Positions 1-40,241 of a stretch of DNA of 40,241 bases are shown piece by piece. Every line of letters starts with the position of its first letter. The first letter of the stretch is position 1. Below the pieces are notes generated by a model. The model saw only the letters and a list, made by a program, of their open reading frames with translations. It was not told the origin of the DNA and made no database searches. The position numbers and the translations under genes were made by a program. This DNA is from Bacteroidales bacterium (lineage in GTDB: Bacteria > Bacteroidota > Bacteroidia > Bacteroidales > Paludibacteraceae), in assembly GCA_012519425.1 (NCBI GenBank), contig JAAYQF010000004.1:1-40241 (forward strand). Direction: 5' to 3'.

Positions 1-146
1 CCCATTTCCTTAAAATCTTATAACCTTATATTAATATGTTTTGTATAACATATTTCATATAAGAAAATTTTACTTGTACTATTATGCTACTTGTCTTGTT
101 TCAATATATCAAAGAACGTTAGAAAAACCACATTTCTTCACGAAAC

Positions 147-183
147 GGACTGCAAAAATAGCAGGTTTTTTTTTATCTGCAAA
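147..183 (-). promoter_or_regulatory. Bacteroidetes-type promoter pointing left, out of the window
   Basis: Read on the minus strand, a TTTG (-33, 180-183) is followed after 19 nt by TATTTTTG (-7, 153-160). This matches the TTTG/TAnnTTTG consensus of the Bacteroidetes primary sigma factor with normal spacing. Transcription would start near 147-149 and run towards position 1. No open frame of note lies in 1-147, so the gene served, if any, starts beyond the window edge and has a leader of about 150 nt or more. The rest of 1-249 is AT-rich and I see nothing else in it. Confidence 0.5.
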
Positions 184-249
184 ATAAATCTCGCAAATAA
201 TTTGGAAAAAATTTGAAATAAAATAATATCACTTTGATAATGTGAGTAC

Positions 250-963
250 TTAGCTCGAAAACTTTTTTTCAAAAATCTTTCTAAGATTCGATTTCAAGGT
301 TTCCATTTCTTGTTTTGCACCCAATTCCTGCTCCAAAGAAGTAACTGCTTTGTCGGTGAAACCACAGGGATTGATATGGCTGAAATAGCTTAAATCAGTG
401 TTTATATTAAGCGCAAAGCCATGCATGGTGACATAACGCGAACTACGAACCCCAATGGCACAAATTTTACGTGCATCTTTGGTGTCAGCATCCAACCACA
501 CCCCTGTAGCTCCCTTTAATCCGGTTGCATGCAATCCGTATTGATCCAACAATTCTATGACGCAGGCTTCAAGCCTAAAAATATATTCTTTTAAGCCTAT
601 ATTGAAATTGGCAAGATCAAAAATAGGATAACCCACCAATTGCCCCGGTCCGTGATAAGTGATATCTCCACCACGATTGGTGCGAACAAATTGGGCATGC
701 TGCGCCTGCAACTGAATAAAGTCTATCAATAAATTGTGCTCATCACCACTTTTACCCAAGGTATAAACATGGGGATGCTCACAGAAAATCAAAAAATTTT
801 CAGTTTCTTCCTGATTGTTTTTCCGGCGAATGGTTTCTGCAAATAATGCTTCTTGCTCTTCCCAAGCCTTGTTGTATTCAATCAAGCCCCAGTTTATATG
901 TTGTATCTTTTTATTCAAACGGGTATAATTTATTTTTAACTTGTCGTAGAAAACTCTCGGCAA
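250..963 (-). CDS. lipB: Octanoyl-[acyl-carrier-protein]:protein N-octanoyltransferase (lipoyl synthesis)
   Basis: LipB moves octanoate from acyl carrier protein to the lipoyl domains of 2-oxo-acid dehydrogenases and the glycine cleavage H protein. LipA then makes lipoate from it. Visible family motifs: RGGDITYHGPGQ at residues 97-108, the Lys of KICAIGV (166), MHGFALN (180-186) and the catalytic Cys of NPCG (200). The open frame has no ATG. The first possible start is TTG at 963; a second TTG at 918 gives a 222-residue protein beginning MNKKIQHINWGLIEY, closer to the usual N-terminus, so 918 may be the true start. The gene lies in the same frame as the preceding mtgA, right after its TAA stop (970-972). 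It is the last gene of the rluB-mtgA-lipB group. Confidence 0.93.
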   Translation of the reverse strand: MPRVFYDKLKINYTRLNKKIQHINWGLIEYNKAWEEQEALFAETIRRKNNQEETENFLIFCEHPHVYTLGKSGDEHNLLIDFIQLQAQHAQFVRTNRGGDITYHGPGQLVGYPIFDLANFNIGLKEYIFRLEACVIELLDQYGLHATGLKGATGVWLDADTKDARKICAIGVRSSRYVTMHGFALNINTDLSYFSHINPCGFTDKAVTSLEQELGAKQEMETLKSNLRKIFEKKFSS

Positions 964-969
964 ACCGAT

Positions 970-1665
970 TTAATCATCAAAACTAACCTGAGGTATTTTA
1001 TACATTAAATTGATGATCTGATCTTTTCTCCTTTGAATATAAGGTGATGGCTTTGCAGGATTGAACCTCCTCGGATTAGGCAAACACACGGCAATGAGAG
1101 ATGCCTGGGTTCTGGATAGCTTGGAGGCATTTTTTCCAAAATATTCTAAAGAAGCTGCTTCTACTCCATAAATACCCCGGCCTGTTTCAATGACATTTAA
1201 ATATACTTCCATGATGCGTTTTTTAGGCCAAAACAACTCTATGAGAACCGTGAAATAAGCTTCAAGCCCTTTTCGAATATATGAACGCTTTGGCCACAGA
1301 AATACATTTTTAGCGGTTTGCTGAGAAATGGTGCTGCCTCCCCGTATTCTTTTCCCTTTTTGATTGTGTTCCCACGCTTTTCTGATGGCTTCAAAAGAAA
1401 AACCTTTGTGCTCCATGAACAAATTATCTTCTGCAGCTACCACAGCCTGGATCATGTGAGGGGATATCTCTTCAATGGAAACCCACTTTTTGCTGTTCTT
1501 AACCGGTTCTCCGTCACGGATGGCTTCTACCGACCGAATCAACATCAATGGTGTAAAATATACGGGAACAAATCGCAGCAAGACAGTCCACGCGATGGTA
1601 ATGAGAAAAAACCAAAGAAAAAGCTTACCAACGAAGCGAATTATCTTTGTAAAAAAGTTTTTCAC
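970..1665 (-). CDS. mtgA: Monofunctional biosynthetic peptidoglycan transglycosylase (GT51)
   Basis: The protein polymerises lipid II into glycan strands at the outer face of the inner membrane. It is 231 residues, a normal length for MtgA, with a hydrophobic N-terminal anchor at about 11-31 followed by the GT51 fold. The catalytic Glu region is AAEDNLFMEHKGF (77-89) and the second conserved block is RGGSTISQQTAKN (108-120). There is no transpeptidase domain, which separates it from class A penicillin-binding proteins. The start is GTG at 1665; the next Met (residue 41) would delete the membrane anchor. It starts 15 nt after rluB and its stop is 6 nt before the first possible lipB start, so the three are probably co-transcribed. 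Confidence 0.93.
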   Translation of the reverse strand: MKNFFTKIIRFVGKLFLWFFLITIAWTVLLRFVPVYFTPLMLIRSVEAIRDGEPVKNSKKWVSIEEISPHMIQAVVAAEDNLFMEHKGFSFEAIRKAWEHNQKGKRIRGGSTISQQTAKNVFLWPKRSYIRKGLEAYFTVLIELFWPKKRIMEVYLNVIETGRGIYGVEAASLEYFGKNASKLSRTQASLIAVCLPNPRRFNPAKPSPYIQRRKDQIINLMYKIPQVSFDD

Positions 1666-1680
1666 GACAGGTTTTCAAGT

Positions 1681-2826
1681 TTACTCGTACGCCCCCATTT
1701 TTAGCATATTTACCTCACGTTCAGTAAGGAAACGATATTTTCCGCGTGGTAAATTTTTCTTGGTCAATCCGGCAAAGAAAACCCGGTCCAAGCGTACTAC
1801 CTTGTATCCCAACTTCTCAAAGATCCGGCGGATCACCCTGTTCTGTCCGGAATGTATTTCAATACCCAAATGTCTGAAATCATCATCTTTGATAAAATCG
1901 AGCGCATCGGCAGCAACTTTTTCATCATCCAACATAACTCCGGATAAAATAGCCTCAAAATCGGGTATTTCCAACGGTTTATCCAAAACTGCATGATAAA
2001 TTTTCTTTTTCTCAAACCTGGGATGTGTCAGGCGTGAAGCTAAATCACCATCATTGGTTAACAACAACACACCGGTTGTATTTCTGTCAAGGCGACCTAC
2101 CGGATAGATCCTTTCACTGCAAGCATTTTTAACAATATCAAGTACAGTGCGCCTGTCTAAATTATCTTCAGCTGTTGTAACAGTATCTTTAGGTTTATTC
2201 AAAAGGATATAAACTTTCTTTTCAATACGTACCTGTTGATTGTGGAACATCACCTTATCAGTAGGCAGTACTTTTACCCCCATTTCTTTTACAACCTCAC
2301 CATTGACCGTAATAACTCCTGCTGCAATAAACTCATCAGCTTCGCGACGAGAACAAATACCGGCATTTGCCAAAAACTTATTCAATCGAATTGGCTTGGT
2401 AGGATCTATCTCGTTCCTCCTATATTCAGCTTGCTTTTTCTTGCTGTATTTTGCATTAGGATTGTAGTCCGCTGTTCTGATCCTCGGACGGCGCTTTTCA
2501 CCTCCACTGTTGTCAAAGCGGGTTTCTACATATTCTGTACTGTTTGGGTTGATTGTTTTTTTTACTGAAAATCTGGCTCGACCGCTTGAAGGTTTTTGGC
2601 CGGATCTCCTTTCTGAATGAGGAGACTTACCTTGATGTCTTTTCTCATAATTAGGTTGTGCATACTTTTCATCATTCCGTCTTGGACGCTCTGAAGAATA
2701 ATTGGAAGTTCCTTGAGAACCTTTAGAGACTGGTTTTAGGTCATTTTTCTCAAACATTTTACCGTCACGGCCGGCATCGGCTCCCGTTCTCCCGGGATGA
2801 CCTTGCCTTTTTTCATTGTCTGTCAT
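1681..2826 (-). CDS. rluB: 23S rRNA pseudouridine synthase, RluB/RsuA family, with long basic N-terminal extension
   Basis: The C-terminal two thirds is a pseudouridine synthase of the RsuA/RluB/E/F group. It has an S4 RNA-binding domain at about 146-192 (IRLNKFLANAGICSRREAD) and the catalytic loop GRLDRNTTG at 244-252, with Asp247 as the expected nucleophile. RluB in E. coli modifies U2605 of 23S rRNA; the exact target here cannot be read from sequence. Residues 1-145 form a Lys/Arg/Ser/Gly/Asn-rich, probably disordered region, as seen in many Bacteroidetes members of the family, which likely binds rRNA. The ATG at 2826 is clear. It is the first gene of a minus-strand group with mtgA and lipB. 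A 7-of-8 match to the -7 box (GATATTTG, minus, 2866-2873) lies about 40 nt upstream. Confidence 0.88.
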   Translation of the reverse strand: MTDNEKRQGHPGRTGADAGRDGKMFEKNDLKPVSKGSQGTSNYSSERPRRNDEKYAQPNYEKRHQGKSPHSERRSGQKPSSGRARFSVKKTINPNSTEYVETRFDNSGGEKRRPRIRTADYNPNAKYSKKKQAEYRRNEIDPTKPIRLNKFLANAGICSRREADEFIAAGVITVNGEVVKEMGVKVLPTDKVMFHNQQVRIEKKVYILLNKPKDTVTTAEDNLDRRTVLDIVKNACSERIYPVGRLDRNTTGVLLLTNDGDLASRLTHPRFEKKKIYHAVLDKPLEIPDFEAILSGVMLDDEKVAADALDFIKDDDFRHLGIEIHSGQNRVIRRIFEKLGYKVVRLDRVFFAGLTKKNLPRGKYRFLTEREVNMLKMGAYE

Positions 2827-3029
2827 TGTGTTAACTAAATTTTAAATAATCTTTTTCCGAGGGTGCAAATATCGGAATTTTTCCTGAGGTATCATAATAT
2901 TGTTGAAATTAAATTAATTCAATGAATGTTATAAATTGTATTTAATGACTTTTCCAAACATTCTATTTGCAGCTATGTTCCTCAACAAAATCTTACAAAA
3001 TCGGATCGGGGATATTCAAACTTTTATTA

Positions 3030-3041
3030 TACCTTTGCAGG
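3030..3041 (+). promoter_or_regulatory. -7 box directly abutting the HU/SPOR gene start
   Basis: TACCTTTG at 3030-3037 is a full match to TAnnTTTG. A start site 4-5 nt downstream falls at about 3041-3042, on the GTG start codon at 3042. No -33 TTG is seen at the expected distance. Confidence 0.5.
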
Positions 3042-3950
3042 GTGGAGTTAATTTTCAAAAACATAGAAAAGTTATTGGCTGCAAACGACCATGCTATTGT
3101 GCCCGGGCTTGGCGGCTTTGTGATCCGGCAGCAACCTACGCAGGTTGAAGGAAATAATATGCTGCCTCCTCACGTCATGATCAGTTTCAACCCATTGATG
3201 AACCAGGAAGACGGACTGTTGGCATTGGAAATTTCCCGAACAAAAGGTATTAGTTACCGCAAAGCAACCGAATTAATCAACAATAAGGTAAGAGAATTCC
3301 GAAATAAATTGCATATTGGTAAAAGTCTTGAATTTGGTCGCATAGGTACATTCACGATGGATGAAAATCGCAATCTGATTTTCAATCCGTCATTTTGCCC
3401 GCCTTTTATTCCTTTCAATTTAGGCTTACAGAAACTACCTTTGCCCAAACAGGAGAAACATCATTCAAAAGAAATCGTCATCAGAATTACACGTGATCAG
3501 GTTATGAAGTACGTTGCTGTTCTGTTGGCTGTTTTCTCCCTGCTTTTACCACCAAAAGTGAATAAAACAACTGATGTGGTTCAAGCCGATTTCAGCAAAT
3601 TGGTACTTGTAAATTTACCGGAAATAACCATCGAACCTGATGCGGACGCAGACATAAGTTTTAACGAACAGGCTCATCCTGACAATCAAAGCCAAATAAA
3701 AGCAAGCCATACTTACAAAATCATAGTAGCTGCTTTTTATACAAAAGAGAAAGCACAGATGGTGTGCAATGATTTGATCAAGAGAAATTATCCGGCTGAG
3801 ATTGTACCCAGAGACAACCTCAACACAATATCCATCCGGTCATTTAATGATTTCAGTACTGCCATTAGTTTCATGGAAGACCTCCGCATGTACAGCGATG
3901 AATTTTCAGATGCCTGGGTTATGAGAACCGCATCATCCTCAAAGAATTAA
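3042..3950 (+). CDS. HU/CCDC81-like DNA-binding-fold protein with membrane segment and C-terminal SPOR domain
   Basis: The N-terminal part (about 1-135) matches the Bacteroidetes HU-CCDC81 fold family: [20 protein letters not shown] near the start and [15 protein letters not shown] around 98-112. A single hydrophobic segment lies at about 156-170 ([14 protein letters not shown]). It is followed by a variable linker and a SPOR-like domain from about 224 ([15 protein letters not shown]). SPOR domains bind denuded glycan strands at division sites, so a link between a cytoplasmic HU-like domain and septal peptidoglycan is plausible; this is inference. The GTG at 3042 is chosen because [12 protein letters not shown] is where the family begins and the -7 box at 3030-3037 lies upstream. 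The frame itself is open further, to 2967. It is divergent from rluB. Confidence 0.8.
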
Positions 3951-3967
3951 TTTCTATTGCGGTTATA

Positions 3968-3998
3968 TTGTCGTTTCAAAATCTTTTTTCTATCTTTG
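3968..3998 (+). promoter_or_regulatory. Promoter of rpsP
   Basis: TTG (3968-3970), 20 nt, then TATCTTTG (3991-3998). Both elements and the spacing fit the Bacteroidetes promoter. The start site would be near 4002, giving a leader of about 50 nt before the ATG at 4052. It also argues against any upstream start for rpsP. Confidence 0.7.
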
Positions 3999-4051
3999 CA
4001 CCCGCTTTTCGAGAAAAAGCATCAGGTATAATCATTAAACAATATTTAAAA

Positions 4052-4804
4052 ATGCCAGTAAAAATTAGATTACAACGACGCGGGCGCAAAGGGTATGCTT
4101 ATTACCACATCATTATTGCCGACAGTCGTGCGCCACGAGATGGCAAGTTTATCGAAAGAATCGGATCTTACAATCCAAACACCAATCCTTCAACCGTTAC
4201 ACTGCAATTCGATCGCGCCATGTATTGGCTGCAAGTAGGGGCACAACCTACCGACACCGTGCGGAATATTCTTTCTTCGGAAGGTGTATTGCTGAAAAAA
4301 CACTTGTTGGAAGGTGTGAAGAAAGGTGCGTTTGACGAAGCTGAAGCTGAAAAACGCTTTGAAGCATGGAAAGCTTCCAAAGAAAGCAAGCTGAACAAAA
4401 CCATCGAACAAATTGAAGCAAAAAAAGTAGCTGTTGCCAAAGAACGCTTGGCTGCAGAAGTGGCTGTCAACAAAGCCAAAGCAGCGGAAATTGCAAAATT
4501 AGAAGCTGAAGCCAGGGCTGCTGAAGAGGCTGAACGCGCTAAGCAAGAGAAAGAAAAAGCTCCGGCAGAGGAAGCAGCACCTGCACCTGTAGAAGAGGCT
4601 AAGGCTGAAACACCTGCAGAAACAGAAAAAGCCAAGGAAGAAGCTCCTGCAGAAACACCTGTAGAAGAAAAAGCAGAAAAGCCTGTAGAAACAAAAGCGG
4701 AAGAACCTGCGGAAGCAAAAGAGGAAAAAGCTGAAGAAGTAAAAGAAGAACCGAAAGCTGAAGCTTCACCTGAAGCAAAAGAAGAGGGGACAAAAGCTGA
4801 ATAA
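4052..4804 (+). CDS. rpsP: 30S ribosomal protein bS16 with long Ala/Glu/Lys/Pro tail
   Basis: The protein binds 16S rRNA and is needed for 30S assembly. Residues 1-80 are the bS16 core ([20 protein letters not shown] at the start, then [15 protein letters not shown]). Residues 80-117 continue as a helical extension. From about 118 to 250 the protein is almost entirely Ala, Glu, Lys, Pro and Val: first a probable coiled coil, then imperfect repeats of the PAExxxEEA type. Most bS16 proteins are 80-100 residues, and Bacteroidetes versions are commonly extended, but 250 residues is long. The ATG at 4052 follows the family; the frame is open to 3968, but that region is the promoter. The gene is monocistronic, with its own promoter and terminator. 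Confidence 0.95.
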
Positions 4805-4830
4805 AAAGACTTAATTTTCTCTACATATGA

Positions 4831-4866
4831 AAGAGGCTGTCTATTTTTTTAGGCAGCTTTTTTTAT
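4831..4866 (+). terminator. Intrinsic terminator after rpsP
   Basis: The stem GCTGTC (4836-4841) / GGCAGC (4852-4857) has one G-U pair and a T-rich loop, and can be extended by two weak pairs. It is followed by a run of seven T (4858-4864). It lies 31 nt past the rpsP stop. Confidence 0.75.
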
Positions 4867-4874
4867 TACATTTG
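4867..4874 (+). promoter_or_regulatory. -7 box of the glycosyltransferase gene
   Basis: TACATTTG matches TAnnTTTG fully and sits just after the rpsP terminator. The start site would be about 4878, some 35 nt before the ATG at 4913. No -33 TTG is evident. Confidence 0.5.
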
Positions 4875-4912
4875 CAAAACATTCAATCAACCACCGGCAT
4901 TCATTGTCATTT

Positions 4913-5725
4913 ATGCTCAACGTTTCAATCGTTATTTACAAACATACCTTCAAAGAAACTGAGTCATTGATTCGGTCTATTTTGGGGTCGGAGGTGCTGA
5001 ACAAACTATTCATCATTGACAACTCCCCCACTCCTTCCGATGATTTTAAGAGACTTGAGCAAAAAAAACTAACCTATTTTTTCACTGGTAGAAATATAGG
5101 ATACGGTGCCGGACACAATATCGCATTGCGCAAAACAATGGTTGGAGGCGTGACTTATCATTTAGTTCTCAATCCCGATATCATCATAGAGACTAACGCG
5201 CTAAAAATCATGACTGACTATATGGATGAACACAGCGACGTTGGACATATGATGCCTAAAGTAGTGTATCCTTCAGGTGACATTCAGTATCTCTGTAAAC
5301 TCCTGCCAACTCCTTTCGATCTGTTATTCAGGAGATTTCTTCCGGAAAAATGGATTGATCGTAGAACCAAGAAATTTGAAATGAGAAATTCCGGATATGA
5401 TAAAATCATGGAAGTTCCTTATCTTTCCGGATGTTGTATGCTATTGCGAACAAAAGCGCTTCAAAAAGCGGGTTTGTTTGATGAGCGTTTCTTTCTGTAC
5501 CCGGAAGATATTGATTTAACGCGCAGGATAGGAGAATTTTATCAAACAATTTTTTACCCACATGTAACTGTAGTGCACCATCATGCCAAAGGTTCTTACA
5601 AAAACTTCAAACTGATGGTCATTCATATTTGGAACCTAATCAAATATTTCAATAAATGGGGATGGTTGTGTGATGACAAAAGGAAAACAATCAATCAAAA
5701 ACTGATTACAAAATGGGATCTTTAA
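4913..5725 (+). CDS. Family 2 glycosyltransferase (rhamnosyltransferase-like)
   Basis: A GT-A fold glycosyltransferase: VSIVIYKH at the N-terminus, nucleotide-binding NIGYGAGHN (61-69), the metal-binding NPD (88-90, where others have DxD), LSGCCMLLR (171-179) and the acceptor-site motif FFLYPEDIDL (193-202). This arrangement resembles WbbL/RfbF-type sugar transferases that act on cell-surface polysaccharide at the cytoplasmic face of the membrane. Donor and acceptor cannot be told from the sequence. There is no membrane-spanning domain. The ATG at 4913 is preferred over an in-frame TTG at 4904 because the family starts with the first beta strand. Its last 13 nt overlap the marC-family gene. 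No O-antigen cluster surrounds it. Confidence 0.85.
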   Translation: MLNVSIVIYKHTFKETESLIRSILGSEVLNKLFIIDNSPTPSDDFKRLEQKKLTYFFTGRNIGYGAGHNIALRKTMVGGVTYHLVLNPDIIIETNALKIMTDYMDEHSDVGHMMPKVVYPSGDIQYLCKLLPTPFDLLFRRFLPEKWIDRRTKKFEMRNSGYDKIMEVPYLSGCCMLLRTKALQKAGLFDERFFLYPEDIDLTRRIGEFYQTIFYPHVTVVHHHAKGSYKNFKLMVIHIWNLIKYFNKWGWLCDDKRKTINQKLITKWDL

Positions 5726-6306
5726 ATTTTAGCTTTGTAGAAATCACGAGTGCTTTTATGGTGCTCTTTGCTATTATTGACATCTTAGGCTCAGTGCCCA
5801 TCATCATCAATGTCAAGAAAAACAACAAGAATATTCATGCTTTTTGGGCAAGTTTTGTCGCACTGATCATTCTGATTTTGTTTTTGTTTGCAGGAGAAGG
5901 CATTCTCAATCTTTTTGGAGTTGATATTGAGTCGTTTGCCGTAGCCGGTGCATTGATAATTTTTATCTTTGCCATCGAAATGATCTTGGATATTGAAATT
6001 TTCCGAAGTTACAAGGCTCCCAAAAACACTTTCTCCATTGTCCCCCTGGCTTTTCCTCTGATAGCAGGACCAGGCTCTTTTACAACCCTTGTTGCCCTAA
6101 GGGCAGAATACAGGGTAGAAAACATCCTCGTTGCCTTGATACTCAATATGGCTTTCGTTTATCTGGTATTAAAATCAACCGACCGCATTGAAAAAATCAT
6201 CGGAGAAGCCGGTATTTATGTCATTAGAAAATTCTTCGGAATTATTCTGCTGGCAATAGCTGTCAAGCTTTTTACAACCAACATCAGTCATTTAATCAGA
6301 CTCTAA
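5713..6306 (+). CDS. MarC-family integral membrane protein
   Basis: This is a 197-residue, very hydrophobic protein with about six membrane segments. MarC family hallmarks are the N-terminal FAIIDILGSVPIIINV, the central ALIIFIFAIEMIL and PLAFPLIAGPGSFTTL in the second half. The family, once linked to multiple antibiotic resistance, has no firmly known function; a transporter-like role in the inner membrane is usually assumed. It begins inside the 3' end of the glycosyltransferase gene (13-nt overlap), so the two are co-transcribed. Its TAA stop overlaps the stop of the convergent purM. Confidence 0.88.
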   Translation: MGSLNFSFVEITSAFMVLFAIIDILGSVPIIINVKKNNKNIHAFWASFVALIILILFLFAGEGILNLFGVDIESFAVAGALIIFIFAIEMILDIEIFRSYKAPKNTFSIVPLAFPLIAGPGSFTTLVALRAEYRVENILVALILNMAFVYLVLKSTDRIEKIIGEAGIYVIRKFFGIILLAIAVKLFTTNISHLIRL

Positions 6307-7469
6307 TAACGAAAGGCTCCGTACGGACTTTCAATTAACAATTCCGGACTGTCGGCTTGCTCTACAAACCCAACTATTTGAGCATCAATATTGAACGAGC
6401 GTGAAATCTCTATCACTTGATTGGCATACTCAGCCGGCAGGTAAATCTCCATGCGATGCCCCATATTGAAGACTTTATACATTTCCTTCCAGGGAGTACC
6501 GGATTCTTGCTGTATCAACTCAAAAAGCGGCGGAATAGGAAATAGATTGTTTTTTACAACTTTCAGCTTATCGATAAAATGCAGGATCTTGGTTTGCGCG
6601 CCACCTGAACAATGCACCATGCCATGAATAACCAGACACAACTCTTGTAGTATTTTCTTTACAACAGGTGCGTAGGTCCTTGTCGGAGAAAGCACCAGCT
6701 TACCAGCATCCAGACCGGTTCCTGCAATAATATCAGTCAATTTTTTCGAACCTGAGTAAACCAAATCCAGAGGAATCGCAGGATCGAAACTTTCGGGGAA
6801 TTTGGCAGCCAAATAGTGCGCAAACACATCATGACGGGCTGAGGTCAAGCCATTGCTGCCCATTCCTCCATTGTATGCCTGCTCGTAGGTCGCCTGTCCG
6901 GAAGATGATAATCCGACAATCACATCACCGGGACGGATATTGGCATTATCAATCACATCCGCTCTTTTCATGCGACAAGTGACGGTGCTGTCAACAATAA
7001 TAGTACGCACCAAATCGCCTACATCAGCCGTTTCACCTCCGGTCGGATAAATATTGACACCCATTTTTGCCAACTCTTCTACCAACTCATTGGTGCCATT
7101 GATAATAGCCGAAATCACTTCTCCGGGGATTAAATTCTTGTTTCTGCCGATGGTGGAAGAAAGCAAAATGTTATCGGTAGCTCCCACGCATAGCAAATCA
7201 TCTACATTCATGATCAGGGCATCTTGTGCTATACCCTTCCAAACCGTCAAATCGCCGGTCTCTTTCCAATAAACATAAGCCAATGCCGATTTTGTTCCTG
7301 CCCCATCTGCATGCATGATGTTGCAATATTCGGGATCATTTCCTAAATAATCGGGAATTATCTTACAAAAAGCTTTGGGATATAAACCTTTATCTATGTT
7401 CTTAATGGCATTGTGCACATCCTCTTTTGATGCAGAAACGCCGCGACGGTTGTATCTCTGATCAGTCAT
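6303..7469 (-). CDS. purM: Phosphoribosylformylglycinamidine cyclo-ligase (AIR synthase)
   Basis: PurM closes the imidazole ring: formylglycinamidine ribotide plus ATP gives AIR, the fifth step of de novo purine synthesis. Family motifs are DGAGTKSALAY (55-65), MNVDDLLCVGA (88-98) and TGGETADVGDL (143-153). A C-terminal domain contains HCSGGAQTKIL. It is 388 residues, longer than the ~345 of E. coli, as is usual for the Bacteroidetes form. The ATG at 7469 overlaps the malQ stop by 8 nt (ATGACTGA), so translation is probably coupled to malQ. This is an unusual partner for a purine gene, although starch degradation and nucleotide synthesis are often simply adjacent in compact genomes. It is convergent with the marC-family gene, with overlapping stop codons. 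Confidence 0.95.
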   Translation of the reverse strand: MTDQRYNRRGVSASKEDVHNAIKNIDKGLYPKAFCKIIPDYLGNDPEYCNIMHADGAGTKSALAYVYWKETGDLTVWKGIAQDALIMNVDDLLCVGATDNILLSSTIGRNKNLIPGEVISAIINGTNELVEELAKMGVNIYPTGGETADVGDLVRTIIVDSTVTCRMKRADVIDNANIRPGDVIVGLSSSGQATYEQAYNGGMGSNGLTSARHDVFAHYLAAKFPESFDPAIPLDLVYSGSKKLTDIIAGTGLDAGKLVLSPTRTYAPVVKKILQELCLVIHGMVHCSGGAQTKILHFIDKLKVVKNNLFPIPPLFELIQQESGTPWKEMYKVFNMGHRMEIYLPAEYANQVIEISRSFNIDAQIVGFVEQADSPELLIESPYGAFRY

Positions 7470-10152
7470 ATCTTGTTGATTTTCTATTGTTATTGATTTT
7501 CATTATTTTTTCATTGAATGCTTTGGCTTTCAGCAAATCTTCCAAATTCATGTGCATGCGGTACGACCAAAAATGATGTGGGTCACTTGGCACATTGATC
7601 CGTTCCGACCAAGGGTCTTCCCGCCTTAAATCTCCATCCATTGCCATCCAGTCCTGCCAGGGTAAAATCACCCACATGGCATTCGACGCTACATGCTGAC
7701 GAATGATCTTTTCTGCTATCCAAGGTTCGCATTGTTCCGGTGCTTCACCCTCTAAATTTAAAACCTCGTTATAATATTTTTGCGTTAGCTGTCTGTCTTC
7801 CAACCACCAGGCACGTATGGGAGTCATATCGTGCGTAGAAGTGGAACACACGGAAAGATAAGGAGCATCCTGCGGAAGAGCAAAAGTTATATGGCTCTGC
7901 TTGGGCATGCGCTGGATCTCCAAGCTGAGAATTTCAAGTTTACCCAAAACTTCCGGAACCGAATCGGGCAACATGCCGAGGTCTTCACCACACGCCAACA
8001 TCTTATTGGATGCAATCAAAGCAGGCAGTTTTTTCATGGCCTGCTCCTTCCAAAATGCATTGTGGCGCACATAAAAATAATCTACATAAATATCGCGAAT
8101 CAATCTGCGATCTGATTCGGGTAATTCCTGATAAGAAAATGTTTTTTCGACGGTTATACGTGGATGGTAAGTACCAGGATGGTGTGTATCTTCAACAAAA
8201 AGAACCTCACTGTGAAGTTGGTACAAACCATCTCTTATCAGACGGTCTTCTGCACTGATAGCATCACCAAAAACTGCAAAGTGCGCCTGTATCTTTTTCT
8301 GCGTATCAAACTCCAGCTTAAATTGCCAGGCACCTCCATCTTTCTCAAAAAACTGCTGAATAACGGCTGTTGTATGATTGCCAAATATAGCCTTCAGTAC
8401 ATGCTTTTTCAGATAGGGTTTCAAGAATCTCTTCTCGTCCCATAACAATCCCTTCTTCTTAATTTTCTCAACCGTAAGAGGTATTGCCGGATTAAACTGA
8501 CCTTTTAATGCCCACACATCAGTTTCGGGTATTTCCCATATGCGGAAAAATCCCAAAATATGATCAATCCTATAAGCATCAAAATACTTTTCCAATTGCT
8601 GAAAACGCCTTCTCCACCATCCGTACTGATCTTTTTCCATCTTGTCCCAATTGTAGGTGGGGAAAGACCAATTTTGTCCGCTGACTGCAAAATCATCGGG
8701 AGGAGCACCCGCCTGTGCATGGATATTGAAAAGCTCAGGCTCTGTCCACACTTCCACGCTATCCGGACTTACACCGATAGGAATATCCCCCTTTAGGGCA
8801 ACTCCTTGTTCCAAGGCATATTCATGCACTTCCTTAAGTTGTTTATCAAGGTGAAATTGCAGAAAATAATGAATGGCGATTTGATCAAAATCTTTATATT
8901 TTCGAGAAGCCAATTTTTTAATTGCATTTGCATCATAGGCAGCATGCTCACGCCAATCCGTAAATTTTGATGTGCCATTTTGGTCTCTCAAATAGGAAAA
9001 AACGGCATAGGGAACCAACCACGATTTATTCTCACTGAAAAATCGTTTATAAGTCGGTGTCTTAAAAAGTTCTTCAGCAGTTTGGAAGTAAAGCTCACGA
9101 AAATACTCCCATTTTACACGCATCACATTTTGGTAATCAACAGTAGGTTGATTGTTCAATATCTTTTTTTGCTGATTAAAATAAGTTTCAAGACTCCGGT
9201 TTGTTATTTTCCCCATGGCTTCAAGACGCAAATACAAAGGATGCAGTGCATAAACAGAAACCGCGTTATAAGGATAAGAATCAGTATTGGAATGAGTTAA
9301 AGTTGTATCATTAATCGGCAAAATTTGGATCATGCGTTGTCCGGTTGCCTTAGCCCAATCAACCATCAGTTTCAAATCATGAAAATCACCCACACCAAAG
9401 CTTTGCCTGCTGCGAAGTGAAAAGACCGGTATGGCAACGCCGGTAGCCCTCCAACGAGGAAGTGCAGTCTGCAAATTTTCATCATTGATGATATGATGAG
9501 TATCAGGAGAAAGATAAGCTATGTTTCTATTCTCTCCCTCTTCCCATGCCAACACCTTATCAGTAGCCGTGTCAACCACAACAAACTTGTACTCCAAAGG
9601 AAAGTTGATTTGTTGTACATCCAGGTTGACAGACCAAACCGGATAGCGCGATTCATCCAATCTGAGTTTTTTGCTTAAATCCCAATAACCCAATACTTCC
9701 TGATTACCGACAATAGCCACATGTTGTGTTGGCTCAATCTGAGGTGCAAAAAGATTAATTGTGAGATTTCCGTTTGTCTTTTGCTTGATTGTACATATTT
9801 CTCTTTTAAAAAAACAATGACTAAAAGGTGCTGAAGCAAACGGACTTTGACCTACTGCCTCACACCAGAAATCGTAAATTTTTACCTTTTGCGCATCGGC
9901 GGGAAGACGTATTTCACGCAAATCGCCAAATTCCCGGATTGACTTTCTGTCACTATCCACCAATTCATATTGATATCGAATGGTGGTAAGATGATTGTTT
10001 AGCACATGCTTATAGCTCCATTGAGAGTCATTTTTGCAAGTCATCTGCCGACTTACCAAGCTAAGATTTCCATGTTCATCTTGCTCCTGTAGCAACAAGT
10101 TCAGGTTATTGCCCCATTGCGTCAGAAAACGGATGTTAAATTCGATTTGCAT
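7462..10152 (-). CDS. malQ: 4-alpha-glucanotransferase with two N-terminal CBM20 domains (DPE2-like)
   Basis: This cytoplasmic amylomaltase moves alpha-1,4-glucan segments between maltooligosaccharides or glycogen. It has two starch-binding CBM20 modules (about 1-110, and 128-235 with VAIVGNQEVLGYWD) and a GH77 catalytic barrel from about 240. In the barrel YRIDHILGFFR carries the nucleophile Asp530, GEDLG carries the acid/base Glu723, and STSTHDM follows at about 770-776. The CBM20-CBM20-GH77 layout is that of plant DPE2 and Bacteroides MalQ, and its 896 residues fit. The ATG at 10152 is chosen over TTG at 10158. Its stop overlaps the purM start by 8 nt. Its promoter is probably the -7 box at 10174-10181. 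Confidence 0.95.
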   Translation of the reverse strand: MQIEFNIRFLTQWGNNLNLLLQEQDEHGNLSLVSRQMTCKNDSQWSYKHVLNNHLTTIRYQYELVDSDRKSIREFGDLREIRLPADAQKVKIYDFWCEAVGQSPFASAPFSHCFFKREICTIKQKTNGNLTINLFAPQIEPTQHVAIVGNQEVLGYWDLSKKLRLDESRYPVWSVNLDVQQINFPLEYKFVVVDTATDKVLAWEEGENRNIAYLSPDTHHIINDENLQTALPRWRATGVAIPVFSLRSRQSFGVGDFHDLKLMVDWAKATGQRMIQILPINDTTLTHSNTDSYPYNAVSVYALHPLYLRLEAMGKITNRSLETYFNQQKKILNNQPTVDYQNVMRVKWEYFRELYFQTAEELFKTPTYKRFFSENKSWLVPYAVFSYLRDQNGTSKFTDWREHAAYDANAIKKLASRKYKDFDQIAIHYFLQFHLDKQLKEVHEYALEQGVALKGDIPIGVSPDSVEVWTEPELFNIHAQAGAPPDDFAVSGQNWSFPTYNWDKMEKDQYGWWRRRFQQLEKYFDAYRIDHILGFFRIWEIPETDVWALKGQFNPAIPLTVEKIKKKGLLWDEKRFLKPYLKKHVLKAIFGNHTTAVIQQFFEKDGGAWQFKLEFDTQKKIQAHFAVFGDAISAEDRLIRDGLYQLHSEVLFVEDTHHPGTYHPRITVEKTFSYQELPESDRRLIRDIYVDYFYVRHNAFWKEQAMKKLPALIASNKMLACGEDLGMLPDSVPEVLGKLEILSLEIQRMPKQSHITFALPQDAPYLSVCSTSTHDMTPIRAWWLEDRQLTQKYYNEVLNLEGEAPEQCEPWIAEKIIRQHVASNAMWVILPWQDWMAMDGDLRREDPWSERINVPSDPHHFWSYRMHMNLEDLLKAKAFNEKIMKINNNRKSTRYD

Positions 10153-10173
10153 GTTCAATCATTAATACGCTTG

Positions 10174-10181
10174 CAAAAGTA
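10174..10181 (-). promoter_or_regulatory. -7 box of malQ
   Basis: On the minus strand TACTTTTG matches TAnnTTTG. The start site would be about 10169, some 17 nt before the ATG at 10152. No -33 element is seen at 19-21 nt. Confidence 0.45.
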
Positions 10182-10232
10182 CAAAAATTAAGTGGATACA
10201 GTAATCGGTCAATATCACGTGTTCGTTTCACA

Positions 10233-10267
10233 AAAAAGGCTGTCTAAACTTAATAGACAGCCTTTTT
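10233..10267 (-). terminator. Strong hairpin terminator after tRNA-Cys
   Basis: Perfect 14-bp inverted repeat AAAAAGGCTGTCTA (10233-10246) / TAGACAGCCTTTTT (10254-10267) with a 7-nt loop. It has A and T runs on both sides, so it can work in either direction. It lies 5 nt past the 3' end of the minus-strand tRNA-Cys, upstream of the malQ promoter. The core GGCTGTC is shared with the terminator after rpsP. Confidence 0.85.
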
Positions 10268-10271
10268 GTAG

Positions 10272-10342
10272 AGGTACTTGGCGGATTCGAACCGCCGTAA
10301 ACGGTTTTGCAGACCGGCGCCTAGCCACTCGGCCAAAGTACC
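10272..10342 (-). tRNA. tRNA-Cys (anticodon GCA)
   Basis: This is a 71-nt cloverleaf on the minus strand. Acceptor stem GGTACTT/AAGTACC, short D arm GCC-GAGTGGCTA-GGC, anticodon loop CTGCAAA with GCA, T arm GGCGG-TTCGAAT-CCGCC. The discriminator base is U73, as expected for tRNA-Cys. There is one mismatch at 27-43. CCA is not encoded. A -7 box TATCTTTG (minus, 10361-10368) lies about 19 nt upstream, with TTCG in place of TTTG at the -33 position (10387-10390). Confidence 0.95.
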
Positions 10343-10360
10343 CTGGAACTTTCGGGATTG

Positions 10361-10390
10361 CAAAGATAATCTATTTTTTTGGATGTCGAA
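10361..10390 (-). promoter_or_regulatory. Promoter of tRNA-Cys
   Basis: On the minus strand, TTCG (10387-10390, one mismatch to TTTG), 18 nt, then TATCTTTG (10361-10368). The start site would be about 14 nt before the mature tRNA 5' end. Confidence 0.55.
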
Positions 10391-10427
10391 ACATAATAGA
10401 TAGTTTATTCGCTGAAAAACCGTACAT

Positions 10428-10460
10428 AAAAAAACTTGCCGACAATCAAACTGTCGGCAA
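10428..10460 (-). terminator. Terminator of the sigma-factor locus
   Basis: Perfect 9-bp stem TTGCCGACA (10436-10444) / TGTCGGCAA (10452-10460) with a 7-nt loop. On the minus strand it is followed by a G and a run of seven T (10428-10434). It lies about 80 nt past the stop of the Spy-like gene. The stretch between it and that gene holds nothing else I can identify. Confidence 0.75.
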
Positions 10461-10538
10461 ATTATCCATTTAAAAACAACTCACAAATCATCCATCTATT
10501 AACTTGTGTGTTCTAGAAATCCCGGGAGAGAGGTGGTT

Positions 10539-11015
10539 TCATTGTCTCCCTTGCTCTCTTTGTCCTCTTGTCTCCCCCCTGGGTTGAGCAGTGCGTTGCA
10601 TCAACTCTCTTTGGTATTCTTTTTCGGCTCTCAATAACTTATTGATGACCTCTGCAGAAACAACCTTTTTCAATTTCAGGTAGTAATTTTTATGAATATT
10701 GGCATTTTCTACCTCAAAATTTACCATAGCTTCGTTGATGGCTTCGAAATTCGTACTTCCCGGAGCATTTGCGCGACGACTATTTCTGTAAACTTCCCTA
10801 TTTTTGGCCAATAAATTCCACAATTCCTCCTCAGTCTCACGGAAAATCGGCTCAATTTTAGCCAGGTCTTCGGCAGATGCATTTATTTTTTCACTGATTA
10901 TAGTCCACTTGCGATTCATCACTTCCTCTTTCGAAAAACGGGAACCTCTTTGTTGTGCAGTAAGGGTACCAAAGAAAAACAGGAGCGTTAAAGTAATTAA
11001 TAATTTTGGTTTCAT
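10539..11015 (-). CDS. Periplasmic Spy/CpxP/CnrX-like protein of a sigma-factor locus
   Basis: The 158-residue protein has a Sec signal peptide (about 1-20, ending FGTLTAQ). The rest is a mainly helical, charged domain, ending in an Arg/Gln/Gly-rich tail. The helical pattern (KINASAEDLAKIEPIF, then KVVSAEVINKLLRAEKEYQ) is what is seen in Spy/CpxP/CnrX-like periplasmic proteins, which sense misfolding or metals; this resemblance is by pattern and only moderate. It is the third gene of a unit with an ECF sigma factor and a one-span membrane protein (10 nt between coding regions) and is followed by a terminator. By analogy with CnrX it could be the external sensor. It lacks cysteines and has only one histidine, which weakens a metal-sensing role. 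Confidence 0.6.
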   Translation of the reverse strand: MKPKLLITLTLLFFFGTLTAQQRGSRFSKEEVMNRKWTIISEKINASAEDLAKIEPIFRETEEELWNLLAKNREVYRNSRRANAPGSTNFEAINEAMVNFEVENANIHKNYYLKLKKVVSAEVINKLLRAEKEYQRELMQRTAQPRGETRGQREQGRQ

Positions 11016-11025
11016 TTTTTCTTAA

Positions 11026-11367
11026 TTATTGATTGTTATCATTTACATCATCATCTGTCATTGAAAATGCATAGTAATCGTACAAAATAGTTTGATCCAA
11101 TTGCGACATGAGATACATTTCATATAATTCAGCGTCACGATTTCTGTTTTGTTGGTGGATAGCGTAGAAAACATTGCCTATCAAGAACACGCCAACAAAC
11201 ATTGCAGCCAGGTACATCCAGGGTTTCATCAACTTTTTAAATGTCAACTGTTCAGCCGCTATTTGAGAATTGATGTCGGATGCAAAATCCTCAAAGTAAC
11301 CCTCCGGTACAGTAAAAGGGTTACTGTTTCCGTACGTTTGCAATATTTTTTGATCTATTTTTTCCAT
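11026..11367 (-). CDS. Small single-span membrane protein, candidate anti-sigma factor
   Basis: The protein is 113 residues. A cytoplasmic-type N-terminal segment of about 48 residues contains NPFTVPEGYFEDF (16-28), a motif common in small proteins beside ECF sigma factors in Bacteroidetes. It is followed by one membrane span (about 49-69) and an acidic external tail rich in Asp, Tyr and Met. There is no zinc-binding HxxxCxxC motif, so it is not a ZAS-type anti-sigma factor. Size and layout resemble CnrY, whose short cytoplasmic part holds the sigma factor. It lies about 100 nt downstream of the sigma gene and 10 nt before the Spy-like gene. The role as anti-sigma factor is inference from context. 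Confidence 0.6.
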   Translation of the reverse strand: MEKIDQKILQTYGNSNPFTVPEGYFEDFASDINSQIAAEQLTFKKLMKPWMYLAAMFVGVFLIGNVFYAIHQQNRNRDAELYEMYLMSQLDQTILYDYYAFSMTDDDVNDNNQ

Positions 11368-11469
11368 TTCTTTGTGATACGTTTGTTTAGACTATCATAA
11401 AACTAAAAGGTTTAATCTGAAAAAGTTAAAGGCAATTGTTCAATAAATAAACACTCCTGAAAATTTCAC

Positions 11470-12021
11470 TCACTCCTCTGTCAATAAGAATTTCTCAATT
11501 TTTTTAACTGCATGATGATAGGAAGCTTTCAAGGCGCCAACTGAAGTATCTAATATTTTCTCCATCTCCTCATATTTCAAATCATCAAAATACTTCATAT
11601 TGAACACCAATCTTTGTTTTTCGGGTAAGCTAAGAATAGCTTTCTGCAACTTCATTTCAGCTTCATCACCAGAGAAATATGAATCAGCTTTCAATTGATC
11701 GGCAAGCAAACCTTCAACATCATCTATTCCTGTGAAATTGCGCATCCTTAGGGCGCTTAAAAATGTCATTGTCTCATTCGTGGCTATTTTGTAAAGCCAT
11801 GTTGACAGTTGTGCATCTCCTCTGAAATTATCAAGCCCTCTCCAAGCTTTCATAAAAGTGTTCTGCAAGACATCATGGGCATCATCATGAGACAAAACCA
11901 TTTTTCGGATATGCCAATACAAGCGCTCCTGATACAAGAGCACTACTTCGGAAAAAGCTTTTGCACGGGTTTTGGGCTGGGCAAGCAATCTCAATAAATC
12001 AGCACTTTCTTTAGCAGCCAT
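11470..12021 (-). CDS. RNA polymerase ECF sigma factor (sigma-70 family)
   Basis: A 183-residue two-domain sigma factor. Region 2 contains DDAHDVLQNTFMKAWRGL and TWLYKIATNETM. Region 4 contains LPEKQRLVFNMKYFDDLKYE and a helix-turn-helix ending SVGALKASYHHAVKKIEKFL. It directs RNA polymerase to a private promoter set. The ATG at 12021 is preferred over TTG at 12057 because the -7 box (TAATTTTG, minus, 12036-12043) lies between them. The gene heads a likely unit with the one-span membrane protein and the Spy-like protein, and follows prmC on the same strand, with about 94 nt between prmC's stop and this start. Confidence 0.92.
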   Translation of the reverse strand: MAAKESADLLRLLAQPKTRAKAFSEVVLLYQERLYWHIRKMVLSHDDAHDVLQNTFMKAWRGLDNFRGDAQLSTWLYKIATNETMTFLSALRMRNFTGIDDVEGLLADQLKADSYFSGDEAEMKLQKAILSLPEKQRLVFNMKYFDDLKYEEMEKILDTSVGALKASYHHAVKKIEKFLLTEE

Positions 12022-12035
12022 TCGTTCATAAATTA

Positions 12036-12043
12036 CAAAATTA
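12036..12043 (-). promoter_or_regulatory. -7 box of the ECF sigma gene
   Basis: On the minus strand TAATTTTG fits TAnnTTTG. The expected start site is near 12031, giving a leader of about 10 nt. It suggests transcription by the housekeeping polymerase; an additional self-controlled promoter was not recognised. Confidence 0.45.
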
Positions 12044-12114
12044 ATGTTTAGACTCAAAAACAGGAAGAAAGTTTAATAATACTACCGAACAAAAAAGGGA
12101 AAGGGTATGAACAT

Positions 12115-12951
12115 TCATTTCTTCACTGCTTTTACCATTCGCTCGTTACCAAATATATCTTTTTTCAATTGAACCTCTGCATACGACATATCTTCCAACA
12201 ATTGAACGCAAGCTTTTCCGAAGTCGCGATGCACTTCAAAAAACAAATTTCCCCCGGGGAATAAGTTTAATTGAGCAAACTGCGCAATTTTACGATAAAA
12301 GATCAAAGGATCGGAATCCTTGACAAACAAAGCCCTTTCCGGCTCAAAATCTTTAACCCTGCTCATCACGTCTTTACGTTCGGAACACGGAATATAAGGC
12401 GGATTGCTCACGATAACATGATATTTTCGGTCTGATTTTTCAGTTTTCAAAATATCGCATTGGAAAAAACTGATTTTCAGTCCAAGATTCTCTGCATTGT
12501 TTGCTGCCACCCCCAAACTATCTTCGTCAATATCACACGCATATACGTCAGCACCCGGCAAAAAATGTTTTAAAGCAATCGCAATACAACCGCTCCCGGT
12601 ACCGATATCAAGAACGAGACTATCATGCTCAATCTCTTCTAACATCCATTGAACCAACTCCTCGGTTTCAGGCCGCGGGATCAGTACCGCATCATTGACC
12701 ATGAAATTCAATCCGCAAAATTCCGTTTCACCTAATACATATTGTATGGGTAAGCCACTTTTGAGTTTTTCTACATAATTCCGTAAGATTTTCCGTTGTT
12801 CTTCAGAAAATGTTGTATTTTTGTTCACTATAATTTCAGTGAAACTGTAGCCGCTGACTTTAGATATCAACAGTCGTGATACAGATTGCAGCTCTAACGT
12901 TGAATAAGAAGCTGACAAATTGCTGCGGATGAATTGTATGGCTTGTTGCAT
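12115..12951 (-). CDS. prmC: Peptide chain release factor N5-glutamine methyltransferase
   Basis: PrmC methylates the glutamine of the GGQ motif in release factors RF1 and RF2, using S-adenosylmethionine, and so speeds up peptide release. Features: an N-terminal helical domain, the conserved PRPETEEL (92-99), the SAM-binding LDIGTGSGC (114-122) and the substrate-glutamine-binding NPPY (183-186). It is 278 residues from the ATG at 12951. This start is chosen because the frame's upstream extension (to 13014) has no family similarity and the -7 box at 12958-12965 lies directly before 12951. It is divergent from ribD. Confidence 0.93.
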   Translation of the reverse strand: MQQAIQFIRSNLSASYSTLELQSVSRLLISKVSGYSFTEIIVNKNTTFSEEQRKILRNYVEKLKSGLPIQYVLGETEFCGLNFMVNDAVLIPRPETEELVQWMLEEIEHDSLVLDIGTGSGCIAIALKHFLPGADVYACDIDEDSLGVAANNAENLGLKISFFQCDILKTEKSDRKYHVIVSNPPYIPCSERKDVMSRVKDFEPERALFVKDSDPLIFYRKIAQFAQLNLFPGGNLFFEVHRDFGKACVQLLEDMSYAEVQLKKDIFGNERMVKAVKK

Positions 12952-12957
12952 GACCTG

Positions 12958-12965
12958 CAAATTTA
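12958..12965 (-). promoter_or_regulatory. -7 box abutting the prmC start
   Basis: TAAATTTG on the minus strand, a full match to TAnnTTTG. The last base is 7 nt from the A of the ATG (12951), so the transcript would have a leader of 0-3 nt. A TTG at 12989-12991 gives a slightly long 23-nt spacing. Confidence 0.5.
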
Positions 12966-13034
12966 CATGATAATTTTTAGTTTTCACACAAGCACACCAA
13001 AGTCGGTCTGCCAATTCAAGGGTAAATCAACAGG

Positions 13035-14105
13035 ATGAATTACGAAGAAAAATACATATACAGGTGTTTACAGCTTGCAGCTTTCGGAGGAGGACATGTT
13101 GCACCAAATCCGATGGTGGGTGCCGTTATAGTACACAACCATCGAATTATAGGTGAAGGGTTTCATCACAGATACGGTGAAGCTCACGCTGAACCCAATG
13201 CCATCTTATCCGTAAAAGATGAGGCACTACTTCAGAAATCTACCTTGTATGTAAATTTGGAGCCTTGCTCTCACGTAGGTAAAACGCAACCTTGTGCCCA
13301 CTTAATTGTCGATAAAAAAATCCCAAGGGTGGTCATCGGGACATTAGATCCCAATCCGAAAGTATCGGGAAAAGGTATTAAAATACTTCAGAATGCAGGT
13401 ATTAAAGTGGTAACGAATGTATTGGAAGACGAATGCCGCCGTTTAAACAAACGTTTTTTTGCATTGCATAATGAACACAGACCATTCATTCTGCTGAAAT
13501 GGGCCGAAACAAGAGACGGATTTATTGATGTCATCCGGCATGATGCCGGCACTCCGCCACTTCAAATTTCGGGTCAGCTTGCCAAGCAGCTTACCCATAA
13601 AATGCGGTCGGAGAACCAAGCCATCATGGTCAGCACCAATACGGCTGTGTTAGATAATCCGTCGCTGATAACCAAGCACTGGCCCGGTAAAAATCCCATT
13701 CGCATCATATTAGACCGAACCGGAAGAATACCAGAGCATTACAGTGTTTTCAACGACTTGGCTGAAACATTGATCTTCACCGAAAACCCACGTAAAAATA
13801 CGGAGAGTACCAAATATATTTATCTTCACTTTGATGAGTGTATGCTGAACAATTTATTACAAACACTCGCTTCAAGAAATATTCATTCCGTATTGGTTGA
13901 AGGTGGCGCTCAGTTACTAAAAAACTTTATTGATGCCGGATTGTGGGATGAGGCACTGGTTGAAGTATCCGGACAGATAATCGGACGGGGTGTTCAGGCA
14001 CCTTCGACAGGCATTGTCCCGGACAGTTCCGTAATCATCAACAATCATTTGCATCTCAAATATATTAACAGAAATAAAAAATTTAACACCCATAGCTCTG
14101 TGTAA
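13035..14105 (+). CDS. ribD: Bifunctional riboflavin biosynthesis deaminase/reductase
   Basis: RibD carries out two consecutive steps of riboflavin synthesis: deamination of the pyrimidine intermediate and NADPH-dependent reduction of its ribose. The N-terminal zinc deaminase has HAE (51-53) and PCSHVGKTQPC (77-87), which supply the zinc ligands and the catalytic Glu. The C-terminal reductase (about 150-350) contains VEGGAQLL. The 356-residue length is normal. The ATG at 13035 is the only sensible start. The 83-nt divergent spacer with prmC is too short for an FMN riboswitch and none is seen; no other rib gene is in the window. Confidence 0.94.
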   Translation: MNYEEKYIYRCLQLAAFGGGHVAPNPMVGAVIVHNHRIIGEGFHHRYGEAHAEPNAILSVKDEALLQKSTLYVNLEPCSHVGKTQPCAHLIVDKKIPRVVIGTLDPNPKVSGKGIKILQNAGIKVVTNVLEDECRRLNKRFFALHNEHRPFILLKWAETRDGFIDVIRHDAGTPPLQISGQLAKQLTHKMRSENQAIMVSTNTAVLDNPSLITKHWPGKNPIRIILDRTGRIPEHYSVFNDLAETLIFTENPRKNTESTKYIYLHFDECMLNNLLQTLASRNIHSVLVEGGAQLLKNFIDAGLWDEALVEVSGQIIGRGVQAPSTGIVPDSSVIINNHLHLKYINRNKKFNTHSSV

Positions 14106-14176
14106 CATATAACACCAGGCTACTCACTGTTTATCGTTGTTTGTCAGAAGGCAATTATGGGGTCAAATACCGATTT

Positions 14177-15601
14177 ATGAATAAGCTTCTTCTCATCTTG
14201 CTGATAGCTCTGTATTTTTACATGATCATCAGTTCCATTTCAGTATTATTACTTGAAAACAGGAATCCTACACGTTCTCTTTCATGGATCCTGGTGATGG
14301 TTTTATTGCCGGGGATCGGGATATTTTTATATTTGATGATTGGACAGAACTATCGCAAACAAAAAGTTTTCTCTAAAATCAGTGTAAAACATTTGACAAA
14401 ACTACCTTATGAAGAGATAAAACCAGAAGCGTGTTCAACCATCATTTCTGAAACTCACCATTTAAATTTAGTTAAGCTATTATACAATAACAATGATGCT
14501 ACCTTGCATCTTTGCAACAAAATCGATGTGCTGTCCGACGGAGAATCAACTTTCACCTCTATGTTTGATGCCATTGAGAAAGCGGAAAAACACATTCACA
14601 TTCAATTTTTCATCTTCGAAAATGACAGAATTTCCAATTATCTAAGAGAACTCTTGATCAAAAAAGCCAAATCAGGTGTTAGGGTCAGAATGATTTATGA
14701 TTATCTGGGAAGTTTTGACCTTTCCAAAAGCTATCTCAAATCCTTGAAAGAAGCCGGTGTTTACGTAGTGCCTTTTCTCCCTCTGAGATTGAGGTTGAGA
14801 AGAAGCAAGATCAACTTTAGAAATCACCGCAAAATATTGATTGTTGACGGGAAATACGGTTTTATCGGAGGATTAAACTTTGCCGACAGGTATATTTTTG
14901 GTAACAAATACGGAAAATGGCGGGATACTTTTGTACGCATAGAAGGTGCTGCTGTTCATGGTTTGCAGTCTTTGTTCCTATCAGACTGGTATTTCGTGGA
15001 ACGAAAATTAATTACTGATATTAAATATTACCCCAAACCCACTAAGTTTGAAGACAACCTCGTGCAAATCGTGAGTAGCGGTCCTGACACCAATTGGGAA
15101 AACATCATGCAAGGCATTGCATTGGCCATCATGTCGGCACACCGATATGTGCATATACATACGCCATATTTTGCACCGAACGAAATTATGCTAAATGCCA
15201 TTATCATTGCCAGTCTGAGTGGAATTGACATTAAATTGATGGTTCCTACAAGATCCGATTCCAGGTTGTCTGATGCTTGTTCGTTTAGCTATTTCGGAGA
15301 AATTCTTGAAGCCGGTGTACAGGTATTTCAATACTCGGCCGGATTTCTGCACAGCAAAGCCATCGTGATTGATGATTTTATTTCCATTGTCGGCTCAGCG
15401 AATCTTGACGAAAGAAGTTTTAATCAGAATTTTGAAGCCAATGCTTTTATTTATGACACAAAAACTGCCCTGGAACTGAAGCAGCTTTTCAATGCTGATA
15501 TGGAAAATTGCAAAGAAATTACTTTGTCCGACTGGAAAAATCGAAAAAAAAGTCAGATGCTGAAAGAGTCATTTGCCAGACTCTTCAGCCCCATCATATA
15601 A
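14177..15601 (+). CDS. cls: Cardiolipin synthase (phospholipase D family)
   Basis: Condenses two phosphatidylglycerols into cardiolipin and glycerol at the inner membrane. Two N-terminal membrane spans (about 3-26 and 35-57) are followed by two HKD catalytic motifs, HRKILIVDG (217-225) and HSKAIVIDD (392-400). Each is followed by the conserved Gly-Gly/Ser-x-Asn (GGLN, GSAN). The length of 474 residues matches bacterial ClsA types. The ATG at 14177 is preferred over a TTG at 14141. A 7-of-8 -7 box (TATCGTTG, 14132-14139) lies upstream. Confidence 0.93.
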   Translation: MNKLLLILLIALYFYMIISSISVLLLENRNPTRSLSWILVMVLLPGIGIFLYLMIGQNYRKQKVFSKISVKHLTKLPYEEIKPEACSTIISETHHLNLVKLLYNNNDATLHLCNKIDVLSDGESTFTSMFDAIEKAEKHIHIQFFIFENDRISNYLRELLIKKAKSGVRVRMIYDYLGSFDLSKSYLKSLKEAGVYVVPFLPLRLRLRRSKINFRNHRKILIVDGKYGFIGGLNFADRYIFGNKYGKWRDTFVRIEGAAVHGLQSLFLSDWYFVERKLITDIKYYPKPTKFEDNLVQIVSSGPDTNWENIMQGIALAIMSAHRYVHIHTPYFAPNEIMLNAIIIASLSGIDIKLMVPTRSDSRLSDACSFSYFGEILEAGVQVFQYSAGFLHSKAIVIDDFISIVGSANLDERSFNQNFEANAFIYDTKTALELKQLFNADMENCKEITLSDWKNRKKSQMLKESFARLFSPII

Positions 15602-15621
15602 AAAAACTTGTTTTTTATTTG

Positions 15622-15629
15622 TACTTTTG
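15622..15629 (+). promoter_or_regulatory. -7 box upstream of the DUF4199 gene
   Basis: TACTTTTG matches TAnnTTTG. The start site would be near 15633, about 59 nt before the ATG at 15692. It may drive the run DUF4199 / glycosyltransferase / DUF6452 / DUF6048 / tkt, which has no clear internal promoter. Confidence 0.4.
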
Positions 15630-15691
15630 TACTTTCAAAAGTTGTAACAAATACGATAAAATTCAGTACGAATCGATTAAAATCTCAACAT

Positions 15692-16252
15692 ATGCAAGAC
15701 AATATATTTAAATCCACCATGACCAACGGGTTGATCATGGGAGTCCTGTTTTTTGTAAACTTCCTGCTATCCGGATCCAGGATCCTGCCTCTGGTGTTCC
15801 TTTCTTACTTGATGATAGCTCTGATCATCGTTCTCATGCACAGGATGGCAAAACGATATCGGGATGTGGATTGCGGAGGAACGATCAAATACTGGAAAGT
15901 ATTTAATTATGTAGTACTGACATTCTTGTTCGCCGCCATTATCTCTTCAGTTTTCAAAATTGTATATTTGCAGTACATCAATACCGAATACCTTCCTGCC
16001 CTCTTTGAAGAAAGTATGCGTCAAATGGAGCAAAACCACTCCCTTTTCGAAAAGTTCAACTTACCGCTTGACGAAGATTATATTTCTGCAGTTGAAAAAA
16101 CAATGCGTCCTGTCACTTATTCTCTTCAAACCATATGGGTCAATGTATTCCTGGGAGTTATACTCGGATTGATTTTAGGTGGCATGCTCAAGAAAGAAAA
16201 AAGCATTTTTGAGGATGACAGCCTGTCCAATTATCAAGATCAACGAACATAA
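15692..16252 (+). CDS. DUF4199 family membrane protein
   Basis: A 186-residue protein with about four hydrophobic spans: GLIMGVLFFVNFLL, LPLVFLSYLMIALIIVL, VVLTFLFAAIISSVFKI and a C-terminal VNVFLGVILGLILGGML. Between spans three and four is a polar segment of about 60 residues. It fits the Bacteroidetes family DUF4199, function unknown. The family is frequently found directly before a DPM1-like glycosyltransferase, as here (48 nt away), suggesting a shared role in polyprenol-linked sugar transfer; that is inference. The ATG at 15692 is used; the open frame extends up to 15608 but across the promoter. Confidence 0.78.
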   Translation: MQDNIFKSTMTNGLIMGVLFFVNFLLSGSRILPLVFLSYLMIALIIVLMHRMAKRYRDVDCGGTIKYWKVFNYVVLTFLFAAIISSVFKIVYLQYINTEYLPALFEESMRQMEQNHSLFEKFNLPLDEDYISAVEKTMRPVTYSLQTIWVNVFLGVILGLILGGMLKKEKSIFEDDSLSNYQDQRT

Positions 16253-16300
16253 TTATTATCTTCTTAGAACGAATACAAAACACTTTTTTAGAATAAACAC

Positions 16301-17251
16301 ATGAATATATCCGTTGTCATACCTCTTTACAATGAAGCAGAATCGTTGCCCAAGCTTCATGATTGGATTGATAAAGTAATGCAAAAAAATCAATTCAGCT
16401 ATGAAATCATTTTTGTTGATGACGGCAGCACGGATGACTCCTGGAAAGTCATCGAAGATTTAAAGTCCCGCTCAAAGCATGTAAGAGGCATCAAATTTCG
16501 CAACAACTACGGAAAATCTCCGGCCTTACATTGCGGATTTCAGGAAGTACAAGGTGATGTAGTCATAACCATGGATGCTGACTTGCAAGACAGTCCGGAT
16601 GAAATCCCTGAACTTTACCGTATGATCACAAAAGAAGGTTATGATTTGGTGTCGGGATGGAAAAAGAAAAGATACGATTCCAAACTGACAAAAAATTTAC
16701 CTTCCAAAATTTACAATGCGACAGCGCGTAGGGTGACGGGCTTGAAACTTCACGACATGAACTGTGGCTTAAAAGCCTACAAAAAAGAGGTGGTAAAAAA
16801 CATAGAAGTATACGGTGAAATGCACCGATACATCCCCTATTTGGCAAAAAACGCAGGCTTTACAAAAATTGGAGAAAAGGTAGTAACACACAGAAAACGG
16901 GAATTCGGTACAACTAAGTTTGGCATGAATCGTTTTGTAAACGGCTATTTGGATTTAATGACCGTTTGGTTCTTGAATAAATTCGGCAAAAAACCCATGC
17001 ATTTTTTCGGACTCTACGGAAGTTTAATGTTCATCTTGGGATTTATAGCCGTAATTGTTGTCGGAGCTATTAAAATTCACGCCATTATCAATCAGGTCAA
17101 GGCTATTTTAGTAACCGACAGCCCCTATTTTTACATTGCCTTAGTCGCTATGATATTAGGTGCGCAATTATTTATGACCGGATTTCTTGGAGAAATAATC
17201 GCCAGAAATTCATCTGAAAGAAATAATTATAAGATTGAAAAGAAAATCTAA
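16301..17251 (+). CDS. DPM1-like polyprenyl-phosphate glycosyltransferase (GT2) with two C-terminal membrane spans
   Basis: The GT-A catalytic domain occupies about 1-230, with VVIPLYNEAES (5-15), VDDGSTDD (39-46) and the metal-binding DADLQD (92-97). It is followed by GTTKFGMNRF and two membrane spans (about 240-262 and 275-300). This matches the DPM1/GtrB/ArnC class, which charges undecaprenyl phosphate with a single sugar for later use outside the membrane. The sugar cannot be predicted. 316 residues is typical. It follows DUF4199 and precedes a lipoprotein gene by 8 nt. Confidence 0.88.
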   Translation: MNISVVIPLYNEAESLPKLHDWIDKVMQKNQFSYEIIFVDDGSTDDSWKVIEDLKSRSKHVRGIKFRNNYGKSPALHCGFQEVQGDVVITMDADLQDSPDEIPELYRMITKEGYDLVSGWKKKRYDSKLTKNLPSKIYNATARRVTGLKLHDMNCGLKAYKKEVVKNIEVYGEMHRYIPYLAKNAGFTKIGEKVVTHRKREFGTTKFGMNRFVNGYLDLMTVWFLNKFGKKPMHFFGLYGSLMFILGFIAVIVVGAIKIHAIINQVKAILVTDSPYFYIALVAMILGAQLFMTGFLGEIIARNSSERNNYKIEKKI

Positions 17252-17259
17252 CACCGTTT

Positions 17260-17730
17260 ATGAAGCGACTACCAATCATTTTCATACTCTCCATCATCTT
17301 TTTTTCTGCCTGCAAACAAGACGAAACATGCAGAGAAAGTAAAGAGGTTTTTTTACGTGTCGGTTTTTTTGAATCCGTCACCAATAAAGCTGTAAGTATT
17401 GACAGCTTGACCGTTTTTGCTTTACACCAGGATGGGTCAGCTATGGACAGCCTTTTGTATGACAATCGAAAAAATATAAGTAATGTCATACTTCCTTTAA
17501 ACAAAGTAGAACAAGCCAGTCTGTTCGTCATGAAATTGAATGACCTGCCTCAAGACACCTTGTCTGTTTTGTATGAAAATGTTGAATACTTCATTTCATA
17601 CCCCTGCGGAATGATCATTACTCATACATTGGATACAGTGTGGTCAACGCACCACTTTATCAAAGATGTAAACATGGTTCACAAAAATATAAACACAACT
17701 AATGTACAACATTTACAAGTATTGCTCTAG
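17260..17730 (+). CDS. DUF6452-type lipoprotein
   Basis: 156 residues with a type II signal peptide (SAC lipobox, lipidated Cys18). The mature protein is a probable beta-sandwich domain with two paired-looking cysteines (CKQDETC, and later YPCG). It fits the Bacteroidetes family DUF6452, function unknown. It starts 8 nt after the glycosyltransferase and overlaps the next gene by 29 nt in another frame, so expression is probably coupled. It likely sits in the periplasmic or surface leaflet. Confidence 0.72.
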   Translation: MKRLPIIFILSIIFFSACKQDETCRESKEVFLRVGFFESVTNKAVSIDSLTVFALHQDGSAMDSLLYDNRKNISNVILPLNKVEQASLFVMKLNDLPQDTLSVLYENVEYFISYPCGMIITHTLDTVWSTHHFIKDVNMVHKNINTTNVQHLQVLL

Positions 17731-18403
17731 TTTGCTGATAGTCTGTTGTGTTGTGACCGTTTTATCTGCACAGGAAAATGAGGTGGTCAACGACAGCACC
17801 AAAAGAAAAGTTGTATTTAACGGCATACGGCTCGATTTGGATGTTTCACCTGTACTCACCACCTTTCTAAATAAAGGTGAATCCTATTCATTTGAAACCA
17901 GTATTCAAGCTGAATTCAACAGAAGGTTGTATCCGGTTATTGAATTAGGTTATGGTGGAGCTAAAAAGCTGACCGGTTCGGGCATAACATATAAAGGTGA
18001 TGGGTTGTTCTACAGAGCCGGTATGGATTTTAACCTGTTAAAAAGCAAATCAGAAAACCCCATTTACAACAATTTATTTCTTTTTGGTGTCAGACTCGGA
18101 TACACATATTTTGATTATGAGCTGCAAAATATTAGCTTTGTGGACGATTTTTGGAATACAAACACAACCAAAAACCTGGATCGCACTTCATCCAATTTTT
18201 GGTTTGAGATTGCAGCAAGTGTAAGGGTTGAACTGGTAAAAAATTTATACATCGGTTGGACAGTCCGCATCAAAAACATGCTGCTAAAACCGGATCCGGG
18301 CGCAATTAGGCCGTGGTATGTTCCGGGTTTTGGCATTAACGGAGACACCTCGGTATGGGGATTTAATTATACAATAGGATATAAATTACTAAACAATAAA
18401 TAA
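17702..18403 (+). CDS. DUF6048-type outer-membrane beta-barrel protein
   Basis: 233 residues with a Sec signal peptide (about 1-23, ending TVLSAQ). Regularly alternating amphipathic strands follow, with many aromatic residues, and the protein ends in GFNYTIGYKLLNNK. It fits family DUF6048, which in Bacteroidetes occurs together with DUF6452. The ATG at 17702 lies inside the 3' end of the DUF6452 gene (29-nt overlap), a sign of tight linkage. A role as an outer-membrane partner of the lipoprotein is inference. Confidence 0.72.
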   Translation: MYNIYKYCSSLLIVCCVVTVLSAQENEVVNDSTKRKVVFNGIRLDLDVSPVLTTFLNKGESYSFETSIQAEFNRRLYPVIELGYGGAKKLTGSGITYKGDGLFYRAGMDFNLLKSKSENPIYNNLFLFGVRLGYTYFDYELQNISFVDDFWNTNTTKNLDRTSSNFWFEIAASVRVELVKNLYIGWTVRIKNMLLKPDPGAIRPWYVPGFGINGDTSVWGFNYTIGYKLLNNK

Positions 18404-18413
18404 TTTTTTGCTT

Positions 18414-20441
18414 ATGAATTCAGTTGAAATTTTAAATCGGGCAGCAGACAACATCAGGATACTCTCTGCGGCGATGGTGGAAAAGGCTAAATCGGGACAT
18501 CCCGGTGGAGCAATGGGAGGTGCCGACTTTATCAATGTGTTGTATTCAGAATTTTTAGTGTACGATCCGGAAAATCCAACCTGGGCAGGACGCGACCGTT
18601 TCTTTTTAGATCCGGGACATATGTCACCCATGTTATATGCTACGCTCACTTTAGCGGGTAAATTCTCCATAGAAGAGATCAAACAATTTCGTCAGTGGGA
18701 TTCTCCCACACCCGGTCACCCTGAGGTAGACGTAAAACGAGGAATAGAAAACACTTCCGGTCCGCTTGGTCAGGGTCACGCATACGGTGTTGGGGCCGCC
18801 ATTGCAGCTAAATTTTTGGAAGCCCGTTTCGGTAAAACAATGATCGGGCAAACTATCTATGCTTTCATATCCGACGGTGGTATTCAGGAAGAAATATCAC
18901 AGGGAACGGGACGCATTGCCGGGCATCTCGGATTAGACAATTTGATCATGTTTTACGACTCCAACGATATCCAGCTTTCAACCAGTACCGACGCGGTAAC
19001 CAGCGAAGATGTGGCAATGAAATACAAAGCATGGAACTGGCATGTAATTGAAATTAATGGGCATGATGCATCTGCTATCAGGAAGGCATTGACCGAGGCT
19101 AAAGCAGTAACAGGAAAACCAACTCTTATCATTGGAAAGACCATTATCGGTAAGGGAGCACGCAAAGAAGACGGAACAAGTTACGAAGGTAAATGTGAAA
19201 CACACGGTATGCCGCTGAGCGCAGCCGGTGCTTCTTTCGAAAAAACCATCAAGAATTTAGGTGGCAATCCTGAAGACCCATTTGCTATATTTAAGGAAAC
19301 ACGGGCCTTATACGCCAAACGTGAAGAAGAATTAGCAGCCATCATGGCTAAAAAATACGCAGAAGAAAAAGCATGGGCAGCAGCTAATCCTGCATTGGCA
19401 GAAAAATTGGCCCTGTTCTTCTCCGGAGAAGCTTCCGTTAACTGGGATGCCATTGTGCAAAAACCCAATCAGTCAACACGCAGCGCTTCTGCCACCGTAC
19501 TTTCCGAGTTAGCTGTACAGGTTGAGAACATGATCGTTGCTTCTGCCGACTTGTCCAATTCAGACAAGACGGATGGATTTTTGAAAAAAACGACTGCTTT
19601 CCAAAAAGGTGATTTCACAGGAGCTTTCCTACAAGCCGGTGTTTCCGAGCTGACTATGGCTTGTCTGTGTATCGGCATGAGTTTGCACGGAGGTGTAATT
19701 CCTGCATGTGCAACTTTCTTCGTTTTTTCCGACTATATGAAACCGGCAGTGCGCATGGCAGCATTGATGGAACAACCTGTTAAATTCATCTGGACACACG
19801 ATGCTTTCCGTGTAGGAGAGGATGGTCCGACCCATGAACCCGTTGAGCAAGAAGCACAAATCCGCTTGATGGAGAAATTGAAAAACCACAGCGGTAATAG
19901 CTCTATGCTGGTATTACGACCTGCTGACGTGGAAGAAACAACAGTAGCCTGGAAAATGGCGATGGAAAATACCAAGACGCCTACCGGACTTATTTTCTCC
20001 CGGCAAAACATCCAGGATTTACCGGCAAAGAGCAACCGCAAGGAAGAGGCTAAACAAGCTCAAAAGGGAGCTTATATAGTTGAATGCGACGGCAATCCCG
20101 ATGTTATTTTATTGGCATCAGGCTCCGAAGTATCCACTTTATACGAAGGTGCCAAATTATTACGCAAAGACGGTATCAAAATACGTTTGGTGTCTGTTCC
20201 TTCTGAAGGCGTTTTCAAACAACAAAGTGAAGCCTATCAAAAGAGTGTATTACCCGATAAGGCAAAAATTTTCGGTCTGACTGCCGGATTACCCGTCAAC
20301 CTGGAAGGTTTAGTAGGTTGTAACGGCAAAGTATTCGGACTGGAATCCTTTGGATTTTCTGCTCCTTACCAAATCCTGGATGAAAAATTAGGATTTACAG
20401 GTGAAAACGTATATAAACAAGTGAAATCTTTATTGAAGTAA
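18414..20441 (+). CDS. tkt: Transketolase
   Basis: Thiamine-diphosphate enzyme of the non-oxidative pentose phosphate pathway, moving two-carbon units between sugar phosphates. The N-terminal domain carries GHPGGAMGG (24-32), NTSGPLGQG and SDGGIQEE, part of the diphosphate/Mg site. The middle domain carries AGVSELTMA, whose Glu should activate the thiazolium, and THDAFRVGEDGPTHEP. A normal C-terminal domain follows. 675 residues is a normal length. The ATG at 18414 is preferred over TTG at 18408. It follows the DUF6048 gene by 10 nt, so it is probably read from the same transcript. No hairpin terminator is seen before the convergent tRNA-Ser. Confidence 0.95.
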   Translation: MNSVEILNRAADNIRILSAAMVEKAKSGHPGGAMGGADFINVLYSEFLVYDPENPTWAGRDRFFLDPGHMSPMLYATLTLAGKFSIEEIKQFRQWDSPTPGHPEVDVKRGIENTSGPLGQGHAYGVGAAIAAKFLEARFGKTMIGQTIYAFISDGGIQEEISQGTGRIAGHLGLDNLIMFYDSNDIQLSTSTDAVTSEDVAMKYKAWNWHVIEINGHDASAIRKALTEAKAVTGKPTLIIGKTIIGKGARKEDGTSYEGKCETHGMPLSAAGASFEKTIKNLGGNPEDPFAIFKETRALYAKREEELAAIMAKKYAEEKAWAAANPALAEKLALFFSGEASVNWDAIVQKPNQSTRSASATVLSELAVQVENMIVASADLSNSDKTDGFLKKTTAFQKGDFTGAFLQAGVSELTMACLCIGMSLHGGVIPACATFFVFSDYMKPAVRMAALMEQPVKFIWTHDAFRVGEDGPTHEPVEQEAQIRLMEKLKNHSGNSSMLVLRPADVEETTVAWKMAMENTKTPTGLIFSRQNIQDLPAKSNRKEEAKQAQKGAYIVECDGNPDVILLASGSEVSTLYEGAKLLRKDGIKIRLVSVPSEGVFKQQSEAYQKSVLPDKAKIFGLTAGLPVNLEGLVGCNGKVFGLESFGFSAPYQILDEKLGFTGENVYKQVKSLLK

Positions 20442-20486
20442 ACGCGAAATGAAAGGAAGAGGAGGGAGGAGAGATATCAAAAGGAG

Positions 20487-20573
20487 CGGAAGCGGCGAGA
20501 TTCGAACTCGCGGTACGGTTGCCCGTACGACAGTTTAGCAAACTGTTGGTTTCAGCCACTCACCCACACTTCC
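20487..20573 (-). tRNA. tRNA-Ser (anticodon GCU)
   Basis: An 87-nt class II tRNA on the minus strand: acceptor GGAAGTG/CGCTTCC with one G-U pair, anticodon loop TTGCTAA with GCT, a long variable arm (GTACGG-GCAA-CCGTAC) and T loop TTCGAAT. The discriminator base is G, and CCA is not encoded. It reads Ser codons AGC/AGU. It is convergent with tkt. No terminator was recognised in the short purine-rich spacer. Confidence 0.96.
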
Positions 20574-20591
20574 ATTTGCCTTTTGCGGCTG

Positions 20592-20622
20592 CAAATATAT
20601 AAAGAATTTTTAATTATTCAAA
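20592..20622 (-). promoter_or_regulatory. Promoter of tRNA-Ser
   Basis: On the minus strand, TTTG (20619-20622), 19 nt, then TATATTTG (20592-20599). Both elements match consensus perfectly, making this the clearest promoter in the window. The start site would be about 14 nt before the tRNA 5' end. Confidence 0.8.
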
Positions 20623-20697
20623 CGGAAGCAGACAATAATTTGTGAAAACCATTTTTACAGTTATGTCTGCTTCATTTTGAAACCGACTTTCCAACAG

Positions 20698-21738
20698 ATG
20701 AAGACAAATTCATATAAAAAGAAACTTTTTATTGTTGTGTTTTCTTTATTATCAGGAATTTTACTGATAGGTATCGGGTCATATTATTATGTTTTTCATG
20801 CTCCCAACATCAATCAGGTAAAAGACGAAACCTTTCTCTACATAAGAGACACTGATACTTTTGATGATGTCTTGAAGCAGATTGAAAGTAAAGCTGTTAT
20901 ATCAAACCGTTTTACGTTTATTCAAGTAGCCAGGCGACTCAAATATACCCATATGAAACCCGGCAGGTATGCACTTGAAAACAAGATGTCGAACGTGGAA
21001 TTGATAAGAAAACTGCGAAATGCCCAGCAAGATCCTGTAAAACTACAATTCAACAGCTTGCGTACCAAGGAACAATTAGCCGGCAGGATAGCTGAGCAAA
21101 TCATGGTTGATTCGATGAGTTTGATCACTTTAATGAATGATCCGGAATTTCTGAAACAATACGAAGTAACTCCCGCAACAGTTATATCGCTCTTTATTCC
21201 AAATACCTATGAGGTGTTTTGGAACATCAAAGCCGAAAATCTGTTCAAAAGAATGAAGAGGGAATACGATCATTTTTGGACATCAGAAAGAAAAGCAAAG
21301 GCAGCCGCTATTCCGATGACTCAGGAAGAAGTGATCATTTTGGCATCCATCATTCAGGAAGAGACCAATAAAAAAAGTGAATATCCCATCATTGCAGGAT
21401 TGTATATCAACAGATTAAGAAAAAAGATGCCGCTACAGGCTTGTCCGACTGTCAAGTATGCAGTGGGTGACTTTACACTGCAACGAATTTTATACAAACA
21501 CCTGAAAGTTGATTCTCCCTACAATACTTACAAATATCCGGGTTTACCTCCCGGACCCATCCGTACACCCTCAACAACCTGCATTGATGCTGTATTAAAT
21601 TATGAAAAACATGATTATTTGTATATGGCAGCAGATGCATCACTCAATGGCGGACATGCTTTTGCAAAAACCGGTGCAGAACACGCACGCAATGCCAGAA
21701 AAATTCAACAAGTATTGAATGAAAAAGGTATCAAATAA
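20698..21738 (+). CDS. mltG: Endolytic murein transglycosylase (YceG/MltG family)
   Basis: MltG cuts nascent glycan strands and so sets where peptidoglycan polymerisation ends. An N-terminal membrane span (about 9-31) is followed by the YceG domain with FIPNTYEVFWN, the active-site stretch ASIIQEETNKKSE, LQACPTV and the C-terminal LPPGPI. In E. coli the stretch reads ASIIEKET. By recall the catalytic residue is the second Glu (E218), which is present here, while the first Glu is replaced by Gln. The ATG at 20698 is preferred over TTG at 20677. It stands alone between tRNA-Ser and the convergent murB; no clear promoter was found. Confidence 0.92.
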   Translation: MKTNSYKKKLFIVVFSLLSGILLIGIGSYYYVFHAPNINQVKDETFLYIRDTDTFDDVLKQIESKAVISNRFTFIQVARRLKYTHMKPGRYALENKMSNVELIRKLRNAQQDPVKLQFNSLRTKEQLAGRIAEQIMVDSMSLITLMNDPEFLKQYEVTPATVISLFIPNTYEVFWNIKAENLFKRMKREYDHFWTSERKAKAAAIPMTQEEVIILASIIQEETNKKSEYPIIAGLYINRLRKKMPLQACPTVKYAVGDFTLQRILYKHLKVDSPYNTYKYPGLPPGPIRTPSTTCIDAVLNYEKHDYLYMAADASLNGGHAFAKTGAEHARNARKIQQVLNEKGIK

Positions 21739-21772
21739 AGGTACTACTGGGAATTGATTGAACAGGATTTTT

Positions 21773-22786
21773 TCAAGCGATAAAATTTACTTCAGGAATC
21801 AGTTTGATCCCAAATTTTGCATCCACATCAGCCTGGATCTGACAGGCCAGATCGGCAATTTCCTGTCCTTTGGCATCGCCGTAATTAACCAATACCAAGG
21901 CTTGATGGGCATAAACACCCACATTGCCGACTCTTTTGCCCTTCCATCCACATTGCTCAATCAACCAGGCAGCCGGAATTTTCTCCCGGGTATCACTGAC
22001 GAAATAATGGGGTATCTGGGGGTATGCAGATTGTAAATCTTCAAACTTTTTACGATTTACCACCGGGTTCATGAAAAAACTTCCGGCATTACCTATCTCT
22101 TTCGGATTGGGCAACTTAGCTTCCCTGATCGCAATGATGGTATCCCGAACATTTCTGAGGTTAATTTCCCCTCGCTGCAATACCTCCTTTTCCAAATGAT
22201 GGTAAGTCAGATTGAAAACCTGTTTTTTACTCAACTTAATGACAATGGAAAGTATGATGTACTGCCCCTTTAGTTCTTTTTTAAAGATACTTTCACGATA
22301 ACCGTAGCGACAGTCTTCACAAGTGAAAATCTTCGTTTCACCATCAGCAATTCGTACAGCTTTTACCTTTTGCAGTACATCTTTCAACTCTACACCGTAA
22401 GCCCCGATGTTCTGTATAGCAGATGCACCCACTTCCCCTGGTATCAAAGAAAGATTTTCAATACCATGCCAGCCGTGCTGTACGCAATATTCCACCAGGT
22501 CGTCCCACACTACACCGGAACCCACCTCCAACATCACAGAATCTTCAGATTCTTCAATCAACGTAATTCCTTTTAAAGCAGAATGAACAATTACGCCGTC
22601 AAAATCTCTCAAAAAAAGCAGGTTACTCCCCTGCCCTATAGCTAACAGTTGGTTTTTACGCACCACTTCACTGTTTAAGATTTCCGACAATTCATCTTTA
22701 GAGCTATATTCAACAAAATACCCGGCATAGACATCCAGGCCGAATGTGTTATATTTTTTAAGCGAATGATGCTGATAAAATCTCAT
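21773..22786 (-). CDS. murB: UDP-N-acetylenolpyruvoylglucosamine reductase
   Basis: FAD/NADPH enzyme making UDP-MurNAc in the cytoplasmic stage of peptidoglycan synthesis. FAD-binding IGQGSNLLF (50-58) and [17 protein letters not shown] (115-131), the catalytic Ser236 in [10 protein letters not shown], and the C-terminal catalytic Glu332 in IPEVNF. It is a type I MurB of 337 residues, with the YGYRESIF loop. The ATG at 22786 overlaps the lptB stop by 4 nt (ATGA), so the two are translationally coupled. It is convergent with mltG. Confidence 0.95.
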
Positions 22787-23544
22787 GCTTTCTTTATGGC
22801 AGGTTTCCTACCCCTACTTTTTTTCTTCAATTCAAAATCACGTCCCAAATACTTCTCTCTTACCACCGGATTATCCGCCAATTCCTGTGAGGTCCCCTGA
22901 TACAGAATCTGACCTTCAAACAGCAAATAAGCACGATCGGTAATACTTAAGGTTTCGTTCACATTATGGTCGGTGATCAAAACCCCTATATCTTTATCTT
23001 TCAGTCTCCAAACGATGTCCTGAATATCCTGTACTGCTATTGGGTCGACTCCGGCAAAAGGCTCATCCAGCATGATAAAGCGAGGTTCAATCGCCAGGCA
23101 ACGTGCAATCTCTGTCCGACGACGTTCCCCGCCGGAAAGGCGATCACCTATATTATGACGAACTTGCTCCAAATTAAACTCAGCAATCAGCGTTTCCAGT
23201 TTTTCATGTTGGTATTGCTTGCTAAACTTGGTCATTTCGAGTACAGCCTTGATATTATCCTCCACCGTCATCTTTCTAAAAACCGATGGTTCCTGGGCCA
23301 GATAGCCTATTCCCTGCTGTGCTCTTTTATAAACAGGATATTTGGTTATATCAACATCATTCAGAAAAATTTTACCCGAATTTGGGGTAATCAGTCCGGT
23401 CGCCATGTAAAAAGTAGTAGTTTTACCCGCACCATTAGGACCGAGCAAACCTACAATCTCACCCTGCTCTACATAGATAGAAACATCATTCACCACCATG
23501 CGTTTCCCATATTTCTTATATAGATGTTCAGTCCGTAAAATCAT
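22783..23544 (-). CDS. lptB: LPS export ABC transporter ATP-binding protein
   Basis: LptB powers the LptB2FG complex that extracts LPS from the inner membrane. Walker A is GPNGAGKTT (35-43), the Q-loop is YLAQEPSVF, the signature is LSGGE (136-140) and Walker B is FIMLDEP (156-162), followed by GVDP and the switch His in ITDHNV. The [17 protein letters not shown] sequence is characteristic of LptB. A short Lys/Arg-rich tail follows the usual end. It is 32 nt after the gamma-carbonic-anhydrase-like gene. LptF/G partners are not in this window. Confidence 0.94.
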
Positions 23545-23576
23545 TGCTTCAATCTCAATTATTGGTTAATCTCTCA

Positions 23577-24104
23577 TTATTCATCATTCTTCGTTTTGTA
23601 CCACCCCGCATACATGGCATAATTATGCGCAATTTTGCGATTTATTTCATGGGTTTGCTCCGGCTCCACATTTTTTATAAACTTTGCTGGAACCCCACCC
23701 CAAAGCGTATAAGGAGGAATTTTCGTATTGCTTAACACCAAAGAACCGGCAGCAACAATGGCACCCTCGCCCACTTCAGCATGATCCAATAATATGGCAC
23801 CTATACCAATTAGTGCATAATTATCAATTTTGGCCCCATGAACGGTAACATTGTGACCTATCGATACATAATCACCAATTTCTACTACAGACTTTTGATA
23901 CAGGGTGTGCAGCACACTCCCATCCTGAATATTGACGTGATTACCTATGCGGATAGAATTGACATCACCACGAAGCACTGCATTGTACCAAATACTGCAA
24001 CCGTCACCCATCACTACATCTCCAATAATCGTAGCATTCTCAGCCAAAAAACAATCTTTTCCAAATTGAGGTATAAACCCCCTAAGCTCCTTAATTAACG
24101 CCAT
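23577..24104 (-). CDS. Gamma-carbonic-anhydrase-like hexapeptide-repeat protein
   Basis: A left-handed beta-helix of isoleucine-patch hexapeptides (ENATIIGDVVMGDGCSIWYNAVLRGDV). It has the trimer-forming RGD and His residues at metal-ligand positions (VLHT, VSIGHNVTVHGAKI). Of the YrdA/PaaY type, 175 residues. Members are zinc or iron proteins, some with carbonic anhydrase activity; activity cannot be assured from sequence. The ATG at 24104 is preferred over TTG at 24116 because MALIKELRGFIPQFG is the family start. It lies between the DUF4105 gene and lptB, likely in one unit. Confidence 0.88.
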   Translation of the reverse strand: MALIKELRGFIPQFGKDCFLAENATIIGDVVMGDGCSIWYNAVLRGDVNSIRIGNHVNIQDGSVLHTLYQKSVVEIGDYVSIGHNVTVHGAKIDNYALIGIGAILLDHAEVGEGAIVAAGSLVLSNTKIPPYTLWGGVPAKFIKNVEPEQTHEINRKIAHNYAMYAGWYKTKNDE

Positions 24105-24142
24105 ATCAACTGACAATCATTTAAATAAAACTCAAACTTTTA

Positions 24143-25372
24143 TTACTCTTTTCTTTTTCTGATACCCTGATTTGTAGGGACATACAGAGCGTGCAACAAA
24201 AACTTTTCCCGCAGCAGAACCCTCAGGAACAACAAGGCCTGCATGGGTAAAAGAAGCAACAAAGTAGTATGTGTAAGAGAAACAGTGACGATAAAATAAA
24301 CAATCATCATCAACATGTACACGATATTGTAATAGAACAACAAACTACGTGATTTTTTCGACCATATCAACAAAGCAACGATAATATTCAGCGGATTGAG
24401 CCATAATAAATTCAGGTTTTTATCTACCAGGGGATGCTCAGAAAAGAACATGAAAAGAAACAACACCAGTCCGGCAATTCCGGTTACCATAAACAATACA
24501 AAATCAAACAATCTATTGGTAACGCTATCCATATTTCTTCTGTACTTCATGATCAATCCACCCATAATAAGCCATAGTGTGGTAATCAAAAAAGGATGAA
24601 CGAACAAAGCTAAATGATTTGGACTTTCACGCTTCGCCATGAATAAGGTTTGTGCGTGATGCACAAGGGGCCTTGCATGAAAGCCATTATCAAGATGAAG
24701 AATTTTAGCCTGTTGAACATAATTTTTCAAGTACTCGGGTAAAAAAATGCTTTGATTCTCATTGAGTAATTTATCGGCATCCAAACCAAAAACAAGGTTC
24801 ACGCCGAGCTCAACCCACGGAGTATCAGAAAGATAATTCGTTATCATGGTACGAGCCGATTCAAACTTACTTTGCTGATCAAAAATGATAGCTCCGGTGA
24901 CAGCTTCACTGATGATATGATAAGGACGGGTAGAACAGTTGTCATTAAAAAAATTGTACCTGTACATCCTGTTTTCAGGCAAATAATTAATGTGCAACAG
25001 TTCAATCAACCTGTCCTTTTCCGCTTTGGTAAGATTCAACACCTGTTCCCAGACAGTAGAATTTCTTTTGCGGTAATCATGCATAAATAACTCTGTAGGA
25101 TAAACAGCCAGCATATAATCGGTGTGTCCTCTCAGAAATTTCAAATAAAAATTATCCGTCTTAAAATCAAACACCCCGTAATTATAGACCAGGTCTAAAC
25201 CTTTCGTATCCCGGATCCGAATGGCCGTATGGCCAAATTTCGTATATACAGCCCTTCCGGGCTCACAGGTAATCAAACTCACAATTGTCGAGTCGGAATA
25301 TTCAATAGTTTCCGAACGTAAATGGAATGCCGTCATCAGCAAAAACAACAAAAAAACCGCTATTTGTTTCAT
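24143..25372 (-). CDS. DUF4105 (Lnb-type N-terminal domain) membrane protein
   Basis: 409 residues: a signal peptide (about 1-20), then a periplasmic DUF4105 domain (about 22-230), then a C-terminal membrane domain of about five spans (from LFVHPFLITTLWLIMGGLI). The DUF4105 domain contains TKFGHTAIRI, NYGVFDF and NDNCSTRPYHI. The conserved His and Cys in FGHTAIR and NDNCST suggest a papain-like/NlpC-related active site, an inference from the family. The ATG at 25372 is chosen over the longer frame because it precedes a good signal peptide and lies downstream of a -7 box. It probably leads the transcript into gamma-CA, lptB and murB. Confidence 0.8.
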   Translation of the reverse strand: MKQIAVFLLFLLMTAFHLRSETIEYSDSTIVSLITCEPGRAVYTKFGHTAIRIRDTKGLDLVYNYGVFDFKTDNFYLKFLRGHTDYMLAVYPTELFMHDYRKRNSTVWEQVLNLTKAEKDRLIELLHINYLPENRMYRYNFFNDNCSTRPYHIISEAVTGAIIFDQQSKFESARTMITNYLSDTPWVELGVNLVFGLDADKLLNENQSIFLPEYLKNYVQQAKILHLDNGFHARPLVHHAQTLFMAKRESPNHLALFVHPFLITTLWLIMGGLIMKYRRNMDSVTNRLFDFVLFMVTGIAGLVLFLFMFFSEHPLVDKNLNLLWLNPLNIIVALLIWSKKSRSLLFYYNIVYMLMMIVYFIVTVSLTHTTLLLLLPMQALLFLRVLLREKFLLHALYVPTNQGIRKRKE

Positions 25373-25398
25373 GTTGACAAAATTGAAATAAACATTGA

Positions 25399-25406
25399 CA
25401 AAAGTA
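25399..25406 (-). promoter_or_regulatory. -7 box of the DUF4105-lptB-murB unit
   Basis: TACTTTTG on the minus strand. The start site would be about 25394, 22 nt before the ATG at 25372. No -33 element was found. Confidence 0.4.
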
Positions 25407-25498
25407 ACATTTTTTATTGACTTGTGAATATTTAAAGAAAAGTTTGAAAGCACATATACAACTTTGACCAACAGATGAATCAAAAAAACAGGAAAAGA

Positions 25499-25528
25499 TT
25501 GTTTATTTTAGAATAATATGTAAATTTG
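25499..25528 (+). promoter_or_regulatory. Promoter of the Crp-family regulator gene
   Basis: TTG (25499-25501), 19 nt, TAAATTTG (25521-25528). Both elements and spacing match. The leader would be about 38 nt. Confidence 0.65.
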
Positions 25529-25569
25529 TGCTTTAAAACATTGTTATCTAACATACTTTCTTATAATTC

Positions 25570-26271
25570 ATGGCTAAAAAAACAATTTCAACGCCCAGGC
25601 CGATTGAAAAAGTCATGACCGTTTGGGATGTTTTAACGCCTGATGAAAGGCAATTTTTACGAAACAATCATACTGTTCATCGGTTTAAAAAAAATGAACT
25701 GATTCATTGCGAAGGCGACATTCCAACCCACATGATGATATTGGAATCGGGAAAGGTTAAGGTCTTCAAAGAAGGAGTAGGAAGTCGTGCACAAATCATC
25801 CGTATGCTTAAACCGGGCGAGCACTTCGGTTATCGTGCCATCATTACTAACCAGCCGCATAACACCAACGTAGCGGCTGTTGAGCCTTCTACCATTTTTA
25901 TGATCAAGGCTGATATTTTTACTTCTATCCTGAAACACAATAATGCATTTTGTTATCGGTTCCTGGAAGAGCTTGCATGTGATTTGGGAGTATCAGATGC
26001 ACGGATAGTAAATTTAACACAAAAACACATCCGCGGGCGACTGGCAGAAGCCTTACTTACACTCAAGAAAAATTATGGAGTAGAAGCTGACGGTGCAACC
26101 ATCAGCATCTATTTGGCGCGCGAAGATTTAGCCAATTTATCCAACATGACCACTTCCAACGCCATCCGTACCTTATCCAATTTTGCCAATGAACAAGTGA
26201 TTGCCATGGACGGGCGAAAATTAAAAATCATTGACGAAGAAAGACTGATAAGAATCAGTAAAATGGGTTAA
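25570..26271 (+). CDS. Crp/Fnr-family transcriptional regulator
   Basis: 233 residues: a cyclic-nucleotide-type sensor domain (about 30-140, with IHCEGDIPTHMMILESGKVKV and GEHFGYRAI) joined by a long helix to a winged helix-turn-helix (about 165-225, LAREDLANLSNMTTSNAIRTL). The phosphate-binding Arg-Ser/Thr of true cAMP receptors is not evident and the FNR cysteine cluster is absent, so the ligand is unknown. It lies 11 nt before the HEAT/TPR-like gene, suggesting an operon whose promoter is just upstream. Confidence 0.88.
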   Translation: MAKKTISTPRPIEKVMTVWDVLTPDERQFLRNNHTVHRFKKNELIHCEGDIPTHMMILESGKVKVFKEGVGSRAQIIRMLKPGEHFGYRAIITNQPHNTNVAAVEPSTIFMIKADIFTSILKHNNAFCYRFLEELACDLGVSDARIVNLTQKHIRGRLAEALLTLKKNYGVEADGATISIYLAREDLANLSNMTTSNAIRTLSNFANEQVIAMDGRKLKIIDEERLIRISKMG

Positions 26272-26282
26272 ATTTTTCACAT

Positions 26283-28508
26283 ATGACCTCATCACAAATT
26301 GACAGCACTTACAAATCCGTTATCAATCTGCTTCTGGCAGGAAAGCTAAAGTTGGCTTTTGACAAAACACGCCTGCTCGTTGCTGAGCTGCAATGGGGCG
26401 AGCTGACCGATGAATTTGAAGACTTGCTTCGAAACTATCGGTACATGCTCCAATACTTCATTGAAGGTGTTGATGATCCGGATCGTAAAAGTGTTTACAA
26501 TAAACTGATTAGCAGATTAATTAGCCTGAATGCTTTGGTGCGCGAAGAATTGATGGTGCGCATAGATAATACATTTGAGTACACACAGAAAAGATATTTT
26601 CCTCATAAACTACATTTTAGTTCTGTCTCCGACCTGTACGATTCTTTTGTTTACTTTCACAACCAACAATCCATTTTGAATGAATCCGAGGTCGATACTG
26701 AAAATGAGAAACAAAGAATCCGGAGCAATTACGAGAAACTGCTGCTTGACCTGTTTGCAATATTTTGGTTAAGTACCCACATTCGGTCAGAAGAAAAGAA
26801 AGTTTTCAAACTCATGATTAATGAAGCTTATCCGGCAAGTATAGAACAAAACCTGATTATATCTGCTTTGACCCTGAACATCTGGAGAATGTTTGATGAA
26901 GAAAAAATAATGTTATTGCTGGATGCTTGCCAGCACAAGGATATGCAAGTCAGACAACGGGCTTTGGTAGGTTTATGCTTCATTCTCACTAAATACAACG
27001 ACTTCCTTCATTTTTACCCCTCTGTCAGAAATCGTCTGGTCATCCTGGTGGACCATACTACCATTACCGAAAACCTAAAAAACATCATTTTGCTGATTAT
27101 CGGGACAACAGATACCGATCGCATCACCAAAAAGATGCAGGAAGAAATTCTTCCTGAGATGATAAAAATCAGTCCTGTCATCAGGGATAAAATAGAAGAA
27201 GAAAAAATGTTCAAATCAGATGATTGGAATGAAGAGAATCCTGAGTGGAGCGAAATCCTGGAGCAAAGCGGAATAGCCGACAAGCTACAGGAGCTGACGG
27301 AATTGCAGATGGAAGGAGCTGATGTGTATATGAGTACTTTTTCGATGCTAAAAAACTTTCCGTTTTTCAATGAAACTGCTCACTGGTTTTTGCATTTCGA
27401 TCCGGAATTTTCAGCTATTCAGGATTTATTTCGGCAACATGACCAAAGTTTGGTTACTGCATTTTTAAAAAATAATATTATTTGTAATTCCGACAAATAC
27501 TCATTTTGTTTGAGTGCTTTACAAATGCCTGCCGGTCAACGTTCCATGATGAGTAAATCCTTTAAGGCAGAAGCAAAACAATTGGAAGAGATCAGCAAGG
27601 AAGAAACCTTGCTCAATCCCGATCTGGCAGCCAGAAACATAGCGAGGCAGTACATACAGGACTTATTTAGGTTTTTCAGACTCCATCCCCGGCATCAGGA
27701 CTTTAACAATATGTTTAAATTATCATTAAACATACATAAAACCACTTTTTTTGATGTATTAGCTTCCGGAAGTGATATCAAGCTTCAAGCAGCAGAATAT
27801 TATTTCACCAAAAAACTATATGTGCAAGCCATTGAGGTCTATGAGGAGCTGATTCAAGAACAGGAACCTTCTGCTGCTTTGTATCAGAAAATCGGCTTTT
27901 CCTATCAAAAAAATGCGCAAATCAATCAAGCTTTAAATGCTTATATCAAGGCTGATTTAATCTTGCCGGACGATCTGTGGACAGTTAAAAAAATAGCTAT
28001 CTGTCACCGTTTGTCGGGAGATTATGAAAAAGCCCTGGAAGCTTATCGGCATGCCGACTTTTTGAAACCCGGAGAATTCAACACCAATATGCAAATTGCC
28101 AATTGTTTGATACAACTTGAAAAGTACAAAGCAGCCCTACAGGTATATGCAGACATTGAAAAGAATAATCCGGACAATGAAAACTTGTGGAGAGCTGTCA
28201 GTCGCTGTGCATTTCTTTCTACCAACATCCACCAGGCCGATTATTACATGGATAAAATTTTATCTGCACAGCAGCCTCGTGCAATTGATTTAATCAATGC
28301 CGGTCATATTGCTTTTTGTAAGCATAACAGATCGGGTGCCGTCCAATTTTACCTCCAAAGTATAGAGCAACAAGCTGACAACCTGCAATTAATTATTGAC
28401 CAGATAATTGAAGACAGAAAACACCTGATTGCCAATGGTATCAATAACGACGATATCGCCTTATTAATCGATGAACTTTCATTCAGTGTGGAACAAACTA
28501 ATCAATGA
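26283..28508 (+). CDS. Large HEAT/TPR-type repeat protein of unknown function
   Basis: 741 residues, no signal peptide or membrane span, so probably cytoplasmic. The first ~450 residues are predicted all-helical, with HEAT-like character in LLDACQHKDMQVRQRALVGLCFIL (about 214-237). The C-terminal part (about 490-690) has several tetratricopeptide repeats, for example YVQAIEVYEELIQEQEPSAA and DYEKALEAYRHADFLKPGEF. Such proteins are scaffolds. The function is unknown. It is 11 nt after a Crp-type regulator and shares ATGA with rsgA (4-nt overlap with the longest rsgA frame), so a link with ribosome assembly or regulation is possible but untested. Confidence 0.75.
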   Translation: MTSSQIDSTYKSVINLLLAGKLKLAFDKTRLLVAELQWGELTDEFEDLLRNYRYMLQYFIEGVDDPDRKSVYNKLISRLISLNALVREELMVRIDNTFEYTQKRYFPHKLHFSSVSDLYDSFVYFHNQQSILNESEVDTENEKQRIRSNYEKLLLDLFAIFWLSTHIRSEEKKVFKLMINEAYPASIEQNLIISALTLNIWRMFDEEKIMLLLDACQHKDMQVRQRALVGLCFILTKYNDFLHFYPSVRNRLVILVDHTTITENLKNIILLIIGTTDTDRITKKMQEEILPEMIKISPVIRDKIEEEKMFKSDDWNEENPEWSEILEQSGIADKLQELTELQMEGADVYMSTFSMLKNFPFFNETAHWFLHFDPEFSAIQDLFRQHDQSLVTAFLKNNIICNSDKYSFCLSALQMPAGQRSMMSKSFKAEAKQLEEISKEETLLNPDLAARNIARQYIQDLFRFFRLHPRHQDFNNMFKLSLNIHKTTFFDVLASGSDIKLQAAEYYFTKKLYVQAIEVYEELIQEQEPSAALYQKIGFSYQKNAQINQALNAYIKADLILPDDLWTVKKIAICHRLSGDYEKALEAYRHADFLKPGEFNTNMQIANCLIQLEKYKAALQVYADIEKNNPDNENLWRAVSRCAFLSTNIHQADYYMDKILSAQQPRAIDLINAGHIAFCKHNRSGAVQFYLQSIEQQADNLQLIIDQIIEDRKHLIANGINNDDIALLIDELSFSVEQTNQ

Positions 28509-29437
28509 TGAGAATGAAAGGATTGGTTGTTAAAAATACAGGAAGTTGGTATCAGGTTAAAACTGAGAATGGAGATTTTTACGATTGCAAAATCAAAGGC
28601 AACCTCAGGTTAAAGGGAATCAGAAGCACCAATCCCATTGCTGTTGGAGACTACGTTGACTTCACACTTTCCGATGATAACATTGGTAGCATCCATGCAA
28701 TACACGACAGAAAAAATTACATCATTCGTCGCTCCTCAAATCTATCTAAGCATTCACATATTCTCGCTGCTAACCTGGATTTGGTTATTTTGATTGCTAC
28801 TGTTAACTATCCCGAGACATCAACTGTTTTTATTGATCGTTTTATTGCTTCTGCGGAAGCCTACAGTGTTCCTGCTTGTTTGCTCATCAACAAAATCGAT
28901 TTGTACAATGAGGAAGAACTGGAATATGCAAAAGCCTTGCAAACGCTTTACGAGATCATAGGTTATCCTACCTTCATGATATCTGCCGTAGATGCAGATT
29001 CTTTGAAGAACATCAAAGAATTTCTAAAAGATAAAACTACCTTGGTCTCGGGTAATTCCGGTGTAGGAAAATCTACCCTGATCAATTCTCTTTTACCCGA
29101 GCCTCTCGCCAATACAGCTGAAATATCATACTATCACAATCGCGGAGTTCACACCACCACATTTTCAGAAATGTACTGGCTGGAGAATGGCGGTCAGCTT
29201 ATAGACACACCCGGTATCAAAGGGTTTGGAACTGTTGACATGGAAGAAGATGAGATCAGTCATTATTTTAAAGAGATATTCAAAACTTCAAAAAAATGTC
29301 GTTTCACAAATTGTATCCATATCAATGAACCAGATTGTGCAGTTTTGGAAGCTGTCAAGAATCATCATATCAGCACATCTCGCTATCAGAGTTATTTAAG
29401 CATGATGTCTGACCTGACTTCCGGGAAATACAGGTAA
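28505..29437 (+). CDS. rsgA: Small-subunit ribosome biogenesis GTPase RsgA
   Basis: RsgA checks late 30S maturation. The family shows circularly permuted GTPase motifs: G4 INKID, then G1 GNSGVGKST, then G3 DTPG. An N-terminal OB-fold (residues 4-70) comes first, and a C-terminal zinc knuckle has CRFTNCIHINEPDC. The longest frame starts at 28505, within the stop of the preceding gene; in-frame ATGs at 28508 and 28514 also exist, and MKGLVVKNTGSWYQV at 28514 best matches the family N-terminus. Confidence 0.93.
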   Translation: MMRMKGLVVKNTGSWYQVKTENGDFYDCKIKGNLRLKGIRSTNPIAVGDYVDFTLSDDNIGSIHAIHDRKNYIIRRSSNLSKHSHILAANLDLVILIATVNYPETSTVFIDRFIASAEAYSVPACLLINKIDLYNEEELEYAKALQTLYEIIGYPTFMISAVDADSLKNIKEFLKDKTTLVSGNSGVGKSTLINSLLPEPLANTAEISYYHNRGVHTTTFSEMYWLENGGQLIDTPGIKGFGTVDMEEDEISHYFKEIFKTSKKCRFTNCIHINEPDCAVLEAVKNHHISTSRYQSYLSMMSDLTSGKYR

Positions 29438-29454
29438 AATTCAATTTTTTATTT

Positions 29455-29462
29455 TATATTTG
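29455..29462 (+). promoter_or_regulatory. -7 box of the Lrp/AsnC regulator
   Basis: TATATTTG, a full match to TAnnTTTG. The start site near 29466 gives a leader of about 80 nt before the ATG at 29549. Confidence 0.45.
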
Positions 29463-29548
29463 CAGTCGCTGTGTCGGAAAATCCATTGGGAAACCGAGGT
29501 TCAAAAGGATCGCAGAATTACATTTTTACAACAAAACAAATACCTTCC

Positions 29549-30040
29549 ATGGAAAAATACCAAATTGATGATTTAGACAAGAAAATCCTGCAAATGATAG
29601 TTCGGGATGCCCGCATCCCCTTCTTAGAAGTTGCCCGTGAGTGTAATGTTTCGGGTGCTGCCATCCATCAACGCATTCAAAAATTAAGATCCAATGGAAT
29701 TATCAAAGGATCGGAATTTATCGTTGACAATTATAAAGTAGGGTATCAAACCTGTGCTTTTATAGGTATTTCTCTATCCGACATCAAAGTATTCGCTACC
29801 ATTGCCGATGAGTTAAAAAAGATACCGGAGATTGTCGAATGCCACTATTCGACGGGAAAATATCCGTTGTTCGTAAAGATATACGCACGAGATAACCGAC
29901 ACTTGCTTCAGATTTTGGTTGATAAGATTACCAAAATCAAGGGCATTTCACATACCGAAACCTTTCAAATTTCTCTCGATGAGGTATTCAGTCGTCAATT
30001 GTCAATTTTTGACAACAGCGCAACAAAGCAAGAAGATTGA
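29549..30040 (+). CDS. Lrp/AsnC-family transcriptional regulator
   Basis: 163 residues: an N-terminal AsnC-type helix-turn-helix (LDKKILQMIVRDARIPFLE, then SGAAIHQRIQKLRSNGII) and a C-terminal RAM domain (about 65-145) that binds amino acids and drives octamer assembly. The effector is not predictable. The ATG at 29549 (MEKYQIDDLDKKIL) is the family start; the frame is open to GTG at 29471, but those 26 residues look unlike the family. Its own promoter separates it from rsgA. It is convergent with the TonB-type receptor gene, 14 nt away, and no terminator is seen between them. Confidence 0.9.
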   Translation: MEKYQIDDLDKKILQMIVRDARIPFLEVARECNVSGAAIHQRIQKLRSNGIIKGSEFIVDNYKVGYQTCAFIGISLSDIKVFATIADELKKIPEIVECHYSTGKYPLFVKIYARDNRHLLQILVDKITKIKGISHTETFQISLDEVFSRQLSIFDNSATKQED

Positions 30041-30054
30041 GTCTAAGATTTCAT

Positions 30055-32871
30055 CTAAAACATAGGTTGCATACCGCGCATACCACCGCCACGCATACCT
30101 CCTCTACCGAATCCCGGGCCATCATCCTGACCGGAGGAAGATCTTCCGCCAAATGACCTGATTCTGTAACTGAAGCTAACAATGAAATAAGAAGTAAGGG
30201 TGTTGTATTTGGTAAATGAAACTGAATTGTCCCCAACAGATTGCCTGATATTTAACTGTTGACGCAGAATATCAAACCACCTGACAGATAAAACTCCATT
30301 GTTTTTAAACAAAGATTTATCAATGGATGCATTCCAAAGTACTTCAGATTGATCAAAGTTCGAATAACCATATCTGTTCGAATAGTTGATATCGCTATTG
30401 ATAGTGATATCAAAAGGTAATCGCAACACGACATTTCCCCGCACAGACCAATCGTAAGTTTCTGTCAACCTGTTGCTTAAATTATTCAAAGAATTGGAAT
30501 ACCGTATATTGCCGCGCACACCCGCTTCAACCACGTCGTGTGTAAAAGTAAGCGACAACTGTTCCTGGGCACTGTAACGACGCGTATAGCTCATATCTCC
30601 CAAAATCAAATTATCCACATCAATATTATCAAGGCTGACCTCTTTAGAAGTGTAACCGTAGCTGTTGTTATAACCCAGATTGGTACTGGTATTAAAATGT
30701 AAACGCTTCTGAATGATGGGCGTGTTAAACATCACATTCCCATTGAACGAAACAGGTATCTTGTCCAAATTGACCGTTTGAGTGTATTGCTTACCTGAAC
30801 TGTCATAAATCCTGTTGGTCACCAACTGGTCTTTAGTAAAATTCCCTGATATCCATGTGCTGAAGGAAGAAAATGTAGAATCATTGAATGTACTATACAT
30901 CAACCTCATATCATGAGTAAAAGAAGGGTTCAAACCAGGATTCCCGACCGTTTCCCGCATCAAATCATCATTATTTTTTACCGGTTGCATCTGACTCACA
31001 CTGGGTTGACGGGTGTTTCCCCTATAATCGAAGCGCATAAACTCTTTCCTTCCGAAATTGTATTGGAAACGACCATTAGGAGCAAAATTAAATACTTCAT
31101 TAGAAACATCACGTATATCTCCATTTCCGTAAACAGTCTCGCTGTATGTTTGTGAAGGTTCGGCTCTCATACCCAAAGTCAAAGAATAATTGGTATCCGT
31201 ATAACGATAATTCATTTCTAAAGTTTCTCTGAAAAACCTATTGGTAAAGTTATTGCTGTAATCTGAAACCGTGTCGGTATATTCTTCAGCATCTTTTCTG
31301 GAAAAAGAAGTAGTATCCGTGGAAGCAAACTGATCCTTATTACTTTTTTGAGAATTTGTACTGAAAGCAAGAACAGCTTCTAACATGTTCTTTCTGTTCC
31401 AAAGAGGTTCAACAAAGGATATACGCGTATCAAAATTAATATTTCCGGACGTGTTGTGTGTGTATTGATTGATGATACTGGTTGAATCGGCCGTCACCTT
31501 ATTCGAAAAATTAAAGCTATGACTGTCGTTCTGAGAAAAGCCTGAATTGAAATTAGCAGTCAGCGTTCTTCCGGGTTTTAAAACAGACCTGCGGCTGGCT
31601 ATTAATCTGGCTCCGGCGGAAAGGCTGTTGTTGTAACCGGCATTTTGAGAACCTCCATAACTGGTTGTATCCTCATCCTGCAAATAGATATAATCACGTG
31701 AACTACCCGAAGAACCTTGATTATAGTTAATACGTGGTTGAATGATAAGTGTAGTCAATGAATCCGGCTTCCATTCTGCTTCTAACCTGAGACTTGTTGC
31801 ATACCTATCATTGAATGAGGTGTTAAACGTAGAATCATTGAAGGTTGAACCTCGCAGATAACTCTCTTTGGTACTGTTCACTTCACTTAAATTATTGGAA
31901 TGATTGAAAGAGCCATCACCTCCAAATTTAAAACTCTCGCTCAATATAGAGTTATTATTAACACCAAAATTCTGGGTTTGAGTAATACCGTTACCTCCTC
32001 CCCAGCCCCCCATACCACGGCGGCTGCGAGAAGTATTGACATTATTGGCTCCGGCTATGACAGATGTTTGGGTATCACCGGACATGAAGTTAACATTGGC
32101 ATTAGCATCATAACGGATCAGATTTTCCGTATCCAAACCAATCCCTCCCAATATATTTCCAAACACACCCTTTCTGCGATTAGGCTTGGTAGTCAAGTTG
32201 ATAATCCTTTCTGTTTCATCATCTTCAAAGCCCGTTAATTGCGCCATCTCAGACTTTTGTTCCAAAACCTGGATTTTATCAATCATCTCAGCAGGCAAGT
32301 TTTTGGTTGCCATCTCAATATCCCCGTCAAAAAATTTTTTTCCATCAACCCGTATCCTATTAATTTCCTGTCCATTTACAGTAATTTTACCATCAGACGT
32401 AATCTCCACACCCGGAAGTCTCTTCATCAGGTCTTCTACCATAGCGTTCTCCGCCACTTTAAAAGCGGTCGCATTATATTCAATAGTATCACCTCTAACC
32501 ACCAACTGAGCGGCCGTTCCACGAACCTCCAACTCTTTCAAAAGTTGCACACTTTCTTTTAACTTGATATTCTTTAAAATAATATCCCTTCGCTGCATCT
32601 CAACATTCTCAGTATGATCAGTGTAACCTACAGAGCTGACGATCAGAATATATTTCCCGGGGCGAACACGTGTAAGGTTAAACCAGCCTTTTGCATTGGT
32701 CTGTGCACCCTGAACCAGGGCAGAGTCGGCAGCATTTAACAGCCTTACCGTAGCCAGTTCCAGGGGCATGCCGCTACTTTCCTCAAAAACAGTCGATTGA
32801 ATAGACCGTTGAGCCAAAAGACCCATGCTGACAGTCAGTAAAAAAAGCGAAAAAAATATTTTTTTATTCAT
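30055..32871 (-). CDS. TonB-dependent-receptor-like outer-membrane beta-barrel protein with N-terminal carboxypeptidase-regulatory-like domain
   Basis: 938 residues. A signal peptide (1-20, ending MGLLAQ), a CarboxypepD_reg-like beta-sandwich (about 24-110), a plug-like domain (about 120-225, with MVEDLMKRLPGVEITSDGK and RIRVDGKKFF), then a large barrel of about 700 residues. It ends in a Gly/Arg/Met-rich tail after the last strand, with GFGRGGMRGG. No SusD partner is next to it, so it is not a standard polysaccharide-utilisation pair. The cargo is unknown. Its upstream region carries a 7-bp tandem repeat that may affect expression. Confidence 0.85.
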   Translation of the reverse strand: MNKKIFFSLFLLTVSMGLLAQRSIQSTVFEESSGMPLELATVRLLNAADSALVQGAQTNAKGWFNLTRVRPGKYILIVSSVGYTDHTENVEMQRRDIILKNIKLKESVQLLKELEVRGTAAQLVVRGDTIEYNATAFKVAENAMVEDLMKRLPGVEITSDGKITVNGQEINRIRVDGKKFFDGDIEMATKNLPAEMIDKIQVLEQKSEMAQLTGFEDDETERIINLTTKPNRRKGVFGNILGGIGLDTENLIRYDANANVNFMSGDTQTSVIAGANNVNTSRSRRGMGGWGGGNGITQTQNFGVNNNSILSESFKFGGDGSFNHSNNLSEVNSTKESYLRGSTFNDSTFNTSFNDRYATSLRLEAEWKPDSLTTLIIQPRINYNQGSSGSSRDYIYLQDEDTTSYGGSQNAGYNNSLSAGARLIASRRSVLKPGRTLTANFNSGFSQNDSHSFNFSNKVTADSTSIINQYTHNTSGNINFDTRISFVEPLWNRKNMLEAVLAFSTNSQKSNKDQFASTDTTSFSRKDAEEYTDTVSDYSNNFTNRFFRETLEMNYRYTDTNYSLTLGMRAEPSQTYSETVYGNGDIRDVSNEVFNFAPNGRFQYNFGRKEFMRFDYRGNTRQPSVSQMQPVKNNDDLMRETVGNPGLNPSFTHDMRLMYSTFNDSTFSSFSTWISGNFTKDQLVTNRIYDSSGKQYTQTVNLDKIPVSFNGNVMFNTPIIQKRLHFNTSTNLGYNNSYGYTSKEVSLDNIDVDNLILGDMSYTRRYSAQEQLSLTFTHDVVEAGVRGNIRYSNSLNNLSNRLTETYDWSVRGNVVLRLPFDITINSDINYSNRYGYSNFDQSEVLWNASIDKSLFKNNGVLSVRWFDILRQQLNIRQSVGDNSVSFTKYNTLTSYFIVSFSYRIRSFGGRSSSGQDDGPGFGRGGMRGGGMRGMQPMF

Positions 32872-32920
32872 GTTTGATTGAAATTGGGAAGTTAGAGAAG
32901 AAATTAAAGAAGTTATAGTA

Positions 32921-32974
32921 GTTAGTAGTTAGTAGTTAGTAGTTAGTAGTTAGTAGTTAGTAGTTAGTAGTTAG
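32921..32974 (-). repeat. Tandem repeat, 7-bp unit, about 7.7 copies
   Basis: Seven complete GTTAGTA units (32921-32969) and a partial one (32970-32974), without a mismatch; TACTAAC on the minus strand. It lies about 50-100 nt upstream of the receptor start at 32871. An approximate extension (GTTATA) starts it at 32912. The exactness points to slippage-prone, recently changing DNA. Confidence 0.85.
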
Positions 32975-33008
32975 GGAAGTTACGGGTTCCGTGTTCCGGA
33001 ATGGCGAG

Positions 33009-33118
33009 TTCAGTTTTTAGTTCATCGTTTTTCGTTCTTAGTTCTTGGTTGTCTTTATTCTTTTGTCTTTGCTCTTTGTTCTTCATCGTTCTTCGTTCAT
33101 CGTTTTTAGTTTCAACAA
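33009..33118. repeat. Degenerate GTTC-word repeats
   Basis: A stretch of alternating GTTC, GTTCTT and CATCGTT words. A 13-bp exact direct repeat GTTCATCGTTTTT lies at 33020-33032 and 33095-33107. It is nearly pure purine with AAC words on the minus strand, and looks like decayed tandem repeats. Confidence 0.55.
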
Positions 33119-33268
33119 CATCCCCTATGACTAAAAAATCGTGCAAAGGTTTAAAATGCAAAACGCCAAATGGTATTTAAACATGTTAATTTAGGGACTT
33201 CTTCATGATTATTAATATTTTTTCATTTACTTTGTATCGTTTTTAGTGCACATCCCAAACACAGTAAT

Positions 33269-34501
33269 ATGATTCTAAATTATATTTGGATTGGATTTTT
33301 GCTGATAGCTTTTATTGTTGCTTGTTTTCAAGCTTTCCTTTTTGGGAACACCCAGATCTTTTCGGATATCATGAATGCCACTTTTGAATCGGCTAAAACC
33401 GGCTTTGAAATTTCTCTTGGTCTTACCGGCGTTTTGGCTTTGTGGTTGGGCATCATGAAAATTGGTGAAAATGGTGGTATCATCAAAGCTTTCTCAAGAT
33501 TAGTCGGTCCTTTTTTCTCAAAAATTTTCCCCGACATCCCCAAAGATCATCCCGCCATGGGAAGTATTTTTATGAATATTTCCGCCAATATATTGGGATT
33601 GGATAATGCAGCTACCCCTATGGGACTAAAGGCTATGAAAGAACTGCAAGAGATTAATCCTCATAAGGACCGGGCTTCCAACCCGATGATCATGTTTCTC
33701 GTGCTGAACTCTTCCGGCTTAACTATCATTCCGATTACCATCATGGTATATCGGGCACAATTGGGAGCAGCAAATCCCACCGACGTATTTCTACCTATAT
33801 TACTGGCAACTTTCTTCTCAACATTAGTGGGCTTTTTGAGCGTTGCCATCATGCATAAAATTAATCTCTTTAATAAAACTATACTACTAACCTTACTTGG
33901 ATTCATAGCAGTGGTAGCCGGATTGATTTTCTTCCTCATGCGTTTACCGAAAGATCAATTGGCCATATATTCAAACTTGGCGGCTGCTTTTATCCTGTTT
34001 TCCATCATTATTGGCTTTATTGTATTAGCAGCTTTCCGCAAGGTCAATGTATATGAGTCTTTTATTGAAGGAGCCAAAGACGGCTTTCAAGTGGCTATCG
34101 GCATTATCCCCTATCTGATTGCCATTTTATTGGCTGTTGGGGTATTCAGGGCTTCCGGTGCCATGGACTTTATCATTGACGGCATTGGTAAGTTTATGGC
34201 AATGCTCGGCCTAGACACAGAATTCGTTCATGCGCTACCCACAGCACTCATGAAACCTTTGAGTGGAAGCGGAGCAAGAGGAATGATGATAGATGCGATG
34301 ACGCAACACGGAGCTGATTCTTTTGTAGGGCGATTGGTGTGCATTGTGCAAGGATCAACAGAAACTACCTTTTATATTTTAGCTGTATATTACGGCTCTG
34401 TCGGCATCAAAAAAACACGCTACACACTTGGATGTAGCCTGTTGGCAGACTTGGCAGGTATCATTGCTGCCATTTTGATTGGATACCTTTTCTTTTTCTA
34501 A
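33269..34501 (+). CDS. SpmA/SpmB-like fusion, nucleoside-recognition (Gate) domain membrane protein
   Basis: 410 residues, about eight hydrophobic spans. The N-terminal half contains a Gate domain with the SpmA-like NISANILGLDNAATPMGLKA (about 105-125). The C-terminal half contains the SpmB-like LMKPLSGSGARGMM (about 325-340) and GSTETTFYILAVYYGS. In spore formers SpmA and SpmB are separate proteins for core dehydration; fused versions in non-sporulating Bacteroidetes are of unknown function, likely transport. It precedes ybeY by 58 nt. Confidence 0.85.
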   Translation: MILNYIWIGFLLIAFIVACFQAFLFGNTQIFSDIMNATFESAKTGFEISLGLTGVLALWLGIMKIGENGGIIKAFSRLVGPFFSKIFPDIPKDHPAMGSIFMNISANILGLDNAATPMGLKAMKELQEINPHKDRASNPMIMFLVLNSSGLTIIPITIMVYRAQLGAANPTDVFLPILLATFFSTLVGFLSVAIMHKINLFNKTILLTLLGFIAVVAGLIFFLMRLPKDQLAIYSNLAAAFILFSIIIGFIVLAAFRKVNVYESFIEGAKDGFQVAIGIIPYLIAILLAVGVFRASGAMDFIIDGIGKFMAMLGLDTEFVHALPTALMKPLSGSGARGMMIDAMTQHGADSFVGRLVCIVQGSTETTFYILAVYYGSVGIKKTRYTLGCSLLADLAGIIAAILIGYLFFF

Positions 34502-34559
34502 AAGTAACACCTCGACAAAACTGAGAATATATTGATTATCAACAACTCAAACTGACGTT

Positions 34560-34985
34560 ATGATACTTTTTCGGACCATCAATATAGCCATGCCAACATT
34601 GGATGAAAAAAAAGTAACCCGATGGATTAAAAGTACCATTAGAGGATTTGATAAAGTAACCGGGATCATTACTCTTGTCTTTTGCACTGATGATAAAATA
34701 TTAGAGATCAACCGTGAATATCTTCAACATGAATACTACACCGACATCATCACATTCGACTACTCAAAAAAGAATATCGTTTCCGGCGATGTTTTTATCA
34801 GTGTAGAAACGGTTCAAGCCAATGCAGAAAAATACGAGGTTACCTTCGAAAAAGAAATCCTACGGGTCATCATTCATGGCATATTACATCTTTGCGGATT
34901 AGAGGACGACACTCCTGATGCTCAAAGAATCATGACTTTCAACGAGGACAATGCACTTCTGCGCTACTTTGAAATCGTAATATAA
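34560..34985 (+). CDS. ybeY: Endoribonuclease YbeY (16S rRNA 3' maturation)
   Basis: 141 residues of the UPF0054 family. The metal-site motif HGILHLCGLEDD places His106 and His110 as in E. coli (H114, H118), but the position of the third His (E. coli H124) is Asp116. By recall, Asp is usual at this position in Bacteroidetes, so this is not a defect. The substrate-side motif TDIITFDY (61-68) is intact. It may be co-transcribed with the SpmA/B-like gene. Confidence 0.9.
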   Translation: MILFRTINIAMPTLDEKKVTRWIKSTIRGFDKVTGIITLVFCTDDKILEINREYLQHEYYTDIITFDYSKKNIVSGDVFISVETVQANAEKYEVTFEKEILRVIIHGILHLCGLEDDTPDAQRIMTFNEDNALLRYFEIVI

Positions 34986-35058
34986 ACAATGATTGCAATT
35001 AATTGTTAAATTTGAAAGCTTCCGACTTCCTATTTTTTCTACATTAAAAGATAATCAT

Positions 35059-35066
35059 TACTTTTG
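35059..35066 (+). promoter_or_regulatory. -7 box for the DUF6089-uppS-bamA-skp operon
   Basis: TACTTTTG, a full match, about 90 nt before the ATG at 35156. A second match, TAAATTTG, is at 35007-35014. Neither has a clear -33 element. The 170-nt spacer after ybeY holds nothing else visible. Confidence 0.4.
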
Positions 35067-35155
35067 TTGCTGCTTTTCGGCATCAAAAAATAATTAATTG
35101 ATGATTATACCGTTAGATATCTGATTGCGCAACTTAAAATAAATGATTCCTTGTC

Positions 35156-35830
35156 ATGTTGAAATTAATTAGATGTCTCTTCTTAACGGTGATGATGTGG
35201 GTGGTAACTATCAGCCTGTACGCACAGGAGGAGATATACACACTTGAAGTGGGAGTTCACGGAGGTGTTTCTTATTTTTTTGGTGATGTAAAAGCAAAGC
35301 CCTTTGATTTTCAAGCTGATTATGGTGTTTTGTTCAGATATCTTTTTAATCAGAGGATGTCATTGCAAGCAGATTTCAATCATAATTCAATCCAAGGCGA
35401 TTACGAACAAAAGATTGAAGCTCCTAATGTCACAATCAATCAAAATATAAATGCATTAGATTTTACCTTTGCTTTTAATTTTTTTGATTATATCCAGCTC
35501 GATTATGTATTGAAGAGTAGCAATCATACCGCTTATCTCTTTGCCGGAGCCGGACTGATTCACCTGAACAATGGAAATTCAAACAAGTTGAACGTCAGTA
35601 TCCCCCTCGGTGTCGGATACAAATTTTTGTTATATGAACGGCTGCACCTGAATGTACAATGGACACACAGATTGATGCTTGCTGACAACATAGAAGGTTA
35701 CCCCGAATTAAATAATTCACTGGGTATGAATGGCAGCAATATTTTAAATAATGATCATTTGGGTACTGTCACAGTCGGCGTAAGTTACGGCTTATTCAGG
35801 AGAAAGTGTAAATGCTTTAATTATAAGTAA
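35156..35830 (+). CDS. DUF6089-type outer-membrane beta-barrel protein
   Basis: 224 residues: a signal peptide (1-23, ending SLYAQ) then [13 protein letters not shown] and amphipathic strands forming a small barrel, with [13 protein letters not shown] in the middle. It matches the DUF6089 family found upstream of uppS and bamA across Bacteroidetes. Function is unknown, probably outer-membrane-related. It ends 4 nt before uppS. Confidence 0.8.
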
Positions 35831-35834
35831 ATCT

Positions 35835-36560
35835 ATGTCAAGCTATAAAGATAAGATTGATTTATCTCGTCTTCCGCAACACATCGCCATCATCATGGAT
35901 GGAAATGGTCGTTGGGCAAAAGATAAAGGTCGTCCCAGGATCTTTGGTCATAAGAATGGCGTTGATTCGGTCAGTGTAATAACTGAAGAAGCTGTAAAGC
36001 TAGGCATTCAATACCTTACCTTGTATGTTTTTTCCACTGAAAACTGGGGCCGTCCTTTGGAGGAAATCAATGCGTTGATGGAATTATTGATTGACTCAAT
36101 TGAAAAGGAGACTGCCAAATTACAAAAAAACAATGTCAAACTCAAAGCCATTGGCGATCTTGAACGCTTACCCAAAAAGGTACGTGAAAAATTGGAGGAT
36201 TGCATCCATACCACATCGGCGAACACCGGACTTACTTTAATTCTTGCATTAAGTTATTCTTCCCGATGGGAAATTCAACATGCCGTAAAAAAAATCACGC
36301 AAGATGCTTGTGACGGAAAAATCAAACCCGACGAAGTTTCTGAAGAATTGATCTCATCGTATTTGCTTACCCGTGACATACCTGATCCTGACTTACTAAT
36401 CAGAACAAGCGGAGAGATCAGAATAAGTAATTTCCTGTTGTGGCAAATTGCCTATTCCGAATTGTATTTCACAGATGAGCACTGGCCCGCGTTCCGCAAA
36501 GAAGAATTTTACAAATCCATTGTATGTTACCAGAACAGGGATCGTCGTTTTGGTAAGTAA
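35835..36560 (+). CDS. uppS: Isoprenyl transferase (undecaprenyl diphosphate synthase)
   Basis: UppS makes the C55 carrier lipid for peptidoglycan and surface glycans. The conserved [12 protein letters not shown] (18-29) carries the catalytic Asp22, followed by [22 protein letters not shown] and, near the C-terminus, [19 protein letters not shown]. 241 residues is typical. It starts 4 nt after the DUF6089 gene and ends 15 nt before bamA; translation may be linked. Confidence 0.95.
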
Positions 36561-36575
36561 ATTAATAGCAGAGAA

Positions 36576-39251
36576 ATGTCCCGTCAATATCGATATTTAT
36601 CTTTACTCATCGTCCTTTTCAGCCTTTTTTTAGGGAAATGGGCTGTTTTTAGTCAGGAAGAAGGAACTGACTCCACCATTATTCCTGAAATCAACTACAA
36701 TGCTACTCCACAAAAATATGAAATTGCAGAAATCACTGTAACAGGAGCCGAAAACTATGAAGATTTTGTGTTGATTGGTTTTTCCGGACTGTCAGTGGGG
36801 GATGTCATAACCGTACCGGGAAATGAAATTTCAGATGTAGTGAAACGTTTTTGGAATCAGGGTTTATTCTCGGATGTAAAGATTTTTGCCACTAAAATAG
36901 AAGACGGAAAAATTTGGCTTCAGATTGCCCTTAAACAGCGCCCTCAAATATCAAAAATCAATTATCATGGCCTAAAAAAAGGAGAAATTGACGAATTGGG
37001 TCCAAAATTAGGCATTGTGGAAGGCAATCAAATCACCCCCAATATATCGGACAGAGCCATCCTGGTCATCAAAAAACACCTGGAAGAAAAAGGCTTTATG
37101 AACGTAGAAGTCAATGTTTTGCAAAAGGATGATCCAGATCAGCCCAATCATGTAATCGTTGACATTGAGGTTGACAAGAAAGTAAAAAACCGCGTCAAAG
37201 AAATCATCATTCATGGTAATAAAGCTTTGTCTTTCAACCAGATTAACCGGGTAATGAAAAAAACCAATGATAATAATTGGCGTAACTTTTTCAGAACCAA
37301 AAAATTCGTACGAGAGGAATACGAAAAAGACAAAATCGCTCTGATTGAAAAATATAACGAAATCGGCTACAGGGATGCCTACATCGTTGCTGACAGTGTT
37401 GTCCCCTTTGATGAAAAACATGTTAGTGTGCACATGACCATAGATGAGGGCAGAAAGTATTATTTCAGAGACATCAAATGGGTCGGAAACACCATCTATC
37501 CTTATGAGTATCTGAATGAAGTTTTAAACATTCAGAAGGGTGATGTATATAATTACAAAGAACTGATGAAGAGGCTGAAAACGGATGAAAATGAAGCCGT
37601 CAGCAAATTGTACCAGGACAGGGGATATCTTTTCTCCGACATTCAACCTGTAGAAGTGTTGATAGAAAACGATTCCATCGACTTTGAAATGCGCGTTTAC
37701 GAAGGTAAACAGGCTACCATCAATGCTGTTAATGTCACCGGTAACACGCGGGTATATGATCATGTGATAAAAAGGGAACTTTACACCAAGCCCGGTCAAT
37801 TATACAGTCAGTCAGACATTATGCGAACCCTTAGGGAAATCGCTGCCATGGGGCATTTCGATCCCGAAAAAATCGTACCTGACATACAGCCTGATCCTGA
37901 AAATGGAACGGTCGACATCACTTATGGATTGGAGACGAAAGGAAGCGATCAAATTGAGTTTTCTGCCGGATGGGGCGCCACCGGTATAGTAGGGACCCTT
38001 GGATTGAAATTTACAAACTTCGCCATTCAAAACCTGTTCAAACCGGAAACCTATCGTATTGTACCGCAAGGCGAAGGACAAACATTTTCTATCAATGCCA
38101 GAACAAGCGGTCAGACTTACTCATCAGTCAGCGCGTCATTCATAGAGCCTTGGTTAGGTGGGAAACGACCTAACTCCTTGTCTGCTTCAATTTATTATGC
38201 CGCACAAACCGGGGTAAGCAAAAGATTTTGGGAAAGTATGCAAAATTACATGTATTCCCCGTATGCATACGGAGGATACGGAGGTTACGGATATGGCGGG
38301 TATGGATACGGAGGATATGGTGGATATGGTGGATACAACGATTATAGCAATGCCTATTCCACCATGTATCAGAGAGAAATGGATCCGGAAATTTACATGC
38401 GTACCTTAGGCGCATCATTGGGATACGGAAAAAGATTAAACTGGCCTGATGATTATTTTTCACTCTATGCAGAATTATCATATCAGCGTTTCATGTTAAG
38501 CAACTGGAGCTATCTCCCTCCGCTGACAGATGGAAACTTTAATAATTTAAGTTTGAACCTGACAATCAGCAGAAATTCCATTTTCAACCCCATCTATACA
38601 CGTCGCGGCTCTTCCTTTACCTTAGGATTGAAAATCACTCCTCCTTATTCTGTTTTTAACGGTAAAGACTATGCTGACCCTGCCATGACTGACCAGGAGC
38701 GATACAAATTTATAGAATATCACAAATGGACTTTTAATGGCAAAACATTTACACCACTTACTTCTGATGAAAAGCTAATTCTAATGACCAGATTGATGTT
38801 CGGTTATTTGGGGCACTATAACGAAAATGCACGCTCTCCGTATGAAACCTATTATATGGGTGGCGACGGCATGACGGCTTACACCAGTTATGGTACTGAA
38901 TATGTTGCCATGCGCGGATATGAATCCGGATCATTAGTTCCTTATGATATATCCCGCAGAACAAGGATTGGATATTTATTCAATAAATTCACAATGGAAT
39001 TGCGATATCCTTTGTCTTTGGAACAATCCGCCACTATTTATGTGCTGGGCTTTATGGAAGCCGGTAATAGCTTCAACAGAATGATAGACTACAGTCCGTT
39101 CGATTTGAAAAGATCAGCAGGTGTCGGAGTTCGCATTTTCTTGCCTATGTTTGGTATGATGGGTATAGACTGGGGTTATGGCTTTGATAAAGACACCAGG
39201 GGCGAAATTGGCGGGAGTCAGTTCCACTTTGTACTTGGACAAGAATTATAA
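36576..39251 (+). CDS. bamA: Outer membrane protein assembly factor BamA with a Gly/Tyr-rich insert
   Basis: BamA inserts barrel proteins into the outer membrane. It has a signal peptide (1-26, ending AVFSQ), five POTRA domains (about 45-430) and a 16-strand barrel (about 445-891) that ends in the conserved FHFVLGQEL. Characteristic segments are RGSSFTLGLKITPPYSVFNG and the MRGYESGSL lid motif (VRGF in E. coli). Residues about 562-590 are an insert of Gly/Tyr-rich tandem residues (GGYGGYGYGGY type), probably in an external loop. The length (891) is greater than the 810 of E. coli. It starts 15 nt after uppS. Confidence 0.94.
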   Translation: MSRQYRYLSLLIVLFSLFLGKWAVFSQEEGTDSTIIPEINYNATPQKYEIAEITVTGAENYEDFVLIGFSGLSVGDVITVPGNEISDVVKRFWNQGLFSDVKIFATKIEDGKIWLQIALKQRPQISKINYHGLKKGEIDELGPKLGIVEGNQITPNISDRAILVIKKHLEEKGFMNVEVNVLQKDDPDQPNHVIVDIEVDKKVKNRVKEIIIHGNKALSFNQINRVMKKTNDNNWRNFFRTKKFVREEYEKDKIALIEKYNEIGYRDAYIVADSVVPFDEKHVSVHMTIDEGRKYYFRDIKWVGNTIYPYEYLNEVLNIQKGDVYNYKELMKRLKTDENEAVSKLYQDRGYLFSDIQPVEVLIENDSIDFEMRVYEGKQATINAVNVTGNTRVYDHVIKRELYTKPGQLYSQSDIMRTLREIAAMGHFDPEKIVPDIQPDPENGTVDITYGLETKGSDQIEFSAGWGATGIVGTLGLKFTNFAIQNLFKPETYRIVPQGEGQTFSINARTSGQTYSSVSASFIEPWLGGKRPNSLSASIYYAAQTGVSKRFWESMQNYMYSPYAYGGYGGYGYGGYGYGGYGGYGGYNDYSNAYSTMYQREMDPEIYMRTLGASLGYGKRLNWPDDYFSLYAELSYQRFMLSNWSYLPPLTDGNFNNLSLNLTISRNSIFNPIYTRRGSSFTLGLKITPPYSVFNGKDYADPAMTDQERYKFIEYHKWTFNGKTFTPLTSDEKLILMTRLMFGYLGHYNENARSPYETYYMGGDGMTAYTSYGTEYVAMRGYESGSLVPYDISRRTRIGYLFNKFTMELRYPLSLEQSATIYVLGFMEAGNSFNRMIDYSPFDLKRSAGVGVRIFLPMFGMMGIDWGYGFDKDTRGEIGGSQFHFVLGQEL
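38262..38345 (+). repeat. Codon-level repeat encoding GGY motifs within bamA
   Basis: Repeated (TAT/TAC)-GG(A/T/C)-GG(A/C/T) codons with synonymous variation, encoding about 22 Gly/Tyr residues flanked by Ser/Pro/Tyr/Ala and NDYSNAYS. Variation at third positions shows it is not a fresh slippage product. Confidence 0.8.
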
Positions 39252-39319
39252 TTTTCGGCAGGGAATTTGTCAGAGCAGCACCGGCTTTTTAAAATTACTA
39301 ACAATTAATCCTTTAAGTT

Positions 39320-39835
39320 ATGAGAAAAAACATATTGATACTTAGTCTCTTTATGGGAATTCTTGGTTCCTTGAGTGCCCAGAAGTTTGCAATTGTTGAC
39401 ATGGAGTATATTCTGAAAAACATCCCATCCTTCGAAACAGCCAATGAACAGCTGAACATCATCTCTAAGAGATGGCAATCTGAAGTGGAAGCAAAAATGC
39501 AGGAAGTTCAAAATATGTATAAAAACTACCAAACAGAACTGGTATTTCTTTCGGATGAAATGAAAGTGGAACGCGAAGAGGCAATTATCGCCAAAGAAAA
39601 AGAAGCCCAGGAATTGAAACGTGAATATTTCGGTCCGGAAGGTGAACTTTTCAAAAAGCGTCAAAGCCTGATGAAGCCTATTCAGGATGAAATATACAAT
39701 GTGATACAAGAACTTAGCAGAGAGAAAGATTACAGCCTGATCATAGACAAGAGTTCAGCTATGAACATCATCTTCAGTTCACCTAAAATCGACGTCAGTG
39801 ACGAGATACTCATCAAATTGGGTTATTCAAAATAA
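39320..39835 (+). CDS. OmpH/Skp-family periplasmic chaperone, first copy
   Basis: 171 residues: a signal peptide (1-20, ending GSLSAQ), then the Skp beginning KFAIVDMEYILKNIPSFE, long coiled-coil arms (about 40-130) and the C-terminal YSLIIDKSSAMNIIFSSP. Skp holds unfolded outer-membrane proteins and passes them to BamA, whose gene is 68 nt upstream. The tandem of two Skp genes after bamA is a common Bacteroidetes arrangement. It is more divergent and has a longer N-terminal helix than the second copy. Confidence 0.92.
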   Translation: MRKNILILSLFMGILGSLSAQKFAIVDMEYILKNIPSFETANEQLNIISKRWQSEVEAKMQEVQNMYKNYQTELVFLSDEMKVEREEAIIAKEKEAQELKREYFGPEGELFKKRQSLMKPIQDEIYNVIQELSREKDYSLIIDKSSAMNIIFSSPKIDVSDEILIKLGYSK

Positions 39836-39848
39836 TATATTAATTTTG
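39818..39848 (+). promoter_or_regulatory. Promoter of the second skp
   Basis: TTG (39818-39820) inside the 3' end of the first skp, 20 nt, then TAATTTTG (39841-39848). Both elements match. The start site near 39852 gives a leader of about 31 nt before the ATG at 39883. Confidence 0.65.
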
Positions 39849-39882
39849 CGCAAATTTAAATTTAGAAATTAAAAAAATTGAC

Positions 39883-40241
39883 ATGATTAAAAGAATTGCA
39901 CTCATAGTATTGTTAGCATTACCTTTCAGTCTAATGGCTCAGGAAAAATTTGCTTATGTAAACGTACAAGAAATTTTTCAGGTGATGCCTGAGTTGTCTG
40001 ATGTTGAAAAGACAATTGCTGACTTGAACGAAGAATACAAACTGGAATTGGAAAAAATGTACGAAGAGTACTATGCCAAAGCAAAAGAGTTTCAGGACAA
40101 TCTTGCCACCATGGCAGAAACTATCAAGACCAGACGCCAAAGCGAAATTGTGGACCTGGAAAACAGAATTTCTACCTTTCAGCAAACTGCCAGTCAGGAA
40201 TTACAGCAAAAACAAATGGAGCTTGTTAGTGTATTGCGTGA
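39883..40241 (+). CDS. OmpH/Skp-family periplasmic chaperone, second copy (truncated by the window end)
   Basis: The frame is open to the window edge (119 complete codons). Signal peptide MIKRIALIVLLALPFSLMAQ, then EKFAYVNVQEIFQVMPELS and a coiled-coil arm rich in Glu, Lys and Gln. The protein should continue for about 45-50 residues beyond the edge. It has its own promoter, so it may be made in addition to the operon transcript. It is a homolog of the preceding gene by layout. Confidence 0.9.
   Translation, partial: MIKRIALIVLLALPFSLMAQEKFAYVNVQEIFQVMPELSDVEKTIADLNEEYKLELEKMYEEYYAKAKEFQDNLATMAETIKTRRQSEIVDLENRISTFQQTASQELQQKQMELVSVLR

Follow-up and report, generated by a model that had tools for sequence, protein, structure and literature searches.

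An ECF sigma factor, one-span protein and Spy-like protein locus in a Bacteroidales genome, a probable envelope-stress module of the CirYZ-Spy kind

Gene content of the locus

The window (the whole 40,241-nucleotide stretch of DNA that was analysed) is contig C80 of a 2.39-Mb genome and contains a trio of genes in the order ECF sigma factor, one-span membrane protein and Spy-like protein, all on the minus strand (Table 1). The genome is probably from the order Bacteroidales and from a family other than Bacteroidaceae: the anti-sigma protein of G337, a genome of the same order in a different family, has 100% identity to that of a Bacteroides ihuae record. An earlier note, made from the sequence alone, had placed a three-gene locus at 10539-12021, and the reading frames were confirmed at these positions. 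On the 3' side of the Spy-like gene, a terminator-like hairpin is followed by a tRNA-Cys gene and then by a 4-alpha-glucanotransferase gene. Terminator-like hairpins were called by consensus match only, with two in the scanned region against a mean of 1.3 in shuffled sequences.

Table 1. Genes and sequence features of the window
Feature	Position	Strand	Description and basis
ECF sigma factor gene	11470..12021	minus	183 aa; Pfam Sigma70_r2 + Sigma70_r4_2
One-span protein gene, predicted anti-sigma factor	11026..11367	minus	113 aa; NPFTVPEGYF; family alignment, CirZ found by family profile, model
Secreted Spy-like helical protein gene	10539..11015	minus	158 aa; alignment, model, profile match to CirYZ-linked Spy
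P1, ECF-type promoter-like motif, 5' of sigma gene	12048..12076	minus	TTAAACTTTCTTCCTGTTTTTGAGTCTAA; motif scan
P2, ECF-type promoter-like motif, 5' of anti-sigma gene	11387..11415	minus	TTAAACCTTTTAGTTTTATGATAGTCTAA; motif scan
P3, third copy of promoter-like motif	33126..33154	minus	TTAAACCTTTGCACGATTTTTTAGTCATA; 1 mismatch to fuller motif
Hairpin + T run, intrinsic-terminator-like, 3' of Spy-like gene	10433..10463	minus	consensus match only
Outer-membrane beta-barrel gene, predicted regulon member	30055..32871	minus	PF14905, PF13715 (CarboxypepD_reg)
prmC, preceding sigma gene	12115-13014		upstream gene of the trio

The start of the sigma factor gene was taken to be the ATG at 12021; a longer frame opens at a TTG at 12057. 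The Sigma70_r2 and Sigma70_r4_2 domains were both matched at 4e-13, over the Pfam cut-offs. In profile comparisons the closest sigma factor of solved structure is SigW (5e-25), with CnrH at 4e-9.

The middle protein had no Pfam or NCBIfam match. Its translation contains no cysteine and hence no Hx3Cx2C motif, in line with the earlier statement that it lacks a zinc-type anti-sigma domain. The structural model contains helices at residues 2-12, 24-38, 43-89 and 92-110, the third being a long helix over the membrane segment; with a mean pLDDT of 76 and a pTM of 0.32, the helices of this model are usable and their arrangement is not. Residues that are invariant in the genus alignment include F18, V20, P21, Y24 and F25 of the motif FxVPxxYF, W50 and A55 in the membrane segment, and Y82, Y85 and Q89 in the periplasmic tail, and three of these (P21, Y24 and F25) are invariant across 63 relatives. 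The genus consensus of the tail is YExYVxSQVDExxxxDYY, with the core SQ(V/L)D...DYY, and many Bacteroidaceae rows have DDYxLYxYLTD or a similar tail. Five parsed relatives carry the motif in two or three copies ahead of the membrane helix. At L044, L047, L050, L055, L060 and L061 the FxVPEGYF module was seen two to three times in the cytoplasmic part, as though a sigma-docking unit were repeated, and additional degenerate copies can be read at L044. Sequence searches of the PDB with the middle and Spy-like proteins returned nothing useful.

The Spy-like protein has no cysteine and one histidine, as the earlier note had counted. Its model (pLDDT 87) begins with a signal peptide-like helix at residues 3-18, which is predicted to be cleaved off, followed by four helices. 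Across 72 relatives, no alignment column reaches 30% His, Cys or Met except a Met column at residue 2 and a single His column at 32%. The lack of a conserved metal site in this set agrees with the earlier suggestion that the stimulus is probably not the classical metal. The matches at the top of the fold list are 3g6i (Z 9.5) and 3kdw (Z 9.1), both Bacteroides/P. vulgatus proteins that we take to be members of DUF3826; for helical bundles, Z values under about 13 count as weak, and these matches may be due to chance. The DUF3826 group and the Spy-like group may share a fold. A weak DUF3826 match (0.0034, below the cut-off) was also seen in the CirYZ-linked Spy of P. vulgatus (L150, 5891-6439).

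Linkage of the trio and its relationship to CirYZ-Spy

Relatives were fetched using the middle protein alone, so that the partner genes were unselected, and partners were counted as family-profile matches. A match to the middle protein was found in 64 of the 100 genomes searched (own genome included) and in 44 of the 47 other same-genus genomes. In the first set of 30 loci (window included), the sigma factor gene adjoins in all 30 and the Spy-like gene in 29, and the locus without the latter (L025) stops at a contig end. The sigma frame of L033 is short, at 127 aa. The named collection contained at least 367 confirmed relatives. The 80 loci retained from it belong mostly to Bacteroides and Phocaeicola; all 80 have the Spy-like gene and 79 have the sigma factor gene, L099 beginning inside the locus and having no sigma gene. 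A profile of the middle protein built from the genus matched 42 of 296 phylum genomes (own genome included), which shows reach across the phylum and not universality. Sigma factor genes were found in 28 of the 29 foreign phylum loci and Spy-like genes in 26, and 28 of these loci have an anti-sigma match with a sigma factor beside it.

Strict adjacency, with both partners beside the anti-sigma frame, was found in 75/80 named and 25/28 phylum loci. The named loci that lack it (L099, L104, L114, L142 and L145) all have a Spy-like match and all except L099 have a sigma factor somewhere in the locus. L057 and L058 pair a sigma factor gene with an anti-sigma relative of greater length (241- and 245-aa frames) and have no Spy-like match; perhaps these represent a paralogous system without Spy. 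Anti-sigma frames of similar length were seen in other g59 genomes. Among the loci listed the flanks vary: the trio is preceded by prmC, by a dehydrogenase-like gene or by other genes, and followed by the glucanotransferase gene or by other genes, which indicates that the trio is the unit. The earlier note had named a loss of linkage in relatives as one result that would refute its reading, and the trio stays linked, with partners in 29-30 of 30, 79-80 of 80 and 26-28 of 29 loci.

In Phocaeicola vulgatus CL10, cirY, cirZ and the co-transcribed spy gene (M0N98_01574-01576) are upregulated 143-, 132- and 155-fold in colitis, and deletion of cirZ raises expression of cirY, spy and two downstream genes (PMC13114119, Gut Microbes, April 2026). 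A second Spy of this species, M0N98_01970, follows a distinct sigma/anti-sigma pair and is induced 3-fold in colitis (PMC13114119). The trio had been put forward as an under-described system; it is indeed little described, with a sister set reported in 2026 (PMC13114119). The anti-sigma profile matches two loci of P. vulgatus ATCC 8482. One of these (L150) has a downstream LysM/glucosaminidase-like gene and another gene, with functions judged by eye, that fit the description of cirYZ, and the other (L093) was therefore taken to be the second pair, that of Spy M0N98_01970. Searched against 162 reading frames, the family profiles detected homology to CirY (3.1e-54), CirZ (3.3e-11) and its Spy (1.7e-16), and all three profiles find both P. 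vulgatus systems in this set.

The trio resembles CirYZ-Spy in its order of ECF sigma factor, one-span anti-sigma factor and Spy on one strand and in the homology of all three proteins. It differs in having FxVPEGYF where CirZ has PYRTPDGFF, in having a sigma factor of another branch (42.6% identity to CirY), and in its promoter-like motif TTAAAC-N17-(G/A)TC, which is absent from the stretch examined around cirY. Moreover, the peptidoglycan-related genes (carbohydrate-binding, LysM/glucosaminidase) that lie downstream of CirYZ are absent downstream of the window trio. The second P. vulgatus operon is alike in its sigma factor (54.7% identity), its FxVPEGYF motif and its P1 and P2 sites, both of which match the motif in full, but has an rnz-like gene upstream where the window has prmC. 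A sigma factor tree of 33 rows, with moderate support and with L062, CirY and the sigma factor of contig C123 as long branches, grouped the window's genus with Bacteroidaceae rows (87/69), placed same-class rows adjacent to them (92/85), and left CirY outside. Judged by these sequence comparisons, the window trio is a member of the CirYZ-Spy kind on a sister branch, nearer to the second operon than to CirYZ. A single-sequence search with CirZ found relatives in 4 of 149 genomes of the order; CirZ proper is either narrowly distributed or too diverged for such a search.

Since deletion of cirZ raised cirY and spy, homology to CirZ suggests that the middle protein is an anti-sigma factor, and we predict from the same homology that it binds the sigma factor. 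Covariation between sigma and anti-sigma factors was not above that of shuffled pairings, the 107 pairs (approximately 66 effective) being too few sequences, and covariation between Spy-like and anti-sigma proteins gave no signal, again with too few sequences.

Promoter-like sites and predicted regulon

The motif TTAAAC-N17-(G/A)TC is common to the regions 5' of the sigma and anti-sigma genes. Of 27 same-genus loci, the window among them, 25 have P1 (TTAAAC-N17-GTC; shuffled rate 0.0008) and 26 have P2 (GTC or ATC), which lies in the gap between the sigma and anti-sigma genes. When GTC was strictly required at P2 and the window was left out, P1 was present in 25, P2 in 25 and both in 24 of the 26 loci. 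Allowing GTC or ATC, all 78 parsed named loci have P2 and 36 have P1, at a shuffled rate of 0.002; two named loci were excluded from this count, L145 (unparsed, with VPDHYF) and L099 (no sigma gene, at a contig start). As P1 is present in fewer than half of the named loci, not every locus has an autoregulated sigma factor as judged by this motif. Across the phylum, a P2-like site is present in 19 of 21 parsed loci (shuffled rate 0.003), a count that excludes the 8 of 29 loci that were unparsed (L043, L051, L056-L059, L064 and L066). In the most distant family (f61), L062 and L065 have only an upstream site, whose spacer is longer by one base.

The sites are concentrated in the operon, with 115 inside the two operon zones of the named loci versus 12 outside them in 1.7 Mb of strand. 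Directly before the Spy-like gene, such a site was present in 0 of 29 loci and in 0 of 78 named loci. We did not find the TTAAAC motif in the context of Bacteroides ECF sigma factors in open-licence literature; a non-canonical promoter, PM2, is described in B. thetaiotaomicron (PMC7366714). As far as we searched that literature, the promoter motif, its doubling, the spread outside Bacteroidaceae and the outer-membrane target described below are new.

A fuller motif of 16 fixed or two-way bases was used for the window's genome, with the reversed motif as control. P2 matches it with no mismatches and P1 and P3 with one each (P3 is tied second-best), and these are the only sites in the genome with at most one mismatch; the other 20 matches have two mismatches, and the reversed control gave 54. 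P3 stands approximately 260 bases 5' of the gene for a 938-residue beta-barrel protein with a CarboxypepD_reg domain. The interval between them (32920-33100, minus strand) contains low-complexity repeats such as actaactact. The motif is present 5' of the beta-barrel gene in 19/19 same-genus loci at 55% identity or more (18 of 20 chosen genomes); G020 and G034 have only distant paralogues of this gene. For the 11 listed distant paralogues that were obtained as loci, the motif was present in 6, giving 25/30 over all loci compared with a shuffled rate of 0.002. In the genus Bacteroides (g54, 41 genomes), it lies upstream of beta-barrel relatives in 28 of 29 usable loci, taken from the 30 best matches obtained as loci after L281, whose upstream sequence is lacking, was dropped. 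Three of these Bacteroides relatives have approximately 30% identity to the window protein, and the beta-barrel genes are likely orthologous across families. We predict that the beta-barrel gene is a member of the regulon of the linked sigma factor.

The short form of the motif recovered P1 and P2 in the window's genome, missed P3, and matched a third site, antisense to a SusC-like gene and close to its end, which we set aside as chance. Over 47 same-genus genomes (own genome included), 398 short-form sites were counted versus 395 for the reversed control, and the short form was rarer than the control in three of four other genomes. Because these counts are close to those of the control, a large regulon is unsupported and the regulon looks small. 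In P. vulgatus the motif is matched in full three times, at P1, at P2 and 5' of a lipoprotein-like gene. Full matches were also observed before a membrane-fusion-protein-like gene (L240) and a lipoprotein-like gene (L242), with both functions judged by eye; these genes are possible extra regulon members in Bacteroidaceae.

Proposed circuit and alternative readings

Taken together, the trio is probably an autoregulated envelope-stress module of the CirYZ-Spy kind, for which we propose the following circuit. At rest, the approximately 45 cytoplasmic residues of the middle protein, with two short helices around FxVPEGYF, would hold the sigma factor at the inner membrane, by analogy with CirZ. Folding stress in the periplasm or outer membrane would be sensed via the periplasmic tail, and the Spy-like protein may contribute to sensing if it is drawn off by unfolded clients. 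Stress would lead to release of the sigma factor from the middle protein. The shared and conserved promoter-like sites suggest that the free sigma factor would use P1 to transcribe its own gene, P2 for the anti-sigma and Spy-like genes, and P3 for at least one beta-barrel gene. With the brake and the chaperone produced from their own promoter, P2, the system would then be reset.

In Proteobacteria, sigma-E and Cpx serve the envelope-stress response. A more ambitious reading, in which the trio is a core Bacteroidota response that does sigma-E/Cpx-like work with an anti-sigma class of the phylum made up of one to three FxVPEGYF docking modules, a near-constant Spy co-sensor, two promoters of the same type on either side of the sigma gene and a beta-barrel target, seems doubtful to us; the 42 matches among 296 phylum genomes and the two loci without a Spy-like gene lower its chances. 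Few envelope-stress circuits of the phylum are described in the literature consulted (EcfO-Reo, Das-Dma and CirYZ). With the motif, its doubling and the conserved outer-membrane target, a loosely described trio becomes a circuit that can be tested, also in Bacteroides and Phocaeicola.

Within the proposed module, we give little better than even odds to the Spy-like protein being a co-sensor rather than just an output. Its being an output only, with sensing by the periplasmic tail of the anti-sigma factor (for example, through regulated proteolysis), has in our judgement somewhat under an even chance. The genus alignment shows the tail to be conserved, and many Bacteroidaceae rows have a related form; the Spy-like gene lies behind P2 together with the anti-sigma gene and lacks a site of its own; and L057 and L058 combine a sigma factor with a longer anti-sigma relative and no Spy-like match. 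Deletion of cirZ also raises spy in the sister system (PMC13114119). However, presence of the Spy-like gene in 29/30, 80/80 and 26/29 loci that were fetched independently of it is tight linkage for a gene that simply belongs to the regulon.

The proposed circuit also assigns the TTAAAC-N17-GTC sites to the linked sigma factor. The genome holds other ECF-type factors, and one of these or some other regulator could read the sites instead, but we consider this improbable. With up to two mismatches allowed, the fuller motif has no site on C70, C75, C89, C119 or C123, which are contigs with other sigma factor matches, and the lone site on C24 is approximately 26 kb from the sigma factor match there. 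In P. vulgatus, the stretch examined around cirY is likewise without a site.

The earlier note had likened the trio to CnrYXH of Cupriavidus metallidurans (PMC7406223). The likeness holds for the part list and topology, as both have a sigma factor, a short one-span anti-sigma factor with two cytoplasmic helices and a helical periplasmic protein, and CnrX is among the fold matches of the Spy-like model (probability ~0.8; Z 8.0 over 107 residues at 4.8 A), although this match is weak, with its Z below ~13, and may be due to chance. Membership of CnrYXH is not supported. The sensor-like protein has a signal peptide and no anchor, it has no cysteine and one histidine with no conserved ligand columns in 72 relatives, the sigma factor is nearer to SigW than to CnrH, and no efflux genes adjoin the trio in the window. 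A profile search of PDB chains with the middle protein returned no CnrY, which is short and diverged. That the trio is a CnrYXH-type metal-sensing module is thus very improbable, and metal sensing was rejected because both ligands and anchor are missing. The same genome has a second ECF trio on contig C123 (L002, 996-2502), consisting of a sigma factor, a 114-aa one-span protein and a protein with a membrane anchor at its N terminus that looks CnrX/Spy-like by eye and has no Pfam match over the cut-off. This trio is a closer CnrYXH look-alike than the window trio.

Das-Dma and EcfO-Reo are alike in pairing a Bacteroidota ECF sigma factor with a membrane anti-sigma factor in envelope stress, and different in that their anti-sigma factor has an outer-membrane beta-barrel at its C terminus; a Spy partner is not named in the parts of these sources on which we draw (PMC13088901, PMC9308784). 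Class I anti-sigma domains are found beside only 6% of ECF factors in Bacteroidetes (PMC7406223). That the window trio is itself a Das-Dma (EcfO-Reo) system, with an anti-sigma factor reaching the outer membrane by its own barrel, is barely credible: although such a Bacteroidota ECF pair is present in the same genome on C119 (L005, OMP_b-brl_2 at 5.6e-8), the middle protein has 113 aa and no barrel, the two sigma factors are 25.6% identical, and a profile comparison of the cytoplasmic segments covered only 15 columns at 3.7% probability. Kinship was rejected, as the single weak profile hit (to L005) aligned only from residue 31 and mainly over the membrane helix. The C119 pair (1423-3200) consists of an ECF sigma factor and a Dma-like anti-sigma factor with a C-terminal OMP_b-brl_2 domain, and relatives of its N-terminal part were found in 45 of 100 genomes (own genome included).
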